Shown here: one piece after another, positions 1 to 64,000 of the stretch
Layout of the letters: each line of letters begins with the position of its first letter
Position numbering within the stretch: the stretch's first letter is position 1
Assembly: GCF_000702885.1 (NCBI RefSeq)
Contig: NZ_JNKO01000003.1
Span: 62,001-126,000, forward strand
From: Oribacterium sp. P6A1
Lineage (GTDB): Bacteria; Bacillota; Clostridia; Lachnospirales; Lachnospiraceae
Direction: 5' to 3'
Length of the DNA: 64,000 bases
Translations under genes and position numbers: made by a program
The notes under the pieces: generated by a model
What the model saw: only the letters and a program-made list of their open reading frames with translations
What the model was told of the DNA's origin: nothing
Database searches by the model: none

Positions 1-15
1 GGGGGAGTTTTTTAT

Positions 16-65
16 AAAAAGGCTGCACTGTTGCCGGATGGTTTACCGGAACAGTACAGCCTTTT
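16..65. terminator. Imperfect inverted repeat, likely bidirectional intrinsic terminator
   Basis: A long imperfect stem (arms at 21-37 and 46-61, GGCTG-ACTGTT-CCGG core) is flanked by A-rich and T-rich tracts, so it could terminate on either strand. It probably belongs to a gene left of the window. The bases from here to 193 hold no convincing gene. Confidence 0.6.
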
Positions 66-193
66 ATTGAAGGATCTCCAAAGTTTAGTAGGGTTTCCCA
101 AAGTTATTGAAACTAATGTTATGATGTGGTGTTTTCAAAATAATTCAGGCTAAGACACCGAGGGGTGGCCGCCTGACAGTATGGCCCTTTCAC

Positions 194-228
194 GAAAAAA
201 GAAGTCCGGAACAAGTCCGAACTTCTTT
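194..228 (-). terminator. Terminator of first tRNA-Pro
   Basis: The hairpin AAAGAAGT...ACTTCTTT sits just downstream (minus strand) of the tRNA gene at 236-310 and is followed on the minus strand by a run of six T. Confidence 0.8.
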
Positions 229-235
229 TAAATCA

Positions 236-310
236 TCGGGGTGACAGGATTCGAACCTGCGACCCCCTGGTCCCAAACCAGGTGCTCTAGCCAAACTGAG
301 CCACACCCCG
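236..310 (-). tRNA. tRNA-Pro(UGG)
   Basis: The reverse strand folds as a 75-nt cloverleaf. The acceptor stem CGGGGTG pairs with CACCCCG and the discriminator base is A. The anticodon stem CCTGG/CCAGG encloses the loop TTTGGGA, giving anticodon TGG. The T-arm is GGTTCGAATCC. CCA is not encoded. It is identical in sequence to the copy at 457-531, which points to gene duplication or gene conversion. Confidence 0.97.
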
Positions 311-343
311 AGCTTTGTGCTGTCCGTTTCAAACAGCTTAGAC

Positions 344-373
344 ATTATATAATCCTATGTCCGCTTTTGTCAA
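344..373 (-). promoter_or_regulatory. Promoter of first tRNA-Pro
   Basis: The minus strand has a perfect -35 TTGACA (368-373), an 18-bp spacer and a perfect -10 TATAAT (344-349), ending 33 bp upstream of the tRNA. Confidence 0.85.
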
Positions 374-410
374 GGACTTTTTTGATTTTTAATTTAATTT
401 GAATTCCAAA

Positions 411-448
411 AGAGCGGGAACCCTTGAAAACAAGGATTCCCGCTCTTC
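411..448 (-). terminator. Terminator of second tRNA-Pro
   Basis: A long stem AGAGCGGGAA...TTCCCGCTCT with an inner CCTTG/CAAGG lies directly downstream of the tRNA at 457-531. On the minus strand the hairpin is followed by TTTT. Confidence 0.8.
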
Positions 449-456
449 TAACATCG

Positions 457-531
457 TCGGGGTGACAGGATTCGAACCTGCGACCCCCTGGTCCCAAACC
501 AGGTGCTCTAGCCAAACTGAGCCACACCCCG
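457..531 (-). tRNA. tRNA-Pro(UGG), second copy
   Basis: This 75-nt gene matches the tRNA at 236-310 base for base: acceptor stem CGGGGTG/CACCCCG, anticodon TGG, discriminator A. It has its own promoter (565-593) and terminator, so the genes are monocistronic rather than processed from one precursor. Confidence 0.97.
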
Positions 532-564
532 AGCTTTGTGTCGCCCGTCTCAAGCGACCGTTGT

Positions 565-593
565 ATATTACAAAAATTCCCAACTGTTGTCAA
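565..593 (-). promoter_or_regulatory. Promoter of second tRNA-Pro
   Basis: -35 TTGACA (588-593), 17-bp spacer, -10 TAATAT (565-570) on the minus strand. Confidence 0.85.
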
Positions 594-631
594 CATATAT
601 TTTAAAAAATATAATCTTGCCGGATTTATCG

Positions 632-670
632 AAAAAAAGACGAGATCCCATCAACATGGTCTCTCGTCTT
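632..670 (-). terminator. Terminator of tRNA-Pro(AGG)
   Basis: The stem AAGACGAG (637-644) pairs with CTCGTCTT (663-670) and is followed on the minus strand by a T7 run. Confidence 0.85.
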
Positions 671-679
671 ATGTATCAA

Positions 680-754
680 TCGGAGTGACGGGATTTGAAC
701 CCACGATCTCTTGGTCCCTAACCAAGCGCTCTAGCCAAACTGAGCCACACCCCG
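680..754 (-). tRNA. tRNA-Pro(AGG)
   Basis: A 75-nt cloverleaf on the minus strand with acceptor CGGGGTG/CACTCCG (one G-U pair) and discriminator A. The anticodon stem CTTGG/CCAAG encloses the loop TTAGGGA, so the anticodon reads AGG. Bacteria usually decode CCU with UGG or GGG tRNAs. An A34 tRNA-Pro implies either deamination to inosine, as TadA does on tRNA-Arg, or use of unmodified A34. It is otherwise close to the two UGG copies upstream, so it could have arisen by duplication and anticodon change. Confidence 0.93.
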
Positions 755-787
755 GAATTTTTGTCGCCCTCATCAGGCGACTAAGTA

Positions 788-816
788 ATAATACAAAAAT
801 AATTGTCACTTGGCAA
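788..816 (-). promoter_or_regulatory. Promoter of tRNA-Pro(AGG)
   Basis: -35 TTGCCA (811-816), 17-bp spacer, -10 TATTAT (788-793) on the minus strand. Confidence 0.8.
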
Positions 817-846
817 TGCTTTTTTCATTATTTTTGAAATTTTCCT

Positions 847-1180
847 TTATTTATGCATGAATAACCCTGTTTCGGAAAGCTCAAGTTTAACTGTTTCCGG
901 ATGAATAGCCATAATCATGGAGGTTTCCATCTCTCCGCCATGGAAGTCCCAGTGATTTTCAGGGCTTATGGTTGCCTGAACTTCGGGATCCAGAAAGGCA
1001 CCGGAAGCAAGGACAAATACGAACATACCGGGGCATGGCCTCTGCTATCATTGAATCCGTGCCGAGAGGGGCCTGGGAACCATGCTGTTCAATGGCACCG
1101 AGCGGGATCATAACGATAGTATTCTCCTTGTCTACAGCTTCCATTTCTTTTCTTGTCAAATCTCTGTAATTCTGAATCAT
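847..1180 (-). pseudogene. Creatininase-family amidohydrolase remnant (internal deletion and frame change)
   Basis: The reading frame starts at ATG 1180 behind AGGAG and gives a typical creatininase-family N-terminus with the motif PLGAIEQHGSQAPLGTD. After about residue 50 the frame runs into unrelated codons. A different frame of the same strand continues from about 1030 to a stop at 847 with the family C-terminus, including HGGEMETSMIMAIHP. Intact members are about 240-260 residues, so roughly 90-100 residues including the central metal-binding NGHGGN region are missing. The gene therefore looks dead. The family hydrolyses creatinine, formamides or flavin-pathway precursors. Its place directly behind ribU is compatible with a former flavin-related role, but that is only inference. 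Confidence 0.85.
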
Positions 1181-1195
1181 ATCAACTCCTGAATA

Positions 1196-1228
1196 AGGCG
1201 AATGTCCCGCTGATGGAAACATTCGCCT
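1196..1228 (-). terminator. Hairpin between ribU and the creatininase remnant
   Basis: A 10-bp stem AGGCGAATGT/ACATTCGCCT follows the ribU stop on the minus strand. The T-tract is weak, so it may be a leaky terminator or an RNA-processing hairpin. Confidence 0.55.
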
Positions 1229-1243
1229 CTTAATAAACATGAC

Positions 1244-1867
1244 TTATGCGTTAGTTGTCTTCACTGTTCGAAACCCCGGAACAGAAACTCTGAGTCTGGA
1301 GAAAAGAACAAATGAAATAGCATAGACAAGACTTAATTTGATAAGGTTGAAAGGAATAGTTGCAAGGATGATGAATGTAGGAAGATCCTTGATCATCGGA
1401 TTTACTGAGGAAACCATAACAACTACATCGTTAATGCTTAAGCCCATTGCAGCTGCGTACATCGGGAGTGTGATGAAAGCATTGCAGAAACACATCCAGG
1501 CTGTGCGGATGAAAATGTTGGCAATGAGTGATGCTGCGATACCCTTATCTGTCTTTCCGGTTTTCTTATAGAGGAACCATAAAGGAAAGATGAAAAGGAA
1601 TGCACCGAGAATATTTGAAACCTCTCCGACATACATACTGTTTGTTCCCACAGTAATAAGCTTGATAACAAGCTTTGCTATCTCAACGAAAAGTCCTGAT
1701 AAAGGTCCCATGGTAAAAAGTGCTATGACGCTGGGAACATCGCTGAAGTCTATCTTGTAGAAGGGCGGGAAGAAAGGAATACTGAACTCAAAAGACATGA
1801 GCACTCCCGCAAGGGCTGTAAGAAGTCCTGTATAAACAAGTTTCTGAACATTGATCTTATTTGACAT
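1244..1867 (-). CDS. ribU: ECF transporter substrate-binding subunit for riboflavin, RibU-like
   Basis: A 207-residue, very hydrophobic protein with about six predicted membrane helices. Near the N-terminus it carries the stretch EFSIPFFPPFYKIDFSDVP, characteristic of RibU/S-component proteins. RibU binds riboflavin and works with the shared EcfA-EcfA'-EcfT energising module, which is not in this window. The start is ATG 1867 behind AAAAGGAGG. An FMN riboswitch with an overlapping terminator lies upstream (2074-2236), which strongly supports the riboflavin assignment: import is shut off when FMN is plentiful. A structured element at 1976-2067 lies between that terminator and the gene. Confidence 0.92.
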   Translation of the reverse strand: MSNKINVQKLVYTGLLTALAGVLMSFEFSIPFFPPFYKIDFSDVPSVIALFTMGPLSGLFVEIAKLVIKLITVGTNSMYVGEVSNILGAFLFIFPLWFLYKKTGKTDKGIAASLIANIFIRTAWMCFCNAFITLPMYAAAMGLSINDVVVMVSSVNPMIKDLPTFIILATIPFNLIKLSLVYAISFVLFSRLRVSVPGFRTVKTTNA

Positions 1868-1975
1868 GATGTTGTCCTCCTTTTATGTGGAATGTCGGCG
1901 GAACCGGACTATCTCGTAGTCATCCATAGACATTCCTGAATGATTTTTGAGGAAACAAGCTCTTTGAGAAATTGT

Positions 1976-2067
1976 ATCGGGCAGCGGATTTCCTCCGGCC
2001 CGATTCCGCTCTGACTTTACATTGCCCGCCGGTGGCAGCATGGGGCTTTTATGAAAGTCTTATAGCG
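1976..2067 (-). ncRNA. Three-hairpin element, copy A (family 2), in the ribU leader
   Basis: Minus strand, starting right after the T7 of the FMN-riboswitch terminator: CGCT, ATAAG, stem P1 GACTTTCA/TGTAAAGTC (2052-2059 with 2013-2021, one bulge), a small hairpin P2 (TGCC/GGCA), the joining box AGAGCGGAATC, and hairpin P3 ATCGGGC/GCCCGAT. The layout matches the elements at 5818, 31902 and 50767, although the stem sequences differ. I do not recognise it as a known riboswitch. Confidence 0.55.
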
Positions 2068-2102
2068 AAAAAAATCTCATCACCCTTTTCGGGTAATGAG
2101 AT
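2068..2102 (-). terminator. Expression-platform terminator of the FMN riboswitch
   Basis: A 12-bp stem (2074-2085 with 2091-2102, ATCTCATTACCC arm) is followed by T7 on the minus strand. It lies 3' of the FMN aptamer and 5' of ribU, the classical arrangement for FMN-induced termination. Confidence 0.88.
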
Positions 2103-2125
2103 GAATTTTAATGTTATAAACATTT

Positions 2126-2236
2126 CTTCTCTCATCCAGACTTTACTGTCGGTACCGGAATCACACCGGTTCATGCACAAAGGCTCGCGGACTATACCGC
2201 CGGTAGGGAATTGCACCCTGCCCCGAAGAACTTATT
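2126..2236 (-). ncRNA. FMN riboswitch (RFN element)
   Basis: The minus strand carries the conserved RFN landmarks in order: CTTCGGGGCAGGGTG, AATTCCC-ACCGGCGGTA, AGTCCGCGAGC, ACCGGTG-GATTCCGGT, CCGACAGTAAAGTCTGGATG, and AGAGAAGAA at the end. The aptamer binds FMN and controls the downstream terminator (2068-2102) and thus ribU. Confidence 0.96.
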
Positions 2237-2251
2237 TCTTTTTACGATACT

Positions 2252-2280
2252 AGCCTAGCATGGGATATATATGCTGTCAA
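2252..2280 (-). promoter_or_regulatory. Promoter of the FMN riboswitch-ribU transcript
   Basis: -35 TTGACA (2275-2280), 17-bp spacer, -10 TAGGCT (2252-2257) on the minus strand, just upstream of the aptamer. Confidence 0.75.
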
Positions 2281-2356
2281 TGATTATGGCACGAAAAATA
2301 TCGTAAGAAATTGCAAAAAAAAGAAAGAATATTATGGAAATGTTAAGAATAACGTG

Positions 2357-2362
2357 TATAAT
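2357..2362 (+). promoter_or_regulatory. -10 box of the small secreted repeat-protein gene
   Basis: A perfect TATAAT lies about 60 bp upstream of the start codon. No good -35 is visible, so an activator may be needed. Confidence 0.5.
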
Positions 2363-2421
2363 TAAAAATAATAAAGATAATCACATTTCTGTGATGAAAT
2401 ATTATATAAGGAGTATTTGGT

Positions 2422-2763
2422 ATGAAAACTTATAAGAGACTTATGACTGTTGCTATGGCAGGAATCATCGCTGCATCTGTTTCACTTCCGGCATTTGCAG
2501 ATGTTGTACATGCAAATCTTTATGATTCTGCAACAGCAGCCGCAATTGCAAACGGCACAGTTGTTCTTCCTCCGGAGGTACTTACAGGCGGACAGCTTGT
2601 AATTGCACAGGCTTCAGATTCAGTAGCCGCAGCCGCAGCAGCAAACGGCACAGTTGTTCTTCCTTCAGAGTTACTGACAGGTGGACAGCTTGTTGTAGCA
2701 CAGCTTACTGATTCCGCAACAGCAGCTGCAGCAGCAAATGCAGCTTTAGCTGCTCAGAACTGA
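2422..2763 (+). CDS. Small secreted Ala-rich repeat protein (unknown function)
   Basis: 113 residues, start ATG 2422 behind AAGGAG. Residues 1-26 form a Sec signal peptide ending AFA. The mature part consists of two near-identical 31-residue repeats (residues 35-65 and 66-96) of the form DS-[A-rich]-NGTVVLP-E-LTGGQLV-AQ, and a truncated third copy (97-113). It is monocistronic with its own terminator. No known domain is recognised. The next gene encodes another exported protein whose mature N-terminus also begins DVV, suggesting common processing or descent. A role at the cell surface or outside the cell is inference. Confidence 0.75.
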   Translation: MKTYKRLMTVAMAGIIAASVSLPAFADVVHANLYDSATAAAIANGTVVLPPEVLTGGQLVIAQASDSVAAAAAANGTVVLPSELLTGGQLVVAQLTDSATAAAAANAALAAQN

Positions 2764-2858
2764 TTTTTATCAGCTGAGGCGGTACATGAGTGACATTCGG
2801 CGGGATGATCATTGAAAGCTTTTTGTACTCATGCCATCAAATTTAAATTTATTAAAGA

Positions 2859-2888
2859 GATCGCAGTCATGTGCTGCGGTCTTTTTTT
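2859..2888 (+). terminator. Terminator of the 113-aa gene
   Basis: The stem GATCGCAG/CTGCGGTC (2859-2866 with 2874-2881, one G-U pair) is followed by T7. Confidence 0.85.
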
Positions 2889-2917
2889 GTCATATTTATA
2901 TCATGACCTTAGGGGCA

Positions 2918-3003
2918 AGGTCCACATCGAATCCGTTCGCGACAAGGGCTGAAGGGAACGTCAGTCTGTTTGAATTTCCTTAGTGAAAAACTGACGCTGC
3001 AGG
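2918..3003 (+). repeat. Structured dispersed repeat (family 1), diverged single copy
   Basis: It contains the leading ACATCGAATCCG block, then GGGAACGTCAG (hairpin arm 2959-2964), a TTTGAATTTCC loop and the return arm CTGACG (2991-2996) followed by CT. The same order occurs at 18.9, 28.5, 37.6 and 54.5 kb. Together with weak promoter sequence it fills the gap between the two secreted-protein genes. Confidence 0.6.
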
Positions 3004-3054
3004 GAATATCGTAAATTGTAGAGTAAATGTAATTTTTCCGGGTATTATCTCAGC

Positions 3055-3060
3055 TATAAT
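3055..3060 (+). promoter_or_regulatory. -10 box upstream of the 221-aa secreted protein
   Basis: A perfect TATAAT 33 bp before the start codon. The -35 region is only T-rich. Confidence 0.45.
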
Positions 3061-3093
3061 GGTGTTGTAATAAGAATTGTAAAGGACCGGTAT

Positions 3094-3759
3094 ATGAATA
3101 AAACTATTTCTAATATATTTAAAACCATCATAATAGGCGGATTGATAACTGCAGCCTCGGCTACTGCTTCTTTTGCGGATGTTGTTGAGGTTTCTTCATT
3201 ACCCGGAACATCAGTGGCATATTCTTCAAGTGTGAATACGGTTAATGCTTCCGGCGGGGCCTCTGCTGTAAATTCATCTTCCGGGGTTATTACCGATACG
3301 GTTTCCACAGTTACGGCCTCCATGACAGCTCAGGAGGCGTCTTCTGTCTCTCAGACGAAAAGCTCTCAGGCGGAAACTTCAGGCAATTATGTTACAGCTT
3401 CCGGAAATTACAGTCAGAATACAGTAACTGCTCCGGTTATAACTGCGGTATCAAGCCTTTCGGATGCAGATACCGGTTCCTCCTGTATTAAGACCGGCAG
3501 TACTTCAACTGCATCTGTGAATTCGGTGAATACTGTTTCGGTGCCTGTCATCATAGCTGAATCTGATATCAGCGGAGCTACAGTCCGGGGGTCTTCAGTG
3601 AGCTCGGGAACCCCTGTTAATGAGGACTCTGTACCGGTTGTAGTTGCCACAGGTAGTACCGATGATTTATCTGCCCGGGAGGCAACTGCTTCAGAGGTTG
3701 GGTTCTGCGTATTGCTGGGCTCCTCTCCCACCGGAACCATGAAGGACATCACTGGGTGA
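3094..3759 (+). CDS. Secreted Ser/Thr-rich protein (unknown function)
   Basis: 221 residues, with a signal peptide at 1-28 (cleavage after SFA, mature start DVVEV). The mature chain is dominated by Ser, Thr, Val and Ala and lacks recognisable domains. Such composition is typical of extended, possibly glycosylated surface linkers. The start is ATG 3094 behind AAAGGA. The first mature residues resemble those of the 113-aa protein upstream. No sortase motif or membrane anchor is seen at the C-terminus. The opposite strand is also open (3414-3752), but as an antisense consequence of the codon bias. Confidence 0.65.
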   Translation: MNKTISNIFKTIIIGGLITAASATASFADVVEVSSLPGTSVAYSSSVNTVNASGGASAVNSSSGVITDTVSTVTASMTAQEASSVSQTKSSQAETSGNYVTASGNYSQNTVTAPVITAVSSLSDADTGSSCIKTGSTSTASVNSVNTVSVPVIIAESDISGATVRGSSVSSGTPVNEDSVPVVVATGSTDDLSAREATASEVGFCVLLGSSPTGTMKDITG

Positions 3760-3867
3760 TAACTTCAGTTATTCTGTTGCAAGAAGGACTAATGAAGTAT
3801 TCACTCACGGGCTTTGTGACTCTGCCACGAGGAAAAGAACAGATAATAAAGAATAATCGAGAAAAAT

Positions 3868-3917
3868 AAATCCCATCATTCAGCCTGAGTTAAGTCTCAT
3901 GCCGAATGATGGGATTT
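3868..3917. terminator. Bidirectional terminator between convergent genes
   Basis: A 14-bp perfect stem (AAATCCCATCATTC at 3868-3881 with 3904-3917), with A-rich sequence to the left and T-rich to the right, lies between the converging 221-aa gene and the M28-like gene. Confidence 0.85.
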
Positions 3918-3958
3918 TTGATTCTATGACAGTTTGCCTTATTTTAATATATGTCAGC

Positions 3959-5422
3959 TCATGCTGTGATATAGAAGCTGTATCCGCCGGATGTCATGCT
4001 GCTTACTGTATAGTCACTTTCAGAGGCTGCAATATGATATACCGCTCCTGTTTTTTCGTCTGTCCAGCTAAGTACATCTGCTTCAGCGATAGGATCTCCA
4101 AAAAGATTTTTGAGTATCCGGGTAAGCTCATCCTTTGAAGCCGGAACAGCACCGGTATCTGCAGCCACTATTTGAAGTCCTGAATCATTGACATGAAAAA
4201 GCACCGGTACAGGTGAATCGAAAGTAAGCAGGTAAAGCCGTCCTTCGTACAATTTGTTTCCGGAAGCATCAGTGAGTCCGGTTTCCGTAAGGACTGTTCC
4301 AAAGTTCTCAGAGATATCTTTCAAGGATGAACCACAGCTGAAGCTGTCTTTATCCTTCCTGAAGGAACCTGAAGTAAATGCTTCCCTGTCATCTGTCTTA
4401 AGTGCCTTGATGGTCTCAGACTCACGGGATTTCAGTTCTCTTATGACTGCATCGCCGATTATGGCCGCCGCATCTGCTATTTCGTCTTGATTTAACATGT
4501 CAACAGACTTTGCGGCGGAAGCTTTCTCTACATAAGCCTGTTTGAGAAGAACTCCCGGAATTTCATTTATGTGAAATGAAACAAGTTCAGAATCTTTTTC
4601 CTGTATGATGGACAGCTTCTGTCCTGTCATTCGTTTCACGGAAGAATTGATGATGCCTGAAAGAGGGTTTTCCCTTCCGTTTACGGTAACGGTCTCAAAG
4701 CCTGTGTAATCCGAAAGGCCCAAAAGATCAAAGGAAATATTACCTGTAATACGGTTTCTTTCATCCTCTGTCAGAGAATGAAGATAGGAATACGCTCCAT
4801 CCTGTCCGTTTCTTCCGTCTGTAAACACCAGAAATCTGAGTTCTGTATCAAGCTCAGTTTTCTCCAGTTTCTTTGCCACAGCCTCTATGACGGAGATTTC
4901 CGCGGCGTCATCGGTAAAACCTTCTTCGGTACCGTCAGAGTCAAGTGCAGTGCTGATAAGTATGATATCAGCCCTATCGGCATCTGAGGATGCTGCTTTA
5001 ACGGCACTGAAGGTTCTTACGGTGAAGTTTCCCTCATTCTCATTTTCTACGGAAGAAGCCAGGGAAACTGAGTAACCCGAATCTGAAAGCCGTTCCGAAA
5101 GTGCCTCAAGCTGGGCCTTTATATTGGCGCTGTCTGCTGTTCCCACACTGTCATAGACACTTGAAACTGCTTTTACTGATGCTTTTACAGCCTTTTTATA
5201 ATCCGATCCGTCTATGCGGATGTGCTGGTATATAAGTCTCGGAGCCAACAGTATCACTGCAATGATGAAAGTTTTCACTCCGGAACGTATATAGGGCTTC
5301 TGCTTGTACAAAAATCCATGTACGAACTGCATGGCGCTGTAAACCATGATGAGTACACCGATTACATAGATAAGAAGCAAAGGGATGTCGATGGGATCTT
5401 TTAATAAGTTGGATAAATTCAT
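3959..5422 (-). CDS. Membrane-anchored M28-like (aminopeptidase-fold) protein
   Basis: 487 residues. Two membrane helices (about 12-35 and 47-65) anchor an extracytoplasmic domain. Residues about 150-330 resemble peptidase family M28 (order: ALDSDG...DDAAEISVIEAVAKKL, then LRFLVFTDG...GAYSYLHSL, then ISFDLLGL). In active M28 enzymes these positions supply zinc ligands and a catalytic Glu-Glu. Here several are replaced, so the protein may be a non-catalytic relative. The C-terminal 150 residues match nothing I know. It lies 5 bp downstream of the 76-aa gene, with which it is probably cotranscribed. Confidence 0.6.
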   Translation of the reverse strand: MNLSNLLKDPIDIPLLLIYVIGVLIMVYSAMQFVHGFLYKQKPYIRSGVKTFIIAVILLAPRLIYQHIRIDGSDYKKAVKASVKAVSSVYDSVGTADSANIKAQLEALSERLSDSGYSVSLASSVENENEGNFTVRTFSAVKAASSDADRADIILISTALDSDGTEEGFTDDAAEISVIEAVAKKLEKTELDTELRFLVFTDGRNGQDGAYSYLHSLTEDERNRITGNISFDLLGLSDYTGFETVTVNGRENPLSGIINSSVKRMTGQKLSIIQEKDSELVSFHINEIPGVLLKQAYVEKASAAKSVDMLNQDEIADAAAIIGDAVIRELKSRESETIKALKTDDREAFTSGSFRKDKDSFSCGSSLKDISENFGTVLTETGLTDASGNKLYEGRLYLLTFDSPVPVLFHVNDSGLQIVAADTGAVPASKDELTRILKNLFGDPIAEADVLSWTDEKTGAVYHIAASESDYTVSSMTSGGYSFYITA

Positions 5423-5427
5423 GGGCC

Positions 5428-5658
5428 TTATTTCTGCATTTTCTTTAGTGTTTCAACCATTTCCAAGTCATCCTGAAGCACCCTGAAATTGGTTGTTACA
5501 GGGGACTCACCCGGTTTTGTGATCGTCATTTCGATAACAGAACCTACAGGAACGCTTGATGAAAGTTCATGATTCAAAAAAGCAACTACCTTAGGATGAT
5601 TGCTCTGAAATTTTTTAATAATGCCTCCGATTTTGAGCATTTCTGCCGGATTGATCAT
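5428..5658 (-). CDS. Small conserved hypothetical protein (76 aa)
   Basis: The start chosen is ATG 5658, preceded by GGAGG at ideal spacing. A longer frame to 5712 would place the start inside the leader hairpin. The 76-residue product begins MINPAEMLKIGG and is soluble with alternating charge. A small fold of the type found beside membrane proteins in Clostridia is likely, but I do not recognise the family. It is the first gene of a two-gene unit with the M28-like protein. A terminator-like hairpin with T7 sits immediately before its ribosome binding site (5669-5699), suggesting control by attenuation. Confidence 0.7.
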   Translation of the reverse strand: MINPAEMLKIGGIIKKFQSNHPKVVAFLNHELSSSVPVGSVIEMTITKPGESPVTTNFRVLQDDLEMVETLKKMQK

Positions 5659-5668
5659 AATTACCTCC

Positions 5669-5699
5669 AAAAAAAGTTGAGGGCTGATGTTCTGCCCTC
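5669..5699 (-). terminator. Leader terminator directly before the 76-aa gene
   Basis: The stem GAGGGC/GCCCTC (5679-5684 with 5694-5699) followed by T7 abuts GGAGG of the 76-aa gene on the minus strand. A terminator ending at the ribosome binding site suggests attenuation or conditional readthrough. Confidence 0.65.
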
Positions 5700-5726
5700 T
5701 CAATATGGGCAATGTCTCAGGATGTC

Positions 5727-5756
5727 ATAATCTCTGTTTATGTCAGGATATGACAA
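5727..5756 (-). promoter_or_regulatory. Candidate promoter of the 76-aa/M28-like unit
   Basis: -35 TTGTCA (5751-5756), 18-bp spacer, -10 GATTAT (5727-5732) on the minus strand, upstream of the leader terminator. Confidence 0.45.
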
Positions 5757-5817
5757 CCGGACCTCGCATCAGACTATATTAATCCAAAATGCCATATTTA
5801 GAAAGTGAAAAGTGAAT

Positions 5818-5911
5818 AATCGAGTAGGGAAAATACGCCCTACTCGATTCCACGTTGGCCGTCACATGTGCTTTTGTACAAGCACAACGCACGCGTGACA
5901 GCCTTATCGTG
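5818..5911 (-). ncRNA. Three-hairpin element, copy B (family 2)
   Basis: Minus strand, immediately after the T7 of the kinase-gene terminator: CACGATAAG; P1 GGCTGTCAC/GTGACGGCC (5895-5903 with 5857-5865, nine pairs); P2 GTGCTT/AAGCAC (5868-5885); joining box CAACGTGGAATC; P3 AATCGAGTAGGG/CCCTACTCGATT (5818-5849). This is the best-formed of the four copies in the window. Confidence 0.7.
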
Positions 5912-5940
5912 AAAAAAACAGCCCATCTGGGGACGGGCTG
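5912..5940 (-). terminator. Terminator of the sensor kinase gene
   Basis: The stem CAGCCC/GGGCTG (5919-5924 with 5935-5940) with T7 on the minus strand lies 15 bp past the kinase stop codon. Confidence 0.85.
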
Positions 5941-5954
5941 AAATCAAATTCTTC

Positions 5955-7520
5955 TCAAGGTCGCTGTTTGTTCTCCCGCTCAAGAGTAAACCAGAAATCA
6001 ACTCCGGTTCTTGTGTTTTTTGCACCGCATTTCTGATGGTGGGCATCTACTATTGCCTTTACGATGCTGAGACCGAGGCCGCTTCCGCCGTAGCTTCTTG
6101 TGTGCGCCTTGTCCACCTTGAAGAATTTTTCCCAGATTTTTTTGAGGTCCTCCTCCGGTATGGGCTTTCCGGTATTTGTCACATGGATGGAAACAATGTC
6201 ATTTTGCTCACGCTGTGAGTATATGCTTATATTGTTAGGCTGTTCAAGATGATGAAGAGCGTTGTTAAGGTAGTTTGTGATTATCTGCTCCACCTTGAAT
6301 TCATCTGCCCAGACCATGGTGCCTTCGGGAATGTCTACCTCTACGTGGGCATCCTGTTGTTTTATGAGTATATCCGATTTGGTGATTACACCGTTCACTA
6401 CCTTTGATATGTCAAACAGAGCAAAGTCAGGAAGATCCTTACCCTGCTCTATAGAGCTCAGGTTCATAAGCTCATGTACAAGGGTGTTCATTCTTTTGGC
6501 TTCGTCCACGATGACTCCGCAGTAGTAGGCTCTGGATTCCGGATCGTCGGCGAGACCTTCATTGAGACCCTCGGCATAACCCTGAATGAGAGCTATGGGT
6601 GTTTTAAGCTCGTGGGAGACATTGGCAACGAACTCCTGCTGGCGTTCTGCGTATCTGGTTTTGTTTTCTATATCGGACTGGAGCTCGTTGTTGGCGGTCT
6701 TGAGATCTGCAATGGACTTACGGAGACGCTCCGACAGGGTATTCATGGAGTTGCCGAGGACTCCTATCTCATCAACGGAATCACCGGTGTATCTTGCATT
6801 GAAATCAAGGGCGGAAATTTTCTCACTGATCCGCGCCAGCTGGTTTATGGGCTTCGTTATCTCACGGCTCATGAAATAAACGATTATGGAGCCACCCATC
6901 ATGGCAAAGATACCTATGAAAAGAAGGAAACGGTTAAAGAACCCTACGGATTCCTTGAGGCTTGATACAGGCATGGACATGATGAAGCAGGTGGTATTGT
7001 CGGAAAAATAGCCCCAGCTCTCCAGATAAGTGCTTTTGGAAATGTTGTCGGAGGTCTTCTCTATGGAATAGTTTTCAAAGCTTTTTACAATTTCCGCAGT
7101 GGAGTATGCCCTGTTTCCGAAGATATACTGATTGAGCTTTCTGGACTGGAAATTCAGGTCTCCGAAGGTGGAGAAAATGGTGTCGGTTTTGGTGTCCAGG
7201 ATCAGTACGTTGATGTTGTAGGTCTCAGACAGTGTCTTCAGATAACTGGTGCCCTGAGTTTCGGTGCTTGGATCCGAGGTGTCATAGTTCAGGGGGAAAA
7301 GGGATGACAATGTCTGATCGTTCTTTGTAACCGTATCGATCATGCGGTCCAGTGTCTCATAGGCATTTTGCAGAGTGGTGATCTTTTCTTTCGTGTAATA
7401 ACGCTCCAAAAGGAAGGTGTTCACCAGAAGTATGGCTGCAAGTATGGCTGCGATGATGCAGATAAAGATGCAGGTATATCGCCATTTTATGCTTTTTTTA
7501 AGAATGGAAGGCTGTTTCAT
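5955..7520 (-). CDS. Sensor histidine kinase (HAMP-HisKA-HATPase)
   Basis: 521 residues. Membrane helices at about 14-36 and 196-217 flank an extracellular sensor (37-195). HAMP follows (about 218-270), then a coiled segment, the HisKA box FVANVSHELKTPIALIQGYAEG with phospho-acceptor His303, and HATPase_c with NYLNNALHH, a FFKVDKAH F-box and SYGGSGLGLSIV G-box. It autophosphorylates and passes phosphate to a response regulator, most likely the OmpR-type protein encoded just upstream (7790-8461). A terminator and about 270 bp separate the two genes, so the kinase may be expressed separately. The signal is unknown. Confidence 0.93.
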   Translation of the reverse strand: MKQPSILKKSIKWRYTCIFICIIAAILAAILLVNTFLLERYYTKEKITTLQNAYETLDRMIDTVTKNDQTLSSLFPLNYDTSDPSTETQGTSYLKTLSETYNINVLILDTKTDTIFSTFGDLNFQSRKLNQYIFGNRAYSTAEIVKSFENYSIEKTSDNISKSTYLESWGYFSDNTTCFIMSMPVSSLKESVGFFNRFLLFIGIFAMMGGSIIVYFMSREITKPINQLARISEKISALDFNARYTGDSVDEIGVLGNSMNTLSERLRKSIADLKTANNELQSDIENKTRYAERQQEFVANVSHELKTPIALIQGYAEGLNEGLADDPESRAYYCGVIVDEAKRMNTLVHELMNLSSIEQGKDLPDFALFDISKVVNGVITKSDILIKQQDAHVEVDIPEGTMVWADEFKVEQIITNYLNNALHHLEQPNNISIYSQREQNDIVSIHVTNTGKPIPEEDLKKIWEKFFKVDKAHTRSYGGSGLGLSIVKAIVDAHHQKCGAKNTRTGVDFWFTLERENKQRP

Positions 7521-7720
7521 GATTCTATATCCTCTTCTGTCCGTATTTACTTCTCTGTAAAATCAGGAGGTTTCTTCGATGATTTCAAGATTTATAATTC
7601 CAGTCAGAGTCAATAAACGGACTTTCGTATGTTATTCTATCATACTCTTACTTTGGGGATTTTCTGTGAATTCATCAGCAGCCTTAATGTTTTTCTTATA
7701 ACTTCTGCCTTATCATAAAA

Positions 7721-7744
7721 ACCGCTTCCCTTTCAGGAAGCGGT
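7721..7744. terminator. Terminator of the response-regulator gene
   Basis: The stem ACCGCTTCC/GGAAGCGGT is flanked by A5 and T5 runs. On the minus strand it is followed by T5, ATGATAAGGCAG and a possible degenerate copy (about 7675-7716) of the family 2 element. The rest of the gap to the kinase gene shows nothing else I can support. Confidence 0.85.
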
Positions 7745-7789
7745 AAAAAGAGCATATTCAACTGTATTGAAATTACATGTTATACAGCC

Positions 7790-8461
7790 TCAGGCTTCGA
7801 ATTTGTATCCCATTCCCCAGACGGTTTTTATGTAATCTCCCTTTGTGCCTAGCTTTGCGCGAAGCTTCTTCACATGGGTGTCGATGGTTCTGGCATCACC
7901 GAAATAGTCGTAGTTCCAGACATTGTTCAGTATTTTCTCACGGGAAAGAGCTATGCCCTTGTTCTCGATGAAATATATGAGAAGCTCGTACTCCTTGAAG
8001 CTTAGCTCAACTTCAGCTCCGTCGATCTTTACGGAATGGGCGGACTTGTCAACCTCTATGCCGCCGATGTTTATGACATCTTCCTGATTCATGCCGGAGC
8101 GGCGAAGGATGGCTTCCACTCTCGCCACAAGAATCTTCGGGGAGAATGGCTTGGAGATATATTCGTCCGCGCCGTATTCAAAGCCCTTGAGCTCATCCTG
8201 CTCCTCGGAACGGGCGGTGAGCATGATGACAGGAACCTTGCTGTGTTCTCTTATGGTCTTCAGCACATCCCATCCGTTCATTTTCGGCATCATCACATCA
8301 AGGATGATAAGGGCAATGTCTTTGTCCGAGAAGAATCTGTCAACGGCCTCATCGCCGTCACCCGCTTCTATCACATCAAAATCCTTCAGCTTTAAAAAAT
8401 CGGAAATAAGCTTCCGCATACGTTCTTCGTCATCAACAACCAGTACCTTTAATCGTTCCAT
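7790..8461 (-). CDS. OmpR/PhoB-family response regulator
   Basis: 223 residues: receiver domain 1-115 (acidic pair D10-D11, phospho-acceptor D55 in LIILDVMMPK, Thr in MLTAR, Lys in YISKPF), then a winged-helix DNA-binding domain (about 128-222, ending RAKLGTKGDYIKTVWGMGYKF). It acts as a transcription factor for the kinase at 5955-7520. It starts 11 bp after the helicase gene, so it may be the last gene of a hflK-hflC-helicase-regulator transcript. A strong terminator follows it. Confidence 0.95.
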   Translation of the reverse strand: MERLKVLVVDDEERMRKLISDFLKLKDFDVIEAGDGDEAVDRFFSDKDIALIILDVMMPKMNGWDVLKTIREHSKVPVIMLTARSEEQDELKGFEYGADEYISKPFSPKILVARVEAILRRSGMNQEDVINIGGIEVDKSAHSVKIDGAEVELSFKEYELLIYFIENKGIALSREKILNNVWNYDYFGDARTIDTHVKKLRAKLGTKGDYIKTVWGMGYKFEA

Positions 8462-8472
8462 AAATGTCCCTC

Positions 8473-10380
8473 TTATTTCTCTTTAAGCCCTTCCAGTATG
8501 AACCTGCTTGGACTGCAATGCTTACTATATCTTTGTTCTGTGAAGTAAATGTGAAATTCTTTTCTCGCTCTTGTGAGAGCCACATAAAAGGCTCTGCGTT
8601 CTTCTTCCAGGTCTTCGGGAGTTACCGCCTTACTGTAGGGGACGATTCCCTCATTTATGTCAACAAGATGGACTATGTCGAATTCAAGCCCCTTGCTGCT
8701 GTGGAAGGTCATGAGCCGGAGTCCGTCGGCTGCTTCGGATTTATCGTTTTTTAGATCTTCGCCATAGGATTCCACGTAATGCAGCCACTCCTTTTTATCC
8801 GGGAATGATTTTGCGCTTTCTTCCATCTCATCCATTATATCATGCAGCTTTTTGATGTTTACATGATTTTCTTTACTGTAATCTTCAAGATAACTTTCAT
8901 ATCCCATCCTTTTTCTGATGTAAATCATGGCTGCAAAGGTGGGGAGTTTTCTGATGGTCCGGAGATCTTGAAGAAACAAATCTATAGTGTTTTGCATCTT
9001 TAAGGACCGGCTGTAGTATTTTTTCAGCTTTTCAAAACTCATGTCTCTTTCGGACACTGCAGTTCTTGATATGTATCGCAGGGGCTTATTCATTATACGG
9101 AGAAAATCAGCCCGGGTACCCATATTTTCAGAAAGTCTGATGTAGGATATGATGTCTTCTGCTGTACTGCTTTCGTAGATATTTTTGACCTTGTTTTTAA
9201 GGACGAATGGTATCTCCATGCGGTTAAGTTCTGAAAGAAGGGGCCGGATGATGGTTTCTGTACGAAAAAGTATGGCGATTTCCTTAAGGGGAACTCCGGA
9301 GTTAAGTTCCTTTTTTATATTTCTTAGGACCTGAGCGTACTCAGAAGCTGTGGTGTCGGATCTGTAGTACAGTGTCACAGCCCCGGGCCCCTTTGCGGCT
9401 TTTATATCCTTTGGGAAACGCTGTTTATTGTGACTTACCACATTCCTCGCAAAGCTTACTATCTCTGATTGTGAGCGATAATTGTTTGAGAGAAGTATAC
9501 GTCTTGCCTTTGGGTAATCCTTTTCAAAGCCAAGCATGATGGAGGGCTCAGCTCCTCTGAATCGATATATGGACTGGTCATCATCCCCTACTATGAAAAG
9601 GTTGTTTTCGGGTTCAGCCAGCATTCTTATGATACTGTACTGAACGGGGTTTATATCCTGAAATTCATCCACCAGTATAAAGCTGAATTTACTTTGCCAA
9701 AGCTTTTTTTCCTCCGGTTCATTTACAAACAGTTTATGGCATAACAACAGCATATCATCGAAATCCAGCAGTCTTTGGGCCTTTAGTTCACTCTGATATG
9801 AAGATAGAATCCTTAGAAATTTATCGTTGTCTATAAGCTTTGACCGGAAAGAGGAGCTCTCCTCTCCCATTGATTTATACTTTGAGATTTCAGACAGAAA
9901 AAGCCGGAAGAAATCCGTATCATAGGAACTGTCAATTTGCTCTCTTGATGTAAGCTCACGTAGAAGCAGGGTTTTGTTCCTGTCTGTAATAATGTTTTTG
10001 AAGGAAAGATTGTAGCGAAGACGCAGTATGTAGAAAAAGATGGAATGAAATGTGCCGAAGGTGACCTGACTTCCGGATTCTTCTGACACAGATCTTTCAG
10101 AAAGAGATCCTGCAGCTGAAATTATTGGAACTCCGGAGGTGTTTTTTTGGCTTTTTCGGGGATTTTCCGTAAGCAGTTTTTTAAATCTTGCCTCCATTTC
10201 AGTGGCGGCATCTTTTGTAAATGTTATGACGAGAATTTTATCCGGTGGGACACCTAGGGACAGGAGATGCATTATCCTGTGGGTAATGACGGTGGTTTTT
10301 CCGGAACCAGGTCCGGCCAGCACCAGTGCAGGACCGTTTACATGTTGAATCGCAGCAATTTGTTCATTAGAAAAGCTCAT
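8473..10380 (-). CDS. UvrD/Rep-family ATP-dependent DNA helicase
   Basis: 635 residues, SF1A helicase. Motifs in order: Q motif NEQIAAI (5-11), Walker A AGPGSGKTT (22-30), Ia TFTKDAATEME, II LVDEFQDIN, III VGDDDQSIYRFRGA, IV NNYRSQSEIV, V TFHSSKGLEFDIVHLVD, VI FYVALTRARK. It is somewhat shorter than PcrA/UvrD (about 720-750) and lacks the long C-terminal tail, so it may be a paralogue rather than the housekeeping PcrA. It unwinds DNA 3' to 5' during repair. No clear ribosome binding site precedes ATG 10380. A 14-bp palindrome lies in the gap behind hflC. Confidence 0.92.
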   Translation of the reverse strand: MSFSNEQIAAIQHVNGPALVLAGPGSGKTTVITHRIMHLLSLGVPPDKILVITFTKDAATEMEARFKKLLTENPRKSQKNTSGVPIISAAGSLSERSVSEESGSQVTFGTFHSIFFYILRLRYNLSFKNIITDRNKTLLLRELTSREQIDSSYDTDFFRLFLSEISKYKSMGEESSSFRSKLIDNDKFLRILSSYQSELKAQRLLDFDDMLLLCHKLFVNEPEEKKLWQSKFSFILVDEFQDINPVQYSIIRMLAEPENNLFIVGDDDQSIYRFRGAEPSIMLGFEKDYPKARRILLSNNYRSQSEIVSFARNVVSHNKQRFPKDIKAAKGPGAVTLYYRSDTTASEYAQVLRNIKKELNSGVPLKEIAILFRTETIIRPLLSELNRMEIPFVLKNKVKNIYESSTAEDIISYIRLSENMGTRADFLRIMNKPLRYISRTAVSERDMSFEKLKKYYSRSLKMQNTIDLFLQDLRTIRKLPTFAAMIYIRKRMGYESYLEDYSKENHVNIKKLHDIMDEMEESAKSFPDKKEWLHYVESYGEDLKNDKSEAADGLRLMTFHSSKGLEFDIVHLVDINEGIVPYSKAVTPEDLEEERRAFYVALTRARKEFHIYFTEQRYSKHCSPSRFILEGLKEK

Positions 10381-10417
10381 GGCACAAGTGTACCACGAGC
10401 TTTGAAAACTTCATATA

Positions 10418-10431
10418 GTCTGAATTCAGAC
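10418..10431. other. 14-bp perfect palindrome between hflC and the helicase gene
   Basis: GTCTGAATTCAGAC is a perfect palindrome, and four more flanking positions pair with one mismatch. There is no T-run, so it is more like a protein-binding site or a processing hairpin than a terminator. Confidence 0.4.
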
Positions 10432-10442
10432 CATATGGACTA

Positions 10443-11333
10443 TCAGTTCAGTCCTGTTCCATACAGTATCTTTGCGATTTCTGAATCCTTATCCAGAATG
10501 ATGGTCTTGTCGCCTCTTCCCTTCATGGAATTCTTCAGGGCATCGAGGGAACGGATGTAGTTGTAGAATTCCGCCTTATCAGTTGTGTTGTAGGCTTCTG
10601 AAAGGGTCTTCATGTACTCTGCCTCACCTTCAGCCTCTGTGATGGCTGCCTGTTTTTCGGCCTCGGCCTCCATGATGGTTACCTGACGGTTGGTGTCGTT
10701 CCTTATCTTCTGGGCCTGGCTGTCACCCTGAGCCTTGTAGGAAGCCGCTATATTCTGTCTTTCGGAAATCATACGCTCATATACGGCGTCCTTGTTATCA
10801 TCCGGAAGGTCCAGAGCCTTTATCTTGGCCTGATAAATGGTGATTCCGTATCCGCCGATATCAGAGTTGGAATCCTCTGTAATGAGCTTTGTAAGCTGCT
10901 CGCCTCTTGCGGCGATAACTTCGTCCTGGGACATGGATGAAAGGATGTTCTTTGTGGCATTGTAAACCGCAACTCCCACACGGTCCTCTGCGCTTCTGGT
11001 GGAAGCATTAAGGGTCTGGGTGAACTTGACTGGATCAGTGACCTTCCAGAGTATGAAGTCATCGGCAATCATGGACTTTTTGTCCTTAGTGATGACGTCC
11101 GAGGGCTGAATGTCATAGATCTGAAGATCCTTCGGAATGAATCTCACTGTCTCAAAAAACGGAAGCTTACTGTAAAAACCTGCCTCACTGTTTACTCTTG
11201 TGATTCGTCCGAGATGCATAACTACGCCGTATTCGTTGGGGGCTACGGTGTAAAAGAAGGAACTTGAGATCATCAGGAAAAATACCAGTACTGCAACAGC
11301 TATTACCCTTACCAATGTGAATTTATTTTTCAT
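10443..11333 (-). CDS. hflC: HflC-like SPFH-domain membrane protein
   Basis: 296 residues: one N-terminal membrane helix (about 9-28), then an SPFH/prohibitin domain starting YTVAPNEYGVVMHLGRI. An Ala/Glu-rich coiled coil (about 185-250, including EAEAEKQAAITEAEGEAEY) follows. HflC and HflK assemble into a ring around the FtsH protease and modulate membrane-protein quality control. The start ATG overlaps the hflK stop by 4 bp (ATGA), indicating translational coupling and heteromer formation. Confidence 0.93.
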   Translation of the reverse strand: MKNKFTLVRVIAVAVLVFFLMISSSFFYTVAPNEYGVVMHLGRITRVNSEAGFYSKLPFFETVRFIPKDLQIYDIQPSDVITKDKKSMIADDFILWKVTDPVKFTQTLNASTRSAEDRVGVAVYNATKNILSSMSQDEVIAARGEQLTKLITEDSNSDIGGYGITIYQAKIKALDLPDDNKDAVYERMISERQNIAASYKAQGDSQAQKIRNDTNRQVTIMEAEAEKQAAITEAEGEAEYMKTLSEAYNTTDKAEFYNYIRSLDALKNSMKGRGDKTIILDKDSEIAKILYGTGLN

Positions 11334-12427
11334 GAGTTTGATTCCTCCTCTGTTGTTTCGTTCTCCGGGGTCGCGGTCTCAGTGTGTGAGGAAGTGCCTG
11401 GAAGCACTGCTGATGAACCTGAGGTTTCGCTTACGAAGCTTTCAAGAGGAAGCATGGTCTGTGTGCCTCCGTCATCTATGATGACCTTGAGATCAGGAAG
11501 GATGTCTTCCATTGCCTCATAGAACATACGCTGCTTAGTGATAAGGGGGTTAAGTCTGTACTGCTCGTACATGGCATTGAAACGGGCAACCTGACCCTCT
11601 GCCTCTGCTATACGGGCTTCCTTCTTTGCCTCTGCCGCTTTTACGATCTTATCGGCATTGGCTTCTGCTGCAGGAAGCTGCTCTGATTTGTACTTGTTGG
11701 CGTTGTTGATAGAGGTTTCTGATCCCTGCTTTGCATTTTCAACTGCTTTAAATGCGGACATGACTTCCTTGGTAGGAGGTTCAACGTCCTGGATGGAGAC
11801 ATTGACAACCTCAAGACCTATATCCGCATTTGTAAGGGCGCTTACCAGTGAATCACGAACATCTGACTGTACCTTGTTCTTGCTGGTTGTCATAACATCA
11901 TCAACATTGTAGTTTGAAACAACCGTACGGATGGCTGCCTGGGCAAGATTCTCAAGGATGTCTTCCGGATTTCTGGAATTATAGAGATAGCTTACCGGAT
12001 CGGAAACTCTGTACTCGATGTAAAAGTCGGTGTTTACGAAATTGAAATCCGAAGTGATCATGAGGGACTGTTCAGGGATATTCTCTGCATAACCGCTCTC
12101 TCCGTAGGACTCGTTTGTAATATAACCGATAGGGATACCGTAGGTGGTGGTTCTTACCTTCTGAACGGTATCGATAAGGGGAATTTTAAAGTACATTCCG
12201 GCTGTCTTGACATCATGGACCTTGCCGAGTCTCGTTACAACAGCCTGTTCCTGCTCCGATACTCTGTACAGTCCGGAATTGACAACAACTAAGCCCCCCA
12301 CAAGAACTGCACCCGCAAGTACGAATTTTAGGACTTTTCCCAAACCGGCTTTAGCCTTATCGGGATCCGGCATTTCAAAATGCGGCATCTCGGGCTGAGA
12401 ACCGTTTGTATCTTTTTTGTTTCTCAT
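11330..12427 (-). CDS. hflK: HflK-like SPFH-domain membrane protein
   Basis: 365 residues: a polar N-terminus, a membrane helix at about 33-52, an SPFH domain from YRVSEQEQAVVTRLGKV, a coiled coil rich in Ala/Glu (about 225-290), and a disordered Ser/Thr/Glu-rich tail. It is the HflK partner of the downstream HflC, forming the FtsH-associated complex. The start ATG 12427 has AGGAG. A promoter is visible at 12466-12494. Confidence 0.93.
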   Translation of the reverse strand: MRNKKDTNGSQPEMPHFEMPDPDKAKAGLGKVLKFVLAGAVLVGGLVVVNSGLYRVSEQEQAVVTRLGKVHDVKTAGMYFKIPLIDTVQKVRTTTYGIPIGYITNESYGESGYAENIPEQSLMITSDFNFVNTDFYIEYRVSDPVSYLYNSRNPEDILENLAQAAIRTVVSNYNVDDVMTTSKNKVQSDVRDSLVSALTNADIGLEVVNVSIQDVEPPTKEVMSAFKAVENAKQGSETSINNANKYKSEQLPAAEANADKIVKAAEAKKEARIAEAEGQVARFNAMYEQYRLNPLITKQRMFYEAMEDILPDLKVIIDDGGTQTMLPLESFVSETSGSSAVLPGTSSHTETATPENETTEEESNS

Positions 12428-12465
12428 TAACTACTCCTTCTCTGATAAAAAAATGATTTGAATTA

Positions 12466-12494
12466 ATGATAGCATACTTAAATTTGTTTAAGAA
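12466..12494 (-). promoter_or_regulatory. Promoter of hflK-hflC
   Basis: -35 TTCTTA (12489-12494), 17-bp spacer, extended -10 TGCTATCAT (box 12466-12471) on the minus strand. Confidence 0.6.
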
Positions 12495-12619
12495 TAGCAG
12501 TAATTTAAACACAAGATAATTGTAAAATATTGGCGGGTGACCTTGGCAATCTGTATCAATACCCGGGGAGTCTGCCGGGAGCCATGGGATACTTATATGG
12601 AATGCCGGTAAATCAAAGA

Positions 12620-12710
12620 AAAGCAGTCAACCGCTGTATGAGGTGACCCCAAAGAGTCAGACTGATTTGGTCTGACTTTCTGGGGCGTGGTACAGAAGTT
12701 GACTGCTTTA
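12620..12710 (-). terminator. Nested long hairpin downstream of gltX
   Basis: The outer stem AAAGCAGTCAAC/GTTGACTGCTTT (arms 12620-12631 and 12699-12710) encloses a second stem CCCCA-AGTCAGAC/GTCTGACT-TGGGG. TTTTCTTT follows on the minus strand. It most likely terminates gltX. The double palindrome is larger than a terminator needs. The remaining gap to hflK (12495-12619) holds a weak ATAAG-GTATC...GATAC structure and no gene. Confidence 0.65.
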
Positions 12711-12737
12711 TAACTATTTAAATCTGTAGTGAATTTA

Positions 12738-14186
12738 TCAGCCCTGAAGCTTTGCGATTCCGGCCTCAAGTCTCTTGATGGACTCTTCCTTGCCGAGAAC
12801 CTCCATGATCTCTGTAGCGCCTGCAGGTGTCATCTGCTTACCTGAAAGTGCGATACGGATAGGCCACATTACGAATCCTGTCTTAAGCTCCTTCTTTGTG
12901 CCGTACTCTGAAAGGAGTGCGAAAAGAGCGTCGTTTGAGTAGTCCTCCTGCTCCTTGAGAAGAGGAAGAACATCCTTAAGAAGTTCAAGGGAGTTCTCAA
13001 GGTTTGTCTTTGACTTCTTGTTTACATAGAGTGAGTTGTCATACTCCGGTACTTCCTCAAAGAATGAGATCATATCGTTGATATCCGGGAATATCTCAAT
13101 ACGTGTCTTAACCATGTTTGCTATGTGCTTGAAGTCAAGAGGCTTCCTGATGGTATTCTCGATGAAAGGAAGGGCTCTCTCATAGAACTTGTCAAAGTCC
13201 ATAGCCTTGATGTACTCGCCGTTCATCCAGCGAAGCTTGCCCATATCAAAAACCGCAGGGCTCTTTGATATACGTGTGTAATCAAATTTACGGATGAGAT
13301 CCTGAAGGGACATGATCTCTTCATTGTCATCAGGTGACCAGCCGAGAAGAGCTACGAAGTTTACAACAGCTTCAGCAACGAATCCCTGATCGATGAGATC
13401 CTCAAATGATGAATGTCCTGAACGCTTTGAAAGCTTCTTGTGGTTCTCATCTGTGATGAGCGGACAGTGAATGTACTTCGGAATCTCCCATCCGTAAGCG
13501 TCATAGAGACGGTTGTACTTGGGGCTGGAGCTCAGATACTCGTTTCCGCGGACAACGTGGGTGATGCCCATAAGATGATCGTCGATAACATTGGCAAAAT
13601 TGTATGTAGGGAATCCGTCAGACTTGATAAGTACCATGTCGTCAAGCTCTGAGTTATCTACAGTAACATCTCCGTAAAGCTCGTCATGGAAAGTTGTGGT
13701 TCCCTCTGTGGGATTGTTCTGACGGATAACGTATGGCTTGCCTGCTTTTAAGTTCTCTTCTATCTCTTCCTTTGAAAGGCTGAGACAATGCTTATCATAG
13801 TGCATGATCTCTTCGCCGTTCACAGTTGTCTTGAGAGACTCGAGGCGCTCCTTTGTACAGAAGCAGTAATAAGCCTTACCCTCGTCTACGAGTTGCTTTG
13901 CGTACTGCATATAAACACCGGAGCTTACACGCTCTGACTGAACATATGGTCCGCAGTTGCCCGGTTTATCAGGAGATTCATCGGGAATGAGACCTGTATC
14001 ATCAAGAGTTCTGTTGATGAGGTCTACCGCACCTTCAACAAGACGCTCCTGATCTGTATCCTCGATTCTTAAAAGGAAATCGCCGTCCTCATGCTTCGAA
14101 ATAAGGTAGGCATACAGTGCAGTTCTTAAGTTACCAACATGCATTCTTCCGGTTGGTGACGGAGCGTATCGTGTTCTGATCTTCAT
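12738..14186 (-). CDS. gltX: Glutamyl-tRNA synthetase
   Basis: 482 residues, class I synthetase. The HIGH motif is in [18 protein letters not shown] (residues 7-24) and KMSKS appears as KKLSKRSG (about residue 250). The connective region carries GLIP and [10 protein letters not shown], typical of bacterial GluRS, which often also charges tRNA-Gln in Firmicutes. It catalyses ATP-dependent charging of tRNA-Glu in the cytoplasm. ATG 14186 has AGGAG 7 bp upstream. It follows pnp, separated by a modest terminator-like hairpin. Confidence 0.97.
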
Positions 14187-14209
14187 TTTGTTCTCCTAAA
14201 TGTAAAGAA

Positions 14210-14227
14210 GGGACTGTTGCCAGTCCC
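14210..14227 (-). terminator. Terminator-like hairpin between pnp and gltX
   Basis: The stem GGGACTG/CAGTCCC (14210-14216 with 14221-14227) is followed by TTCTTT on the minus strand. The T-tract is weak, so readthrough from pnp into gltX is likely. Confidence 0.6.
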
Positions 14228-14300
14228 CGCTCTTAGATTTATTAATGCATCGGGAATGACATTATCATGAAATTACCGATGCTGATGTTTTGAAACTATC

Positions 14301-16394
14301 TCAATCCTTGAGGTCCTGAGGTCTCATAGTAAGGTTGATTCTGCCCATCTTGTCGATTTCCTGTACCTTTACGGTAACCTCATCGCCGATGTTTACAACA
14401 TCTTCAACCTTCTCTACTCTGCCGTCAGCAAGCTTTGAGATGTGTACCATACCGTCCTTGTTAGGGCTTAACTGTACGAATGCACCGAAGTTCATGATGC
14501 GTACAACCTTACCTGTGAGGATCTGGCCCGGCTCGATGTCATTAACGATAGACTCGATGATCTTCTTTGCCTTCTCAAGTGCTGCAAGGTCGATGCCGGA
14601 GATAGATACCATACCGTTATCGTCGATGTCGATCTTTGCGCCTGTCTCGTCAATGATTCCGTTGATGGTCTTACCCTGCTTACCGATAACATCACCGATC
14701 TTCTCAGGATCGATCTGGATGGTGATGATCTTAGGAGCGTATGGTGAAAGCTCCTTACGAGGCTCTGCGATGGCATCCTTCATAACGCCGTCCATGATGA
14801 AGAGACGTGCTTCGTGAGCTCTCTTGATAGCCTCGGTTACGATTTCCTTTGTGAGACCGTGGATCTTGATATCCATCTGGATAGCAGTGATACCCTCGTG
14901 AGTACCTGTTACCTTGAAGTCCATATCTCCGAAGAAATCCTCGAGACCCTGGATATCTGTAAGAACGAGGTAATCATCGTCTGTGTCACCTGTTACGAGA
15001 CCACAGCTGATACCTGCTACAGGCTCCTTGATAGGAACGCCGGCTGCCATAAGTGAAAGACATGATGCACATGTTGAACCCATGGATGTTGATCCGTTGG
15101 ACTCCATAGTCTCTGATACGGCACGGATAGCGTATGGGAAATCCTCAACTGAAGGAAGTACAGGAAGAAGTGCTCTCTCTGCAAGTGCACCGTGACCGAT
15201 CTCACGACGTCCCGGTCCGCGGCTTGCCTTGGCCTCACCTACTGAGTAGCCCGGGAAATTGTACTGGTGAAGATATCTCTTCTCTGTAATAAACTCGTTG
15301 AGTTCCTCTACCTTCTGCACCTCTGAAAGAGGTGCAAGCGTTACGATATCGAGGATCTGAGTCTGTCCACGCTTGAACATAGCTGAACCGTGTACTCTCG
15401 GAATGAGATCTACTTCAGCCTCAAGAGGTCTGATCTCGTCGATCTTACGTCCGTCAGGTCTCTTGTGATCCTTGAGGATCATCTTACGAACAGTCTTCTT
15501 CTCGTACTGATATACAGCATCAGGAAGGATTGCAAGGGCTTCCTCATCCTCTGCAAATGCCTCTTCAAGCTTCTTTGTAACTTCAGCGATGTTTGCATCT
15601 CTCTGCTGCTTGTCATCTGTAAATACAGCTGTCTCCATCTCCTCAGGAGGAACGATGGACTTGATTCTTTCGAAAAGCTCCTCAGGAACTGCAGCACTTA
15701 CGTACTCCATCTTCTGCTTTCCGCACTCTGCGATGATGGAATCGAAGAAACCGATGATCTGCTTGTTTACTTCGTCAGCCTTGTAGATGGCTTCGATCAT
15801 CTTCTCATCGGAAATGCAGTTTGCGCCTGCCTCGATCATGATAACCTTATCACGGGTTGAAGCAACAGTAAGAGCAAGGTCTGAAACAGCCTTCTCTGCG
15901 TTTGTAGGGTTGATGATCAGCTCTCCGTCGATCATACCTACCTGTGTTGATGCACAAGGACCATCCCATGGTACATCAGAAATAGCTGTTGCAAGGGATG
16001 AACCGAGCATGGCAAGAAGCTCAGGTGAACAATCCTGATCTACTGACATAACCAGGTTGTCTACGAGGCAGTCGTTACGGAAGTCCTTAGGGAAAAGAGG
16101 TCTCATAGGACGATCGATAACACGTGATGTTAAGATGGCATTATCGCCTGCACGTCCCTCTCTCTTCTTGAATCCCCCCGGGAATTTACCAACGGCGTAC
16201 ATCTTCTCCTCATACTCGATCTGAAGCGGGAAGAAGTCGATGCCGTCCCTGGGAGCGGCTGATGCGGTACATGTTGAAAGAACAGTTGTATCGCCATAGT
16301 GCATAAGTGCTGCACCGTTTGCCTGGGCACAAACACGACCGATATCAACGGTAAGTGTTCTGCCGGCGAGTTCCATAGAATAACTCTTATACAT
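14301..16394 (-). CDS. pnp: Polyribonucleotide nucleotidyltransferase (PNPase)
   Basis: 697 residues from ATG 16394, which has a perfect AGGAGG. An upstream in-frame start at 16454 lies in the leader hairpins and has no site. Two RNase PH domains (second at about 310-545, with GRREIGHGALAERAL and TMESNGSTSMGSTCASCLS) are followed by KH (IGDVIGKQGKTI) and S1 (ILTGKVVRIMNFGAFVQL) domains. It degrades RNA 3' to 5' by phosphorolysis and participates in mRNA decay. Hairpins lie in its 5' leader, where PNPase is autoregulated in several bacteria. Confidence 0.98.
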   Translation of the reverse strand: MYKSYSMELAGRTLTVDIGRVCAQANGAALMHYGDTTVLSTCTASAAPRDGIDFFPLQIEYEEKMYAVGKFPGGFKKREGRAGDNAILTSRVIDRPMRPLFPKDFRNDCLVDNLVMSVDQDCSPELLAMLGSSLATAISDVPWDGPCASTQVGMIDGELIINPTNAEKAVSDLALTVASTRDKVIMIEAGANCISDEKMIEAIYKADEVNKQIIGFFDSIIAECGKQKMEYVSAAVPEELFERIKSIVPPEEMETAVFTDDKQQRDANIAEVTKKLEEAFAEDEEALAILPDAVYQYEKKTVRKMILKDHKRPDGRKIDEIRPLEAEVDLIPRVHGSAMFKRGQTQILDIVTLAPLSEVQKVEELNEFITEKRYLHQYNFPGYSVGEAKASRGPGRREIGHGALAERALLPVLPSVEDFPYAIRAVSETMESNGSTSMGSTCASCLSLMAAGVPIKEPVAGISCGLVTGDTDDDYLVLTDIQGLEDFFGDMDFKVTGTHEGITAIQMDIKIHGLTKEIVTEAIKRAHEARLFIMDGVMKDAIAEPRKELSPYAPKIITIQIDPEKIGDVIGKQGKTINGIIDETGAKIDIDDNGMVSISGIDLAALEKAKKIIESIVNDIEPGQILTGKVVRIMNFGAFVQLSPNKDGMVHISKLADGRVEKVEDVVNIGDEVTVKVQEIDKMGRINLTMRPQDLKD

Positions 16395-16419
16395 AAAACC
16401 TCCTGTTGTATGAAACATC

Positions 16420-16469
16420 TGCCTGATATGCAGGCAAATGTTTATGTCCGGCACTCAGTGAGCTGCCGG
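16420..16469 (-). promoter_or_regulatory. Two hairpins in the pnp leader next to the ribosome binding site
   Basis: TGCCTG/CAGGCA (16420-16436) and CCGGCA/TGCCGG (16448-16469) stand between promoter and start. In E. coli pnp the leader stem is cleaved by RNase III and trimmed by PNPase for autoregulation. A similar role here is inference. Further upstream, 16681-16714 holds two more short inverted repeats (ATATCA/TGATAT and AGTATG/CATACT). Confidence 0.4.
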
Positions 16470-16739
16470 TACATAAGCGACAGGGAGGTCCAAAAACACT
16501 GATGAGACTCGAAAACCTTAAACACTATGGCCGTATCAGAACTCTAAGTGCATAAAATCTGTGCATCGCTCTTCTCGTCATATGCCGGTTGCCTTTAGGA
16601 ACAGGCTGCATGTTTCCGCAATGCTTATATACTCAAAGTCCGGATCTCATCAGTGATCTCGGATGACTCTCCTGTCGTTTATATCATATAGTGATATGTA
16701 GTATGCTGCATACTGATAACACATACTACTCAACTCTAT

Positions 16740-16768
16740 ATTTTAACAAATTCTTTAAGTGTGGTCGA
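16740..16768 (-). promoter_or_regulatory. Candidate pnp promoter
   Basis: -35 TCGACC (16763-16768), 17-bp spacer, -10 TAAAAT (16740-16745) on the minus strand, just after the rpsO terminator. Confidence 0.5.
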
Positions 16769-16802
16769 CAACTTTTTAATCAAAAGACACGACAAACACA
16801 AC

Positions 16803-16835
16803 AAAAGGGCAGAGAATAAATCTCCGCCCTTTTCT
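16803..16835 (-). terminator. rpsO terminator
   Basis: The stem AAGGGCGGAGAT/ATTCTCTGCCCTT on the minus strand, followed by TTTTG, lies 9 bp beyond the rpsO stop. Confidence 0.85.
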
Positions 16836-16842
16836 ATCAAAA

Positions 16843-17109
16843 TTACTTTCTGATGCCGAGCTTCTCGATGAGTGATCTGTATCCCTCAAGGTCTGTCTTA
16901 GCAAGGTACTGAAGAAGTCCTCTTCTCTGACCAACCATCATAAGAAGTCCTCTTCTTGAGTGGTGATCCTTAGGGTTCTTCTTAAGGTGCTCTGTAAGCT
17001 CGTTGATTCTTGTTGTAAGGATAGCAACCTGAACCTCAGGTGAACCTGTGTCACCAGGCTTACGTCCGTACTGTGCAATGAGCTCTGCCTTCTTCTCTTT
17101 TGAAATCAT
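16843..17109 (-). CDS. rpsO: Ribosomal protein S15
   Basis: 88 residues, the usual length, with the family signature [27 protein letters not shown] and [18 protein letters not shown]. It binds 16S rRNA early in 30S assembly. ATG 17109 has AGGAGG. The gene has its own strong promoter at 17213-17241, a roughly 100-nt structured leader and a terminator, so it is expressed independently of the flanking operon. Confidence 0.98.
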
Positions 17110-17114
17110 GTTAA

Positions 17115-17212
17115 TTCCTCCTAAAAAACTGTCGCGATAATCGCGATAAACTTACGCTGACCGAGTTTCCGGAAGGAGTTCCGTAAAACCACGCCAACGC
17201 GCATACTCATGT
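17115..17212 (-). promoter_or_regulatory. Structured rpsO leader, candidate S15 autoregulatory site
   Basis: The leader contains GCGTTGGCG, CGGAACTCCTTCCG and TCGCGATTATCGCGA hairpins before AGGAGG. rpsO leaders in several phyla bind S15 for feedback. Whether this one does is inferred from position and structure only. Confidence 0.4.
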
Positions 17213-17241
17213 AATTTAACAAAAACCCATATCCTTGTCAA
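17213..17241 (-). promoter_or_regulatory. rpsO promoter
   Basis: -35 TTGACA (17236-17241), 17-bp spacer, -10 TAAATT (17213-17218) on the minus strand. Confidence 0.85.
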
Positions 17242-17307
17242 TGTGTAAGGATAAAAATTTGATTAACTTTGACAGGGTGAAGGTGAGATGTCTCACGACT
17301 CCGACTT

Positions 17308-18900
17308 TCAAAGCTCCATAGGGTAATGAGAAGCTTTCTCAACATCTTTTTCAAGCTGTTTTTTCAGATCATCAAGTGACGGAAATTTTTCCTGATCCCT
17401 GAGTCTGTCGATAAATTCCACTCTTATCTTCTTTCCGTAGATATCACCTCTGAAACCTATGATAAAAGTCTCGACATCAACGGGGTTGCCATCGGATACG
17501 GTGGGATTTGTACCTACATTGGTCATGCCTTTATAGAGTTCCTGACCAACAAGGACCCGGCTTACGTAAACTCCGGCCTTTGGTATGGTCTTTCCTTCCT
17601 TGGGAATGAGATTTGCTGTAGGGAATCCCAGAATGGTTGAACCTATCTGCTTTCCGTAGACTACTGTTCCGCTTAAAGAAACGTGTCTTCCCAAAAGTTC
17701 CGCTGCGAGCTTTACATTGCCCTTTTGGATTTCTTCCCGGATATAAGTACTTGAGATCTCACGGGGATTTCCGTTTTCATCAAGAACTTCACGTTTTTTG
17801 ATGATATGGGCTGTGTAGCCGTATTGTTCCTGAAGTGATTTAAGCATATCGGCATTACCCTGAGCCTTATGACCGAAGCTGCAGTCGGTACCCACAACGA
17901 TATCTTCGGCATGCATGCCTTCGATGAGTACGTCCCTGAGGAAATTCTCTGCAGGAACCTTCATGGTATCACTGTTTACTGGGTATGAGAAAATATAGTC
18001 AAATCCGAGGTTTCTGAGTCTGGTGAGGTGTTCGTCACCTGATGAAATGGCTGTTTTCTGGATTCCGGTGAATAGTGTCTCAGGATTCTGTGAGAAAGTC
18101 AGCACTGCAGTTTTCAGATGTTTTTCCTCTGCAATTCTGAACATATTCTCAAAAATCAGCTGATGTCCTTTGTGGCTTCCGTCAAACTTTCCGAAGGAAA
18201 CCACCGTGGGCTCCGGAATAAAGATAGGAGGCTTCATAATGGAGAAAAGTTCTCCTTTTTCGGCCTTTTCCGATATTTCACCGAGAGTGTAGCTCTCTTC
18301 TATGCCGTACTGTCCGACTCTTGTGCGAAGGAGGGCTGACATGGCTGCCCCTGTACCAAGCTTTTCTCCGATGTCCTTGCAAAGAGTTCTTATATAGGTA
18401 CCCTTTGAGCAGGTCACCTCCATCTTTACATAGGGAAGCTTTATTTCATTTATCTTTATATTGTGTATGGTTATACGGTTTGGCTTACGTTCTACGGTCT
18501 TTCCCTGTCGCGCCAGATCGTAGAGCTTTTTGCCGTTGATCTTTTTCGCACTGTACATGGGAGGTATCTGATCGTAAGTGCCTATAAAGCTTTCAATGAC
18601 ATTTCTTACTTCCTCTTCGGATACTTCCACAGTATTCTCCGAAAGGATGGTTCCTGTTGTATCCTCTGTGTCGGTGGTGATGCCCAGCTTCATTTCGGCT
18701 TCATATACCTTTACTGTTCCGGCGATGGCATCCACAAGTTTTGTGGCAATTCCGGCACAGACTACCAGAACCCCTTCGGCCATAGGATCGAGAGTTCCGG
18801 TATGTCCTATTTTTTTCTCGTGAAGAATTGAGCGAAGCTTTTTTGTTACATCAAAGCTGGTCCAGTCCTTCTCTTTTCTAACAACTATAATTCCGTCCAT
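17308..18900 (-). CDS. Fusion of tRNA pseudouridine-55 synthase (TruB) and riboflavin kinase/FAD synthetase (RibF)
   Basis: One 530-residue frame. Residues 1-222 are TruB: motif GHTGTLDPMAEGVL with catalytic Asp38, YSAKKINGKKLYDLAR, and CSKGTYIRTLCKDIG. Residues 223-530 are RibF: adenylyltransferase motif GKFDGSHKGHQ (237-247), FGHKAQGN, SSTYIRE, then the kinase motif GFPTANL and CMP-like C-terminus. In most Firmicutes these are two adjacent genes of about 300-310 residues each. The TruB half lacks its usual C-terminal PUA-like domain. It modifies U55 of tRNA and makes FMN and FAD. It lies 66 bp after nrnA, with a structured repeat in that gap. Confidence 0.93.
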   Translation of the reverse strand: MDGIIVVRKEKDWTSFDVTKKLRSILHEKKIGHTGTLDPMAEGVLVVCAGIATKLVDAIAGTVKVYEAEMKLGITTDTEDTTGTILSENTVEVSEEEVRNVIESFIGTYDQIPPMYSAKKINGKKLYDLARQGKTVERKPNRITIHNIKINEIKLPYVKMEVTCSKGTYIRTLCKDIGEKLGTGAAMSALLRTRVGQYGIEESYTLGEISEKAEKGELFSIMKPPIFIPEPTVVSFGKFDGSHKGHQLIFENMFRIAEEKHLKTAVLTFSQNPETLFTGIQKTAISSGDEHLTRLRNLGFDYIFSYPVNSDTMKVPAENFLRDVLIEGMHAEDIVVGTDCSFGHKAQGNADMLKSLQEQYGYTAHIIKKREVLDENGNPREISSTYIREEIQKGNVKLAAELLGRHVSLSGTVVYGKQIGSTILGFPTANLIPKEGKTIPKAGVYVSRVLVGQELYKGMTNVGTNPTVSDGNPVDVETFIIGFRGDIYGKKIRVEFIDRLRDQEKFPSLDDLKKQLEKDVEKASHYPMEL

Positions 18901-18913
18901 TTATCCCCTATAA

Positions 18914-18963
18914 AGAGAACGCCAGCCTGTTTGATTTCGTGACCCGAAGGGCTGACGCATATA
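18914..18963 (+). repeat. Structured dispersed repeat (family 1) between nrnA and truB-ribF
   Basis: The hairpin arms CGCCAGCC (18920-18927) and GGCTGACG (18950-18957) enclose a TTTGATTTCGTGACCCGAA loop. Flanks GAA and CATATA match the family consensus. One mismatch remains in the stem. It lies inside an operon, on the strand opposite to the genes. Confidence 0.65.
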
Positions 18964-18966
18964 CTT

Positions 18967-19944
18967 TTATCCCCTGTTCGATATGAAGTCAGGCGCATCC
19001 ATCTGGAGTGCCAGCTCCTTTGTGATGTTGTTTATGACATCATGATATGATCCCTGTAATGTACAGCCTGCTGCCATCTTATGACCGCCGCCGCCGAAAT
19101 GTGCAGCAACCTGTGCCACATCAAGCATATGGTTGTTGCTTCGGAGACTGACCTTGAAGTTCTGGTTGGTCATTTCATATATGAAGACTGCACAGTCGAT
19201 ACCTCTGGTCTCTCTCATGACACTGACTACTCCGTCGATGTCCTTTGAAGTTACATTGTAGAACTTCATTTCCTTGCAGGTAAGCCATCCTGCAAGACAG
19301 CGGCGGTCCATGACCATGAGACTTTCCATGAGGACACGTCCCAGAACCTGCTGCTGGGGATATGTCTTTGTGAAGAAAGTATCGTCTATTATGTGACTGA
19401 AATCAATGCCTTTTGACATAAGGAATCCGGCTATCTCCATGGTGTGCGGTGAAGTACAGTTGTACTTGAAGACCCCTGTATCATGAACGATTCCGAGATA
19501 GAGACATTCAGCCACTTCTTTTGTTATATAGTCTTTGTCAAGCAGATCAAAAATCACTTCACAGGCACTGGAAGCCTCGGGAATGATGGTTCCGTGCTCG
19601 AATTTCTGGTTTCCGGGAATATGATGATCCGAAACATAAAGGACAGAAGCATTTTCTGCCAATGTCTTGTAATCTCCAAGTCTGTCGAAACCGTTACAGT
19701 CGCACATGATGCACATGTCATATTTCCTGTCTGAAGGAACATTGATGATGTCTGAAAATCCGGGCATAAAACGGAATTTTTCATTGGCCGTCTGGAGATA
19801 AACATTAACCTTTTTATCCGGGTAACGGTTCTTTATGTAATTTTTAGTGCCGAGTGTCGAGCCGAGACAGTCTCCGTCCGGATTGGTATGTCCAACTATA
19901 CAGATGCTGTCTGCTGCTTCGATCAACTGGTGAAATTCGTTCAT
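18967..19944 (-). CDS. nrnA: DHH-family oligoribonuclease / pAp phosphatase NrnA
   Basis: 325 residues from ATG 19944 (AAAGGA upstream; an earlier start at 19986 lacks a site). The N-terminal DHH domain has HTNPDGDCLGS, CDCNGFDR and SDHHIPG. The C-terminal DHHA1 domain has SLRSNNHMLDVAQVAAHFGGGGHKMAAG. It degrades nanoRNAs of 2-5 nt and dephosphorylates 3',5'-pAp. It stands at its usual place between rbfA and truB. The 101-bp gap behind rbfA contains a hairpin at 19970-20004. Confidence 0.95.
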   Translation of the reverse strand: MNEFHQLIEAADSICIVGHTNPDGDCLGSTLGTKNYIKNRYPDKKVNVYLQTANEKFRFMPGFSDIINVPSDRKYDMCIMCDCNGFDRLGDYKTLAENASVLYVSDHHIPGNQKFEHGTIIPEASSACEVIFDLLDKDYITKEVAECLYLGIVHDTGVFKYNCTSPHTMEIAGFLMSKGIDFSHIIDDTFFTKTYPQQQVLGRVLMESLMVMDRRCLAGWLTCKEMKFYNVTSKDIDGVVSVMRETRGIDCAVFIYEMTNQNFKVSLRSNNHMLDVAQVAAHFGGGGHKMAAGCTLQGSYHDVINNITKELALQMDAPDFISNRG

Positions 19945-19969
19945 GAAAAATCCTTTCTCTATACACATT

Positions 19970-20004
19970 ACAGGCAGAAGACGCAAAATGCATCTCTGCC
20001 TGTA
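19970..20004 (-). other. Hairpin between rbfA and nrnA
   Basis: The stem TACAGGCAGA/TCTGCCTGTA has an inner GATGCATTTTGCGTC region. There is no T-run, so it is more likely an mRNA processing or stability element than a terminator. Confidence 0.45.
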
Positions 20005-20045
20005 AATGAAACTATCCGGGGAAAAGCTGATTTAATCAGTATTCC

Positions 20046-20462
20046 TTAATTTTCCTCATTGGAGTCATTCTCTTCCTGAGAATCATCCTCGGTGTCTACA
20101 TGCTTTTCAGCATCTTCCTTTGCCACCTTGTTGATGAGGGCATCCATACGGGCACCATACTCGATGGAATGATCCTCAACAAACTGAAGCTCAGGTGTGT
20201 GACGAAGATTTACGGTCTGTGCCAGCTCTCTTCTTAAAAAGCCGCTGGCTGCCTTAAGTCCCGCCATAGTCTTTGCGAGAGATTCCTCGCTTCCAAGAAC
20301 TGATATATATACCTTGCAGTACTGAAGGTCCGGAGTTACCTCCGCACCTGTAACAGATACCATAGGTGAAATGCGAGGATCCTTGAGGTCACGGATAGCC
20401 ACCGAAAGCTCACGCATGACCTCAGCATTTATCCTGGTGTTTTTTACGGAATTTTTTTTCAA
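20046..20462 (-). CDS. rbfA: Ribosome-binding factor A
   Basis: 138 residues, KH-like RbfA fold: N-terminal [22 protein letters not shown], then [20 protein letters not shown] and [20 protein letters not shown] Glu/Asp-rich tail of about 25 residues follows. It assists maturation of the 16S rRNA 5' end during 30S assembly. It overlaps the infB stop by 4 bp, indicating coupled translation. Confidence 0.95.
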
Positions 20463-23221
20463 CGCTTAACCTCTTCCATTACATATACTTCAACATAATC
20501 ATCGATCTCGATTTCGTTGAAGCCGTCAAATACAAGACCACACTCGTAGCCTGCCTTTACTTCCTTTACATCGTCCTTGAAACGCTTTACAGAAGCAATC
20601 TCGCCTTCGAAAACCTGATCCTGCTTTGGTCCGCGCATGATACGTGCCTTGGCACCTCTCTGTACTAGACCGTCCTTAACCATACATCCGGCGATATTTC
20701 CGACACCTGATGCCTTGAAGATCTGACGGATTTCTGCATGACCGATAACCTTCTCCTCATATACAGGAGCCAGCATGCCCTTCATGGCATCTTCGATATC
20801 CTCGATAGCCTTGTAGATAATATTGTAAAGTCTTACGTCAACATTCTCACGTTCAGCGATTTCCTTTGCGGTTGCATCAGGCTTAACATCGAAGCCGATG
20901 ACGATAGCATTGGAAGCACTTGCAAGATTAATGTCAGACTCATTAATAGCACCAACGCCGGAGTGGATTACCTTAACGGCAACCTCCTCGTTCTTGATCT
21001 TCTCAAGAGAATCCTTAACGGCCTCAACTGAACCCTGTACGTCAGCCTTGATAACGATAGGAAGTTCCTTGATCTCGCCGGCCTTGATCTGATCAAAGAG
21101 AGCATCGAGAGAAACCTTCTTCTTGGACTCCTCTACCTTCTTCTGCTTGCTCTCTGTTACGAAAGCTGCAGCGTAAGCCTTTGCTTCCTTCTCGCTGTCC
21201 TTAACCTGGAATATCTCACCTGCGTTAGGAACGGCATTGAGACCAAGGATCTCACATGGCTGTGAAGGACCGGCCTTCTTGATACGTCTGCCCTTATCGT
21301 CAGTCATGGCACGTACCTTACCGTAAGCTGAGCCTACAGCAACTACATCGCCCTGATGAAGAGTTCCCTTCTGAACAAGAAGTCTTGCTACGGAACCGCG
21401 TCCCTTATCAAGCTCTGCCTCGATAACTACACCGTAAGCTGAACGGTTCTGGTTAGCCTTAAGCTCCATAACGTCAGCCTCAAGAACCACGTTCTCAAGA
21501 AGATCTTCGATACCGATGTTCTTCTTTGCAGATACAGGTACACAGATTGTGTCTCCGCCGTAGTCCTCAGGAACGAGATCATATTTCATGAGCTCCTGCT
21601 TAACACGGTCAGGGTTAGCACCTTCCTTATCAATCTTGTTGATGGCTACGATGATAGGAGTGTTTGCAGCCTTGGCGTGGTTGATGGCCTCAACTGTCTG
21701 AGGCATGACACCGTCGTCTGCAGCAACTACAAGAACTGCGATATCCGTTGACTGTGCACCACGCATACGCATGGCTGTGAATGCCTCGTGTCCCGGTGTA
21801 TCAAGGAAGGTGATGACGCGGTCTTCGTCATTTACCTTTACAGATACCTGGTAAGCACCGATTGACTGGGTGATACCGCCGGCTTCCTTTGCAGTTACGT
21901 TTGTGTTTCTGATAGCATCAAGGATGGAAGTTTTACCGTGGTCAACGTGACCCATTACGCAGACAACAGGAGGTCTTGAAACCATGTCTGCATCTGTATC
22001 TTCGATGTCATCCTTAACAAGTTCTGCGATAACGTCGATCTTCTCTTCCTGCTCACAGAGGATATCGTAATCTACAGCAATGTTCTCTGCTTCCTCATAT
22101 GAAAGCTCAGTGTTAAGTGTTACCATCTGACCCTTCATGAAGAGCTTCTTGATGATATCTGCAGGCTTCTGCTTCATCTTATCAGCCAGCTCCTTGATGG
22201 TGATAACCTCAGGAATGGTGATGGACTTGATCTCCTCTTCAACCGGCTTAACCACCTCAGGCTTGATAAATGCACCCTTGCCGGTCTTCTTCTTGCGTGC
22301 TGCCATCTCATCGTCTCTCTCGTAAGACTGCTCAGCAGTGTACTTGTTCTGCTTACGATTGTTACGATTTCTCTTTGCTGCCTCTGCCCTCTCGTTGTCG
22401 AAATTCTTGTTTCCGAAATTCTTGTCACCTGGCTTGTGGGCATTTCTTCCGGCTGTCGGCTTTGAAGAGATGTCTACAGCAACTGCGGAAGCTTCCTGAG
22501 GACGTCTCTGTCCTCCGAAACCTGCAGGTCTCTGCCCCGGTCTCTGAGTACCGTTTCTGTCAGCAGGACGGCCTGTGCCTGCTGCAGGACGCGGACCATC
22601 CTTACGGAATCCACCCTGAGGACGGTCTCCGTTACGGTCGTTTCTCTGTCCGAAAGCAGGTCTTGCCTGATGATCGCCGCGGTCGTTTCTGTCACCGCTT
22701 CTTTCAAAGCGAGGCTTATCAGCTGTTCTCTGAGGACGGTCAGAGCTTCTCTCGGAAGCTGCCGGTGCAGACTTTGCTGCTTCAGCAGCCTTTCTCTTTG
22801 CTTCTTCCTCCTGAGCCTTGCGCTCAGCCTCTCTCCTGGCTTCTTCGGCAGCCTTTCTCTTTGCCTCTTCCTCCTGAGCCTTACGCTCAGCCTCTCTCTT
22901 GGCTTCCTCCTCGGCCTGACGCTTCTGGAGTTCATTAAGCTCACGGAGTGGAGTTACACGGGCTGTTCCCGGTGGAAGAGGTCTTCCGTTAGGACTTGTC
23001 TTCTTTGGCTTTTCACTCTGAGCCTTCTGCTCGGAAGACTGCTGTGTCTTTCTTGCACCCTGCTCCTTGGCAGTGGAGAGCTTTCCTCCAAGAGGATGAT
23101 TTTTATGGTTTGCGGAGTTCTGCGAATGGAAAACTACAGCAAGCTTCTTTTTCTTAGGAGCTTCACCCTTCTTTTCATCCTTGCTGTTTAATCCATTTTC
23201 TTTCTGGTTCTCATCTGACAT
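20459..23221 (-). CDS. infB: Translation initiation factor IF-2
   Basis: 920 residues. A long basic, Lys/Glu/Arg/Pro-rich N-terminal region (1-320) has repeated [21 protein letters not shown]-like helices and a Gly/Arg/Asn-rich part. It is followed by the IF2N domain (about 335-400), the GTPase domain ([18 protein letters not shown]) and domains II-IV with RG-RGSVA and the C2 initiator-tRNA binding fold. It places fMet-tRNA on the 30S subunit. The start overlaps ylxQ by 11 bp and has GGAGG. Confidence 0.98.
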
Positions 23222-23534
23222 TCACATTACCTCCGTCAATATATTTGATCATCGCCTGAGCGAATCCTTCATCTTCTACACTGAGTGATGACCGCTCGGA
23301 CTTGCCGAGCTGCATTCCCAGCTTTTCTTTTGTACCCAATTCGAAATACGGAACATTGCGGAATGTAGTCATATTTCTGAATTTCTTCTTTGTATTATCG
23401 GACGCGTCCTCGGGTACTATCACAAGATATGATTTATGACCCTTGAGAGATTTCTCTACTGCGAACTCGCCGCTTTTAAGTTTGCCTGCTCTCTGACATA
23501 ATCCGAGCAGACCGTATATTCTTTCATCTACCAA
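23211..23534 (-). CDS. ylxQ: L7Ae-family ribosomal protein YlxQ
   Basis: 107 residues, start TTG 23534, overlapping ylxR by 11 bp, with GAGAGGAA upstream. The fold signature of L7Ae/L30e/S12e proteins is visible: [25 protein letters not shown], then [18 protein letters not shown]. It probably binds kink-turn RNA. Its exact role in bacteria is unsettled. It occupies the standard place between ylxR and infB. Confidence 0.9.
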
Positions 23535-23799
23535 GCTGTATCAGTTCCTCTCTGAGTGCCTGTGCGGTCTCTTCAGAAACGGAAACCTTGAAAGCCCGAT
23601 CCAGAGCCTTTCGCTTTATGGCTTTGTCAAGGCAGGAAATGTCATTGCAAATATAAGCGCCCCGACCGTTTTTGCGTCCGGTTGGATCTATGCTGAAGGT
23701 ATCGTCAAGTGCATGAACGATACGTATCAGGTTTGGTTTTTCCTTTTTCTGACCGCAGCCGATGCACGTTCTCTCCGGTATTTTTTTCATACCGTTCAC
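23524..23799 (-). CDS. ylxR: YlxR (RnpM) RNA-binding protein
   Basis: 91 residues, start GTG 23799 overlapping the nusA stop (ATGTGA) behind ACGGAGAG. An alternative ATG is three codons inside. The family motif RTCIGCGQKKEK is followed by DPTGRKNGRGAYIC and a Lys/Arg-rich helix. YlxR is reported to modulate RNase P and expression of metabolic genes in Bacillus. It is the third gene of the nusA operon. Confidence 0.93.
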   Translation of the reverse strand: MNGMKKIPERTCIGCGQKKEKPNLIRIVHALDDTFSIDPTGRKNGRGAYICNDISCLDKAIKRKALDRAFKVSVSEETAQALREELIQLGR

Positions 23800-24980
23800 A
23801 TCTCTCCGTTTTCGTCATCTGCTTCTGCAAATGTCTCACCGGTTGTATCTTCAATGTCCTCTGCTGTTTCCATAAGCTCTGAGTCATCCATATCCTCTGA
23901 CTCTTCACCCTGGTAGTCGATACCCATCTCATCGAAGATGCCCTGCTCCTGAGCCTGTGACTCGGACTTGATATCGATCTTGTAGCTTGTAAGCTTTGCA
24001 GCAAGACGTGCGTTCTGACCTTCCTTACCGATGGCAAGACTGAGCTGCGCATCAGGTACGATGACCATGGCTTCCTTATTATCCTGATCTGCGATAACTG
24101 CGATTACCTTTGCAGGTGAAAGTGCATTCTCGATAAGGTATGCAGGATTCTCATCATAATTGATGATATCGATCTTTTCTCCGCGAAGTTCCTCAACTAC
24201 AGTGTTTACACGGGAACCGTTGAGACCTACACATGCACCTACAGGATCAACGTTAGGATCATTTGACATAACTGCCATCTTTGTTCTTGAGCCCGCTTCA
24301 CGTGAGATAGCCTTGATCTCTACTATGCCGTCTCTTACTTCGGAAACCTCTTCTTCGAAAAGACGCTTTACAAGCTCAGGATGTGTTCTTGATACCATGA
24401 CACGCGGTCCGCGCGGAGTATCTCTTACTTCAACAACATAAACCTTGACTCTGTCGTTTGTCTCAAGCTTCTCATCCTTGATCTGCTCGTTTTCTGAAAG
24501 GTAGCCGTCTACCTTGCCGAGATTAACGATGATGGATCTGCCTGTATTTCTGTCGATGGTTCCTGTAACGACTTCCTTCTCCATGGAGTAGTACTCGTTG
24601 TAAAGAACCTTACGCTCTTCTTCACGGATACGCTGTACTATAACGCCCTTCGCGTTCTGTGTTGCTATACGTCCGAAGGACTTGGAATCTACCTTTACAG
24701 GTACGATTGAACCCAGGGTATATCCCGGATCGATCATTCTTGCATCAGCAAGAGAGATCTCGGTGTTCTTATCAAGTACTTCATCAACTACTGTTTTGTC
24801 AGCGATAACAGAGAACTCACAGGTCATCGGATCAACACTTACTCTGATGTTGTCAGAAGAACCAAAGTGATTCTTGCAGGCAGTCTGAAGTGAAAGCTCG
24901 ATAGCTTCGATCAAAGACTGCTTTGAAATTCCTTTTTCCTTCTCCAGTAGATCGAGTGCTTCGCTAAGTTCTGTATTCAT
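23796..24980 (-). CDS. nusA: Transcription elongation/termination factor NusA
   Basis: 394 residues: N-terminal RNA polymerase-binding domain (1-125), S1 domain (VVTGTIDRNTGRSIIVNLG), KH1 and KH2 (VGACVGLNGSRVNTVVEELRGEKIDI; AIGKEGQNARLAAKLT), then a 45-residue acidic tail. As usual in Firmicutes it lacks the AR domains of E. coli NusA. It promotes pausing and intrinsic termination. It overlaps rimP by 4 bp. A terminator-like hairpin in the operon leader could make it autoregulatory. Confidence 0.97.
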   Translation of the reverse strand: MNTELSEALDLLEKEKGISKQSLIEAIELSLQTACKNHFGSSDNIRVSVDPMTCEFSVIADKTVVDEVLDKNTEISLADARMIDPGYTLGSIVPVKVDSKSFGRIATQNAKGVIVQRIREEERKVLYNEYYSMEKEVVTGTIDRNTGRSIIVNLGKVDGYLSENEQIKDEKLETNDRVKVYVVEVRDTPRGPRVMVSRTHPELVKRLFEEEVSEVRDGIVEIKAISREAGSRTKMAVMSNDPNVDPVGACVGLNGSRVNTVVEELRGEKIDIINYDENPAYLIENALSPAKVIAVIADQDNKEAMVIVPDAQLSLAIGKEGQNARLAAKLTSYKIDIKSESQAQEQGIFDEMGIDYQGEESEDMDDSELMETAEDIEDTTGETFAEADDENGEM

Positions 24981-25354
24981 TTGTTTTTACCCCTCCCGGT
25001 GATAATATCTTCTGATTCGTTTTCTGTGGACTCTTCTTCCAATGTCTCTGCATCCACATCTTCAGGCTCCACATCGGCGTTTCCGGGATGATCCTTAAAG
25101 CCGAGTGAACATACCTCCAACATATATTGCTCTGGAATGAAATCTTCCTTGTCAAGCCATTTAGACAGCTTTCGGGAAACCTTTGCACAGTCATCTACAG
25201 TCATATCGACACCATCTGCCCGATATATGAATGCTCTTAAGTACCATTCGTTGTTTTCCTGTGTGAAAGTCACACTGTCTACTTCATATCCGTCCTGCGG
25301 ACATATCTCGTCGAGATATTTTTTTACTCTTTCGGTATAGCCATTTGCCTGCAT
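24977..25354 (-). CDS. rimP: Ribosome maturation factor RimP, lacking the C-terminal domain
   Basis: 125 residues instead of about 150. The N-terminal alpha/beta domain is intact (YTERVKKYLDEICPQDGYEVDSVTF, WYLRAFIYRADGVDMTVDDCAKVSRKLS-WLD, IPEQYMLEV). The usual SSPGLDRPL linker and SH3-like C-terminal domain are replaced by a Glu/Asp-rich tail (from about residue 83). No SH3-like sequence appears in other frames, so this is loss rather than a frameshift. RimP assists 30S maturation. ATG 25354 has AGAGGA. Confidence 0.88.
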   Translation of the reverse strand: MQANGYTERVKKYLDEICPQDGYEVDSVTFTQENNEWYLRAFIYRADGVDMTVDDCAKVSRKLSKWLDKEDFIPEQYMLEVCSLGFKDHPGNADVEPEDVDAETLEEESTENESEDIITGRGKNK

Positions 25355-25378
25355 AAAAATTTCCTCTAAACCTAAGCA

Positions 25379-25407
25379 AAAGGAGCGGGCTTTTCGCCTG
25401 CTCCTTT
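25379..25407 (-). terminator. Terminator-like hairpin in the rimP-nusA leader
   Basis: The stem AAAGGAGC/GCTCCTTT with an inner GGC/GCC ends in TTTT on the minus strand. It lies between the predicted promoter (25432-25460) and the rimP ribosome binding site. It may end the upstream NSS transcript, attenuate the nusA operon, or both. Confidence 0.7.
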
Positions 25408-25431
25408 CAACTAGTCAATAAATACTGATTT

Positions 25432-25460
25432 AGAATAACATAGGAATATAGTTAAATCAA
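25432..25460 (-). promoter_or_regulatory. Promoter of the rimP-nusA-infB operon
   Basis: -35 TTGATT (25455-25460), 17-bp spacer, extended -10 TGTTATTCT (box 25432-25437) on the minus strand. Confidence 0.65.
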
Positions 25461-25517
25461 GACTTTTTTGAGTTTTGCCGGGTAATGCTGTCCTGATTCC
25501 TGCCCTACAGGGCTGTT

Positions 25518-26897
25518 TTATACCAATCCCTGTACCAGTATGATGAAAATAAGTATGGGAAGTATATATCTGAGATACGGCTTCACCATAGGGCTAAGCT
25601 TCAAGCCCTGGCCCTTGTTGCATTCCTTCATATAATTATCGAATCCCCAGCCCCATTTTGTAACACAGAACAGAAGGTAGATAAGGGAACCCCCCGGAAG
25701 AAGTATATTCGAAACTATGAAGTCCTCTGAATCAAGGATATCTCTTGCGCCGATCAAGTGTACATGTGACCAGATATTGTAACCGAGAACACATGGGATA
25801 CTGGCGATGAGAATGTATATACAGTTCACTATTACGGCTTTGTGTCTTGTGACTCCGAAATTGTCGATGGATGTGGCAAGAAGGTTCTCAAAAACTGTAA
25901 TTACCGTACTGAAGCTTGCAAAGGACATGAACATGAAGAAAAGTGTTCCCCAAAGTCTTCCGCCGGGCATGCTCATAAATACCTTGGGAAGAGTCATGAA
26001 TATCAGACTCGGGCCTGAATCGGGCTGAACATTGAAACTGAAACATGCAGGAAAAATGATAAGACCCGATATGATGGCAACAAATGTATCAAGAGCGCAT
26101 ATTCTGACCGACTCTCCCACAAGTGAGAAATTTTCAGACATGTAGGAACCGAAGATCTCCATGCAGGCAACACCGAGGCTCAATGTGAAGAAAGCCTGAT
26201 TCATGGCTGCGGATATAACCGAACCGAAGCCTTTCATGAGACTGCCGTTGCCGGCTTCGTATACTCTGTCAATACTCGGGATCAGATAGAACTCAACACC
26301 CTCTTTTGCATTTGGAAGAGATACACTGCGGATTGCAAGTATGACGATGAGAACCAGAAGTGCGCTCATCATGGTAGTGGTTACCTTTTCAAGTCCACGC
26401 TGTATGCCGAAAGAACAGACAAGGAATCCCACAATAACAGTGACTGCCATGCAGAGCATCATCTCTGCCGGATTTCCGAGCATATCAAAGAAAACGGAAT
26501 CTGCATTATCCATGGATACCTTATCAAAGGTGCCGGAGGCAAATTTGAAAAAGTAAGAAAGCATCCAGCCGGAGACGGTGGTGTAGTACATCATGAGAAG
26601 GTATGCGCCGGCTACGGCGAACCAGCCGTGTATGTGCCATTTACTGCCCTTTGGCTCCAGTTTTTTATATGCAAGCACCGCACTCTTTCGTGTGGCACGG
26701 CCTACCGCAAGTTCCATGGTGAGAACGGGAACTCCCATTATGATGAGAAAGATGAGGTAGAACAATACAAAGATTCCTCCGCCGTTCTGACCTACCAGGT
26801 AAGGGAACTTCCATACGTTTCCTATACCTATAGCGCAGCCTGCGCTTACAAGAATAAATCCTATTCTTGACTTAAAGCTTTCACGTTTGTTACTCAT
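25518..26897 (-). CDS. Sodium:neurotransmitter symporter (NSS/SNF family)
   Basis: 459 residues, about 11-12 membrane helices. The hallmark TM1 sequence is GFILVSAGCAIGIGNVWKFPYLVGQNGGG, with the unwound sodium and substrate site, and PVLTMELAVGRATRKSAV follows. Family members import amino acids (tryptophan, tyrosine, leucine) with sodium in the cytoplasmic membrane. The substrate cannot be told from sequence. ATG 26897 has AGGAG. It is monocistronic, behind the BTAD regulator terminator. Confidence 0.93.
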   Translation of the reverse strand: MSNKRESFKSRIGFILVSAGCAIGIGNVWKFPYLVGQNGGGIFVLFYLIFLIIMGVPVLTMELAVGRATRKSAVLAYKKLEPKGSKWHIHGWFAVAGAYLLMMYYTTVSGWMLSYFFKFASGTFDKVSMDNADSVFFDMLGNPAEMMLCMAVTVIVGFLVCSFGIQRGLEKVTTTMMSALLVLIVILAIRSVSLPNAKEGVEFYLIPSIDRVYEAGNGSLMKGFGSVISAAMNQAFFTLSLGVACMEIFGSYMSENFSLVGESVRICALDTFVAIISGLIIFPACFSFNVQPDSGPSLIFMTLPKVFMSMPGGRLWGTLFFMFMSFASFSTVITVFENLLATSIDNFGVTRHKAVIVNCIYILIASIPCVLGYNIWSHVHLIGARDILDSEDFIVSNILLPGGSLIYLLFCVTKWGWGFDNYMKECNKGQGLKLSPMVKPYLRYILPILIFIILVQGLV

Positions 26898-26967
26898 AAG
26901 ACTCCTTTAGTGAATTATCAGGTTTTGACTGTTTAGCACTTTGCACTGATGCAGTCCATCCAATGAT

Positions 26968-27000
26968 AAAAGAGCTTGCAGATTTCTGCAAGCTCTTAAA
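26968..27000 (-). terminator. Terminator of the BTAD regulator gene
   Basis: A 12-bp perfect stem AAGAGCTTGCAG/CTGCAAGCTCTT followed by TTATC on the minus strand. Confidence 0.85.
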
Positions 27001-27005
27001 TGATT

Positions 27006-28277
27006 TTATTCTGATTTCTGATTATTGTCGCCATTTTCAAGAATGGAAGGAATCTCTGCAAGAGATACTATACGGTACTTGAGTTCTGCACGGGAACCGG
27101 CAAGCTCCTTCAGTTTCTTTGAAATTCTGTGATAAATGATTCCGCAGTCTTCCTTCTTTGTTCCGATAAGAAGAAGCAGATACTGGCTGGAGCTGTACTT
27201 GGTGTAAACGTCGCCCTGACGAAGCTCTGCATAAAGAGCATTCTTTAAGGCTTCCGAACGTGCCGACAGCTTTTCCTGATTCTGTATAGGCTTTCCTTCA
27301 TAATCCACAAGTGTACAGAGCATCATGAAGATGGAGTTGCCGCGTCGTACAAGGTTTCTGCGGAGAACATTATATACATCTATGAAGCTGGAGAATGCAC
27401 AGTAGTATGAGCCGAGGCTTCTGCTGTCACCCTTGTTGTTCTTTAAAGCTGCATCTCTTTCCAGTATGCCTGCCTGGATCTCTTCGATATCATCGGACAC
27501 TACCTTGATGTCATCATAGATACGCTCATAGCATCTGATGAGATCATCGGGAAGAGGAACCTCCAGATCATCAAGATAGTAACGTGCAGTCTTGTTGTAA
27601 AGCTCATAGGCTTCCTTATATTCTTTGCGAAGTATAAGGGCATCGATGACATTTATCTGCCATCCGGCATCAGGATAGATCTGGCTGGCACGATTGTACA
27701 GCTTATAGAGATTGTCATACTCTCCTTTTTCTCTGTAATACTCACCAAGGAACATGACAAGCTCGTCGAACAGATGCTTGAGTTTTACGGATTCTACGAT
27801 AACCCAGTTGTCGGTAGAAAACTCAGGAAGCAGTTCACCGCGGTAAAGCTCAAATGCATGCTCATACAGAGCCGCCTTTGCAGCGGCATCTTCTGTCTCA
27901 CCTGCTTTACGGCAGTCATCCATATAAGTCTTTACGTCAAGACTTAATTCATAGCCCTCAGGTTTCTCCGGAAAATAAATGCCTTTTTTACCTTCGATAT
28001 AACGCTTTCCCGGTACTCCGCTTTTCTTCAGCTGAGTTCTTGCCTGATGAAGAAGGTTGTTCAAACTGTTGTTTTCATCGAGAAGATCCTTGTAACCGAA
28101 TACACCATCGATCAGCTCTCTCTTTGAAATTCCTTTTTTGTGATTCAAAAGGATGATCTGGATCAGCTTAAGAAAATTTGCTTTGTTGTTCTGACCGAGA
28201 CCCATGTACTGTCCATTAACGGTAATGGAAAAGCCTCCCAGCATACGGACCTCTATACGATTTTCACTCTCACTCAT
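27006..28277 (-). CDS. BTAD/SARP-like transcriptional regulator
   Basis: 423 residues. The N-terminal winged helix (about 8-105, beginning RIEVRMLGGFSITVNGQYMGLG) and bacterial transcriptional activator domain of TPR-like helices (about 115-270: YEHAFELYRGELLPEF, YREKGEYDNLYKLYNRASQIYP) are those of SARP-type regulators. Residues 295-410 look like a degenerate cyclase-type fold (FMMLCTLVDYEG, LKNALYAELRQGDVYTKYSSSQYLLLLIG) without GGDEF active-site residues. The target genes are unknown. It has a promoter at 28397-28425 and a terminator. A block of structured repeats lies upstream. Confidence 0.85.
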   Translation of the reverse strand: MSESENRIEVRMLGGFSITVNGQYMGLGQNNKANFLKLIQIILLNHKKGISKRELIDGVFGYKDLLDENNSLNNLLHQARTQLKKSGVPGKRYIEGKKGIYFPEKPEGYELSLDVKTYMDDCRKAGETEDAAAKAALYEHAFELYRGELLPEFSTDNWVIVESVKLKHLFDELVMFLGEYYREKGEYDNLYKLYNRASQIYPDAGWQINVIDALILRKEYKEAYELYNKTARYYLDDLEVPLPDDLIRCYERIYDDIKVVSDDIEEIQAGILERDAALKNNKGDSRSLGSYYCAFSSFIDVYNVLRRNLVRRGNSIFMMLCTLVDYEGKPIQNQEKLSARSEALKNALYAELRQGDVYTKYSSSQYLLLLIGTKKEDCGIIYHRISKKLKELAGSRAELKYRIVSLAEIPSILENGDNNQKSE

Positions 28278-28396
28278 TTTTTACCCCTTGCCCTTGGGAA
28301 CTTCAGTCCCTTTATATTTTGTTTTGCAAAAGACTGATGTAACGTGACGACTGGAATTCTGTGATTGTCACGACCTTAAGACATCATTGTAGTTTA

Positions 28397-28425
28397 ATCT
28401 TAGTCGCTATCAGGTGAAAAGTAAA
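28397..28425 (-). promoter_or_regulatory. Promoter of the BTAD regulator
   Basis: -35 TTTACT (28420-28425), 17-bp spacer, -10 TAAGAT (28397-28402) on the minus strand. The 120-nt leader contains a GTCGTGAC/GTCACGTT dyad. Confidence 0.6.
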
Positions 28426-28475
28426 CAAAAATCAAAAAAATTTAAGCATAATTCTAACTAAATGATATAAGTGTC

Positions 28476-28772
28476 ATGACTCGTGGCAGATTCCGTAGGA
28501 ATCTGGCATATAGCACCAGCCCTCGCGAAGCGATTTTCAATGGGCTGGTGTTCCCAGAGACTCGTGGCAGATTCCGTAGGAATCTGGCATATAGCACCAG
28601 CCCTCGCGAAGCGATTTTCAAATGGGCTGGTGTTCCCAGAGACTCGTGGCAGATTCCGTAGGAATCTGGCATATAGCGTCAGCCCTTCGCGAAGCGAATT
28701 CAAATGGGCTGACGTTCCCAGTGAGCGCATAGCGCGAAGCGGTCCGATATCGGCTTTTGACACTCACGTCAT
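28476..28772. repeat. Block of structured repeats (family 1): three tandem 81-82 bp units plus tail
   Basis: Units at 28478-28558, 28559-28640 and 28641-28721 each hold two hairpins. Hairpin 1 is GCAGATTCC-gta-GGAATCTGG. Hairpin 2 is CACCAGCCC/GGGCTGGTG in units 1 and 2 and CGTCAGCCC/GGGCTGACG in unit 3, so both arms changed together. The tail runs to TTTTGACACTCACGTCAT, which recurs exactly near 50900. The block begins ATGAC and ends GTCAT. It lies between the metal exporter and the BTAD regulator and contains no gene. Confidence 0.85.
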
Positions 28773-28811
28773 TTAATTCCAGGTTCACAGACCCGGGGTT
28801 GAAGAGATATG

Positions 28812-29903
28812 TCAGAATGTTATTCCAAGGAACTGAATCACCAGGCCCCAGAAAACACCGATGGAATAAAGTATCACTGCGATCCTGAGGTTTTCATTCG
28901 GATGATAGTTTGTACGGAAAAGAACAAGAAGTCCGACTCCTGCGCCAACCATGAGACCTGCCATCATCTGTCCGGCATCAAGTATCCCCATGAGATAAAG
29001 CTCTGTGATGCTCACGGAAGCCGCACAGTTAGGTATGAGTCCGATGATTCCCGAAAGGAAAACACCAACCATGGGTTTACCGGAAAGGAATGCCCCGATG
29101 GCATCTTTTCCCATTCCCTCAACAAGCAGTGTTATAACAAAGGTGATGAGGAAAATAAACACAGTTATCTGGAAGGTATGGTGGAAAGCCGGCTGAAGAA
29201 TTCCGGCGATGCCGCCCTTGTGGTGATGATGGCCATGATCGTGACCATGTCCGTGTTCCAAGTTATGGGAATGGTCATGTGTATGTTCGTGTCCGCTGTC
29301 ATGTGAATGCGCTTCATGAACTTCTACGGCTTCTTCTGCATGGGCTTCATGAACTTCGGCCGGAGATTCCCTGTGTTCTTCTGTGTGGGGGAGGACATGA
29401 TCTTCATGGTGATCGTCCTCTTCTTCCTCTTCATCATCACATGAACAGTGATCGTGTTCACAGAGATCGTGAATGTGTTTTTCAGGTGCCGGAGTGTGTT
29501 TTCCATGATGCATAAAAATGTCAAGGGCAAAACCGCTTATGATTCCAAGCACCATCTTTGTTGCCATGATGGAGATGATGGTTCCGGGAGCCACCTGCTC
29601 GGATATGAATATGGGAAGCATCTCATCAGAAGTTGAAAGGAATACAGCTATGAGAGTTCCTACAGAAATGATTCCTCCGGCAAAAAGACTGGAAGCGGCG
29701 GCTGAAAAACCACATTGTGGGAGCATTCCCGCTGCGCCTCCGATAACGGGCCCGAAGCGGCCGGCTTTTTCAAGCATGGCAGTTGTGTTCTTTTCTGTCT
29801 TATGCTCCAGATATTCCATGGCCATGTAGGTTACAAGCAGAAACGGTATGAGTTTCGCGGTATCAATCAGAGCATCCATAAATGCGTCTGTTATCATCTC
29901 CAT
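28812..29903 (-). CDS. Putative 10-TM heavy-metal exporter with His-rich loop (ArsP_2/putative manganese transporter family)
   Basis: 363 residues. Two membrane halves (about 10-130 and 232-363) contain the related motifs GAAGMLPQCGFSAAASSLFAGGIISVGTLIAVFLS and GIIGLIPNCAASVSITELYLMG, an inverted-repeat architecture. Between them is a cytoplasmic loop (131-229) with about 30 His plus many Asp/Glu, including repeated VHEAH and GHDHGHHHH. Such loops bind Zn, Ni, Mn or Co. Family members are annotated as metal exporters; the specific ion is not evident. ATG 29903 has AAGGAGG. A terminator-like hairpin in the leader suggests attenuation. Confidence 0.85.
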   Translation of the reverse strand: MEMITDAFMDALIDTAKLIPFLLVTYMAMEYLEHKTEKNTTAMLEKAGRFGPVIGGAAGMLPQCGFSAAASSLFAGGIISVGTLIAVFLSTSDEMLPIFISEQVAPGTIISIMATKMVLGIISGFALDIFMHHGKHTPAPEKHIHDLCEHDHCSCDDEEEEEDDHHEDHVLPHTEEHRESPAEVHEAHAEEAVEVHEAHSHDSGHEHTHDHSHNLEHGHGHDHGHHHHKGGIAGILQPAFHHTFQITVFIFLITFVITLLVEGMGKDAIGAFLSGKPMVGVFLSGIIGLIPNCAASVSITELYLMGILDAGQMMAGLMVGAGVGLLVLFRTNYHPNENLRIAVILYSIGVFWGLVIQFLGITF

Positions 29904-29937
29904 GAGTGAAGTCCTCCTTTATTTATGATGTGAATGG

Positions 29938-29984
29938 CAAAAAGTGTGCCGACTCACTAATGATTGGCAGCACCGGCACTTTTA
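29938..29984 (-). terminator. Leader terminator upstream of the metal exporter
   Basis: The arms AAAAGTGCCG and CGGCACACTTTTT on the minus strand enclose a 22-nt loop. The T-run ends about 20 nt before AAGGAGG. Because the pyrG terminator lies further upstream, this hairpin belongs to the exporter leader and is a candidate metal-responsive attenuator. It does not match the manganese (yybP-ykoY) or NiCo riboswitch consensus. Confidence 0.6.
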
Positions 29985-30027
29985 TGTACGGCATGCTTTA
30001 TCATATCAATGTAAGTCAATTTGAAAG

Positions 30028-30060
30028 AAAAAAGAAGAGGTTCTGAAAGAACCCCTTCTC
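30028..30060 (-). terminator. pyrG terminator
   Basis: The stem AGAAGGGGTTCT/AGAACCTCTTCT (one mismatch) is followed by TTTTTTC on the minus strand. The 145 bp between it and the pyrG stop show no further feature. Confidence 0.8.
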
Positions 30061-30205
30061 ATTTTTCATGAGTCGTTTTATAGAATATCATACCTGTCAA
30101 CACGTGCATAATCACATGAACATGTATTCAAGTATCCGGAGATACGGCTGATATATCTTCCATCAGAGATGTTTCGAAAGCAGCCGGTACTTTGATGCTG
30201 AAGCA

Positions 30206-31801
30206 TTATTTTTTAAGAGCAGCTTCTATGAGACCCTTGAAAAGCGGATGAGCGCTGTTTGGTCTTGACTTGAACTCGGGATGTGCCTGAGTTGCAAGGA
30301 AGTAAGGGTGATCCCTGAGCTCTACTATTTCAACGATATGACCGTCAGGTGACTGTCCTACTAGTTCCATGCCGGCATCTTCAAGCTCTTTTCGGAAGTC
30401 GTTGTTCACCTCATATCTGTGTCTGTGACGCTCGGAGATGGAAGTTTTTCCGTAAACCTTGTTGGCCTTTGAGCCTTCACGAAGCTCACATGGGTAAGCT
30501 CCGAGACGCATGGTTCCGCCGAGATCCGTTACAGTTTTCTGTTCAGGCATAAGGTCGATGACAGGATGTGTGGTGTTAGGATTGAACTCTGTTGAATTTG
30601 CATCCTTCCAGCCCAGAACATTTCTTGCGAACTCAATGATGGAGATCTGCATGCCGAGACAGATGCCGAGGTATGGAAGTTTGTTCTCTCTTGCATACTG
30701 TGCGGCCATGATCATGCCCTCGATGCCGCGCTGACCGAAGCCTCCCGGAACCAGAATACCGTCCACTCCCTGAAGAAGTGTTGCAGCACCTACCTTTTCA
30801 ACCTCTTCAGAGTCAACCCAGCGAATGTTTACCTTTGCGTGATTTGCAACGCCGCCATGCTTTAAGGACTCTGCCACGCTTAAATATGCATCATGAAGCT
30901 GTGTGTACTTTCCTACCAGTGCAATGACAACTTCCTTTTCAGGATGGCGGAGATTTTCTACCATGGACTTCCACTCGGTAAGGTCCGGTTCAGGGCATGG
31001 AAGGTGGAGACATTCGCATACAGACTGTGCGAGATGCTCGTGCTCCATAAGAAGGGGAACTTCGTAAATAAACTCGGCATTTGTGTTCTGAAGAACATGG
31101 TTTGCAGGCAGATTACAGAACATAGCGATCTTGTCCTTGATTTCCTGAGGAATAGGATGTTCTGTACGGCAGACAAGTATATCTGTCTGAAGCCCAAGAC
31201 GCTGAAGCTCTCTTACGCTCATCTGAGTTGGCTTTGTCTTAAGCTCCTCTGATGCATGAAGGTAAGGGATGAGAGTTACATGGATCATGATGGCATTTTC
31301 ATGACCTACATCATGCTGGAACTGACGGATGGCCTCAAGGAAAGGCTGTGATTCGATATCGCCTACGGTTCCGCCTACCTCGATGATGGCGATGCGGTCC
31401 TCGTCAGGGTCATCCGAACGGTAGAAATCAGACTTGATCTCATTTGTGATGTGAGGGATAACCTGAACAGTGTGGCCTTCATACTCGCCGTGACGCTCCT
31501 TGTTCAGTACTGACCAGTACACCTTTCCTGATGTAACATTGGAGCGGCGGTCAAGGGATTCGTCGATGAAACGCTCATAGTGTCCGAGGTCAAGGTCGGT
31601 TTCTGTTCCGTCATCTGTAACAAATACCTCACCATGCTGAATAGGGTTCATGGTACCCGGGTCAATGTTTATGTATGGATCGAATTTCTGCATGGTTACC
31701 TTGTAGCCTCTTGCCTTAAGAAGTCTTCCAAGAGATGCGGCTGTGATTCCTTTTCCGAGACCGGAAACAACTCCACCTGTTACAAATACGTACTTGATCA
31801 T
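30206..31801 (-). CDS. pyrG: CTP synthase
   Basis: 531 residues from ATG 31801 (AGGGGAG upstream; the earlier in-frame start at 31885 lies in leader structure). Synthetase domain: [22 protein letters not shown] (P-loop) and [13 protein letters not shown]. Glutaminase domain: [23 protein letters not shown] with nucleophile Cys, and a C-terminal His/Glu pair in [10 protein letters not shown]. It converts UTP to CTP with glutamine. A roughly 310-nt leader with a strong internal terminator separates promoter and gene, suggesting nucleotide-sensitive attenuation. Confidence 0.98.
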
Positions 31802-31839
31802 ATACTCCCCTTTCTGTTGCTGAGCCTGATATGGACTTA

Positions 31840-31897
31840 CAATATGCATACGTGCATAAGCTGCGGATTGCTCCGTGCTTCGCACTCTCGCAATCCT
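31840..31897 (-). other. Additional hairpin in the pyrG leader
   Basis: GGATTGC-GTGC/GCAC-GCAATCC forms a strong stem (about 31865-31896) between the family 2 element and the pyrG ribosome binding site. Confidence 0.5.
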
Positions 31898-31901
31898 ACA
31901 A

Positions 31902-32018
31902 AAATCTCGAATCCGCGCGATGCGCTGCTTCTCGATTTCTGTTGTCCTGTCAGATGTCTATGCATCCTTGCAAGTAAACTTGCAGTCTGCATAGCCGCCT
32001 GACAGGGACTTATGCACT
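31902..32018 (-). ncRNA. Three-hairpin element, copy D (family 2), in the pyrG leader
   Basis: Minus strand, directly after the T7 of the leader terminator: AGTGCATAAG; P1 CCTGTCAG/CTGACAGG (eight pairs, inner arms 31999-32005 and 31947-31953); GCGG; an extended P2 CTATGCA/TGCATAG with inner TGCAAG/CTTGCA (31958-31994); ACAT; the joining box ACAACAGAAATC; P3 closed by AAATC/GATTT (31902-31938). This is the longest copy. ACAGGGAC in the terminator loop can also pair with GTCCCTGT of this element. Confidence 0.6.
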
Positions 32019-32083
32019 AAAAAAAGAGGTGACAAAGGCTTAGGGACACTTTCGATTGTCCCTGTGACGCCTTTGTCACCTCT
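32019..32083 (-). terminator. Strong leader terminator of pyrG
   Basis: The outer 15-bp stem AGAGGTGACAAAGGC/GCCTTTGTCACCTCT encloses AGGGACA/TGTCCCT. T7 follows on the minus strand. The ABC-permease operon upstream has its own terminator (32216-32243), and a promoter lies between, so this is probably an attenuator. B. subtilis pyrG is also controlled by a leader terminator, but its GGGC start-site mechanism is not evident here. Confidence 0.75.
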
Positions 32084-32112
32084 CATATTCCTGACACAAA
32101 AAAACATATGGA

Positions 32113-32141
32113 ATGATAACACTGCCTATTAAAATATGCAA
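32113..32141 (-). promoter_or_regulatory. pyrG promoter
   Basis: -35 TTGCAT (32136-32141), 17-bp spacer, extended -10 TGTTATCAT (box 32113-32118) on the minus strand. Confidence 0.7.
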
Positions 32142-32215
32142 ACAGAAAATTCACAAAAAATCATGAGTAGATTTTAACATATTTGACAAGCTTTTTGTGC
32201 AATATATAAAACAAA

Positions 32216-32243
32216 AAATCCAGCCTTTTTAGGGGCTGGATCA
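32216..32243 (-). terminator. Terminator of the MacAB-like operon
   Basis: The stem ATCCAGCC/GGCTGGAT followed by TTTTTTG on the minus strand, 13 bp after the permease stop. Confidence 0.88.
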
Positions 32244-32256
32244 GAGCTGAACAGGA

Positions 32257-33447
32257 TCAATCCGATCTCAGTGCATCGATTGGATTCAGTGTGGCTGCGC
32301 TTCTTGCAGGCATGTATCCGAAGATGAGACCTATGCTCATGGAGATGGTGAAGGATGCTATGATCCAGCCGATGGAAGGCTGGGCATCTATGGCCATGAT
32401 CTTACCGGCCACAGTGGTGCCTATACATCCTATAACGATGCCGATGATGCCGCCCATGGAACTGGTAACCGCGGCTTCGATAACGAACTGCAGAAGTATG
32501 GTTGATTTCTTTGCTCCGAGGGCTTTTCTGATACCGATCTCTCTGGTTCTTTCGGTTACTGAAACAAGCATGATGTTCATGACACCTACACCGGCAACCA
32601 GAAGGGAAATTCCGGCTATTCCACCCAGCATAAGTGACATCTGGGCTATCATTTCATTCATGGAGTCGAGAAGTTCACTCATAGCCGTTACTCTGTAGAG
32701 ATCATCGTTTTTAAATATGGTGTAGAGAAAGTCTTCTATAACTGTTGTAACTGTGGATGCCTCTTCAACATAATCATCACGAAGTGTGAAGGTATAGTTG
32801 TTTATGGTTCCGTTACGTGATAGTTTTACAGCTGCTGTATACGGAATATAGACGAAGTCGTCGCTTCCGCCCTCGCTCATTTCATCGCTTTCTGAAGTCT
32901 GGCGTTCAACTACACCTTCTATCTGGTACTTTGTTCCGTTTACGCTTATTCTCTGTCCTATGGCTTTTTCGGCAGTTTCATAGTAGGTCTGGGCCACATA
33001 AAGACCGATAACGGCAACCTTCTGTCTCGCCGCTATATCCGCGTACTGTATGAAACGTCCTTTCTCCAGGTCATAGTCCATGATATCAAGATAGTCTTCG
33101 GAAACACCTGTTACCGAGGTTTCATCAGAGTTTTCATTTCCTACCTTGACGGTTGCGCTGACAGAGACTGTTGGAGACAGATGTGAGAAATATTGTCCGT
33201 TCTCTTCATAGAAGTCATACATCTGATCTACGGAAACGGAACGTGAACTTAAATTTGTCACATTTACAGTGATACGGTTCGTACCCATGGATGCAAAGCT
33301 TGATGTCATGTAGGACATTTCACCATTGACGATTCCCACCAGAATGATAACTGCCGCCACACCGATGATGATTCCCAGCATCGTCAGGAACGAACGCATT
33401 TTGTTTGACCAAATGCTCTTTAGAGCAAGATTAAATGAGTTTAGCAT
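32257..33447 (-). CDS. MacB-like ABC transporter permease
   Basis: 396 residues from ATG 33447, behind GCGGAGGATT and overlapping the ATPase gene by 17 bp. One N-terminal helix (about 15-40), a large extracytoplasmic MacB_PCD domain, then three C-terminal helices with the FtsX signature MLVSVTERTREIGIRKALGAKKS. Such permeases couple cytoplasmic ATP hydrolysis to export of peptides or drugs through the adaptor encoded upstream. It is the last gene of the SLH-adaptor-ATPase-permease operon. Confidence 0.92.
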   Translation of the reverse strand: MLNSFNLALKSIWSNKMRSFLTMLGIIIGVAAVIILVGIVNGEMSYMTSSFASMGTNRITVNVTNLSSRSVSVDQMYDFYEENGQYFSHLSPTVSVSATVKVGNENSDETSVTGVSEDYLDIMDYDLEKGRFIQYADIAARQKVAVIGLYVAQTYYETAEKAIGQRISVNGTKYQIEGVVERQTSESDEMSEGGSDDFVYIPYTAAVKLSRNGTINNYTFTLRDDYVEEASTVTTVIEDFLYTIFKNDDLYRVTAMSELLDSMNEMIAQMSLMLGGIAGISLLVAGVGVMNIMLVSVTERTREIGIRKALGAKKSTILLQFVIEAAVTSSMGGIIGIVIGCIGTTVAGKIMAIDAQPSIGWIIASFTISMSIGLIFGYMPARSAATLNPIDALRSD

Positions 33448-34399
33448 AATCCTCCGCTGTTCCGTCATAAACTACTTTACCGTCGGATATACGCACGATT
33501 CTGTTTGCCTCAAGAGCTATGGAGTTATCGTGTGTAATCATGACAACGGTATTGCCGTCCCGGTTAATGTCTTTCAGGAAACCAAGTACCTGCCTTGAAG
33601 TCTTTGAATCCAGAGCTCCGGTAGGCTCATCCGCAAGGATAAGCTCCGGATCTCCCGCAAGGGCTCTCGCGATGGAGACTCTCTGCTGCTGACCTCCGGA
33701 AAGCTGGGCAGGCTTCTGCATCCATTTATCTGCAAGACCTACTCTTTCCAGCTGTTTCATGGCACGTTCCTTCTGCTCCTGCTTCGGGACTCCGGCATAG
33801 AGAAGGGGCAGGCAGACATTATCCAGAAGATTGTCCTTGGGTAAAAGATTGTACTGCTGGAATATAAAACCGATTTTCTTGTTTCTGATTGCAGCAAGTT
33901 CATCATCTGACATGGAGGATGTATCCTGACCGTTGATGAGATATCTTCCGCTGGTGGGGACATCCAAAGCGCCTATGATGTTCATGAGGGTGGATTTACC
34001 CGAACCCGATTTACCTACTATGGCAACGAACTCGCCGTCATAGATGTTTATGGATATTCCATCGTTTGCATGTACTTCTTCGGAACCCATCTTGTAGATT
34101 TTGTATATGTCATGAAGCTCCAAAAGAGGAAGCTCACCTATATGTTCTTTTGGGATATACAGGATCTGCCCTTTGCTGTCGGAGCTCTGTGCAGCTTCCT
34201 GTGCAGCCTTCAGTTTCGCTATCTCTTCATGATTTTCCGCGTATTCATCAGGCTCTGCTTCTTCGGTATCCGGTTCTGAAAAGGCATTGGCCGGTGTTGA
34301 AGAGATATTTTCCCCGGCATCCTTCGGGTTTGGTTCCCCCGGACTTACAGGTTCCGGCTGCTCAGCCGTTTGTTTTTTCATTATATCTTTTATTGCCAT
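33431..34399 (-). CDS. MacB/LolD-type ABC transporter ATP-binding protein with acidic N-terminal extension
   Basis: 322 residues. The ABC domain begins near residue 90 (LLELHDIYKIYKMG): Walker A GKSGSGKST, Q-loop QQYNLLP, signature LSGGQQQRVSIARAL, Walker B LILADEP, H-loop MITHD. The first 90 residues are Pro/Glu/Ala-rich and probably disordered, which is unusual for this subfamily (usually about 230 residues). It energises the adjacent permease. Confidence 0.92.
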   Translation of the reverse strand: MAIKDIMKKQTAEQPEPVSPGEPNPKDAGENISSTPANAFSEPDTEEAEPDEYAENHEEIAKLKAAQEAAQSSDSKGQILYIPKEHIGELPLLELHDIYKIYKMGSEEVHANDGISINIYDGEFVAIVGKSGSGKSTLMNIIGALDVPTSGRYLINGQDTSSMSDDELAAIRNKKIGFIFQQYNLLPKDNLLDNVCLPLLYAGVPKQEQKERAMKQLERVGLADKWMQKPAQLSGGQQQRVSIARALAGDPELILADEPTGALDSKTSRQVLGFLKDINRDGNTVVMITHDNSIALEANRIVRISDGKVVYDGTAEDYAKLI

Positions 34400-34468
34400 C
34401 TGTTATCCTTTTTAAAAATCAGGGAACCCACAGGGGTTCCCTTACGTCAGAAGATTAGGATTTTGTGC

Positions 34469-36241
34469 TTACATTGGAGGACCGCCTGATCCGCCGCTTC
34501 GGCCACCGCCGCCTGATCCGCCGGGACCGCCGCCGCTAGGGCCGCCCGATCCTCCCGGACCGCCTGATCCGCCGGGGCCACCGCCCATCATCATTCCGAA
34601 GCCTTCGTCGGAACTTACTGTAGACTGGTTAATGTAAACCTCATCACCTTCTTCAAGATCGCCGGAAATGATTTCAACATAAGAGTCTGAAGTAAGGCCT
34701 GTTTCTACCGAAACGGAATGGAATCCATCAGGTACGTTTGAGCCTGAGTGGGATGCTTCGGATCCGTCTTTGGAAGCGTCTTTTGACTCATCGGTATAAG
34801 TCTCTCCTGCCTTGTTCTTGACATAAACCTTGTTTCCTCTCTGAAGAGCATCCACAGGTATGGCAAGAGCATTCTCCGATTCGTCAAGAATGATCACGCC
34901 CTCAACATTCATACCGGGAAGAAGTCCTCCGAAGTCGGTCATGGTTACGGTTACCGGATAATAGGTTACGCCGTTTGATGAGGTTCCCTCCATGGATATC
35001 TTGGTGACTTTTCCCTTGAAAGTCTCATTTTCAAAGGCATCTGCCGTTACCTCAACATCCTGTCCGACTTTGACATTGGAGATATCCAGCTCGTCGATAT
35101 TCATATCGAAAGTGACTTCTGTAAGGTCGTAGATAACTGCCAGAGAAGTTGCAGAGGATCCGTTCTGAACGTTTTCTCCCACATTTACGCTCTTGGTTAC
35201 AACAGTACCTGAAATCGGTGCTGTGATTGTATAGTTGTCAAAGGTATCGGTGGTGGAATCAAGACTTGACTGGGCGCTTTCCACAGAGGACTTCGCACTG
35301 TCAACTTTGTCCTTGTAGGAATAAAGGATATCGTCGATGTCATCTGCATCCGCAAGGAAAAGGGCCTGTCCTGCCACAACATAATCTCCCTCATTTACCA
35401 GAAGCTGTTCCACAGTGACTGAGGAAGTGAGATTGTCTGCTTTTATGGAGAAGTCTCTTGCTGCCTGGAAGGTTCCGTCACCGGATGAGTTCATTCCGTT
35501 AATGCTGGCTGTGGCGGACATTTCCGTGGTGAGACCTCCCGGGTTTGAGACCTCGATGGTTACGTATCTTACAAGCTGACCGCCGGTGAGGGTGGATTCC
35601 ATGGAATCTACGGAAGTAACGATTCCTATGATCTCCTCAAGGGTATCTTCGATAACCACTGTTGCTGCTGTTCCTACAGGAATCATGGCAGCTTCCACCG
35701 AAAGGAAAGGAACATCCAGCTTCATGGTGGAATCATCGTATATCTCAGCGATTTCGGTATTTGAACTTACCTGATCACCGATGGAGATATTGATGGATTT
35801 GATATGACCGGTGTACTTGGACTTTACGGTATTGCCGCTGAAATCAGATGAAGCCTTATCATAATTGTTCACAGCTCTTGAATAACTGTTTTCTGAACGC
35901 TCCAGAGTGCTGTTGGCGGAACTGAGCTTCGAATTCATGGAGGAGGAATCTATCTGGTAAAGGATCTGTCCCTCTTCCACCACATCACCTTCCTGGAAAT
36001 CTGCGGAAATGATGGTTCCGTCTACCATGGAAGTAATCTTATAGCTGTCCTTCGGAGAAATAGTACCGGAGCTGGACAATGAGGACTGAATGGTCTGTCT
36101 GGAGACAGTTCCTGTTTTAACGTTTGAATCTGAAGAAGCTGTGGCCTTTTGTCTGTTCAGATAAAAGAAAGCTCCTCCGGCAGCTGCTATCAGGACCAGT
36201 GCCCCGATAACCAGCTTTTTTGAGGGTAATTTAAGTTTCAT
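34469..36241 (-). CDS. Efflux adaptor, MacA/HlyD-type periplasmic-adaptor-like protein
   Basis: 590 residues from ATG 36241 (GGAG upstream; a TTG four codons earlier is possible). N-terminal membrane anchor (about 10-27), biotinyl-lipoyl-like half-motifs (VVEEGQILYQIDSSSMNS and YVVAGQALFLADADD, so the lipoyl region appears duplicated), a helical hairpin and beta-barrel domains. A C-terminal Gly/Ser/Pro repeat of about 40 residues (GGPGGSGGP) ends the chain. It bridges the MacB-like permease to the cell wall region. It lies 27 bp after the SLH gene. Confidence 0.88.
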   Translation of the reverse strand: MKLKLPSKKLVIGALVLIAAAGGAFFYLNRQKATASSDSNVKTGTVSRQTIQSSLSSSGTISPKDSYKITSMVDGTIISADFQEGDVVEEGQILYQIDSSSMNSKLSSANSTLERSENSYSRAVNNYDKASSDFSGNTVKSKYTGHIKSINISIGDQVSSNTEIAEIYDDSTMKLDVPFLSVEAAMIPVGTAATVVIEDTLEEIIGIVTSVDSMESTLTGGQLVRYVTIEVSNPGGLTTEMSATASINGMNSSGDGTFQAARDFSIKADNLTSSVTVEQLLVNEGDYVVAGQALFLADADDIDDILYSYKDKVDSAKSSVESAQSSLDSTTDTFDNYTITAPISGTVVTKSVNVGENVQNGSSATSLAVIYDLTEVTFDMNIDELDISNVKVGQDVEVTADAFENETFKGKVTKISMEGTSSNGVTYYPVTVTMTDFGGLLPGMNVEGVIILDESENALAIPVDALQRGNKVYVKNKAGETYTDESKDASKDGSEASHSGSNVPDGFHSVSVETGLTSDSYVEIISGDLEEGDEVYINQSTVSSDEGFGMMMGGGPGGSGGPGGSGGPSGGGPGGSGGGGRSGGSGGPPM

Positions 36242-36268
36242 ATTATGCTCCAAAATCCTGGTTTAATA

Positions 36269-37369
36269 TTAGTTCGCTACAGCTATGATCTCCTGTGATC
36301 CATCGGAATTGAGAGACCATACAACAGTAACCTTATCATCCTTATCGAGACTTCCGTATACGGAGAATGCATAAGCAACATCATCATTTCCGATATCGTA
36401 TTCTACACCGCCGATAGAAACTGAAGTAGGTGTCATAAGATTTGTAGAGCTGTAGTAGATGGCATCGATCGTACCGGTGATCGTTCCCATATCTGTACCC
36501 GAAGATGAATAAGCATATACGGACTTTGTTGCAGAGTTGTAGTAAACAACTACCGGATCTCCGCTGGATGCAGCATCCTCGATAGCGTCAGCAGTAGAAG
36601 ATTCACCGTTAAGAGTGTAGCTTCCGGAGCTCTTGCTGAAGGGGATGATACTTGAAATGCTCTTGTCAACCTTAAGAAGGTAAGGACCTTTGAGATTTGC
36701 TTCCAGTGTGCTGAGAAGATTGAGATCGTCGTTGTCTGTAAGCTCAAAGCCGAATATCTTTCCGTAGATGGTGTTGTTCGTCTTTGTTGCAGATTCATTG
36801 GCATAGGTGTTGGTCTTCATAAGGTTGTAGAGAATATTTACACAATCCTCATAGGTAAGGAACTCATTTACACCTCTGTTGACGTTTTCAATAAGTCCTA
36901 TGGCTGTTGACTTGGCATGCCTGTTGTTTACCAGATTTCCCGTAAAATCGGTATTTGAATATCCAAGCAGCGTAAGACATGCCTTTTCCGCTTCTGCCAT
37001 CTTTATGCCCTGATCCGGCTTAAAAAGACCTCCAAGGTAAGCTGTGAGCCATCCCTGTTCTGCCGCTATTCGTATATATGAAGCGTACTGTGAAGTTGAA
37101 AGAACATCTGAGAAAACAGAGACATTGGACTCTGAAGATACCATGGTGTGGTATGTGGAGGCCATGACTACCATCTTTGCGAATTCCGCCCTTGAAACAG
37201 GCTGTTCGTTCAGAGTTACATCAAAGTTTTCTATGATCTTTGCACTTACCAAAGCATTTTTTCTCTGGGTCAATGAAGTAGAAGCAAATGCTGTCAGCGG
37301 TGTATATGAAACGATGCTCACTATGCCGGTTGCTGCGGCCAGTGTGCCGTACATAAATCTTCTGTTCAT
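36269..37369 (-). CDS. Secreted SLH-domain protein
   Basis: 366 residues with a signal peptide (1-29, ending TAFA). An SLH-like region (about 55-190) has FSDVLSTSQYASYIRIAAEQGWL and FKPDQGIKMAEAEKACLTLLGY. The C-terminal beta-rich region has no recognised family. SLH domains bind secondary cell-wall polymers. As first gene of the efflux operon it may anchor or extend the exporter across the wall; that function is inference. ATG 37369 lies behind AAAAAGGAG. Confidence 0.85.
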   Translation of the reverse strand: MNRRFMYGTLAAATGIVSIVSYTPLTAFASTSLTQRKNALVSAKIIENFDVTLNEQPVSRAEFAKMVVMASTYHTMVSSESNVSVFSDVLSTSQYASYIRIAAEQGWLTAYLGGLFKPDQGIKMAEAEKACLTLLGYSNTDFTGNLVNNRHAKSTAIGLIENVNRGVNEFLTYEDCVNILYNLMKTNTYANESATKTNNTIYGKIFGFELTDNDDLNLLSTLEANLKGPYLLKVDKSISSIIPFSKSSGSYTLNGESSTADAIEDAASSGDPVVVYYNSATKSVYAYSSSGTDMGTITGTIDAIYYSSTNLMTPTSVSIGGVEYDIGNDDVAYAFSVYGSLDKDDKVTVVWSLNSDGSQEIIAVAN

Positions 37370-37431
37370 ATTATCTCCTTTTTAGAGTTGAATCATATGC
37401 ATGTTTAAACTCTGTACATAAAAATGAAAGT

Positions 37432-37473
37432 TCGGATTTTTTCGCCAGGATCTTTGCGAAGCTTGAAAATCCG
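37432..37473 (-). other. Leader hairpin of the SLH-efflux operon
   Basis: The stem CGGATTTT/AAAATCCG with inner TCGC/GCGA lies between the predicted promoter and the SLH gene. No T-run. Confidence 0.45.
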
Positions 37474-37498
37474 TGCATATTCATCGTAGACTAGTGGG

Positions 37499-37552
37499 AT
37501 TCTACCCGTGAAAGCTGAAACGAAGCTGAAAAAACTTTCAGGAAACTTTCAG
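37499..37552 (-). promoter_or_regulatory. Promoter and tandem 11-bp operator of the SLH-efflux operon
   Basis: The -10 TAGAAT (37499-37504, minus strand) has no proper -35. Instead, CTGAAA at 37515 and 37526 and TTTCAG at 37536 and 37547 recur with exact 11-bp spacing. Direct repeats one helical turn apart over the -35 region are typical of OmpR-family activators. The divergent regulator at 37863-38534 is the natural candidate. Confidence 0.6.
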
Positions 37553-37597
37553 GAAACGATTTTTCACAAAATGTTCACAGAGTAGAGGGCGTATTTT

Positions 37598-37744
37598 AAA
37601 AGTCGACATCGAATCTGCCACGAGTCGAGCGTTGCTGGGAACCCCAGCCATGGAAATTCGCTACGCTGGGAACCCCAGCCATGGAAATTCGCTACGCGAA
37701 GGCTGGGGCTATATGCCAGGTCCTGTGGACCTGCCACGAGTCAT
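37598..37744 (+). repeat. Structured dispersed repeat (family 1) with internal 31-bp duplication
   Basis: AAAAGTCGACATCGAATCTG opens it. A 31-bp unit starting GCTGGGAACCCCAGCC is then tandemly duplicated (37634-37664, 37665-37695). Stem 2 is CCCCAGCC/GGCTGGGG and stem 1 is GCAGGTCC/GGACCTGG. Both differ from the 28.5 kb units by paired changes. It lies between the divergent efflux operon and two-component genes. Confidence 0.8.
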
Positions 37745-37770
37745 GGCACATATGTCACATTAAGACGCTC

Positions 37771-37826
37771 TTTCAGCATGTTTTCAACTTTTGGAGTTAT
37801 TATTTTCAGCGAGTTTCAGATATAAT
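37771..37826 (+). promoter_or_regulatory. Promoter of the response regulator with TTTCAG repeats
   Basis: -10 TATAAT at 37821-37826. TTTCAG or TTTCAA hexamers at 37771, 37782, 37804 and 37814 precede it with 10-11 bp periodicity within pairs, the same motif as at the divergent operon promoter. This suggests autoregulation. Confidence 0.55.
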
Positions 37827-37862
37827 TATATGAGAGAAATTTTTGTTTTATTGAGGTAAAAG

Positions 37863-38534
37863 ATGAAGATTTTAATTGTTGAGGATGAAAAGCTTTTGGC
37901 GGATTCCATAAAGACTCTTCTTGAGGATAAAGGATATGAGGCAGATGCGGTTTATGACGGTGAGTCCGGAGTTGACTATGCGGAGACAGGAGTTTATGAC
38001 CTTTTGATACTTGATGTGATGATGCCGAAGCTGAACGGTTATCAGGTGGCAAAAAAGCTCAGGCAGATACACCTGAGCACTCCGATACTTATGCTTACTG
38101 CGAAGTCTGACCTTATGGACCGTGTTGAGGGACTTAATTCAGGTGCAGACTACTATCTCACCAAGCCTTTTGACAGCCTTGAGCTTCTTGCCTGTGTGTC
38201 GGCTCTTCTGAGACGGCAGGGCTCAGAGGTTGATGAGCTTAAATTCGGAAATACTTCGCTGGAGCTTGGTTCGGGAAGTCTTATCTGTAATGAAAATGAA
38301 CTTCGATTAAGCGCCAAGGAATTTGAAGTCATGAGGATGCTCATGCAGTCAAAGGATAAGAATCTCTCCAAGGAAGCTATTCTCAGTAAGGTTTGGGGAT
38401 ATGACTCCGATGCTGTAGAAAATCATGTGGAAGTGTATGTGGGTTTTCTCAGAAAGAAACTGAAATCCATAGGTTCTGATGTCAATATCGTTGCTGCAAG
38501 GCGTCTCGGGTATCATCTTGAACTGGAGGAGTGA
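37863..38534 (+). CDS. OmpR/PhoB-family response regulator
   Basis: 223 residues: receiver domain (acidic pocket E7-D8, phospho-acceptor D51 in LLILDVMMPK, Lys in YLTKPF) and a winged-helix domain (about 125-220, ending VNIVAARRLGYHLE). The kinase gene follows 6 bp later. It lies divergent to the SLH/MacAB-like efflux operon. Shared TTTCAG repeats in both promoters suggest it controls that operon and itself. Confidence 0.95.
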   Translation: MKILIVEDEKLLADSIKTLLEDKGYEADAVYDGESGVDYAETGVYDLLILDVMMPKLNGYQVAKKLRQIHLSTPILMLTAKSDLMDRVEGLNSGADYYLTKPFDSLELLACVSALLRRQGSEVDELKFGNTSLELGSGSLICNENELRLSAKEFEVMRMLMQSKDKNLSKEAILSKVWGYDSDAVENHVEVYVGFLRKKLKSIGSDVNIVAARRLGYHLELEE

Positions 38535-38540
38535 TTTCTT

Positions 38541-40013
38541 ATGGAGATGATTAAAAAACTGAGGCTCCGCTTCGTTATCATAACAATGGTTATAGTGACC
38601 GTCATGTTGTTTGTAATCTTCGGACTGGTGCTGGGACTTACTCATCGCCGTATTTTTTCGGATAATGTGAGGATGATCCAGGGAGTATCCGGTATGCCCA
38701 TGGGCATGAATCAGAACCGCCGTCCGGAAAGACGGAGACAAAATGAAAAAACAGATGTACAGCTTCCGTTTTTCAGGGTTGAGGTGGATGCAGAGGGCAA
38801 TATAGTGGCCACGGACGGGGATTTCTATGATCTTACAGATGAGGAAACACTCAATTCTCTGGTCAGTGAAGTTCTTTCAAAAAAAGAAAGACTCGGAGAT
38901 CTCTCTGATTACAATTTGAGATTCTTTCGGGCAGTTTCGGCATCGAGAAATGACAGTAAAGCTCCGGGACCTGAGATTCCGGGCATTGATCCCGAAAAAA
39001 GGACTGAGATGAATCCGGAAACAGGAATTGAACCTCCCCGGGACATGGATACCGGAAATGGAGAAGAAGGCCCGAAGAAAGCCGAAAACTTACAGAGTGA
39101 CACAAAAGATATGAACCAGGGCGGAAAGGATGATTTTGATCCTTTTAACATCGAGAATGAGAACTGGGACGGAAAAAGCAACAGAATCATAGTTTTTGCT
39201 GATATATCCTCTGAGGTTGCCACCATGAGGAACCTTATACGCAACAGCTTTTTCATAGGGCTTCTGAGTTTCGTGGTTTTCCTGGTAATCGCAATGTTCT
39301 TTGCCACATGGGCGGTAAAGCCTGTTGAGGATGCGTGGATTCAGCAGAGACAGTTCGTTTCGGATGCCTCCCATGAATTGAAGACACCTCTTTCTGTCAT
39401 ACTGACGGATGCGGAAATGCTTAAATCAAAGGATTTTGACGAAGCAAAGAAAAAGCAGTTTGCGGACAATATCCTGACTATGGCCCATCAGATGAGAGGA
39501 CTTGTGGAAAGTCTCCTGCAGCTTGCAAGGGTGGATAACGGAGCCATACAAAAAGCACCGGAGCAGATCATTGACCTCTCAAAGATGGTTTCAAATGAAA
39601 TCATGACTTTTGAAGTTATGTTCTTTGAAAAGGGGCTGATGCTTACCGAGGAGGTTCAGGAAGGTATCAGCATAAAGGGGGCGTCACAGTATATCAAGCA
39701 GGTCATAGAGATACTTCTTGATAATGCTCAAAAGTACAGCGCACCCAACGGAACTGTAAAGGTATCCCTGGAGAAATCGGGCACACATAAATGTTTACTG
39801 AGTATTTCGGATCCCGGAGATCAGATTTCCGATGAGGATCTGAAGAATATTTTCAAACGTTTTTACCGTATAGATGAGGCAAGAGCTATGAATCATTCCT
39901 ACGGTCTCGGGCTTTCCATCGCACAGAATATAGTCAATGATCATAAAGGACGTATATGGGCGGAATCAAAAAACGGCATCAATACCTTCAGGGTTGAGTT
40001 GCCGATGGCATAA
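38541..40013 (+). CDS. Sensor histidine kinase with acidic/Pro-rich sensor region
   Basis: 490 residues: helices at about 11-33 and 236-257. The intervening extracellular part (34-235) carries a low-complexity stretch (134-210) rich in Pro, Glu, Asp and Lys. HisKA box FVSDASHELKTPLSVI with His278, then HATPase_c with EILLDNAQKY and YGLGLSIAQNI. There is no clear HAMP; WAVKPVEDAW is the usual short linker. It is the partner of the upstream regulator. It may sense envelope stress or the exporter substrate (inference from the neighbouring efflux operon). Confidence 0.93.
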   Translation: MEMIKKLRLRFVIITMVIVTVMLFVIFGLVLGLTHRRIFSDNVRMIQGVSGMPMGMNQNRRPERRRQNEKTDVQLPFFRVEVDAEGNIVATDGDFYDLTDEETLNSLVSEVLSKKERLGDLSDYNLRFFRAVSASRNDSKAPGPEIPGIDPEKRTEMNPETGIEPPRDMDTGNGEEGPKKAENLQSDTKDMNQGGKDDFDPFNIENENWDGKSNRIIVFADISSEVATMRNLIRNSFFIGLLSFVVFLVIAMFFATWAVKPVEDAWIQQRQFVSDASHELKTPLSVILTDAEMLKSKDFDEAKKKQFADNILTMAHQMRGLVESLLQLARVDNGAIQKAPEQIIDLSKMVSNEIMTFEVMFFEKGLMLTEEVQEGISIKGASQYIKQVIEILLDNAQKYSAPNGTVKVSLEKSGTHKCLLSISDPGDQISDEDLKNIFKRFYRIDEARAMNHSYGLGLSIAQNIVNDHKGRIWAESKNGINTFRVELPMA

Positions 40014-40066
40014 AAGAAAGAACCGGCATCGGAGTCATGAACTCCTTTGCCGGTTCTTTCTTTTAT
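40012..40066. terminator. Bidirectional terminator between kinase and MATE genes
   Basis: The long stem AAAGAAAGAACCGGCA/TGCCGGTTCTTTCTTT, with an inner GGAGT/ACTCC, serves the two converging genes. Confidence 0.88.
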
Positions 40067-41454
40067 TAGATGAGCTGATGTCTCAGCCACTTCTTTCCTT
40101 TGAAACGGTGAATGTAGAAAAGACCGCGTACCAGCCAGTCCAGAGACATACCGTACCATACTGCAATGGGACCGAAGCCCATGACGCGGATAAGGAATGT
40201 AGTAAGTGCCACTCTTGTACACCACATGGACATGGATGAGACCACCATGGTGTAGCTTACGTCTCCTGCGGCTCTCAAACCGTAAGGTATAATGAAGCTT
40301 GGCACCCAAAGTATACATTTGAGGATAGTGACATATATCATCATATGGAAGCACATGTCGGCACTGACAGGCTCCATGCCCGCAAGCCACATTACAGGCT
40401 TACAGAGTGCAAATGTCAGGAGGCAGGAAGCTACTATGACATAATCTCCGATTCTCACGTGCTTTACTATGTAGTACTTGGCCTCTTCTCTCTTGCCTGC
40501 ACCGAGGGTCTGACCTGTTACTGTCATGAGACCGGTACCTACTGCTATGGCTGCGATACCGTTCAGATTCTCGAAAATAATGGTCATGGCCTGGGCGGCT
40601 ATGGCAGTAGTTCCAAGCGTTGATACCGAAGACTGGATTGCAAGCTTTCCGAACTGGAACATACTGTTCTCGATACCCGAAGGAATACCGATGAAGAGTA
40701 TACGTCTTATCATGTCGAAATCCGGCTTTATAAAATAATGTCTGAGAACTATGGGCTGTGCCGGACGCCTCAGCGCTATCAGAAGTACGATGGCTGAGAA
40801 CATACGGGATAAGAGTGTCGACAGTGCGGCTCCGAAAACACTCCAGTTGAAAATAAAGATAAATACGAAATTTCCTATTATGTTAAGTATGTTTGAAATG
40901 ACGGAAACTTTCATGGGAAATTTACTGTTGCCGCCGGCTCTGTAAAAGGCTGCTCCCACCTGATAAAGCGCTATGAAGGGGAAGGAAGCGGCAGTGTATT
41001 TGAAATATATTCTGGAGTTCTCCATAACTCCGTCTGCCACCTGTCCGAACACAAGACGAAGTATGTCTGTGTTGAAGATCTCCGAGATAAGCATTACCGA
41101 AAGAGAGATGGTTATGACAGAAAGAATGATCTGCTGAGCCGCATTGTTGGCCTTCTTTTCGTTGCCGGAGCCGATATACTGGGAACAGATAATGGTTCCC
41201 CCCGCCGCGATGGCAGAGAACATCTGGATGACCAGAGTGTTAATGGAATCCGTCAGGGAAACCGCTGATATGGCCTCACTGCCAACTCTTGTAACCATCA
41301 TGGAATCCGCCATGCCCATAAATGCGGTAAGGAGGTTCTCAATCATGAGGGGGATGAGGAGTTTTTTCAGGTCAAGATCCGAAAACTCAAGATCATTCCA
41401 TTTTATTTTGGCTTTGTCATATAAACGGTTTAATCGAAAAAGATAGTGATACAC
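40066..41454 (-). CDS. MATE-family multidrug/toxic-compound exporter
   Basis: 462 residues with about 12 membrane helices. The two MatE halves are visible: N-half LLIPLMIENLLTAFMGMADSMMVTRVGSEAIS and C-half RRILFIGIPSGIENSMFQFGKLAIQSSVSTLG. Start is GTG 41454 with AAGGAG 9 bp upstream. These proteins export cationic drugs or metabolites using sodium or protons. The substrate is unknown. It is probably cotranscribed with maf upstream. Confidence 0.93.
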   Translation of the reverse strand: MYHYLFRLNRLYDKAKIKWNDLEFSDLDLKKLLIPLMIENLLTAFMGMADSMMVTRVGSEAISAVSLTDSINTLVIQMFSAIAAGGTIICSQYIGSGNEKKANNAAQQIILSVITISLSVMLISEIFNTDILRLVFGQVADGVMENSRIYFKYTAASFPFIALYQVGAAFYRAGGNSKFPMKVSVISNILNIIGNFVFIFIFNWSVFGAALSTLLSRMFSAIVLLIALRRPAQPIVLRHYFIKPDFDMIRRILFIGIPSGIENSMFQFGKLAIQSSVSTLGTTAIAAQAMTIIFENLNGIAAIAVGTGLMTVTGQTLGAGKREEAKYYIVKHVRIGDYVIVASCLLTFALCKPVMWLAGMEPVSADMCFHMMIYVTILKCILWVPSFIIPYGLRAAGDVSYTMVVSSMSMWCTRVALTTFLIRVMGFGPIAVWYGMSLDWLVRGLFYIHRFKGKKWLRHQLI

Positions 41455-41592
41455 CGGTTATTCTCCTTGTTGTCTGGGGCATTAGTGCCCTTCCTTTGTG
41501 AATTGTACTTTTTTGTGACGATTCGGCATGGCTGTTTACCGCATGCTGATACTGCTTTTTATGCGCCATCTTTTACTGTCCCATCTGATGGG

Positions 41593-42228
41593 TCAGAGTA
41601 AATGCTTGATACGCTGAAATACTTCGGCTACCGGGAGTCCCACAACATTGTTGTAGTCTCCATCTATTCCCTTTACATATTTTGCGAATTTTCCCTGAAT
41701 GCCGTAGGCCCCTGCCTTATCCATGGGTTCTTCAGAGTCTGCATAAGACAGAATTTCCTCTTCAGTCATGGGATAAACATGAACATCCGTCCGGACTGAA
41801 AAATTCTCAATGACAGTCTGCTGGGAACCTGCATTGTCATTTGAATGGAGAGTCCCTTTGGCGGATGTGTCCGGTGAGACAACTATGACGGTTACTCCTG
41901 TGTAGACCTGATGATCGCGCCCTTGAAGATTTCTGATCATTTCTGCCGCTTCTTCATGTGTATGGGGCTTTCCGAGTATCCTTCCGTCTATTGATACCAC
42001 AGTGTCCGCTCCAAGTACCAGTGCAGCCCGGCCCTCTTCCGCCACTGTCTTTGAGGCGATATCCAAAGCCTTCTGCTTAGAGAGGGACTTGACCACCTCG
42101 GATGGAACTGTTGAAGTTACGATCTCTTCTATACTGCTTGGGATGATCTCGGGCTTTATACCGATCTGTTCAAGAAGTTCCTTTCTTCTCGGAGAGCCGG
42201 AAGCCAGAATAAAACGGTCTATATTCAT
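41593..42228 (-). CDS. maf: Maf-family nucleotide pyrophosphatase
   Basis: 211 residues from ATG 42228 (AAAGGA; the TTG five codons upstream is less likely). Signature LASGSPRRKELLEQIG, Walker-like ADTVVSIDGRILGKPHTHEEA, and GVTVI; the C-terminus has DKAGAYGIQGKFAKYVKGIDGDYNNVVGLP. An approximately 25-residue insertion (about 118-143) occurs before the last sheet. Maf/YhdE enzymes hydrolyse dTTP, UTP or modified nucleotides for housecleaning. Confidence 0.95.
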   Translation of the reverse strand: MNIDRFILASGSPRRKELLEQIGIKPEIIPSSIEEIVTSTVPSEVVKSLSKQKALDIASKTVAEEGRAALVLGADTVVSIDGRILGKPHTHEEAAEMIRNLQGRDHQVYTGVTVIVVSPDTSAKGTLHSNDNAGSQQTVIENFSVRTDVHVYPMTEEEILSYADSEEPMDKAGAYGIQGKFAKYVKGIDGDYNNVVGLPVAEVFQRIKHLL

Positions 42229-42342
42229 GAAGAATCCTTTCAAAAGGCAGCCTATAAAGCAGCTTGCCTGCTGACATTTGTACGTAGGATAGATTATATA
42301 TAAATCGCAAGGTTTATTCCATATGCCATAATGACGGTATTC

Positions 42343-42371
42343 TTGACAATAACCTGCAGGAAAACTAAAAT
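42343..42371 (+). promoter_or_regulatory. Promoter of the LacI-family regulator
   Basis: -35 TTGACA (42343-42348), 17-bp spacer, -10 TAAAAT (42366-42371). Confidence 0.8.
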
Positions 42372-42396
42372 TATCACAACCAGTAAAATCAACGGG

Positions 42397-42408
42397 TTAA
42401 CCGGTTAA
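42397..42408. promoter_or_regulatory. LacI-type operator palindrome
   Basis: TTAACCGGTTAA is a perfect 12-bp palindrome with the central CG typical of LacI-family operators. It sits about 20 bp downstream of the predicted start of transcription, so the regulator probably represses itself by blocking elongation. Confidence 0.7.
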
Positions 42409-42496
42409 TGAACGGCCGGTTCCGGGGACGCTGCACACGTATGTGCGGGTGCTGTGCAACATTAGAGAGTGCCAAATTTACATTTCGGAGAATTTT

Positions 42497-43507
42497 ATGG
42501 GACGTGACGGAAAGTTCACTATTAAAGATATAGCGGAGATGGCGGGGGTGTCCAAGACAACAGTATCCTTCTTCCTGAACGGAAAGACTGATAAGATGTC
42601 TCCTGACACAAGATCAAAAATCCGGGAGATAATTCAGAAAACTAATTATCGTCCCAATATCGCTGCCCGTACACTTAACCAGAAGAAGACAAATCTTATA
42701 GGAGTTATCATAGGTGATATCACCAATACATTTTCCAATAAGATCGTTAAGGGAATTGAAGATACCGCCAGAAAACGCGGATATCAGATATTGATAGGAA
42801 ATTCAGCTTACGATACGGAGATGGAATCCAGCTATGTGAACCGTATGATCACTCTCGGAGCAGACGGGTTCATCATACAGCCTACGCCTGGATTTCATGA
42901 GACTTCACAGATCATAAAGTCTGAGAACAAGCCTTTCGTTTATTTTGACAGTAAGGTCTATGAGGATGATGCGTATTGGGTAAAAACAGATAACTATACT
43001 GCTACCTACAGAGCTATAGATACTTTGATTAAAAAGGGATACGGGAATTTCCTTATGGTTGGCGCAGATCCATCCAGGCTGAGCACCCGAATTGAACGTT
43101 CTTCCGGGTTTACCGACTGCATGGAAAATAACGGGCTTGGATACAGGAGTCTCGAGATAAGAGACGGTGCCATAGACAAAGAAGAAGTTGAAAAGTTTGT
43201 AAGGAACAATATGGATACGGATCGTCCCACACTTGTTTACGTACCGAACTGTTGGGCCCTTCCGGAGGTTTACAGAGCTTTGCAGCCTCTTAAGGATAAA
43301 ATACCCGAAAAACTTGGTATCATCGGTTTTGACAATGTTGAATGGGCAGAGTTCTCCTCCCCAAAGATAACCACCATCGTTCAGCCTGCCTACGAAGAGG
43401 GACAAAAAGCAGCTGAAATACTTATAGATCAGATTGAGGAGACCAACGAGGAAAAGATCCATCAGACCCTGAAGTGTTCAGTGAACTGGTCTGAATCCAC
43501 TTTGTAG
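42497..43507 (+). CDS. LacI-family transcriptional regulator
   Basis: 336 residues from ATG 42497 behind CGGAG (a frame from 42443 would start in the leader). N-terminal HTH and hinge: FTIKDIAEMAGVSKTTVSFFLNG...KIREIIQKTNYRPNIAARTLN. The periplasmic-binding-like sensor domain follows (LIGVIIGDITNTFSNKIVKGIED; IPEKLGIIGFDNVEWAEFSSPKITTIVQP). It binds a sugar-like effector that is not evident. No sugar genes adjoin it, so its regulon may be elsewhere or limited to its own promoter operator. Confidence 0.93.
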   Translation: MGRDGKFTIKDIAEMAGVSKTTVSFFLNGKTDKMSPDTRSKIREIIQKTNYRPNIAARTLNQKKTNLIGVIIGDITNTFSNKIVKGIEDTARKRGYQILIGNSAYDTEMESSYVNRMITLGADGFIIQPTPGFHETSQIIKSENKPFVYFDSKVYEDDAYWVKTDNYTATYRAIDTLIKKGYGNFLMVGADPSRLSTRIERSSGFTDCMENNGLGYRSLEIRDGAIDKEEVEKFVRNNMDTDRPTLVYVPNCWALPEVYRALQPLKDKIPEKLGIIGFDNVEWAEFSSPKITTIVQPAYEEGQKAAEILIDQIEETNEEKIHQTLKCSVNWSESTL

Positions 43508-43589
43508 GGTTTTTGAAGATTTTGCTATATATGACTGTTTTTACGGACAGAGTTCAATCTGCCGCATCAGTAGTGTTTTAAAAAAATAT

Positions 43590-43656
43590 AAATGCCGAGG
43601 AAAAGATGTACTTTCAACCGGATAATCCGGTGTACATTTCCCCGGCATTTTTTATT
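43590..43656. terminator. Bidirectional terminator between LacI regulator and hybrid kinase
   Basis: The outer stem AAATGCCGAGG/CCCCGGCATTT encloses ATGTAC/GTACAT and CCGGAT/ATCCGG. T6 follows on the plus strand. Confidence 0.8.
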
Positions 43657-43684
43657 TTGTGATCCGGAAGTGCGGAAGGATTAG

Positions 43685-43710
43685 ATGCCGGCTTTTGACA
43701 CTCACGGCAT
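43685..43710. repeat. Small hairpin with GTGAGTGTCAAAAGCCG motif (family 1 fragment)
   Basis: ATGCCG/CGGCAT arms enclose TGAGTGTCAAAAG on the minus strand. The segment TGAGTGTCAAAAGCCG matches the tail of the 28.5 kb block. It lies 33 bp past the hybrid kinase stop. Confidence 0.5.
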
Positions 43711-43742
43711 TTTGTATGTTCTGAAATTTCTGATCATTTTTT

Positions 43743-46292
43743 TTAAACCGTTATGGAATCTATGATTTCCATGGCTATTTCATCATCAAGATTTGATATT
43801 GCATCGTAAAGGCGCTGCAGCCTGTTTTTTATATCCTGCGGGAGCTCCGAGTCGTCAAGCTCATTCAGAGCCTTTTCTGCCGAATCAAAATCATAATCAT
43901 TCAAAGAAATTTTCAGTCTTGTGAGCACACTGTCAAGATCCTTTGTCTTTTTTTCTGTATCCTCCTGTATGTCTGTATCACCCGGAAGGTCGAGATTTGC
44001 AAGATAGCTTCTGTACAGAGCCAGCATGGGCGCTGTAAGAGAATCAAGGGTCTCTGTGTCCTGATTCTTTCCGGCAGTTTCAAGCATTTGACAGAGCCCT
44101 GAAAGCTCTGTGGCACCTATGACTTTTGAGGTGCTTTTCAGTGCGTGCACGGAAATGGTATAGTCATCCCAGTTTTTCTGATTGTAATTAAGCTCTATAC
44201 GGTCTGCATTTTCAGGTATATGTTTTCTGTATTCAATGACAACCCTGCGAAGAAGCTGAGAGCTTCCGGTATTGCGGAGTGCCGTAGGGAGATGGATTCC
44301 CCTGAGCTTATCAAGGCCCTCGGGGATATCAGACAGGTCAGATATATCATCCTCTCCGGATTCGATGCTTTGATTTCGGAGTTCTTTAGGATTGTACGGA
44401 TTTTCATTAAATCTTCCGGCATCCGACAGGATGACTTTATCTTTGGGAAGATACCTGATCAGCAGTTTTTCCAGCAATTCAATGTTTACAGGCTTTGAGA
44501 TATAATCGTCGAAGCCGAGCCCCAGGTAATGCTCTCTTGCTCCGTTTAAGGCATTGGCAGTAAGAGCAATGTATGGTGTGACCTTGTTTTTGTTATCATC
44601 TCTTTCACGCATCCTGGTGAGAGTTTCCACTCCGTCCATATTCGGCATGAGATGATCGATAAATATACAGTCATACTTTTCTTCACAGACCTTCTTTATT
44701 CCGTCCTGTCCGCTTTTTACTGTGTCTATCTGAATACGGGTTTCTTTAAGAAGGCCGGTTATGACAGTAAGATTCATGGAATTGTCATCGATAACAAGTA
44801 TTCGGCACTGTGGCGCGGAAAAACAGGAATGTCTGACTTTTCTGTTTCTCAGATAGTCTTTGTATGTTTCCGAGAAATCACCTATGGGAACATCCTTTAC
44901 CAGCCGCTGTCTGATTTCAAAGGAAAAATCACTGCCCTCCCCGTAGACACTGCTCACTTCAAGCTTGGTATCCATAAGGGCAAGGAGGTGTTTTACGATG
45001 TTCATACCGAGACCGGTACCTTCGATAGACCGGTTTCTGTTTTCCTCTATACGCTCAAAAGGAGAAAACAGCTTATTGAGATCAGCCTCTTTTATGCCTA
45101 TTCCTGTATCCACGGATCTGAAACGGAGGTATATTTCATTGTCCGATGCCCTTCTGCAGCTTATGCTCAGGGTCACGGTGCCGCTTTCCGTGTACTTAAC
45201 GGCATTGGTGAGGATGTTTAGGGCACATTGCTTTATACGGATATCATCACCGTAAAGAAAGTTAGGGATGTCGGGAGAAACATTGACCTTGAATTCAACC
45301 GGTTTATCCTTGATCCTTGTTTTTACCATGTTGACGATGTCGTTTATAAGGATACTCAGCTCATAGTTTACCGGATTTATAGTCATTTTATGTGCTTCTA
45401 TCTTTGAAAAATCCAGTATGTCATTGATGATTGCAAGAAGTGCTTCTCCGGCGCTCTGGATATTGGCGGTATACTCGTTAAGCTTGAAATCATCATATTC
45501 CCGTATGATCAACTCATTCATGCCAAGGATGGCATTGATAGGTGTGCGTATCTCATGGGACATTTTTGAAAGGAACATGGATTTGGCATCGTTGGCAGCC
45601 TGCATGTCTGACAGTTCCCGCTGTATCTTCTCTTCCTGCAGTTTATGAAGCTTGTCGGAGGTCACATAATGTTCTATACGTTCTCTCTGCAGGATGAAAT
45701 GAATAGCTATGGATACCACAGCAAAGGTTACACAGTTTACCAGGTCCCCCATGGCAATAGGTGCTGATTTAAACATGAAGGATGTAAATATGAGTATGCT
45801 GACATTTATAATGCAGATCAACATATATATGATCATTGAGTCCGCGAACATGGTAGCGGTGACGATCAAAAGGGCAAGTATAGCTGTAGCCACCACATTA
45901 AGATCCGATATGGACTCAGTGATACCAAAAAACAGCAGGAGTATGATGGATATCCGGCAGATTGAGGAATAGTATAAGGTTGATGTTTTTTTGCTGAAAT
46001 AATAATAAACCCTCAGTATGGAAGTTATAGTGAAGAAGCCGAGATATTCCGTAAGCATCTCGGGTCTATTGATACCAATGATGCTAAGCACAGCAAATAT
46101 GCCCATGAGAGTGTGGAAAATAGCGGTAAAATTCACGCTCTTTTTATATACCTGTTCCAGCATCTGGTGACGGCACTGATCATAGGATTCCTGTTCGTAA
46201 CCGTAATGATCAAAGGTTTTCAGTTTTTTTATTAAATTATTCATATATGATCCATTCGTTAATGTTATCCCCATGGCTTTGATACCACCCAT
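43743..46292 (-). CDS. Hybrid sensor histidine kinase with receiver and HPt domains
   Basis: Up to 849 residues (ATG 46292; ATGs at 46274 and 46244 are alternatives and none has a strong ribosome site). Six or so membrane helices (about 53-203), a coiled coil, HisKA FLSKMSHEIRTPINAILGM (His246), HATPase_c (CALNILTNAVKYTESG; GTGLGMNIVKHL), a receiver domain (about 492-615, ILVIDDNSMN, acceptor Asp in CIFIDHLMPNMDG), then an HPt domain with VHALKSTSKVIGATELS. It is a complete phosphorelay except for the output regulator, which must be encoded elsewhere. Confidence 0.93.
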   Translation of the reverse strand: MGGIKAMGITLTNGSYMNNLIKKLKTFDHYGYEQESYDQCRHQMLEQVYKKSVNFTAIFHTLMGIFAVLSIIGINRPEMLTEYLGFFTITSILRVYYYFSKKTSTLYYSSICRISIILLLFFGITESISDLNVVATAILALLIVTATMFADSMIIYMLICIINVSILIFTSFMFKSAPIAMGDLVNCVTFAVVSIAIHFILQRERIEHYVTSDKLHKLQEEKIQRELSDMQAANDAKSMFLSKMSHEIRTPINAILGMNELIIREYDDFKLNEYTANIQSAGEALLAIINDILDFSKIEAHKMTINPVNYELSILINDIVNMVKTRIKDKPVEFKVNVSPDIPNFLYGDDIRIKQCALNILTNAVKYTESGTVTLSISCRRASDNEIYLRFRSVDTGIGIKEADLNKLFSPFERIEENRNRSIEGTGLGMNIVKHLLALMDTKLEVSSVYGEGSDFSFEIRQRLVKDVPIGDFSETYKDYLRNRKVRHSCFSAPQCRILVIDDNSMNLTVITGLLKETRIQIDTVKSGQDGIKKVCEEKYDCIFIDHLMPNMDGVETLTRMRERDDNKNKVTPYIALTANALNGAREHYLGLGFDDYISKPVNIELLEKLLIRYLPKDKVILSDAGRFNENPYNPKELRNQSIESGEDDISDLSDIPEGLDKLRGIHLPTALRNTGSSQLLRRVVIEYRKHIPENADRIELNYNQKNWDDYTISVHALKSTSKVIGATELSGLCQMLETAGKNQDTETLDSLTAPMLALYRSYLANLDLPGDTDIQEDTEKKTKDLDSVLTRLKISLNDYDFDSAEKALNELDDSELPQDIKNRLQRLYDAISNLDDEIAMEIIDSITV

Positions 46293-46346
46293 AAAAGGTA
46301 CACGAGGATGACCTGTCGTTTTCTTTATAATATTTATCGGGGCAAT

Positions 46347-46375
46347 TTTATATCATATAACAGGAAAAGAGACAA
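46347..46375 (-). promoter_or_regulatory. Promoter of the hybrid kinase
   Basis: -35 TTGTCT (46370-46375), 17-bp spacer, -10 TATAAA (46347-46352) on the minus strand. Confidence 0.65.
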
Positions 46376-46395
46376 GAAAAACTTAAGAAAACGCT

Positions 46396-46442
46396 TAAAA
46401 ACCCGGAAACAATTCTGCGTTTGAGAATTGTTTCCGGGTTTT
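46396..46442 (-). terminator. Terminator of the FHA-ABC exporter genes
   Basis: A 19-bp perfect stem AAACCCGGAAACAATTCT/AGAATTGTTTCCGGGTTT followed by TTAAG on the minus strand. Confidence 0.8.
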
Positions 46443-46483
46443 GTTTAGAAAATAGTGTGAAGTGGTCCGGTATAGACACCCCA

Positions 46484-47419
46484 TCAGCGCTTGTCAAGAT
46501 CGATCATTTCAAGGAAAAGGATTCCGATTATGACACTTACGGCGCCTATCAGGAGTATAACTCCCCAGCATTGCAGTACATTTGATATGGTTCCTGCATA
46601 CAGAGAGTTCTGCATGGACCTTGCTGCCAGTACATCCATTTTGTAGCGGATGTCTGTCCGCTGTATATAGTCAACTATGGACTGTATTTCAGGGACACTT
46701 CTGAACTGATATATGGCAGAGAACAGCGCATGGGATGTGAGATCGTTGTAATCAGCTATGGAACATATGGCTACCGTTCCCCAGTGACTTATGGTGATCT
46801 TTTCAAGGATCACTGCGGGACCTTCCGAGAAGGAGAAAATGATTCCCGCAAATATAAGCTGAATTATGAGCATGAAAGGCATCACTGTCATGGCGGCTGT
46901 TGTGGTCTTTACGATACATGAAATCATCAAAGCCATCATATCCGCAGCATAGGTGATAACCCAGAGTGTTATTCCGAAATCCAAAACAAAGTTTCCTGTG
47001 ACGATGCTTTCGGAAGGAAATGTGATTCCGTACCATTTGTATATGGCTATGGAAATGACTACCTGCAGAAGACATATTATGGACTGATACATCATGTGAG
47101 CCCCGATATAAGCGGTTATATGAAGTCCCGCACGGTGCTCTCTCTTTATTATGGCCCGTTCCCGGCACACCATCTGGATGGAATTAAAGAAACCGTTCCA
47201 TATACATACGCATACCATGGCAAATGAACCGGCCTTGAGTCTTTCCATATTGGTAAAGAGGCTCTTGCCCATGACAAATGCCACAAGCAAAGCGATGGCT
47301 GCAGACAAAGGAAGTCCCTTCCAGTCCCGCTCATTCATAAATATACGCCAGAGCTTGCCGAAATAGATCCTGGACTGGGTCCATCGTCCTGTATAAAGAT
47401 TACTACGTATGTCTCCCAT
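46484..47419 (-). CDS. ABC-2 type exporter permease (partner of the FHA ATPase)
   Basis: 311 residues: a cytoplasmic N-terminus resembling the ABCG coupling helix (TQSRIYFGKLWRIFMNERDWKGLPL), then six membrane helices with NGFFNSIQMVCRERAIIKREHRAGLHITAYIGAHMMYQSI, the ABC2_membrane/ABCG pattern. In many bacteria this domain is fused behind the FHA-ABC domain; here it is a separate gene 85 bp downstream. Start ATG 47419 with GAGGAAG. The substrate is unknown. Confidence 0.85.
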   Translation of the reverse strand: MGDIRSNLYTGRWTQSRIYFGKLWRIFMNERDWKGLPLSAAIALLVAFVMGKSLFTNMERLKAGSFAMVCVCIWNGFFNSIQMVCRERAIIKREHRAGLHITAYIGAHMMYQSIICLLQVVISIAIYKWYGITFPSESIVTGNFVLDFGITLWVITYAADMMALMISCIVKTTTAAMTVMPFMLIIQLIFAGIIFSFSEGPAVILEKITISHWGTVAICSIADYNDLTSHALFSAIYQFRSVPEIQSIVDYIQRTDIRYKMDVLAARSMQNSLYAGTISNVLQCWGVILLIGAVSVIIGILFLEMIDLDKR

Positions 47420-47504
47420 GATAATGCTTCCTCACTGCTTCCCGTGTATTACCGGAGGATGATTGCTGCTAAAATGATTTTACTGCCTGACGGTCTCTCT
47501 GAAT

Positions 47505-49244
47505 TCAGTCGTTCAGAGCTACCTCTACAGTCTCATTGGAAAGAAGATCGCCATTCTTTATGTCTTCGGAGCTTGGCTTTTCGTCATTCTCTGCGAATAT
47601 CGGATCTTCCTTTATGGTTTCAGCTTCAAGGACGGTCCCCTCAGAGGTCATGACTCCCACCCCATTCTCCATGATATCCGGTGGAGTAAAAGGAACTTCC
47701 TCCCTGAGACGGGCAAATTTTCTGATGTATATGTCAGCCTGGCCTTCACCGCCCTCGCCTTCGCTGTTGACTGTCAGTATGATGTCTTCCATGGTGGTTC
47801 TGTTGAAAAACTTTCTTGCCTCATCCACAGTACCGTAGAAAGCCAGCTGTCCTGTCTGGTTGCTGTCCTTTGCAAGGACTATGACCTTGTCGAAAAGGTC
47901 AATGACTCTGTCCGGAGTATGCGTGATGACCATGACTATCTTATCCTGGTCAGCTATGTCACGAAGCTGCTTCATCAGATCTCTTGCCATAACTCCGTCG
48001 AGACCGGAATCCGGCTCATCCAGAATAAAGATGCTGGGATTTGCAACGAACTCTGTGGCTATGGACAGACGTTTACGCTGACCGCCGGAAAGCTTGTCCA
48101 CCAGTTCTCCTCTGACATTTTCAAGACCGAATAGCCGGAGCAGTTCGTTTACTCTTTCTTTTCGTTCAGAGGCTTCCGTGGTGGCAGGCATACGCATTTC
48201 CGCAGCGTTTCTAAGGGTCATGATGACAGTGTCATCACCTCTTAAAAGATCCTGCTGCGGAACCATGCCTATTCTGTATTTCATTTTTTCATAATCATCA
48301 TAAACATCCACATCACCCTGACGGATGGCGGCCTTGGCCTTTTCATAGCCGGTAACTGCATTGATAAAGGTTGTCTTTCCGGCGCCGGAACCACCCAGGA
48401 TGAGCACCATATTTCCCGGTTCTATCCTGAGGTTTATATCCTTAAGAAGTACCTGCCTCTTGAAAAATCCCCTTACGGATCTTTCCTTGATGTGTATCTC
48501 CAGATCATTGTCCCTGAAGGTCTCCAGATTATATGCTATGTAATCTCCGTAGAATACGAAGTGTGTGTTTCCGATGTTTATGATGTCATAAAGATTCAGA
48601 AGCTTATAACCCTCTATCCTGTTCTGATTGACGTAGACCCCTCGTTTAGTGTTTACGTCTTCAACCCTCCAGTATCCGTCTGTGTATCTCAGTATGGCAT
48701 GATGAGATTCGGGATTGGAAGTTCCGGTATTTTCTTCCGGTGCGGATGGAGCGACAGAGTCTTCTGATGGCTCTGTATCCGGGGTATCGGAGTTTTCCGT
48801 ATCCTTATTGAATTCGCTCACATGACTGTAGATGTGATAGACCTGCTGTTCCCTGTCCAGAAAGACACGCTTCCACTCAAGTTCTCCGGAGAACTTCATA
48901 AGAAATACAAAAATCAGCATGTCTCCGCCTCTTTTTATCCTTATGATATCTCCGTTTTTCAGGATCCTGTCGCCCTTCAGAGGGAGTTCCTCATCATCTA
49001 TGGTGGTTGTGTTCTCGTCAGTAAGGTTTATATAGTGCCACTCTCCCAACAGGTGGATCAGCCTTCCCTGATCCTTTGAAAGGAGAGGATATTCCAGATA
49101 TATTTTGGTTTCATTCTTAAATTTAAAGAAACGCCGCCGGCCGATTTTCAGTTCACCATCAACTTTGAACTGTTCGGGAATCTCCCCGATAGTGATAGCC
49201 ACCAGTTTTGCAGGTCCCATCAGCTCGCCCAAAATTCCAGCCAT
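47505..49244 (-). CDS. FHA-domain ABC exporter ATPase (ABCG-like)
   Basis: 579 residues from ATG 49244, preceded by GGAGGAAAAG; the earlier ATG 49268 has no site. Two FHA-like domains (about 25-110: IGRRRFFKF, LLSKDQGRLI; about 175-245: ESHHAILRYTDGYWRVEDVNTKRGVYVN) flank a Ser/Asp/Pro linker. The ABC domain follows (about 265-480): Walker A GGSGAGKTT, signature LSGGQRKRLSIATEF, Walker B IFILDEPDSGLDG, VITHT. FHA domains bind phosphothreonine, so a Ser/Thr kinase may control export. The acidic tail is unusual. Confidence 0.9.
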   Translation of the reverse strand: MAGILGELMGPAKLVAITIGEIPEQFKVDGELKIGRRRFFKFKNETKIYLEYPLLSKDQGRLIHLLGEWHYINLTDENTTTIDDEELPLKGDRILKNGDIIRIKRGGDMLIFVFLMKFSGELEWKRVFLDREQQVYHIYSHVSEFNKDTENSDTPDTEPSEDSVAPSAPEENTGTSNPESHHAILRYTDGYWRVEDVNTKRGVYVNQNRIEGYKLLNLYDIINIGNTHFVFYGDYIAYNLETFRDNDLEIHIKERSVRGFFKRQVLLKDINLRIEPGNMVLILGGSGAGKTTFINAVTGYEKAKAAIRQGDVDVYDDYEKMKYRIGMVPQQDLLRGDDTVIMTLRNAAEMRMPATTEASERKERVNELLRLFGLENVRGELVDKLSGGQRKRLSIATEFVANPSIFILDEPDSGLDGVMARDLMKQLRDIADQDKIVMVITHTPDRVIDLFDKVIVLAKDSNQTGQLAFYGTVDEARKFFNRTTMEDIILTVNSEGEGGEGQADIYIRKFARLREEVPFTPPDIMENGVGVMTSEGTVLEAETIKEDPIFAENDEKPSSEDIKNGDLLSNETVEVALND

Positions 49245-49335
49245 CTTTTCCTCCATAAGTGGAAACATCGGCCTGTATTGTTAAAGAGCATGAAGGTTTA
49301 CGTATGACCTGCAGCGCTTTTATGCCGGTGTTCAC

Positions 49336-50562
49336 TTATTTTCCGTATTTTTTATAAAGATCGGTATGCGCATAGACTACATTCCATGCACCCGAAGTTT
49401 TTCCTGTTACACAGATATAATGTTTTCCGCTGGCAGCTGTAAAATAGGATACCGCACAGTTGCCGGCCTTTGACACATAACCTGTCTTTGCCATCATAGC
49501 TTCACCGCCGGTCTCCTGTCCATCAATTCGCTTCAAAAAGAGATTTGAAAATGTTAATCCCTTGCTGTGTTTGTTGCTGGCCTTGGTTGTGTAGCTTCTT
49601 GTGGAAAGAACTGCACTTGCGTATGGATCAGCTGCAGCGTATTTCATGACGAGTGCCATATCTTTGGCAGTGGTATAATGATCAGAACCATAAAGTCCCG
49701 TACAATTAGTATAATGTGTTGTCGCGGAAATACCAAGCTCCTGAGCCTTCTGGTTCATAAGATTTACAAATTGTTCTTCAGAACCCGCGATATAGCGTAC
49801 AAGTGCAAGAGCCGCGTCAGCGCCGGAAGGAAGAATGAGACCGTAAAGAAGATCCTGAACAGTCACCTTTTCACCTGCTTTAAATCCGCAGTTGGAAGCT
49901 CCTTCTTTCTGGACATAATCGACGATATCCTGTGTTATCTCCACCTTTTCAGAGAGATCAGAAAGATGCTCGCAGGCAACAAGAAGTGTCATGACCTTGG
50001 TCATGGATGCCGGATTCATTCTGGTTTCTCCGTTTTTGTCCGCAACAATAAGGTTTGAATCGGAATCTACAAGGATCATAAAGTTGGCATTAACTTCAGG
50101 TGTTTCCGTGAGGTCTGTTTTAAGGAAATTTTTAACTCCTGATGCAGCAGCGGCTGTAGCTGCTGAGCCTGATGATTCAGCAGTTGAAGTTTCTGCAGCG
50201 GCAGATGTTTCTGTTACGGCAGATGTTACGGTTTCTGAAGCAGATGTCCCTGTTGGTACCGAAGGTGATGATTCAGTAACTGCAGTTGACTGGGTTGTAC
50301 CTGCAGCAGATTTCGAACTTCCTGCACCGGAGTTTTCCGTAACAGCTGGAGCGGTGGTTTCGGGAGTAAGCTGTGAACTGCTGTCGGCGGTGCTTTCGGA
50401 AGCTCCTACAGGACCGTTATCTGAAATTTCCACGGTTATGGATTTTGTGTCCGCCAGAGTAACGGTGGAGACATTGACAGTGGCTATAACCGCTATGAGA
50501 ATTTCAGCAGCGGCACGTTTGATAAATTTGTTATAGTTTTTCATAATCCAATAAAGCGTCAT
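49336..50562 (-). CDS. D-alanyl-D-alanine carboxypeptidase (S11, PBP5-like)
   Basis: 408 residues (ATG 50562, or ATG 50544 which starts directly at MKNYNKF). Signal peptide to about residue 37, then a Ser/Thr/Ala-rich linker (about 50-140), then the S11 catalytic domain: SxxK in PASMTKVM, SGADAA in place of the common SGN/SAN, and KTG in MAKTGYV. It trims peptidoglycan pentapeptides. The long linker suggests the domain must reach into the wall. A hairpin (50561-50582) separates GAGAGGAT from the first ATG. A family 2 element and an extended -10 lie upstream. Confidence 0.9.
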   Translation of the reverse strand: MTLYWIMKNYNKFIKRAAAEILIAVIATVNVSTVTLADTKSITVEISDNGPVGASESTADSSSQLTPETTAPAVTENSGAGSSKSAAGTTQSTAVTESSPSVPTGTSASETVTSAVTETSAAAETSTAESSGSAATAAAASGVKNFLKTDLTETPEVNANFMILVDSDSNLIVADKNGETRMNPASMTKVMTLLVACEHLSDLSEKVEITQDIVDYVQKEGASNCGFKAGEKVTVQDLLYGLILPSGADAALALVRYIAGSEEQFVNLMNQKAQELGISATTHYTNCTGLYGSDHYTTAKDMALVMKYAAADPYASAVLSTRSYTTKASNKHSKGLTFSNLFLKRIDGQETGGEAMMAKTGYVSKAGNCAVSYFTAASGKHYICVTGKTSGAWNVVYAHTDLYKKYGK

Positions 50563-50674
50563 ACCGGCATCCGGGCCGGTATCGGCTTATATCCTCTCTT
50601 TAAAAGTATGTTGATGAAAAGAATTCTGTTTTTATATTTTTGAACCCCGGATTCATCCCATCATAAGTGTCTAC

Positions 50675-50683
50675 ATTTTAGCA
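50675..50683 (-). promoter_or_regulatory. Extended -10 promoter of the carboxypeptidase gene
   Basis: TGCTAAAAT on the minus strand; the -35 is poor. Confidence 0.5.
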
Positions 50684-50713
50684 TGTTAATGGCACTTCAT
50701 ACCTTAACAAATC

Positions 50714-50766
50714 ATTTCGATTTGAAGGTCAAAATCGGTCAGGCGTCCGCTTGAAAAATTATCACC
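50714..50766 (-). repeat. Partial tandem copy of the family 2 element
   Basis: GTGATAA and TTTTTCAAGCGGACGC of copy C (50829-50857) recur almost exactly at 50742-50766, followed by a different hairpin GATTTTGA/TCAAATC. It looks like a duplicated 5' half. Confidence 0.5.
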
Positions 50767-50860
50767 ATCCCGGGCAGGAAAAAGCGTCCTGCCGGATTTC
50801 GCGTTGGTTTTCAAATGTCCGCACGTGCAGGCACAGCGTCCGCTTGAAAAACTTATCACG
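50767..50860 (-). ncRNA. Three-hairpin element, copy C (family 2)
   Basis: Minus strand, immediately after the ygiQ-like gene terminator: CGTGATAAG; P1 GTTTTTCAA/TTGAAAAC (50844-50852 with 50807-50814, one bulge); GCGGACGC; P2 GTGC/GCAC; GGACAT; the joining box CAACGCGAAATC; P3 ATCC-GGCAGGA/TCCTGCC-GGAT (50767-50797). The stems differ from copy B but pair equally well. Confidence 0.65.
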
Positions 50861-50888
50861 AAAAAAAGAGCACGAGGTTGTCGTGCTC
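50861..50888 (-). terminator. Terminator of the YgiQ-like gene
   Basis: The stem GAGCACGA/TCGTGCTC followed by T7 on the minus strand. Between it and the stop codon lies GACGTGAGTGTCAAAA, an 18-bp exact match (with flanks) to 28755-28772. Confidence 0.88.
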
Positions 50889-50903
50889 TTTTTGACACTC
50901 ACG

Positions 50904-52880
50904 TCATCTTATGATTTTTTTCTTGTTTCCGCCCCGTGAGGTCTTACGGGTATCAGCTCTTTCTGAATTAAGATTCCCTGAACGATGGGAGTCATGGCGG
51001 ACATCGGATCTTCCCTGTCCTTTCCTGCCTGTTACCTCGTGCTTTTTTTCAGGGCGTCTTCCGCCTGATGCATCCTCCTGAGGTTTCCTTGGTCGTATGA
51101 GGCATTCCGGTCCGAATCCTATAAGGTCTTCACGATGTTCTTTCAGCAGTGCCTCTTTTACCAGCTCATAGTTTTCGGGTTTTCTATATTGTATGAGGGC
51201 ACGCTGCATGGCCTTCTCATGAGGATTTTTCGGAACATATACCTCTTCCATGGTGAGAGGATTCAAACCTGTGTAGTACATGGCAGTGGATACTGTTCCG
51301 GGGGTCGGGTAGAAATCCTGCACCTGCTCGGGAATGTAACCCATATCCCTTATATACTCCGCAAGAGTGATGGCATCCTTAAGCCTGGAGCCGGGATGAC
51401 TGGACATAAGGTAAGGAACTATATACTGATTAAGACCAAGTTCCTTGTTTATCTTCTCAAATTCCTTAACAAAGGAGTTGTAAACCGAAACTCCCGGCTT
51501 ACCCATTTCCTTCAGGACATTGTCTGAAACATGCTCCGGGGCAACGCGCATCTGTCCGGAAACATGGTACTTGCAGATTTCTCTCAGGAATTCCTTATTT
51601 GGGTCTGCCATGAGATAATCAAAACGGAAACCGGAACGTACAAATACCTTTTTCACTCCAGGAAGTGAGCGCACTTCACGAAGCATCTTGACATAATCGG
51701 AGTGGTCCACCTTCAGGTTCTTGCAGGGCTCCGGCCAGAGACATTTTTTATTGACGCAGGCACCCTTACTAAGCTGTTTTCCGCAGGCAGGGCCTCTGAA
51801 TTCTGCAGTAGGTCCACCGATGTCAAAGATGTATCCCTTGAACTCAGGATCCGAAGTGATATCCTTTGCTTCCTTAAGGACGCTTTCATGGGAACGGGCC
51901 TGAACTATACGCCCCTGATGCATGGTTATGGCGCAGAAATTGCATTCTCCGAAGCAGCCTCTTGCCTGTGTGATACTTTCCTTGATCTCCCCAAAGGCCG
52001 GAATTCCACCATCCTTATCGTAGATCGGATGCCATGCTCTCATGAAAGGCAGGGCATAAACATCATCCATTTCCATCTCTGTAAGAGGGAGTGAAGGCGG
52101 GTTCTGTACCACGAACATGGCGCCGTCATAACATTCATATACTCTCTTTGCGCTTATGGGATCGGTGTTTCTGTACTGGATGGCGAAGCTTTCGGCGTAT
52201 TTTTTCTTACTTTCCTTTATCTCCAGAAAATCCGGAAGTCTTACCGCATCATAGATATCATCCTCGGAACGGGTCTTATAAACAGTGCCCGGAATCCAGG
52301 TGATATCCTTCACTGCGAGACCTGAGTTAAGGGCATCTGCTATCTCTACGATACTGTGTTCTCCCATTCCATAGGAAATGAGATCCGCACCGCTGTCAAG
52401 AAGCACAGATCGGCGAATGCTGTCGGACCAGTAATCATAGTGAGAAAGTCGTCTGAGACTGGCTTCGATGCCGCCGATGATTATGGGGGTATGCTTATAG
52501 GTTTTACGGATTAAGTTGCAGTATACCGTTGTTGCTCTGTCGGGACGCTTACCCATAACGCCTCCCGGAGTATAGGCATCTGTCTTACGATGCTTTTTTG
52601 CAACGGTATAGTGATTCACCATGGAGTCCATGTTGCCTGAAGAAACAAGGAAACCAAGTCTCGGTTCACCGAATTCCGTAACCGATTCCGGGTTGTTCCA
52701 GTCAGGCTGCGGCAGCATGGCTACCTTGTAACCATGAGCCTCCAGCACTCTCGAAATGATGGCGGGACCGAAACTTGAATGATCCACGTATGCGTCTCCG
52801 GAAACGTAGACAAAGTCAGGCTGTGTCCAGCCTCTCTCCAGCATATCTTCTTTATTTATGGGTAAAAAACCTTCGTACAT
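50904..52880 (-). CDS. ygiQ: YgiQ-family radical SAM protein
   Basis: 658 residues. N-terminal YgiQ region (WTQPDFVYVSGDAYVDHSSFGPAIISRVLEAHGY), then a radical SAM core with the cluster motif GCFGECNFCAITMHQ and a second Cys cluster (CGKQLSKGACVNKKCLWPEPC). A basic, low-complexity C-terminus (about 600-658) follows. The exact reaction is unknown. ATG 52880 has GAGGAT, but this site lies inside a perfect 11-bp hairpin (52884-52909), and a duplicated copy of the site precedes it, so translation is probably regulated. Confidence 0.93.
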   Translation of the reverse strand: MYEGFLPINKEDMLERGWTQPDFVYVSGDAYVDHSSFGPAIISRVLEAHGYKVAMLPQPDWNNPESVTEFGEPRLGFLVSSGNMDSMVNHYTVAKKHRKTDAYTPGGVMGKRPDRATTVYCNLIRKTYKHTPIIIGGIEASLRRLSHYDYWSDSIRRSVLLDSGADLISYGMGEHSIVEIADALNSGLAVKDITWIPGTVYKTRSEDDIYDAVRLPDFLEIKESKKKYAESFAIQYRNTDPISAKRVYECYDGAMFVVQNPPSLPLTEMEMDDVYALPFMRAWHPIYDKDGGIPAFGEIKESITQARGCFGECNFCAITMHQGRIVQARSHESVLKEAKDITSDPEFKGYIFDIGGPTAEFRGPACGKQLSKGACVNKKCLWPEPCKNLKVDHSDYVKMLREVRSLPGVKKVFVRSGFRFDYLMADPNKEFLREICKYHVSGQMRVAPEHVSDNVLKEMGKPGVSVYNSFVKEFEKINKELGLNQYIVPYLMSSHPGSRLKDAITLAEYIRDMGYIPEQVQDFYPTPGTVSTAMYYTGLNPLTMEEVYVPKNPHEKAMQRALIQYRKPENYELVKEALLKEHREDLIGFGPECLIRPRKPQEDASGGRRPEKKHEVTGRKGQGRSDVRHDSHRSGNLNSERADTRKTSRGGNKKKIIR

Positions 52881-52883
52881 ATA

Positions 52884-52909
52884 ATCCTCAATTCTTTAGA
52901 ATTGAGGAT
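52884..52909 (-). promoter_or_regulatory. Hairpin sequestering the ygiQ ribosome binding site
   Basis: ATCCTCAATTC (RNA 5' arm) pairs perfectly with GAATTGAGGAT, which contains the ygiQ ribosome site; the loop is TAAA. A second copy of GAATTGAGGATTATATG (52950-52966) upstream can pair with the same anti-site arm, giving a mutually exclusive fold. Confidence 0.7.
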
Positions 52910-52934
52910 ATTGCCCGGACGGCGAGGAGCCTGT

Positions 52935-52952
52935 TTAATAGGCATTTCTCAT
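52935..52952 (-). CDS. Possible five-codon leader peptide MRNAY before ygiQ
   Basis: ATG AGA AAT GCC TAT TAA begins 17 bp after the AbgB-like stop codon and uses a ribosome site identical to that of ygiQ (GAATTGAGGATTATATG). Its translation would cover the upstream copy and change folding of the ygiQ site. It may simply be the by-product of a duplication. Confidence 0.4.
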   Translation of the reverse strand: MRNAY

Positions 52953-52969
52953 ATAATCCTCAATTCATT

Positions 52970-54406
52970 TTACAAAGCTATGGGCTTTGCGTCCTTCTCT
53001 ATAGGACAAACATAGCCTGAAGCTGTTCGTTTTTCAAATTCTTCTCTTGCTTCCTTCAGTATATCAGGCTTCTCGTAGAGGTCCAATGCAGCACAAGCCA
53101 GCACCTTTCCGGCATGGATAAGAGCTTTGTGACCTATGCTTGAGCCTCCGCAGGAAACATTCTGCCAGCTGTGACCCGGTGCTCCGTTTACAAAACCTGC
53201 AACATGAATCTGACCGGTAGGGGTCTCCCAGGAAACGTCGCCAACATCAGTTGAGCCTGCCTGAAAAGCAGTGCTGTGATAGAGAGGAATCAGGAAGTTG
53301 TTGATTCCTGTCGTTCCGTGCTGACTCTGTTTTTCTGTGTATTCCCTGATTTCGTCATCATGCTTTGATGCGAAGCCGGGAGCAGGATTCTCCGGGCAGG
53401 TGGCACTGAGTTTTCTTGCGAACTCAAATTCCTCTTCTGTGTATGTGGGAACTCCAAGTTCCCTGAAGTTCTCGTAAAGCACCTTTTCCAATGTGAAATT
53501 TGGGACAAGGTCTGCAGTTCCGTCGATGAAGGTTCTGTCGAAGCTTGTCTCGGTCATGAGGGAAGCACCCTCAGCTATTTTATCGACGCGTTTTAAAAGT
53601 TCAACACAATTTTTTACTTTTCCTGCACGTACCATATAAAGAACAGAGGCATGGTCCTGTACTACATTGGGTGAAACACCTCCTGCATTTGTTATGGCAT
53701 AATGCACACGGCAGTCAGATGTCATGTGCTCCCTCAGGTATTGAACACCGGTATTCATGAGTTCCACTGCGTCGAGAGCCGACCTTCCGTGCTCAGGGTC
53801 ACCTGCGGCATGGGCTGAAACTCCGTGGAAATCATAAAGTATCTGAATAGTGGAGTTGTTGGTTCCGGTCTTTACTTCATTAACATCCTCAGGATGCCAG
53901 GTTAGAGCTGCGTCAAGATCCTTCCAGACACCGTCTCTTGCCATAAAGGCCTTTGCGGCGCCACCCTCTTCCCCCGGGCAGCCGTAGAAGATAACGGTTC
54001 CTTCATGACCGCTTGTTTCCAGATAATGCTTGATACCGAAGGCAGCTGCGAGAGCTCCGGTGCCCAGCATGTTGTGACCGCAGCCATGACCTGCACCGCC
54101 CTCTACCAGTGGTGTATGTGAAAGAGCGTTTCGTTCCTGGCTAAGACCGGAAAGAGCATCGAACTCTCCGAGGATTCCGATAACAGGGTGTCCGGAACCG
54201 AAGGTGCCTGTAAAAGCTGTCTCAATGTTGTCGAAATTCTTCTCTACCCTGAAGCCGTTCTCTTCCAGCACCTTTTCATAAAGAGCTGCTGATTTATATT
54301 CCTTGAGACTGAGTTCGGGATTCGCCCAGATCTCATCCGATAATTTTGTAAAGATCTCCTTGTTATGCTCAATGAAGTTTACTGTCTGTTTCTTAAGTTC
54401 AGTCAT
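52970..54406 (-). CDS. M20D amidohydrolase, AbgB-like
   Basis: 478 residues. M20 metal-binding motifs: GGAGHGCGHNMLG, PGEEGGAAKA, and the dimerisation region GVSAHAAGDPEHGRSALDAVELM. The length and C-terminal TPTGQIHVAGFVNGAPGHSWQ resemble AbgB, the p-aminobenzoyl-glutamate hydrolase subunit, more than short N-acyl-amino-acid amidohydrolases. It probably releases amino acids from N-acyl conjugates. An amino-acid ABC transporter lies upstream, compatible with uptake and hydrolysis of a conjugate. Confidence 0.88.
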   Translation of the reverse strand: MTELKKQTVNFIEHNKEIFTKLSDEIWANPELSLKEYKSAALYEKVLEENGFRVEKNFDNIETAFTGTFGSGHPVIGILGEFDALSGLSQERNALSHTPLVEGGAGHGCGHNMLGTGALAAAFGIKHYLETSGHEGTVIFYGCPGEEGGAAKAFMARDGVWKDLDAALTWHPEDVNEVKTGTNNSTIQILYDFHGVSAHAAGDPEHGRSALDAVELMNTGVQYLREHMTSDCRVHYAITNAGGVSPNVVQDHASVLYMVRAGKVKNCVELLKRVDKIAEGASLMTETSFDRTFIDGTADLVPNFTLEKVLYENFRELGVPTYTEEEFEFARKLSATCPENPAPGFASKHDDEIREYTEKQSQHGTTGINNFLIPLYHSTAFQAGSTDVGDVSWETPTGQIHVAGFVNGAPGHSWQNVSCGGSSIGHKALIHAGKVLACAALDLYEKPDILKEAREEFEKRTASGYVCPIEKDAKPIAL

Positions 54407-54449
54407 GATGTCCTTCTTTCCGGCCGTAGTCAGACCAATTTAATATAGT

Positions 54450-54546
54450 GATGTCAGCGTCAAAAGCCGATACAGAAATGCTGGGCGTTTTGCACTGCGT
54501 TGAACGTCAGCCCATTGAAAGTTTCTACGTGAATGGCTGGTGCTGT
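54450..54546 (+). repeat. Structured dispersed repeat (family 1)
   Basis: GTCAAAAGCCGATAC opens it. The hairpin CGTCAGCC/GGCTGGTG (54505-54542, with two G-U pairs) and a TTGAAAGTTTCTACGTGAA loop follow. It ends against the ABC-operon terminator. Confidence 0.65.
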
Positions 54547-54550
54547 TTTT

Positions 54551-54588
54551 AACAAAACCCGAGATACATGTTTATGCATCTCGGGTTT
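54551..54588 (-). terminator. Terminator of the amino-acid ABC operon
   Basis: The 11-bp stem AAACCCGAGAT/ATCTCGGGTTT followed by TTGTT on the minus strand. Confidence 0.82.
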
Positions 54589-54614
54589 ACAGAGGCCCTG
54601 GCCTCTTTGTCTAT

Positions 54615-55370
54615 TTATGCTTCAAGTACCTTGCCCAGGAAATCTTTAAGTCTCGGGCTTTCGGGATGATCAAAGATCTGTTCCGGTGTACCCTCTTCGA
54701 TGATGTTTCCGTCAGCCATGAATACAACACGGTTTCCCACTTCCCTTGCGAAGCCCATTTCGTGGGTTACGCATACCATTGTCATGCCTTCCTTTGCAAG
54801 CTCCTTCATAACTTCAAGAACTTCTCCAACCATCTCAGGGTCAAGAGCTGATGTAGGCTCATCGAAAAGCATAACCTCAGGATCCATGCAAAGAGCTCTT
54901 ACGATGGCGACTCTCTGCTTCTGTCCTCCGGAAAGCTGAACGGGATAAGCCTGGGCCCTGTCCTTGAGACCTACTCTGTCCAAAAGCTCAAGAGCTTTCT
55001 TCTCGGCTTCTTCTTTGCTCTTACCCTTTACGATCTGTGGGGCAAGAGTCAGGTTCTCAAGTATGGTCTTATGAGGGAACAGGTTGAAGTGCTGGAACAC
55101 CATGCCCATTCTCTCACGGAACTCATCCAGATTTATTTTTTCATTTACGATGTCCTTGCCATCGAAGATGATGCTTCCGTCTGTAGGCTCTTCCAAAAGG
55201 TTAAGACTGCGGAGGAAGGTTGACTTACCGGAGCCTGATGGTCCGATGACCACCATTACGTCTCCCTTGTTGATGTCGATATTTACACCGTCCAGAGCCT
55301 TGATGGCCCCGTAATTATAATGTTTCTTAAGGTCTCTGACCTTGATGAGTGCTGTATTATCTGTTGTCAC
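54615..55370 (-). CDS. Polar amino-acid ABC transporter ATP-binding protein
   Basis: 251 residues, start GTG 55370 overlapping the permease gene by 14 bp, behind GAGGATG. Walker [11 protein letters not shown]-loop [14 protein letters not shown] (GlnQ/HisP type), signature [15 protein letters not shown], Walker [15 protein letters not shown]-loop [12 protein letters not shown]. It energises import through the adjacent permease. Confidence 0.96.
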
Positions 55371-56136
55371 TTTGACGCATCCTCCTCTCTACATACTCGA
55401 TGATCTTTGATGTCGGGAAGCACAGGCAGAAGTAAAGGAATGTTGCCATGAGAAGAGGTTCTGCGATGATGAAGGTCGCTGACTGGACGCTCTTAACATT
55501 GAACATGATGTCCTGTACACCGATGGTATAGCAGATTGAAGACTCCTTGATGATGGTAACGAACTCGTTGGCAACTGCAGGAAGGATGTTCTTGATGGCC
55601 TGAGGAAGGATGATGTGATACATGGTCTGAGCCTTGCTCATGCCAAGGGATCTTGCAGCCTCGGTCTGTCCGTTGTCTACACCTTCGATACCGCCTCTGA
55701 TAACCGCACTCATATATCCACCGGAATTAAGTGCAAGGGCAACTGCTGCCGGGAAAAATCTCTCAAACTGGATAAATCCAAGGAAAGTAAACTTGGGAAG
55801 AGTGATAAATCCGAATACTATATAGTAGACAAGGAATATCTGAACCAGCATAGGCGTACATCTTACGAACTGCACGTAGCAGTTTGCGATGAGCTTAACC
55901 GGGTTGAACTTCGCGATAAAGTCGTTTCTCTTTTTCTTTTTAATGTCATCGGTCTTTACCTTCTCAAGATATCTGAAAGGTCTCACATCGGACAGAAGCA
56001 TAAGTGCAAGTCCGAAAGCCAAGAAGAAACCGAAGAAAACTGTGCAAAGCGCCAACAGGACAGTAACTATAAGGCCCTGCTGGAACATGTTGCCATAGGT
56101 GAGTATCTTTTCAATATTACCCCAACTGATGGTCAT
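55357..56136 (-). CDS. Polar amino-acid ABC transporter permease
   Basis: 259 residues, HisM/GlnP family, about five membrane helices. The EAA loop is [38 protein letters not shown] charged insertion (about 60-80, [15 protein letters not shown]) lies between the first helices. It probably works as a homodimer, since only one permease gene is present. An intercistronic terminator separates it from the binding-protein gene. Confidence 0.95.
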
Positions 56137-56173
56137 AAAAAATATTCCTGCCTTTCAAAAAAAACTCAAAAAT

Positions 56174-56194
56174 CTCCGGGACCATATCCCGGAG
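56174..56194 (-). terminator. Intercistronic terminator between binding protein and permease
   Basis: The perfect stem CTCCGGGA/TCCCGGAG followed by ATTTTTGAGTTTTTTTT on the minus strand. Partial readthrough would give excess binding protein over permease, as is common for such operons. Confidence 0.8.
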
Positions 56195-56221
56195 AAATAA
56201 TAACACACTTTCGTGTTAATG

Positions 56222-57163
56222 TCAGTTTGAAGCTACCTGACCGTTTGCATCAAGCTGGCCCTCGTAAACATTCTCAGAATCAGATGCAAGCTCCTGAGCT
56301 GTAGCGATGTACTCATCCATGGTTCCATCTGCAAGAACTTCACTGATAACTTTGTTTACAACAGGTGCAAGGTCGCTTCCCTTCTTAAGAGCGATAGCTG
56401 AACCTTCTGTGTCGTACTCTACATCCCATGCGATCTGGAGCTCAGGGTAGTTCTTGATGTACTGCTCTGCTACTGCCTTCTCGATGAATGCGCCTTCAAG
56501 CTTTCCTGAAACCATCTCTGAGATGATATCTGTAACCTTGGCAAGACCGATGATGTTTGCATTAGGAGTGTTCTTCTCTGCAAGACCCATCTGGATGGAA
56601 CCTGTCTGTGCACCTACAGGAAGCTTGTCAAATGCTGAATAATCCTTGTACTTGTCGCTATCTGCCTTACGGATAACGAAAGCCTGTCCGCCTGAATAGT
56701 AGATGTCAGAGAAATCAAAGGTCTGTGCACGCTCAGGGCTTGGTGAGAAACCTGAGATACCGAGGTCAATGTTTCCGTTCTGAAGCTCCATGAGGATACC
56801 GTCGAAGTCGATAGGAACAACCTGAAGCTCAAGACCCATCTCATCAGCGATCTTCTGAGCAAGTGCGATATCGAAACCAACGAGTTCAGGATTTCCGTTG
56901 TTGATGTGATAGAACTCATAAGGTGCGAAATCAGGTGATGTTCCGATGGTGAGCTTACCCGGTGTGATGGTTGTGAACTCTGCTGCTGCCTCTGTAGCAG
57001 CTTCAGTTGTGTCCTTGGCAGCTTCTGAAGCTGCCTCAGTTGTAGCTTCTGCTCCCTGGGCTGTTGTAGCAGCTGCTGTCTCAGGAGCCTTTGATGAACC
57101 GCATGCTGCAAGTGTAGCTGCGGCAAGTACTGTTGCCATAAGTACGCTGAAAGTCTTCTTCAT
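56222..57163 (-). CDS. Amino-acid ABC transporter substrate-binding lipoprotein
   Basis: 313 residues. A signal peptide ends in a lipobox (ATLAACGSS, Cys21), followed by an Ala/Thr/Glu-rich linker to about residue 68. The SBP_bac_3 fold follows (KLTIGTSPDFAPYEFYHI, ELVGFDIALAQKIADEMGLELQVV, DFDGILMELQNGNIDLGISGFSPSPERA, AIALKKGSDLAPVVNKVI). The ligand is probably a polar amino acid. It is the first gene of the operon, with promoter at 57249-57276 and GAGGAGG. Confidence 0.95.
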   Translation of the reverse strand: MKKTFSVLMATVLAAATLAACGSSKAPETAAATTAQGAEATTEAASEAAKDTTEAATEAAAEFTTITPGKLTIGTSPDFAPYEFYHINNGNPELVGFDIALAQKIADEMGLELQVVPIDFDGILMELQNGNIDLGISGFSPSPERAQTFDFSDIYYSGGQAFVIRKADSDKYKDYSAFDKLPVGAQTGSIQMGLAEKNTPNANIIGLAKVTDIISEMVSGKLEGAFIEKAVAEQYIKNYPELQIAWDVEYDTEGSAIALKKGSDLAPVVNKVISEVLADGTMDEYIATAQELASDSENVYEGQLDANGQVASN

Positions 57164-57248
57164 AATATCCTCCTCAAATCGAGATTCATTCGATATGGTT
57201 ATGGTGAAAAAATGTTGTATAACTTCACCTTGCTTACTATGTTTTTAG

Positions 57249-57276
57249 ATTATATACCTTATCCGGAATAAATCAA
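57249..57276 (-). promoter_or_regulatory. Promoter of the amino-acid ABC operon
   Basis: -35 TTGATT (57271-57276), 16-bp spacer, -10 TATAAT (57249-57254) on the minus strand. Confidence 0.75.
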
Positions 57277-57281
57277 GTATT

Positions 57282-57312
57282 ATTATTCATAAAACATGAA
57301 AAATGTGAATAA
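57282..57312. promoter_or_regulatory. AT-rich inverted repeat upstream of the ABC promoter
   Basis: ATTATTCA (57282-57289) and TGAATAAT (57305-57312) form an inverted repeat just upstream of the -35. TGAATAA half-sites resemble ArgR-type boxes only loosely. Further TTATGCAT copies follow up to 57362. The remaining sequence to 57469 shows nothing else. Confidence 0.4.
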
Positions 57313-57469
57313 TATGCAAATCACGATGCATAAAACTGGTTTTTGAGTGTAGATTTATGCATATTTGAGATGCTTGATACGTTGTTCCGCATTAGTTTCT
57401 TCTCATCATTACAAGGCAGAATCATCCGTCAATATCATGGAACTCTACAGTCTGTAAAAAAATAATAAG

Positions 57470-57513
57470 TGCAGATGCCGGAGAAAACTTCTCTGACAGC
57501 TGCACTGCTGCTT
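57470..57513 (-). terminator. Terminator of the histidine-phosphatase gene
   Basis: The stem AGTGCAG/CTGCACT with inner AGAGAAG/TTTCTC is followed by TATTATTTTTTT on the minus strand. Confidence 0.75.
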
Positions 57514-57518
57514 CTTTA

Positions 57519-58094
57519 TTAAAGAATATCATCTATCATTCTATGTTTTCCGTCAAGCGATTCAAAAACTCTTATTTCACAGTTTTTTGGCTTCGGTCTC
57601 CAGTAAATGCCGTTTGGTCTGTCCATTAGGTATCCGGAAAGCGGGCGCATGATGCCGCCGTGACAGGCGATGAGGACATTTTCATAGTTCTTCTGCTCCA
57701 GTTCTTTCAGAAAAGAATGGCTCCGTTCGATCATTTCTGACAGCTTCTCTACGGATTTTGGTGCAGGAAAGAACTCCGGTAAATACCAGTAAAGCATCAT
57801 GGCAGGACCTAAAAGGTAATAGTTCTTAAGCTCATACTTCCCGAAATCAGCTTCTATAAGTCTGTCATCGATGATGATTTCCGATTTATCGACATTACCG
57901 ATGATGGAACCTGTCACTACAGCTCGTTTAAGTGGGCTTGCGTAAACTGCATCAAATTTGATATCCCCTATCTTTTTCCGTGCTGCCTTTGCCTGTGCAA
58001 TTCCTGTCTCATTAAGAGGTTCGTCTGTACGTCCCTGCATAAGCCGCCTTTTGTTGTACCTTGTCTGTCCGTGTCTCGCTATCCAGATTTTCAT
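57519..58094 (-). CDS. Histidine phosphatase family protein (phosphoglycerate mutase-like)
   Basis: 191 residues. The RHG motif is in IWIARHGQTRYN (His7 region), followed by GRTDEPLNETGIAQA, VYASPLKRAVVTGSII, the acid Glu in LIEADFGKYE, and the second catalytic His in LIACHGGIMRPL. Substrates in this family range from sugar phosphates to cobalamin intermediates, and none is indicated here. Promoter at 58135-58163 and GGAAGGGAAG upstream. Confidence 0.92.
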   Translation of the reverse strand: MKIWIARHGQTRYNKRRLMQGRTDEPLNETGIAQAKAARKKIGDIKFDAVYASPLKRAVVTGSIIGNVDKSEIIIDDRLIEADFGKYELKNYYLLGPAMMLYWYLPEFFPAPKSVEKLSEMIERSHSFLKELEQKNYENVLIACHGGIMRPLSGYLMDRPNGIYWRPKPKNCEIRVFESLDGKHRMIDDIL

Positions 58095-58134
58095 TTGATG
58101 ATACTTCCCTTCCTGTCAATAATTCTATAGGGAT

Positions 58135-58163
58135 AGATTAATCAAATTCCATCGTAAATTCAA
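58135..58163 (-). promoter_or_regulatory. Promoter of the histidine-phosphatase gene
   Basis: -35 TTGAAT (58158-58163), 17-bp spacer, -10 TAATCT (58135-58140) on the minus strand. Confidence 0.6.
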
Positions 58164-58194
58164 TCATGAGAAGATCATGAATTAAGTTGCGTAA

Positions 58195-58224
58195 AAAACG
58201 ACCACCTTTCAGAATAGGTGGTCG
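58195..58224 (-). terminator. Terminator behind the VOC remnant
   Basis: The stem CGACCACCT/AGGTGGTCG followed by TTTTTTACG on the minus strand. Confidence 0.85.
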
Positions 58225-58261
58225 TCTTACATACTATGATGCGAGTGTAAAAGTTGATATC

Positions 58262-58432
58262 TTACTTTTTAATATGCTGTACCAGAGCGATACGGAAGCC
58301 TGATGGTGAAACCATGGTAGCGACAGTTGAACTCTTGGTATCCAGGGTCTTGTCTCCACGGGTATTTGTAAATCCGTGCTTGATGAGGATATCATAAGCC
58401 TCTTCTGCACATCTAACCGGCTCAATTAAAAC
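58262..58432 (-). pseudogene. 3' remnant of a VOC (glyoxalase-like) gene
   Basis: A frame without a start codon runs from a stop at 58433 to TAA 58262. It reads AEEAYDILIKHGFTN followed by SSTVATMVSPSGFRIALVQHIKK, the usual C-terminal half of a vicinal-oxygen-chelate domain (family length about 120-130). It directly overlaps the end of the GH2 gene and keeps its own terminator, so the upstream half seems to have been displaced by the glycosidase cluster. The open frame 58234-58425 covers the same bases in a wrong frame. Confidence 0.65.
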
Positions 58433-60924
58433 TCATTTTTTATCTGATTCAGCTCTCTGTTCAGTTCCTTTATATCAGGACTGTTGGGAGCATTTCTTTC
58501 CAGTATTCTCTCCATAGAAAGTCCTAATGGAATCAAATCCTTCTCAACCATAAACTTCACAAGTTTAGGTCGATATTTTTCAAGTACTGCCCGCGCATCA
58601 GGATTTTCAAGGATATCATTGGCAGTATCTTTTATGGAAAAATAACCTTCCCTTACCACATCATCATCTGAGAGGAACCAGTTTTTAACAGCCTGTCCGG
58701 CATTACTGTCCGGCAAACGATAGCTTTCATCCTCTGAATCCGTACGTACAAAAACACATTCATCCTCCAGCCCTTGAGCTGAAGCCTTTATCCGGTTTTC
58801 TCCTTCGTGAAGCGGTACATCAGAAAATATGATCCGGCCGTTACCGTCATTTCTGCCATGTCCGAAATTTATGCCATCTACAAAAAGTTCAGCATCCATA
58901 AGATTGGTATAGACCTTTATATCAATCCTCTCTTTTACCCTGTTCACAAATCTCCCGGAACATATATGGATAAACTTTTCCTGAGACCACTTCGCCTTAT
59001 AGTAGTAGAAAGCATCCTTTCTGATATTTCTATCGTAGCTCACAAGCCCCTTGGCATTGATATTTTCCTGCCCGCCTTCTTTTCTGAGTCCGCTGTGGAA
59101 GTCAAACATATTCCAGACGTAACTTCCGTACAGGTAATCCCGGCTCTCGAAAATAGGATAAACGGTCTCATGATAGAGTGCCTGATACTCCTCTGAGTAA
59201 TCTCTGACCATCGGCACCTCGCTGTGCAGCCTGATGTTTGCATCAACACCATACTCACTTACACCGAGAGGCATTTCTGGCCGCTCACTATGGAATCTGT
59301 CGAGATAGTCCCGATAATCCTGCATTTCCCCATAGTACCATCCGAAGTAAATATTGTAACCGATCATATCTGTGACGGAATTAAGCTTACTTCTGAACTT
59401 TACTGTATAAAGATTTGCAGCCGTAACAAGTCTTGACGGATCCAGTTCATGGGAAAGCTGCTCCATTTTCCTAAGCTCCTCATGCATGAAATCCGTGTCT
59501 TTAAACATACCGATTTCATTTTGTATCCCCCAGCAGTAGATGGAGGGATGATGGATGTTCTGAAGTATCAGTTCTCTGAGCTGTTCCTCAGCATTGGTTT
59601 TAAGTTCCTCACTGTCCGTCATTTTGAGCATAGGAATCTCTGCCCATACGAGATATCCCTTTTTGTCAGCAAGCTCATAGGTATATTGTGGATGCTGATA
59701 ATGTGACAGTCTTACAGAGTTTGCACCTATTTCGTCTATAAGCTCGAAATCCTTCTGTATATTCTCCCGGCTTACAGCATTAAAACAACCTTTAAAATCC
59801 TGATGCTTTGCGACACCGTTTATCTTTATATGCTCACCGTTCAGGAACAATCCCCTGTCCGCAGTCATATTAATATCTCTGAATCCGGTCTCAAGCTCCA
59901 CCTCATCTATCGTTTCTCCCTCACGCACAAGCTTCAGCTTTACCTTGTATAGATTTGGGGCAGCTTTTCCGTTCCAGAGAACCACCTCAGGTACACGACA
60001 AATCATAGTTTTTGTAATGGCAGCCGTACCTTTTTTTTCAGAAACATCTTTTTCGGAAACAAGCTCTTCAAAATCCGTATTTACTTTAACAGATGCCACT
60101 GTCTCACAAGACATTTTTGCTTTATCATAATGGATTCCGGATATATCAGTTTTTTCATATTGTTCTTCAGAAATCAATGCATTTGTCAATCTCCCCAGGG
60201 GATCTGTGATTTCTGCCTTAATCTCCACACCCGGCTCCATATGTGCATGGATTTCAGCCCTCAAAACGCCTGTATTTCCATCGATGCCGGTCCTTAATAT
60301 CACACCACTTGTGCCATAATAGGTCGGATCAAAAAAACTTTCGTATTCTGTCACTAAAAGGTTAACGCCTCTGTAGAGTCCTCCAAATACAGTAAAGTCT
60401 CCGGTCAAAGGTGAGATACTATCGTCAAAAACATTTGTCAGAAATATCTTTAATTCTACTTCTCCATGACTGAGCAGCTCCTCAGGTATCTCGCAGTGAA
60501 ATGCTCCATAAGCACCTCTGTGCTCTCCTATCTTACGGTCGTCTGCCAGAACAACCGCATGCTGATCTGCCCCCGGAATGTCCAGAAATACATGTTTCCA
60601 GTCAGGATCAGACTGTATAGTCTTTTGATACAGCACAAGTCCCCTGTAAGGGTCATCATCCCTGTACCATGTGTGAGGAAGCGCCACCGTTACAAAGCTC
60701 TCTGCTCCGTTGATGTCCGCTAATGCTTCGTTTTCTCTTTCCCCGATACCGGCATTTTTACCTGAGTCAATTACCTCTGAATCATTCATGTCAGCACTAT
60801 CAGCCGAAGCGGCATCCCTGTCAGCACCTTTAAGGGAAGGCCCTGTCAAACCAGCTAAATCCCTGATGTTTCCATCAGGGATCTTCTTGAACTGCCAGCC
60901 TTCATTAATATTTATCTTATGCAT
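58426..60924 (-). CDS. Glycoside hydrolase family 2 (beta-galactosidase/beta-glucuronidase-like)
   Basis: 832 residues. GH2 jelly-roll N-domain (VTVALPHTWYRDDDPYRGLVLYQKTI), immunoglobulin-like domain, then the TIM barrel with INGVAKHQDFKG, SVRLSHYQHPQYTYELADKKGYLVWAEIP, acid/base Glu in YCWGIQNEIGMF and nucleophile Glu in PLGVSEYGVD. An unusual Ala/Asp/Ser/Asn-rich insertion (about 20-74) interrupts the first strands. No signal peptide, so it cleaves an imported beta-glycoside. ATG 60924 overlaps the symporter gene by 8 bp with GAGGAAAGAG. Substrate specificity cannot be fixed from sequence. Confidence 0.92.
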   Translation of the reverse strand: MHKININEGWQFKKIPDGNIRDLAGLTGPSLKGADRDAASADSADMNDSEVIDSGKNAGIGERENEALADINGAESFVTVALPHTWYRDDDPYRGLVLYQKTIQSDPDWKHVFLDIPGADQHAVVLADDRKIGEHRGAYGAFHCEIPEELLSHGEVELKIFLTNVFDDSISPLTGDFTVFGGLYRGVNLLVTEYESFFDPTYYGTSGVILRTGIDGNTGVLRAEIHAHMEPGVEIKAEITDPLGRLTNALISEEQYEKTDISGIHYDKAKMSCETVASVKVNTDFEELVSEKDVSEKKGTAAITKTMICRVPEVVLWNGKAAPNLYKVKLKLVREGETIDEVELETGFRDINMTADRGLFLNGEHIKINGVAKHQDFKGCFNAVSRENIQKDFELIDEIGANSVRLSHYQHPQYTYELADKKGYLVWAEIPMLKMTDSEELKTNAEEQLRELILQNIHHPSIYCWGIQNEIGMFKDTDFMHEELRKMEQLSHELDPSRLVTAANLYTVKFRSKLNSVTDMIGYNIYFGWYYGEMQDYRDYLDRFHSERPEMPLGVSEYGVDANIRLHSEVPMVRDYSEEYQALYHETVYPIFESRDYLYGSYVWNMFDFHSGLRKEGGQENINAKGLVSYDRNIRKDAFYYYKAKWSQEKFIHICSGRFVNRVKERIDIKVYTNLMDAELFVDGINFGHGRNDGNGRIIFSDVPLHEGENRIKASAQGLEDECVFVRTDSEDESYRLPDSNAGQAVKNWFLSDDDVVREGYFSIKDTANDILENPDARAVLEKYRPKLVKFMVEKDLIPLGLSMERILERNAPNSPDIKELNRELNQIKNEF

Positions 60925-62485
60925 TCTCTTTCCTCATTTCATCAATTCTGGCTTCTACCGCTCTCATCTTCTCCGGTGTGAGATCATAATATTTCATGGC
61001 TATGACATTAAACACAGCACCTAAAAGCTCGAGTCCATAGTAGAAAACGATAGCGATCAGCAGAAGGCTGCGGCTATATGGTGTATTAAGATCAGGAAAT
61101 GCTTCCTTAAATCCAATTATCGCAAAACCGATACCTACAAATGTCGGACCGAAGGATGAGATCAGTTTATCCATAAATGAGAAAACAGTTCCCACCATGC
61201 CCGGTATATACTTTCCTGTTCTTGATGCCTCGTAATCATTAACATCCGCTATCATCGGAGGAATGATAGAGCTTGTGATCATCTGGAATCCTCCGCCTAT
61301 TACTGTTACGAGGAAAAGTGCCACAGTAAATGCTGTGAAGCCGCTGAATGCTTCGCCATAGCCATTGACAAATCCCGGAAGACTGAGGGTTTTCGGATCC
61401 ATAACCATCCATATAAGTATGGCGATCGAATCGAAAAAGATTACGCCCCAGGAACCTATCTGCATGGCTTTCTTGAGACCAAGCTTTGAGCCGATTGCAC
61501 CTATACCAAGTGCCATCATCAGAAGTCCTACGATGGTTGTGTAGAGGGTCCAGCCTCCTGAAAGCTCATAGTTACCGACTACAATACCGTAAAGTACAAG
61601 CAATATGGCACTTGTCTTACAGGTGTTGGAGAACTGATCTGTGGCTCTTGCAACGATAAGCATCTGAAGTGGTTTGTTGTTTTTGAGAACATCAAAATAA
61701 TCTGAAAACCTGATATTTTTCTTTCCGGAAGAATTGGTCTCAGAAAAAGCAGGTACATCCTTTGGTGCGATGGAAATATACGCAGCAACGATTCCGATTG
61801 TGGCGATGATTGCAACTATCAGCCAGTACTCATGAAAAAGCTCAGCACTCTTCATGGAGCCATACTTTACTGCAAGTCCTGCAACTACCATCTGCATCAC
61901 AGCTCTCATGACACGAACAAGAACTGTACCAACGATGGAGAGTATAGGTCTCTGTGCCGGGTCATTGGTGAGGCAGATATTACCAACATGGTTTGAGATG
62001 TTTAAGAATGTGTATCCTATATAGTAAATCGCTGTAAAAAATATAAAGAAAGCCGGTCTCAATGCTCCTTCCGGAAGTCTGTCGGTCACATTAAACATGA
62101 GAAAGCTGTTAATGAAAAGGAGCAGACCTCCCATGGTGAGACACAGTCTTGTCTTTCCGAAGTTTTCCTTTTCTTTGAATCTGTCTACAAAAAATCCTAC
62201 GATAGGGTCGGTAACTCCGTCCCAAAGTCTTGTTATGGTTGAAAAACTTGATGCAAGTATAACTGCCATACCTACATAACCGTTTAGGTAAAATGACATG
62301 ATCATAGTTAGTCCCATGTACAGATTTACTGCCATGTTTGCTCCGGAAAAACCAACGATTCTCCATACAGGAACGTTGTGAATGCCATTTTCCTTTATAT
62401 ATTTTTGGTACTTGTCCTGTGACATAGTCTCTACAGCCCCTTCCTTCATGCCAATCTCCGATTCTTTCCGCATTGCCGCTTCCAT
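60917..62485 (-). CDS. GPH-family glycoside:cation symporter (MFS)
   Basis: 522 residues with about 12 membrane helices. The GPH signatures are visible: SSFSTITRLWDGVTDPIVGFFVDRFKEKENFGKTR and later DVNDYEASRTGKYIPGMVGTVFSFMDKLISSFGP, similar to MelB/UidB. It imports beta-glucuronides or galactosides with sodium or protons, feeding the GH2 enzyme downstream. ATG 62485 has AGGAGG. Transcribed divergently from the AraC regulator. Confidence 0.94.
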   Translation of the reverse strand: MEAAMRKESEIGMKEGAVETMSQDKYQKYIKENGIHNVPVWRIVGFSGANMAVNLYMGLTMIMSFYLNGYVGMAVILASSFSTITRLWDGVTDPIVGFFVDRFKEKENFGKTRLCLTMGGLLLFINSFLMFNVTDRLPEGALRPAFFIFFTAIYYIGYTFLNISNHVGNICLTNDPAQRPILSIVGTVLVRVMRAVMQMVVAGLAVKYGSMKSAELFHEYWLIVAIIATIGIVAAYISIAPKDVPAFSETNSSGKKNIRFSDYFDVLKNNKPLQMLIVARATDQFSNTCKTSAILLVLYGIVVGNYELSGGWTLYTTIVGLLMMALGIGAIGSKLGLKKAMQIGSWGVIFFDSIAILIWMVMDPKTLSLPGFVNGYGEAFSGFTAFTVALFLVTVIGGGFQMITSSIIPPMIADVNDYEASRTGKYIPGMVGTVFSFMDKLISSFGPTFVGIGFAIIGFKEAFPDLNTPYSRSLLLIAIVFYYGLELLGAVFNVIAMKYYDLTPEKMRAVEARIDEMRKENA

Positions 62486-62627
62486 AGACCCTCCTGAATT
62501 TACTGAATGATGATGAGGTCTACAGTGATGGGAGGAAAAAATGAACCAACTTTATTCCTGCTTATGATTATTGATCATTTTCCCACTCTATCTCTGTATA
62601 TTGCTCACTTCTTTATCATTTGAAGTT

Positions 62628-62644
62628 CAACATTTTCAATGTTG
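62628..62644. promoter_or_regulatory. Perfect inverted repeat at the divergent glycosidase promoter
   Basis: CAACATT-TTC-AATGTTG overlaps the -35 of the AraC-family gene and lies upstream of the symporter gene. It is a plausible operator, probably for the AraC regulator or another sugar regulator. Confidence 0.5.
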
Positions 62645-62671
62645 GCATCATAATACCATCAGTCGTATAAT
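62642..62671 (+). promoter_or_regulatory. Promoter of the AraC-family regulator
   Basis: -35 TTGGCA (62642-62647), 18-bp spacer, -10 TATAAT (62666-62671). Confidence 0.7.
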
Positions 62672-62715
62672 GAATATAGAACTATAGTCCTTATTTTAGA
62701 ACGATATTACTTTTT

Positions 62716-63999
62716 ATGAAAAATATGACAAATAATTCACATACAATTAAAACAACTTCATCAGCAATAGCTTCATCTGAGGCATCTTCAACTGAGATAA
62801 CTTCACCCCAAACTGCTTCTATGGAAACGTGTATGAAACTCATACAAAAACTTTTTCAGGTCAGATTCTATACTATTAATGATTTCTCTGAGGCAGAAGC
62901 ATTCAGCTGCGAAAATTTGCTTAGTGACTTACAGCTTATTCTATCACCGGATGCACTCATGACGATGCGTTCCGGTGCGGAATCTCATACCCTTTATCTT
63001 CTGACGGATCTTTTTCAGATTTCGATCATAGTCTTTATGCTGGAAGACAACTTCATGCTTTTCGGACCTTTCACATCACTTATCCATACAAAGAAACATG
63101 CGGTACATATCATAAATACACATGGAATCAAGAACCTGCAGACTGAAGATTATCTCAGATATCGTGAGCATTTTCCTAACATAAGTAAGGAACGGGCTGA
63201 ACACATAGTGAGATGTTTTCTGGACACCGTATACGGGCATGAAGAAAACTACACTCTGAGGGATCCGGAAACATTTGCCATGGAAAAGGTATACGAAGAT
63301 CGTGCGGAAGAACAAAAGACCGGGATCGATCTTCTGCAGCTTCGATATGCCAATGAAAAAGAGTTTATCAGAAGTGTGGAAAATGGTGACAGCAGCTCTG
63401 CTCTCAGATATCTCGACAGGATGCAGAGCGATGTAAGATACATGAAGGAACTCGGTTCTACCATCGAAAATGAGCGCATAGGCTGCGCCATCACCAGAAC
63501 CACTCTCAGAATAACCGCCATGAAGACAGGCCTCCCGGCTTATATCATCGATAAAATATCAGGGCAAAACACAAGAGAAGTTTTCCGGGAACGGCACCTG
63601 GAGAAAATACTTGCGAGCAAAGAAAAAATGGTCGTGAATTTCTGCAATGCGATAAAGGAGCACCATTCTGAGGCTCACAGTGCTGTGGTTACAAATGCCA
63701 TTTTCTTCCTGAACAGTAATTTCAAAGAAAACCTGAGTATAGATGACCTCACCCGGGAACTCGCTGTATCCAAAAGTCATTTCATGTCTGTTTTCAAGGA
63801 AGAAACCGGTACAAGTCCCATGAACTATCTCCGGTCCATCAGGATAAAAAAAGCCTGCACCCTTCTTTCGGGTACAGGCAAAAATATCATGGAGATAAGT
63901 GAAGATGTTGGTATCCCGGACAGCAATTACTTTGTGAAACTGTTCCGGAAAGAAACCGGTATGACACCTACCGAATACAGAAAAAGCAATCGGTTGTGA
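62716..63999 (+). CDS. AraC-family transcriptional regulator
   Basis: 427 residues, complete; the stop codon ends one base before the window edge. A Ser/Thr-rich N-terminal 35 residues is followed by a sensor region of unknown fold (about 40-320). The C-terminal double HTH of AraC proteins follows (about 325-425: NLSIDDLTRELAVSKSHFMSVFKEETGTSPMNYLRSIRIKKACTLL; ISEDVGIPDSNYFVKLFRKETGMTPTEYRK). No strong ribosome site precedes ATG 62716. Its divergent position makes it the likely activator of the symporter-GH2 operon. Confidence 0.93.
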   Translation: MKNMTNNSHTIKTTSSAIASSEASSTEITSPQTASMETCMKLIQKLFQVRFYTINDFSEAEAFSCENLLSDLQLILSPDALMTMRSGAESHTLYLLTDLFQISIIVFMLEDNFMLFGPFTSLIHTKKHAVHIINTHGIKNLQTEDYLRYREHFPNISKERAEHIVRCFLDTVYGHEENYTLRDPETFAMEKVYEDRAEEQKTGIDLLQLRYANEKEFIRSVENGDSSSALRYLDRMQSDVRYMKELGSTIENERIGCAITRTTLRITAMKTGLPAYIIDKISGQNTREVFRERHLEKILASKEKMVVNFCNAIKEHHSEAHSAVVTNAIFFLNSNFKENLSIDDLTRELAVSKSHFMSVFKEETGTSPMNYLRSIRIKKACTLLSGTGKNIMEISEDVGIPDSNYFVKLFRKETGMTPTEYRKSNRL

Positions 64000-64000
64000 A

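Follow-up and report, generated by a model that had tools for sequence, protein, structure and literature searches.

The window analysed here is a 64,000-nt stretch of Oribacterium sp. P6A1 (GCF_000702885.1, contig NZ_JNKO01000003.1, 62,001-126,000 of the forward strand), and positions are given within it unless a contig is named. It holds three consecutive tRNA genes on the minus strand (236-754), an FMN riboswitch (2120-2234, Rfam match) and four minus-strand copies of a structured element that a preliminary description had reported. R1, a model from the alignment of 23 short copies of the element in the same genome, returns five matches in the window. The four copies lie where they had been described, at 5818-5914, 50768-50863 and 1975-2070 and, weakly matched, at 31903-32020. 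The T-run of an intrinsic terminator precedes each of them, as had been observed, with two of these terminators found by a terminator scan and two by eye.

The best window copy of the short form (TTTCACGATAAG ... CTCGATT, 5818-5914, minus strand) scores 105.1 bits with R1 and lies directly 3' of a terminator at 5919-5940 (minus strand, terminator scan). Its helix P0 takes in the end of the T-run: the 5' arm, TTTCACG (5908-5914), can pair with CGTGGAA (5848-5854) within the conserved CAACGNGNAATC box, and this copy holds a compensatory A-U pair there. P1 is formed by arms at 5895-5903 and 5857-5865, and P3 is a hairpin, AATCGAGTAGGG...CCCTACTCGATT, at 5818-5849, all on the minus strand. Double changes affect six of the nine P1 pairs and six of the ten P3 pairs among the 23 copies. 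P3 of this copy also scored as terminator-like in the terminator scan of the window.

Two further short-form copies lie on the minus strand, at 50768-50863 (82.8 bits) and 1975-2070 (a diverged copy, 55.6 bits); like the 5818 copy, both are members of the training set of R1. The first follows a terminator at 50866-50890 (by eye) and is joined by a partial tandem unit, limited to the 5' part, at 50714-50766 (minus strand), where the GTGATAA-TTTTTCAAGCGGACGC repeat is visible by eye, as reported earlier. The second lies directly 3' of the terminator next to the FMN riboswitch (2074-2102, minus strand; Rfam and terminator scan), between that terminator and a downstream ORF at 1244-1867, and would be transcribed upon readthrough of the riboswitch terminator by RNA polymerase. 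Two degenerate candidates had been proposed as well. Behind the terminator at 7721-7744 (terminator scan), TTTTTATGATAAGGC is visible and a possible decayed copy (7718-7815, minus strand) scores 7.5 bits with R1 in an unfiltered search of 401 bases. Near 194, TTTTTTCGTGAAAGGGCC can be seen, and the site is absent from the five R1 matches.

The fourth copy is of a different form. Positions 31855-32014 (minus strand) hold a full-length Clostridiales-1 RNA (RF01699; 97.1 bits against a gathering threshold of 48, model positions 1-166 of 166), directly 3' of a long terminator at 32025-32083 (minus strand, by eye). Its part in register with the short-form model (31903-32020, minus strand) scores 19.0 bits with R1 (E 0.025 for the window), and its third hairpin and outer closing helix fall outside the coordinates first noted, 31902-32018. 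The three short window copies match no Rfam family even at E<=10, RF01699 included, and no Rfam riboswitch matches the element at the window copies. The set of four thus mixes one long and three short forms. The earlier statement that the element matches no known class fails for the 31902 copy, the one of the four with an Rfam match, and the word "undescribed" holds only for the short form and for the dispersal and targeting. The original observation was mostly right, and a wholly new RNA was not borne out.

Fold, copy number and relation to Clostridiales-1

The short form measures about 95 nt, with a range of about 90-110 nt. It begins with the T-run, TTTCGCG (P0 5' arm), ATAAG, P1 and a P2 hairpin with a CTTG-like tip, and continues with ACAT, P1', CAA, CGCG[AG]AA (P0 3' arm) and the hairpin P3, which ends in CGATT. 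The box ahead of P3 had been called single-stranded, a description that needs amending because part of it, CGCG[AG]AA, can pair with the 5' TTTCGCG as helix P0. The stems are under strong base-pair covariation, and the paired changes read from the original copies persist as more copies are aligned. In the 23-copy alignment, from which three degenerate or chance pattern matches (L047, L056, L060) were left out, standard pairs make up 90.7% of pair cells and 19 of the 31 pairs carry double changes. The covariation score is 0.355 versus 0.163 for shuffles, which ignore kinship, and no more than 0.092 for slid partners. Of the helices, P0 has the weakest support, because just two of its seven pairs are double-changed, once each. 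An independent consensus, built de novo on 27 other-genus copies, shows the P1/P2 stem again, with double changes in 14 of 17 pairs; it has neither P0 nor P3, both of which MAFFT splits in that alignment.

Among paired positions, G-T combinations number 215 versus 68 for A-C, counted as cells rather than independent events in the 88 distinct rows among the best 90 of 99. This excess points to folding of the terminator-side strand, not to a double-stranded palindrome. Two further interactions were considered and dropped. A pseudoknot between GCGTTG and CAACGC was set aside on finding, by eye, CAACGCG conserved in copies that lack GCGTTG. A role of the box as a guide recognising the T-run proved unnecessary: the last three flank bases change together with the box in subfamilies (by eye, TTT/TTC with GAA/AAA, ATG with TCAT, TTG with xCAA), and they thus seem to belong to helix P0 of the element itself.

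Further copies are present elsewhere in the genome. The box pattern CAACGNGNAATC has 25 matches in it versus one for the reversed control. With R1, the 3.70-Mb genome yields at least 77 matches at E<=10 and at least 44 at E<=1e-4, with 150 of 685 candidates scored. Dispersal is patchy among relatives. At E<=0.01, R1 is positive in 8 of 16 congeners (1-18 matches each), in 4 of 20 genomes of the same family and in none of 24 genomes of the same order. Family-wide, at least 19 of 397 genomes, the own genome included, are positive at E<=1e-6 in 17 genera, with ten candidates scored per genome. Most of the 80 best relatives of the CTP synthase encoded in the window, drawn from named genomes among which close ones may be missing, carry names of the Lachnospiraceae type. 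RF01699 itself has 43 matches at E<=10 in the own genome, 22 of them above the gathering score and a few of them short forms. Within the genus, 14 of 17 genomes contain it at E<=1e-5; G007 has the most matches, 62, and G005 has 37. Neither G005 nor G007 has a short-form R1 match at E<=0.01. In each of these two genomes, about four complete Clostridiales-1 units stand in tandem (G005:C1:498576-499248 and G007:C10:81831-82517). In the short form, tandem units sit behind the element's own P3 hairpin.

Comparison of the two models indicates how the forms are related. RF01699 scores 48.1, 45.4, 43.2, 39.6 and 30.1 bits on five short-form matches, which lie in four loci chosen because RF01699 matches there. 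One of the five reaches the threshold of 48, and the other four (30.1-45.4 bits), like the short window copies, fall outside the family as Rfam draws it. Conversely, R1 scores 24.2, 19.0, 18.7 and 17.1 bits on the long copies L013, L008 (the window copy), L011 and L005 (E 0.0014-0.07); the scores are weak, and the alignments take the same register each time, starting at the end of the T-run and reaching as far as the second hairpin extends. These in-register matches in both directions, which cover the first two thirds, mark the short form as a relative of RF01699 without the third hairpin and outer helix. On these alignments, the short form is best placed as a divergent branch of the Clostridiales-1 family. 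In a published table, Clostridiales-1 is entered as probably RNA, from Clostridiales and human gut, and the two columns that follow read "n" (Weinberg et al., 2010; PMC2864571). In Rfam, the long form is classed as an sRNA. The two "n" columns of that 2010 table reportedly stand for cis-regulatory and riboswitch. No report of small repeats behind terminators in this family was found in searches of open-access papers.

Position behind terminators and comparison of sites

The position of the elements was assessed with a test that accepts a hairpin of -8 kcal/mol or lower leading directly into a T-rich stretch (at least 5 T in 7). It was applied to 115 copies with retrieved flanks, a subset of all matches: 43 from the own genome (45 taken, two untestable), 43 from the same genus and 29 from other genera. 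The terminator hairpin is not part of any model used. Of the 115 copies, 96 have a terminator directly upstream on their own strand (38/43 own, 32/43 same-genus and 26/29 other-genus), a count slightly favoured by the three T positions at the 5' end of R1. At random positions of these loci, the pass rate is 91 of 5893 (1.5%); 13 of 115 copies pass at the 3' side on the same strand, and 1 of 115 passes on the opposite strand facing the 3' end. The pattern-based set, selected without the T-run, is unaffected by the bias of R1; 18 of its 24 distinct copies (identical matches among the 25 merged) pass, versus 38 of 403 in a wide-window control. The probable targeting of terminators is the novel part of the finding.

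Nineteen of the 115 copies fail. Four are inner tandem units (L086, L094 and the second units in L103 and L179), and the remainder have weak, distant or no terminators. Long forms of the ATAAG type pass less often, in 4 of 10 own copies and 2 of 7 in G005 and G007; the long window copy (L008) fails because its terminator exceeds the test window. Own long copies beginning with TGAT or TGAC gave nine testable cases, none of them behind a terminator. An L10 leader match in another genus overlaps at its end with a copy (L238).

Long copies of the TGAT class have a different surrounding. In the RF01699 copies examined (L387-L426 and L001-L021), a -10-like hexamer (at least 5/6) ends at or next to the element start in 27 of 35 TGAT-class copies, compared with 3 of 15 copies of the ATAAG type and 4.8% of random positions. 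In 12 of 35, a -35-like hexamer (at least 4/6) lies at a spacing of 16-18 nt, versus 4-8 of 35 at control spacings, only a moderate enrichment. In G010, near-identical TGAT-class copies have unrelated flanks. The -10-like position prompted a two-target reading, terminator and promoter, of the superfamily. According to it, the superfamily would consist of non-autonomous mobile elements whose branches home to the two sites at which DNA is kept open by RNA polymerase, the short branch (and, less consistently, the ATAAG long forms) to terminator T-runs and the TGAT long forms to -10 boxes, reading single-stranded DNA in the transcription bubble. We consider this doubtful; the -10-like position may be nothing but a TA-rich target.

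Comparison of the copies with one another and with relatives provides the evidence for movement. The 40 own copies compared form 780 pairs; in 35 of these the elements are at least 80% identical while the 50-nt flanks stay at background identity (0.58/0.59 vs 0.57/0.57), and the closest pair, 97% identical, adjoins unrelated terminators. At four sites, the 1976 site included, a relative keeps the terminator without the element, in comparisons with genomes that are only about 80-90% identical, and loss in the relative is possible. The cleanest empty site is the 1976 site in G016, which has the same terminator and downstream sequence. There the T-run leads straight into the downstream sequence (...GAGATTTTTTT followed directly by ATCTCAAAG), where the window has ...GAGATTTTTTT, the element and then TCTCAAAG. 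Inspection found no target duplication, neither as a T-run repeat behind P3 nor at the 1976 junction. This empty site lent support to movement of the element and took some away from an RNA role.

Other relatives vary at the same place. G010 has just about a dozen bases in place of the element. Five more (G004, G012, G014, G011, G015) keep the terminator with other, partly decayed-looking sequence behind it and no intact element, so that older insertions and losses appear to be mixed at the site. The inserts in five relatives (L196, L197, L200-L202) are short and partly decayed-looking, and begin TTTCGTTA... and TTATATAAATG.... Together, these sequences hint at repeated insertion and decay at a conserved, riboswitch-linked terminator.

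A 16-kb stretch with four copies (L203) is syntenic in relatives. In the own genome (G000), the sites C1:66215 and C1:74903 have a counterpart in G011 with a recognisable terminator and without the element (by eye). At C1:63146, G015 keeps the terminator without the element and G011 holds a decayed remnant (by eye). At C1:62925, G011 and G015 keep the terminator with a different element (TGATRYGAC...) behind it (L210/L211). The element of the 5818 site is absent in all seven relatives compared; no matching orthologous terminator is recognisable there, and this site consequently does not show which came first. From such comparisons, rather than from direct observation, we infer that the elements move.

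Explanations of the pattern

The short branch of RF01699, a dispersed structured repeat, is probably a non-autonomous mobile element whose insertions fall immediately 3' of an intrinsic terminator and on the same strand as that terminator. This was one of the options raised in the preliminary description, and it has gained from the position behind the T-run, the near-identical copies at unrelated terminators and the empty sites, alongside the dispersal, covariation and tandem units described above. Terminators would accordingly serve as the insertion target, rather than as sites where selection kept copies. Strand-specific insertion, the lack of a terminal inverted repeat or target duplication, and tandem units behind P3 suggest a folded single-strand target. 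As with group IIC introns or IS200/IS605- and REP-type elements, the hairpin and T-run may be recognised in folded, single-stranded form, and the conserved fold would be needed for mobilisation in trans by an enzyme. Insertion beyond a stop signal would be nearly neutral, which would explain the toleration of dozens of copies. Comparisons based on PF01797, PF00078 and group IIC-type reverse transcriptases (RTs) yielded no mobilising enzyme.

If the short form is such a mobile element, Clostridiales-1 would turn out to be a family of mobile elements that has a defined target, rather than a "probable RNA" without known role, and group IIC introns would be joined by a further kind of small bacterial element that homes to intrinsic terminators. 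The "safe harbour" behind terminators would explain high copy number without damage. An element of about 95 nt with a fixed target would also be well suited to the discovery of a new insertion enzyme, and the case would serve as a warning that multi-copy "sRNA" families in Rfam can be mobile DNA.

Descent from a single-strand (Y1) transposon of the IS200/IS605 or REP/RAYT type is somewhat unlikely. Hairpins near both ends, strand-specific insertion 3' of a short T-rich motif, and the absence of any terminal inverted repeat or target duplication would all fit this origin. However, the genome has two PF01797 matches at E<=0.01, of which one is a fragment about 230 bp from a copy that does not form its end and the other has no copy in its locus, and PF01797 finds nothing at E<=1e-5 in five of the eight congeners that carry the element. 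The Y1 transposase at C36:3664 was considered as partner of the copy at C36:4045 and rejected, as the IS605-like remnant ends in a different hairpin of its own. The remnant (L218, G000) is a decayed IS605-like element with a TnpB-like ORF and a TnpA fragment, and the copy about 230 bp away lacks a terminator.

A functional RNA, such as a readthrough sensor, a 3'-end stabiliser or a small RNA, could also be kept behind terminators by selection and be spread rarely by duplication. Strong covariation would fit this too, and the excess of G-T over A-C points to an RNA-like strand. Some copies would be transcribed, for example the one at 1976 behind the FMN riboswitch terminator and that at the end of the L10 leader, and the sRNA label of the long form agrees with such a role. 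Nevertheless, near-identical copies adjoin unrelated genes, conserved terminators occur in relatives without the element, half of the congeners (8/16) have no match at E<=0.01, and tandem arrays occur. An own promoter would be hard to place, judging from copies that start 0-3 nt after the T-run. Presence and absence among relatives, with near-identical copies at unrelated genes, likewise speak against a fixed gene-specific leader role. Taken together, these observations make a functional RNA unlikely.

The element might instead be a SINE-like hitchhiker of group IIC introns, using their reverse transcriptase/ribozyme RNP, which also inserts behind hairpins; the group IIC intron-maturase RNP is described in one report as targeting a DNA stem-loop (PMC10190682). 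Three congener introns, two in G009 and one in G013, start directly behind terminator-like hairpins (by eye). These group II introns (L219, L220 and L230) end in CCTACTCGAT, which equals the commonest 3' end of the element, and L219 and L220, the two of the three loci that were scanned, match RF02001. We take RF02001 to be the group IIC class. Group II introns begin with GTGYG, and other-genus copies of the element mostly begin with TTGTGCG or TTGCGCG. Yet the likeness of the 3' ends was noticed post hoc, and most copies depart from the motif: 41 of 115 (43 own, 43 same-genus and 29 other-genus copies with retrieved flanks) lie within one mismatch of CTACTCGAT, while 74 deviate by two or more, with compensating changes in P3. 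The 5' end varies as the P0 pairing is kept, and no group II RNA family matches at the window copies.

The distribution of RTs does not strengthen this origin. Relatives of the IIC-type RT occur in 6 of 27 element-bearing and 5 of 24 non-bearing genomes (E<1e-100), PF00078 matches in 17 genomes show no clear pattern with the element, and 17 loci around RT and Y1 genes contain no R1 match at E<=1. An RT class of 42-46% identity, present in 5 of 27 bearing and 0 of 24 non-bearing genomes, was discarded because the split was made post hoc and the class also belongs to group II introns; of its six loci, four match RF02001 and two match other group II models, and none has an R1 match at E<0.4. A hitchhiker of group IIC introns is improbable. 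Two other group II introns (L231 in G016, L232 in G000) seemingly lie inside a long palindrome, AGGTGCCTGTCA...TGACAGGCACCT, which is uninterrupted beside an RF01699 match at L027. Finally, chance resemblance among unrelated hairpins, for which the commonness of short hairpins after terminators and the original set of just four sequences could be cited, is refuted by copy counts, covariation and terminator-position statistics, and its probability is negligible.

Comparison with known systems

As a probable mobile element, the short form shares traits with several known systems. Like bacterial MITEs, it is non-autonomous, dispersed and under 200 bp. It differs from them in its ends, TTTCGCG... 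and ...CTCGATT, which on inspection are not inverted repeats, whereas the TGAT class of Clostridiales-1 does have terminal inverted repeats. With elements derived from IS200/IS605 and with REP sequences, it shares a small, non-coding, hairpin-bearing, multi-copy form and the lack of a visible target duplication; unlike members of those groups, it has no linked or co-occurring Y1 transposase. REPs, which are short palindromes bearing a conserved tetranucleotide tag, differ from it in size and fold, and we know of no terminator-specific position among IS200/IS605-derived elements or REP sequences.

The position directly behind a terminator hairpin, on the same strand, is shared with group IIC introns (for the introns, by eye). 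In contrast to these introns, the element is about 95 nt long, carries no RT gene, has no room for an ORF and at the window copies matches no group II RNA. Clostridiales-1, in its long form, differs from the short form in having a third hairpin (GCGAGAGTGCGAAGCACGGAGC type) and an outer closing helix. The two forms have in common ATAAG near the 5' end, P1/P2 with a GTGCTTGCAC-type tip, the CAAC box and the second hairpin in register, and both are multi-copy.
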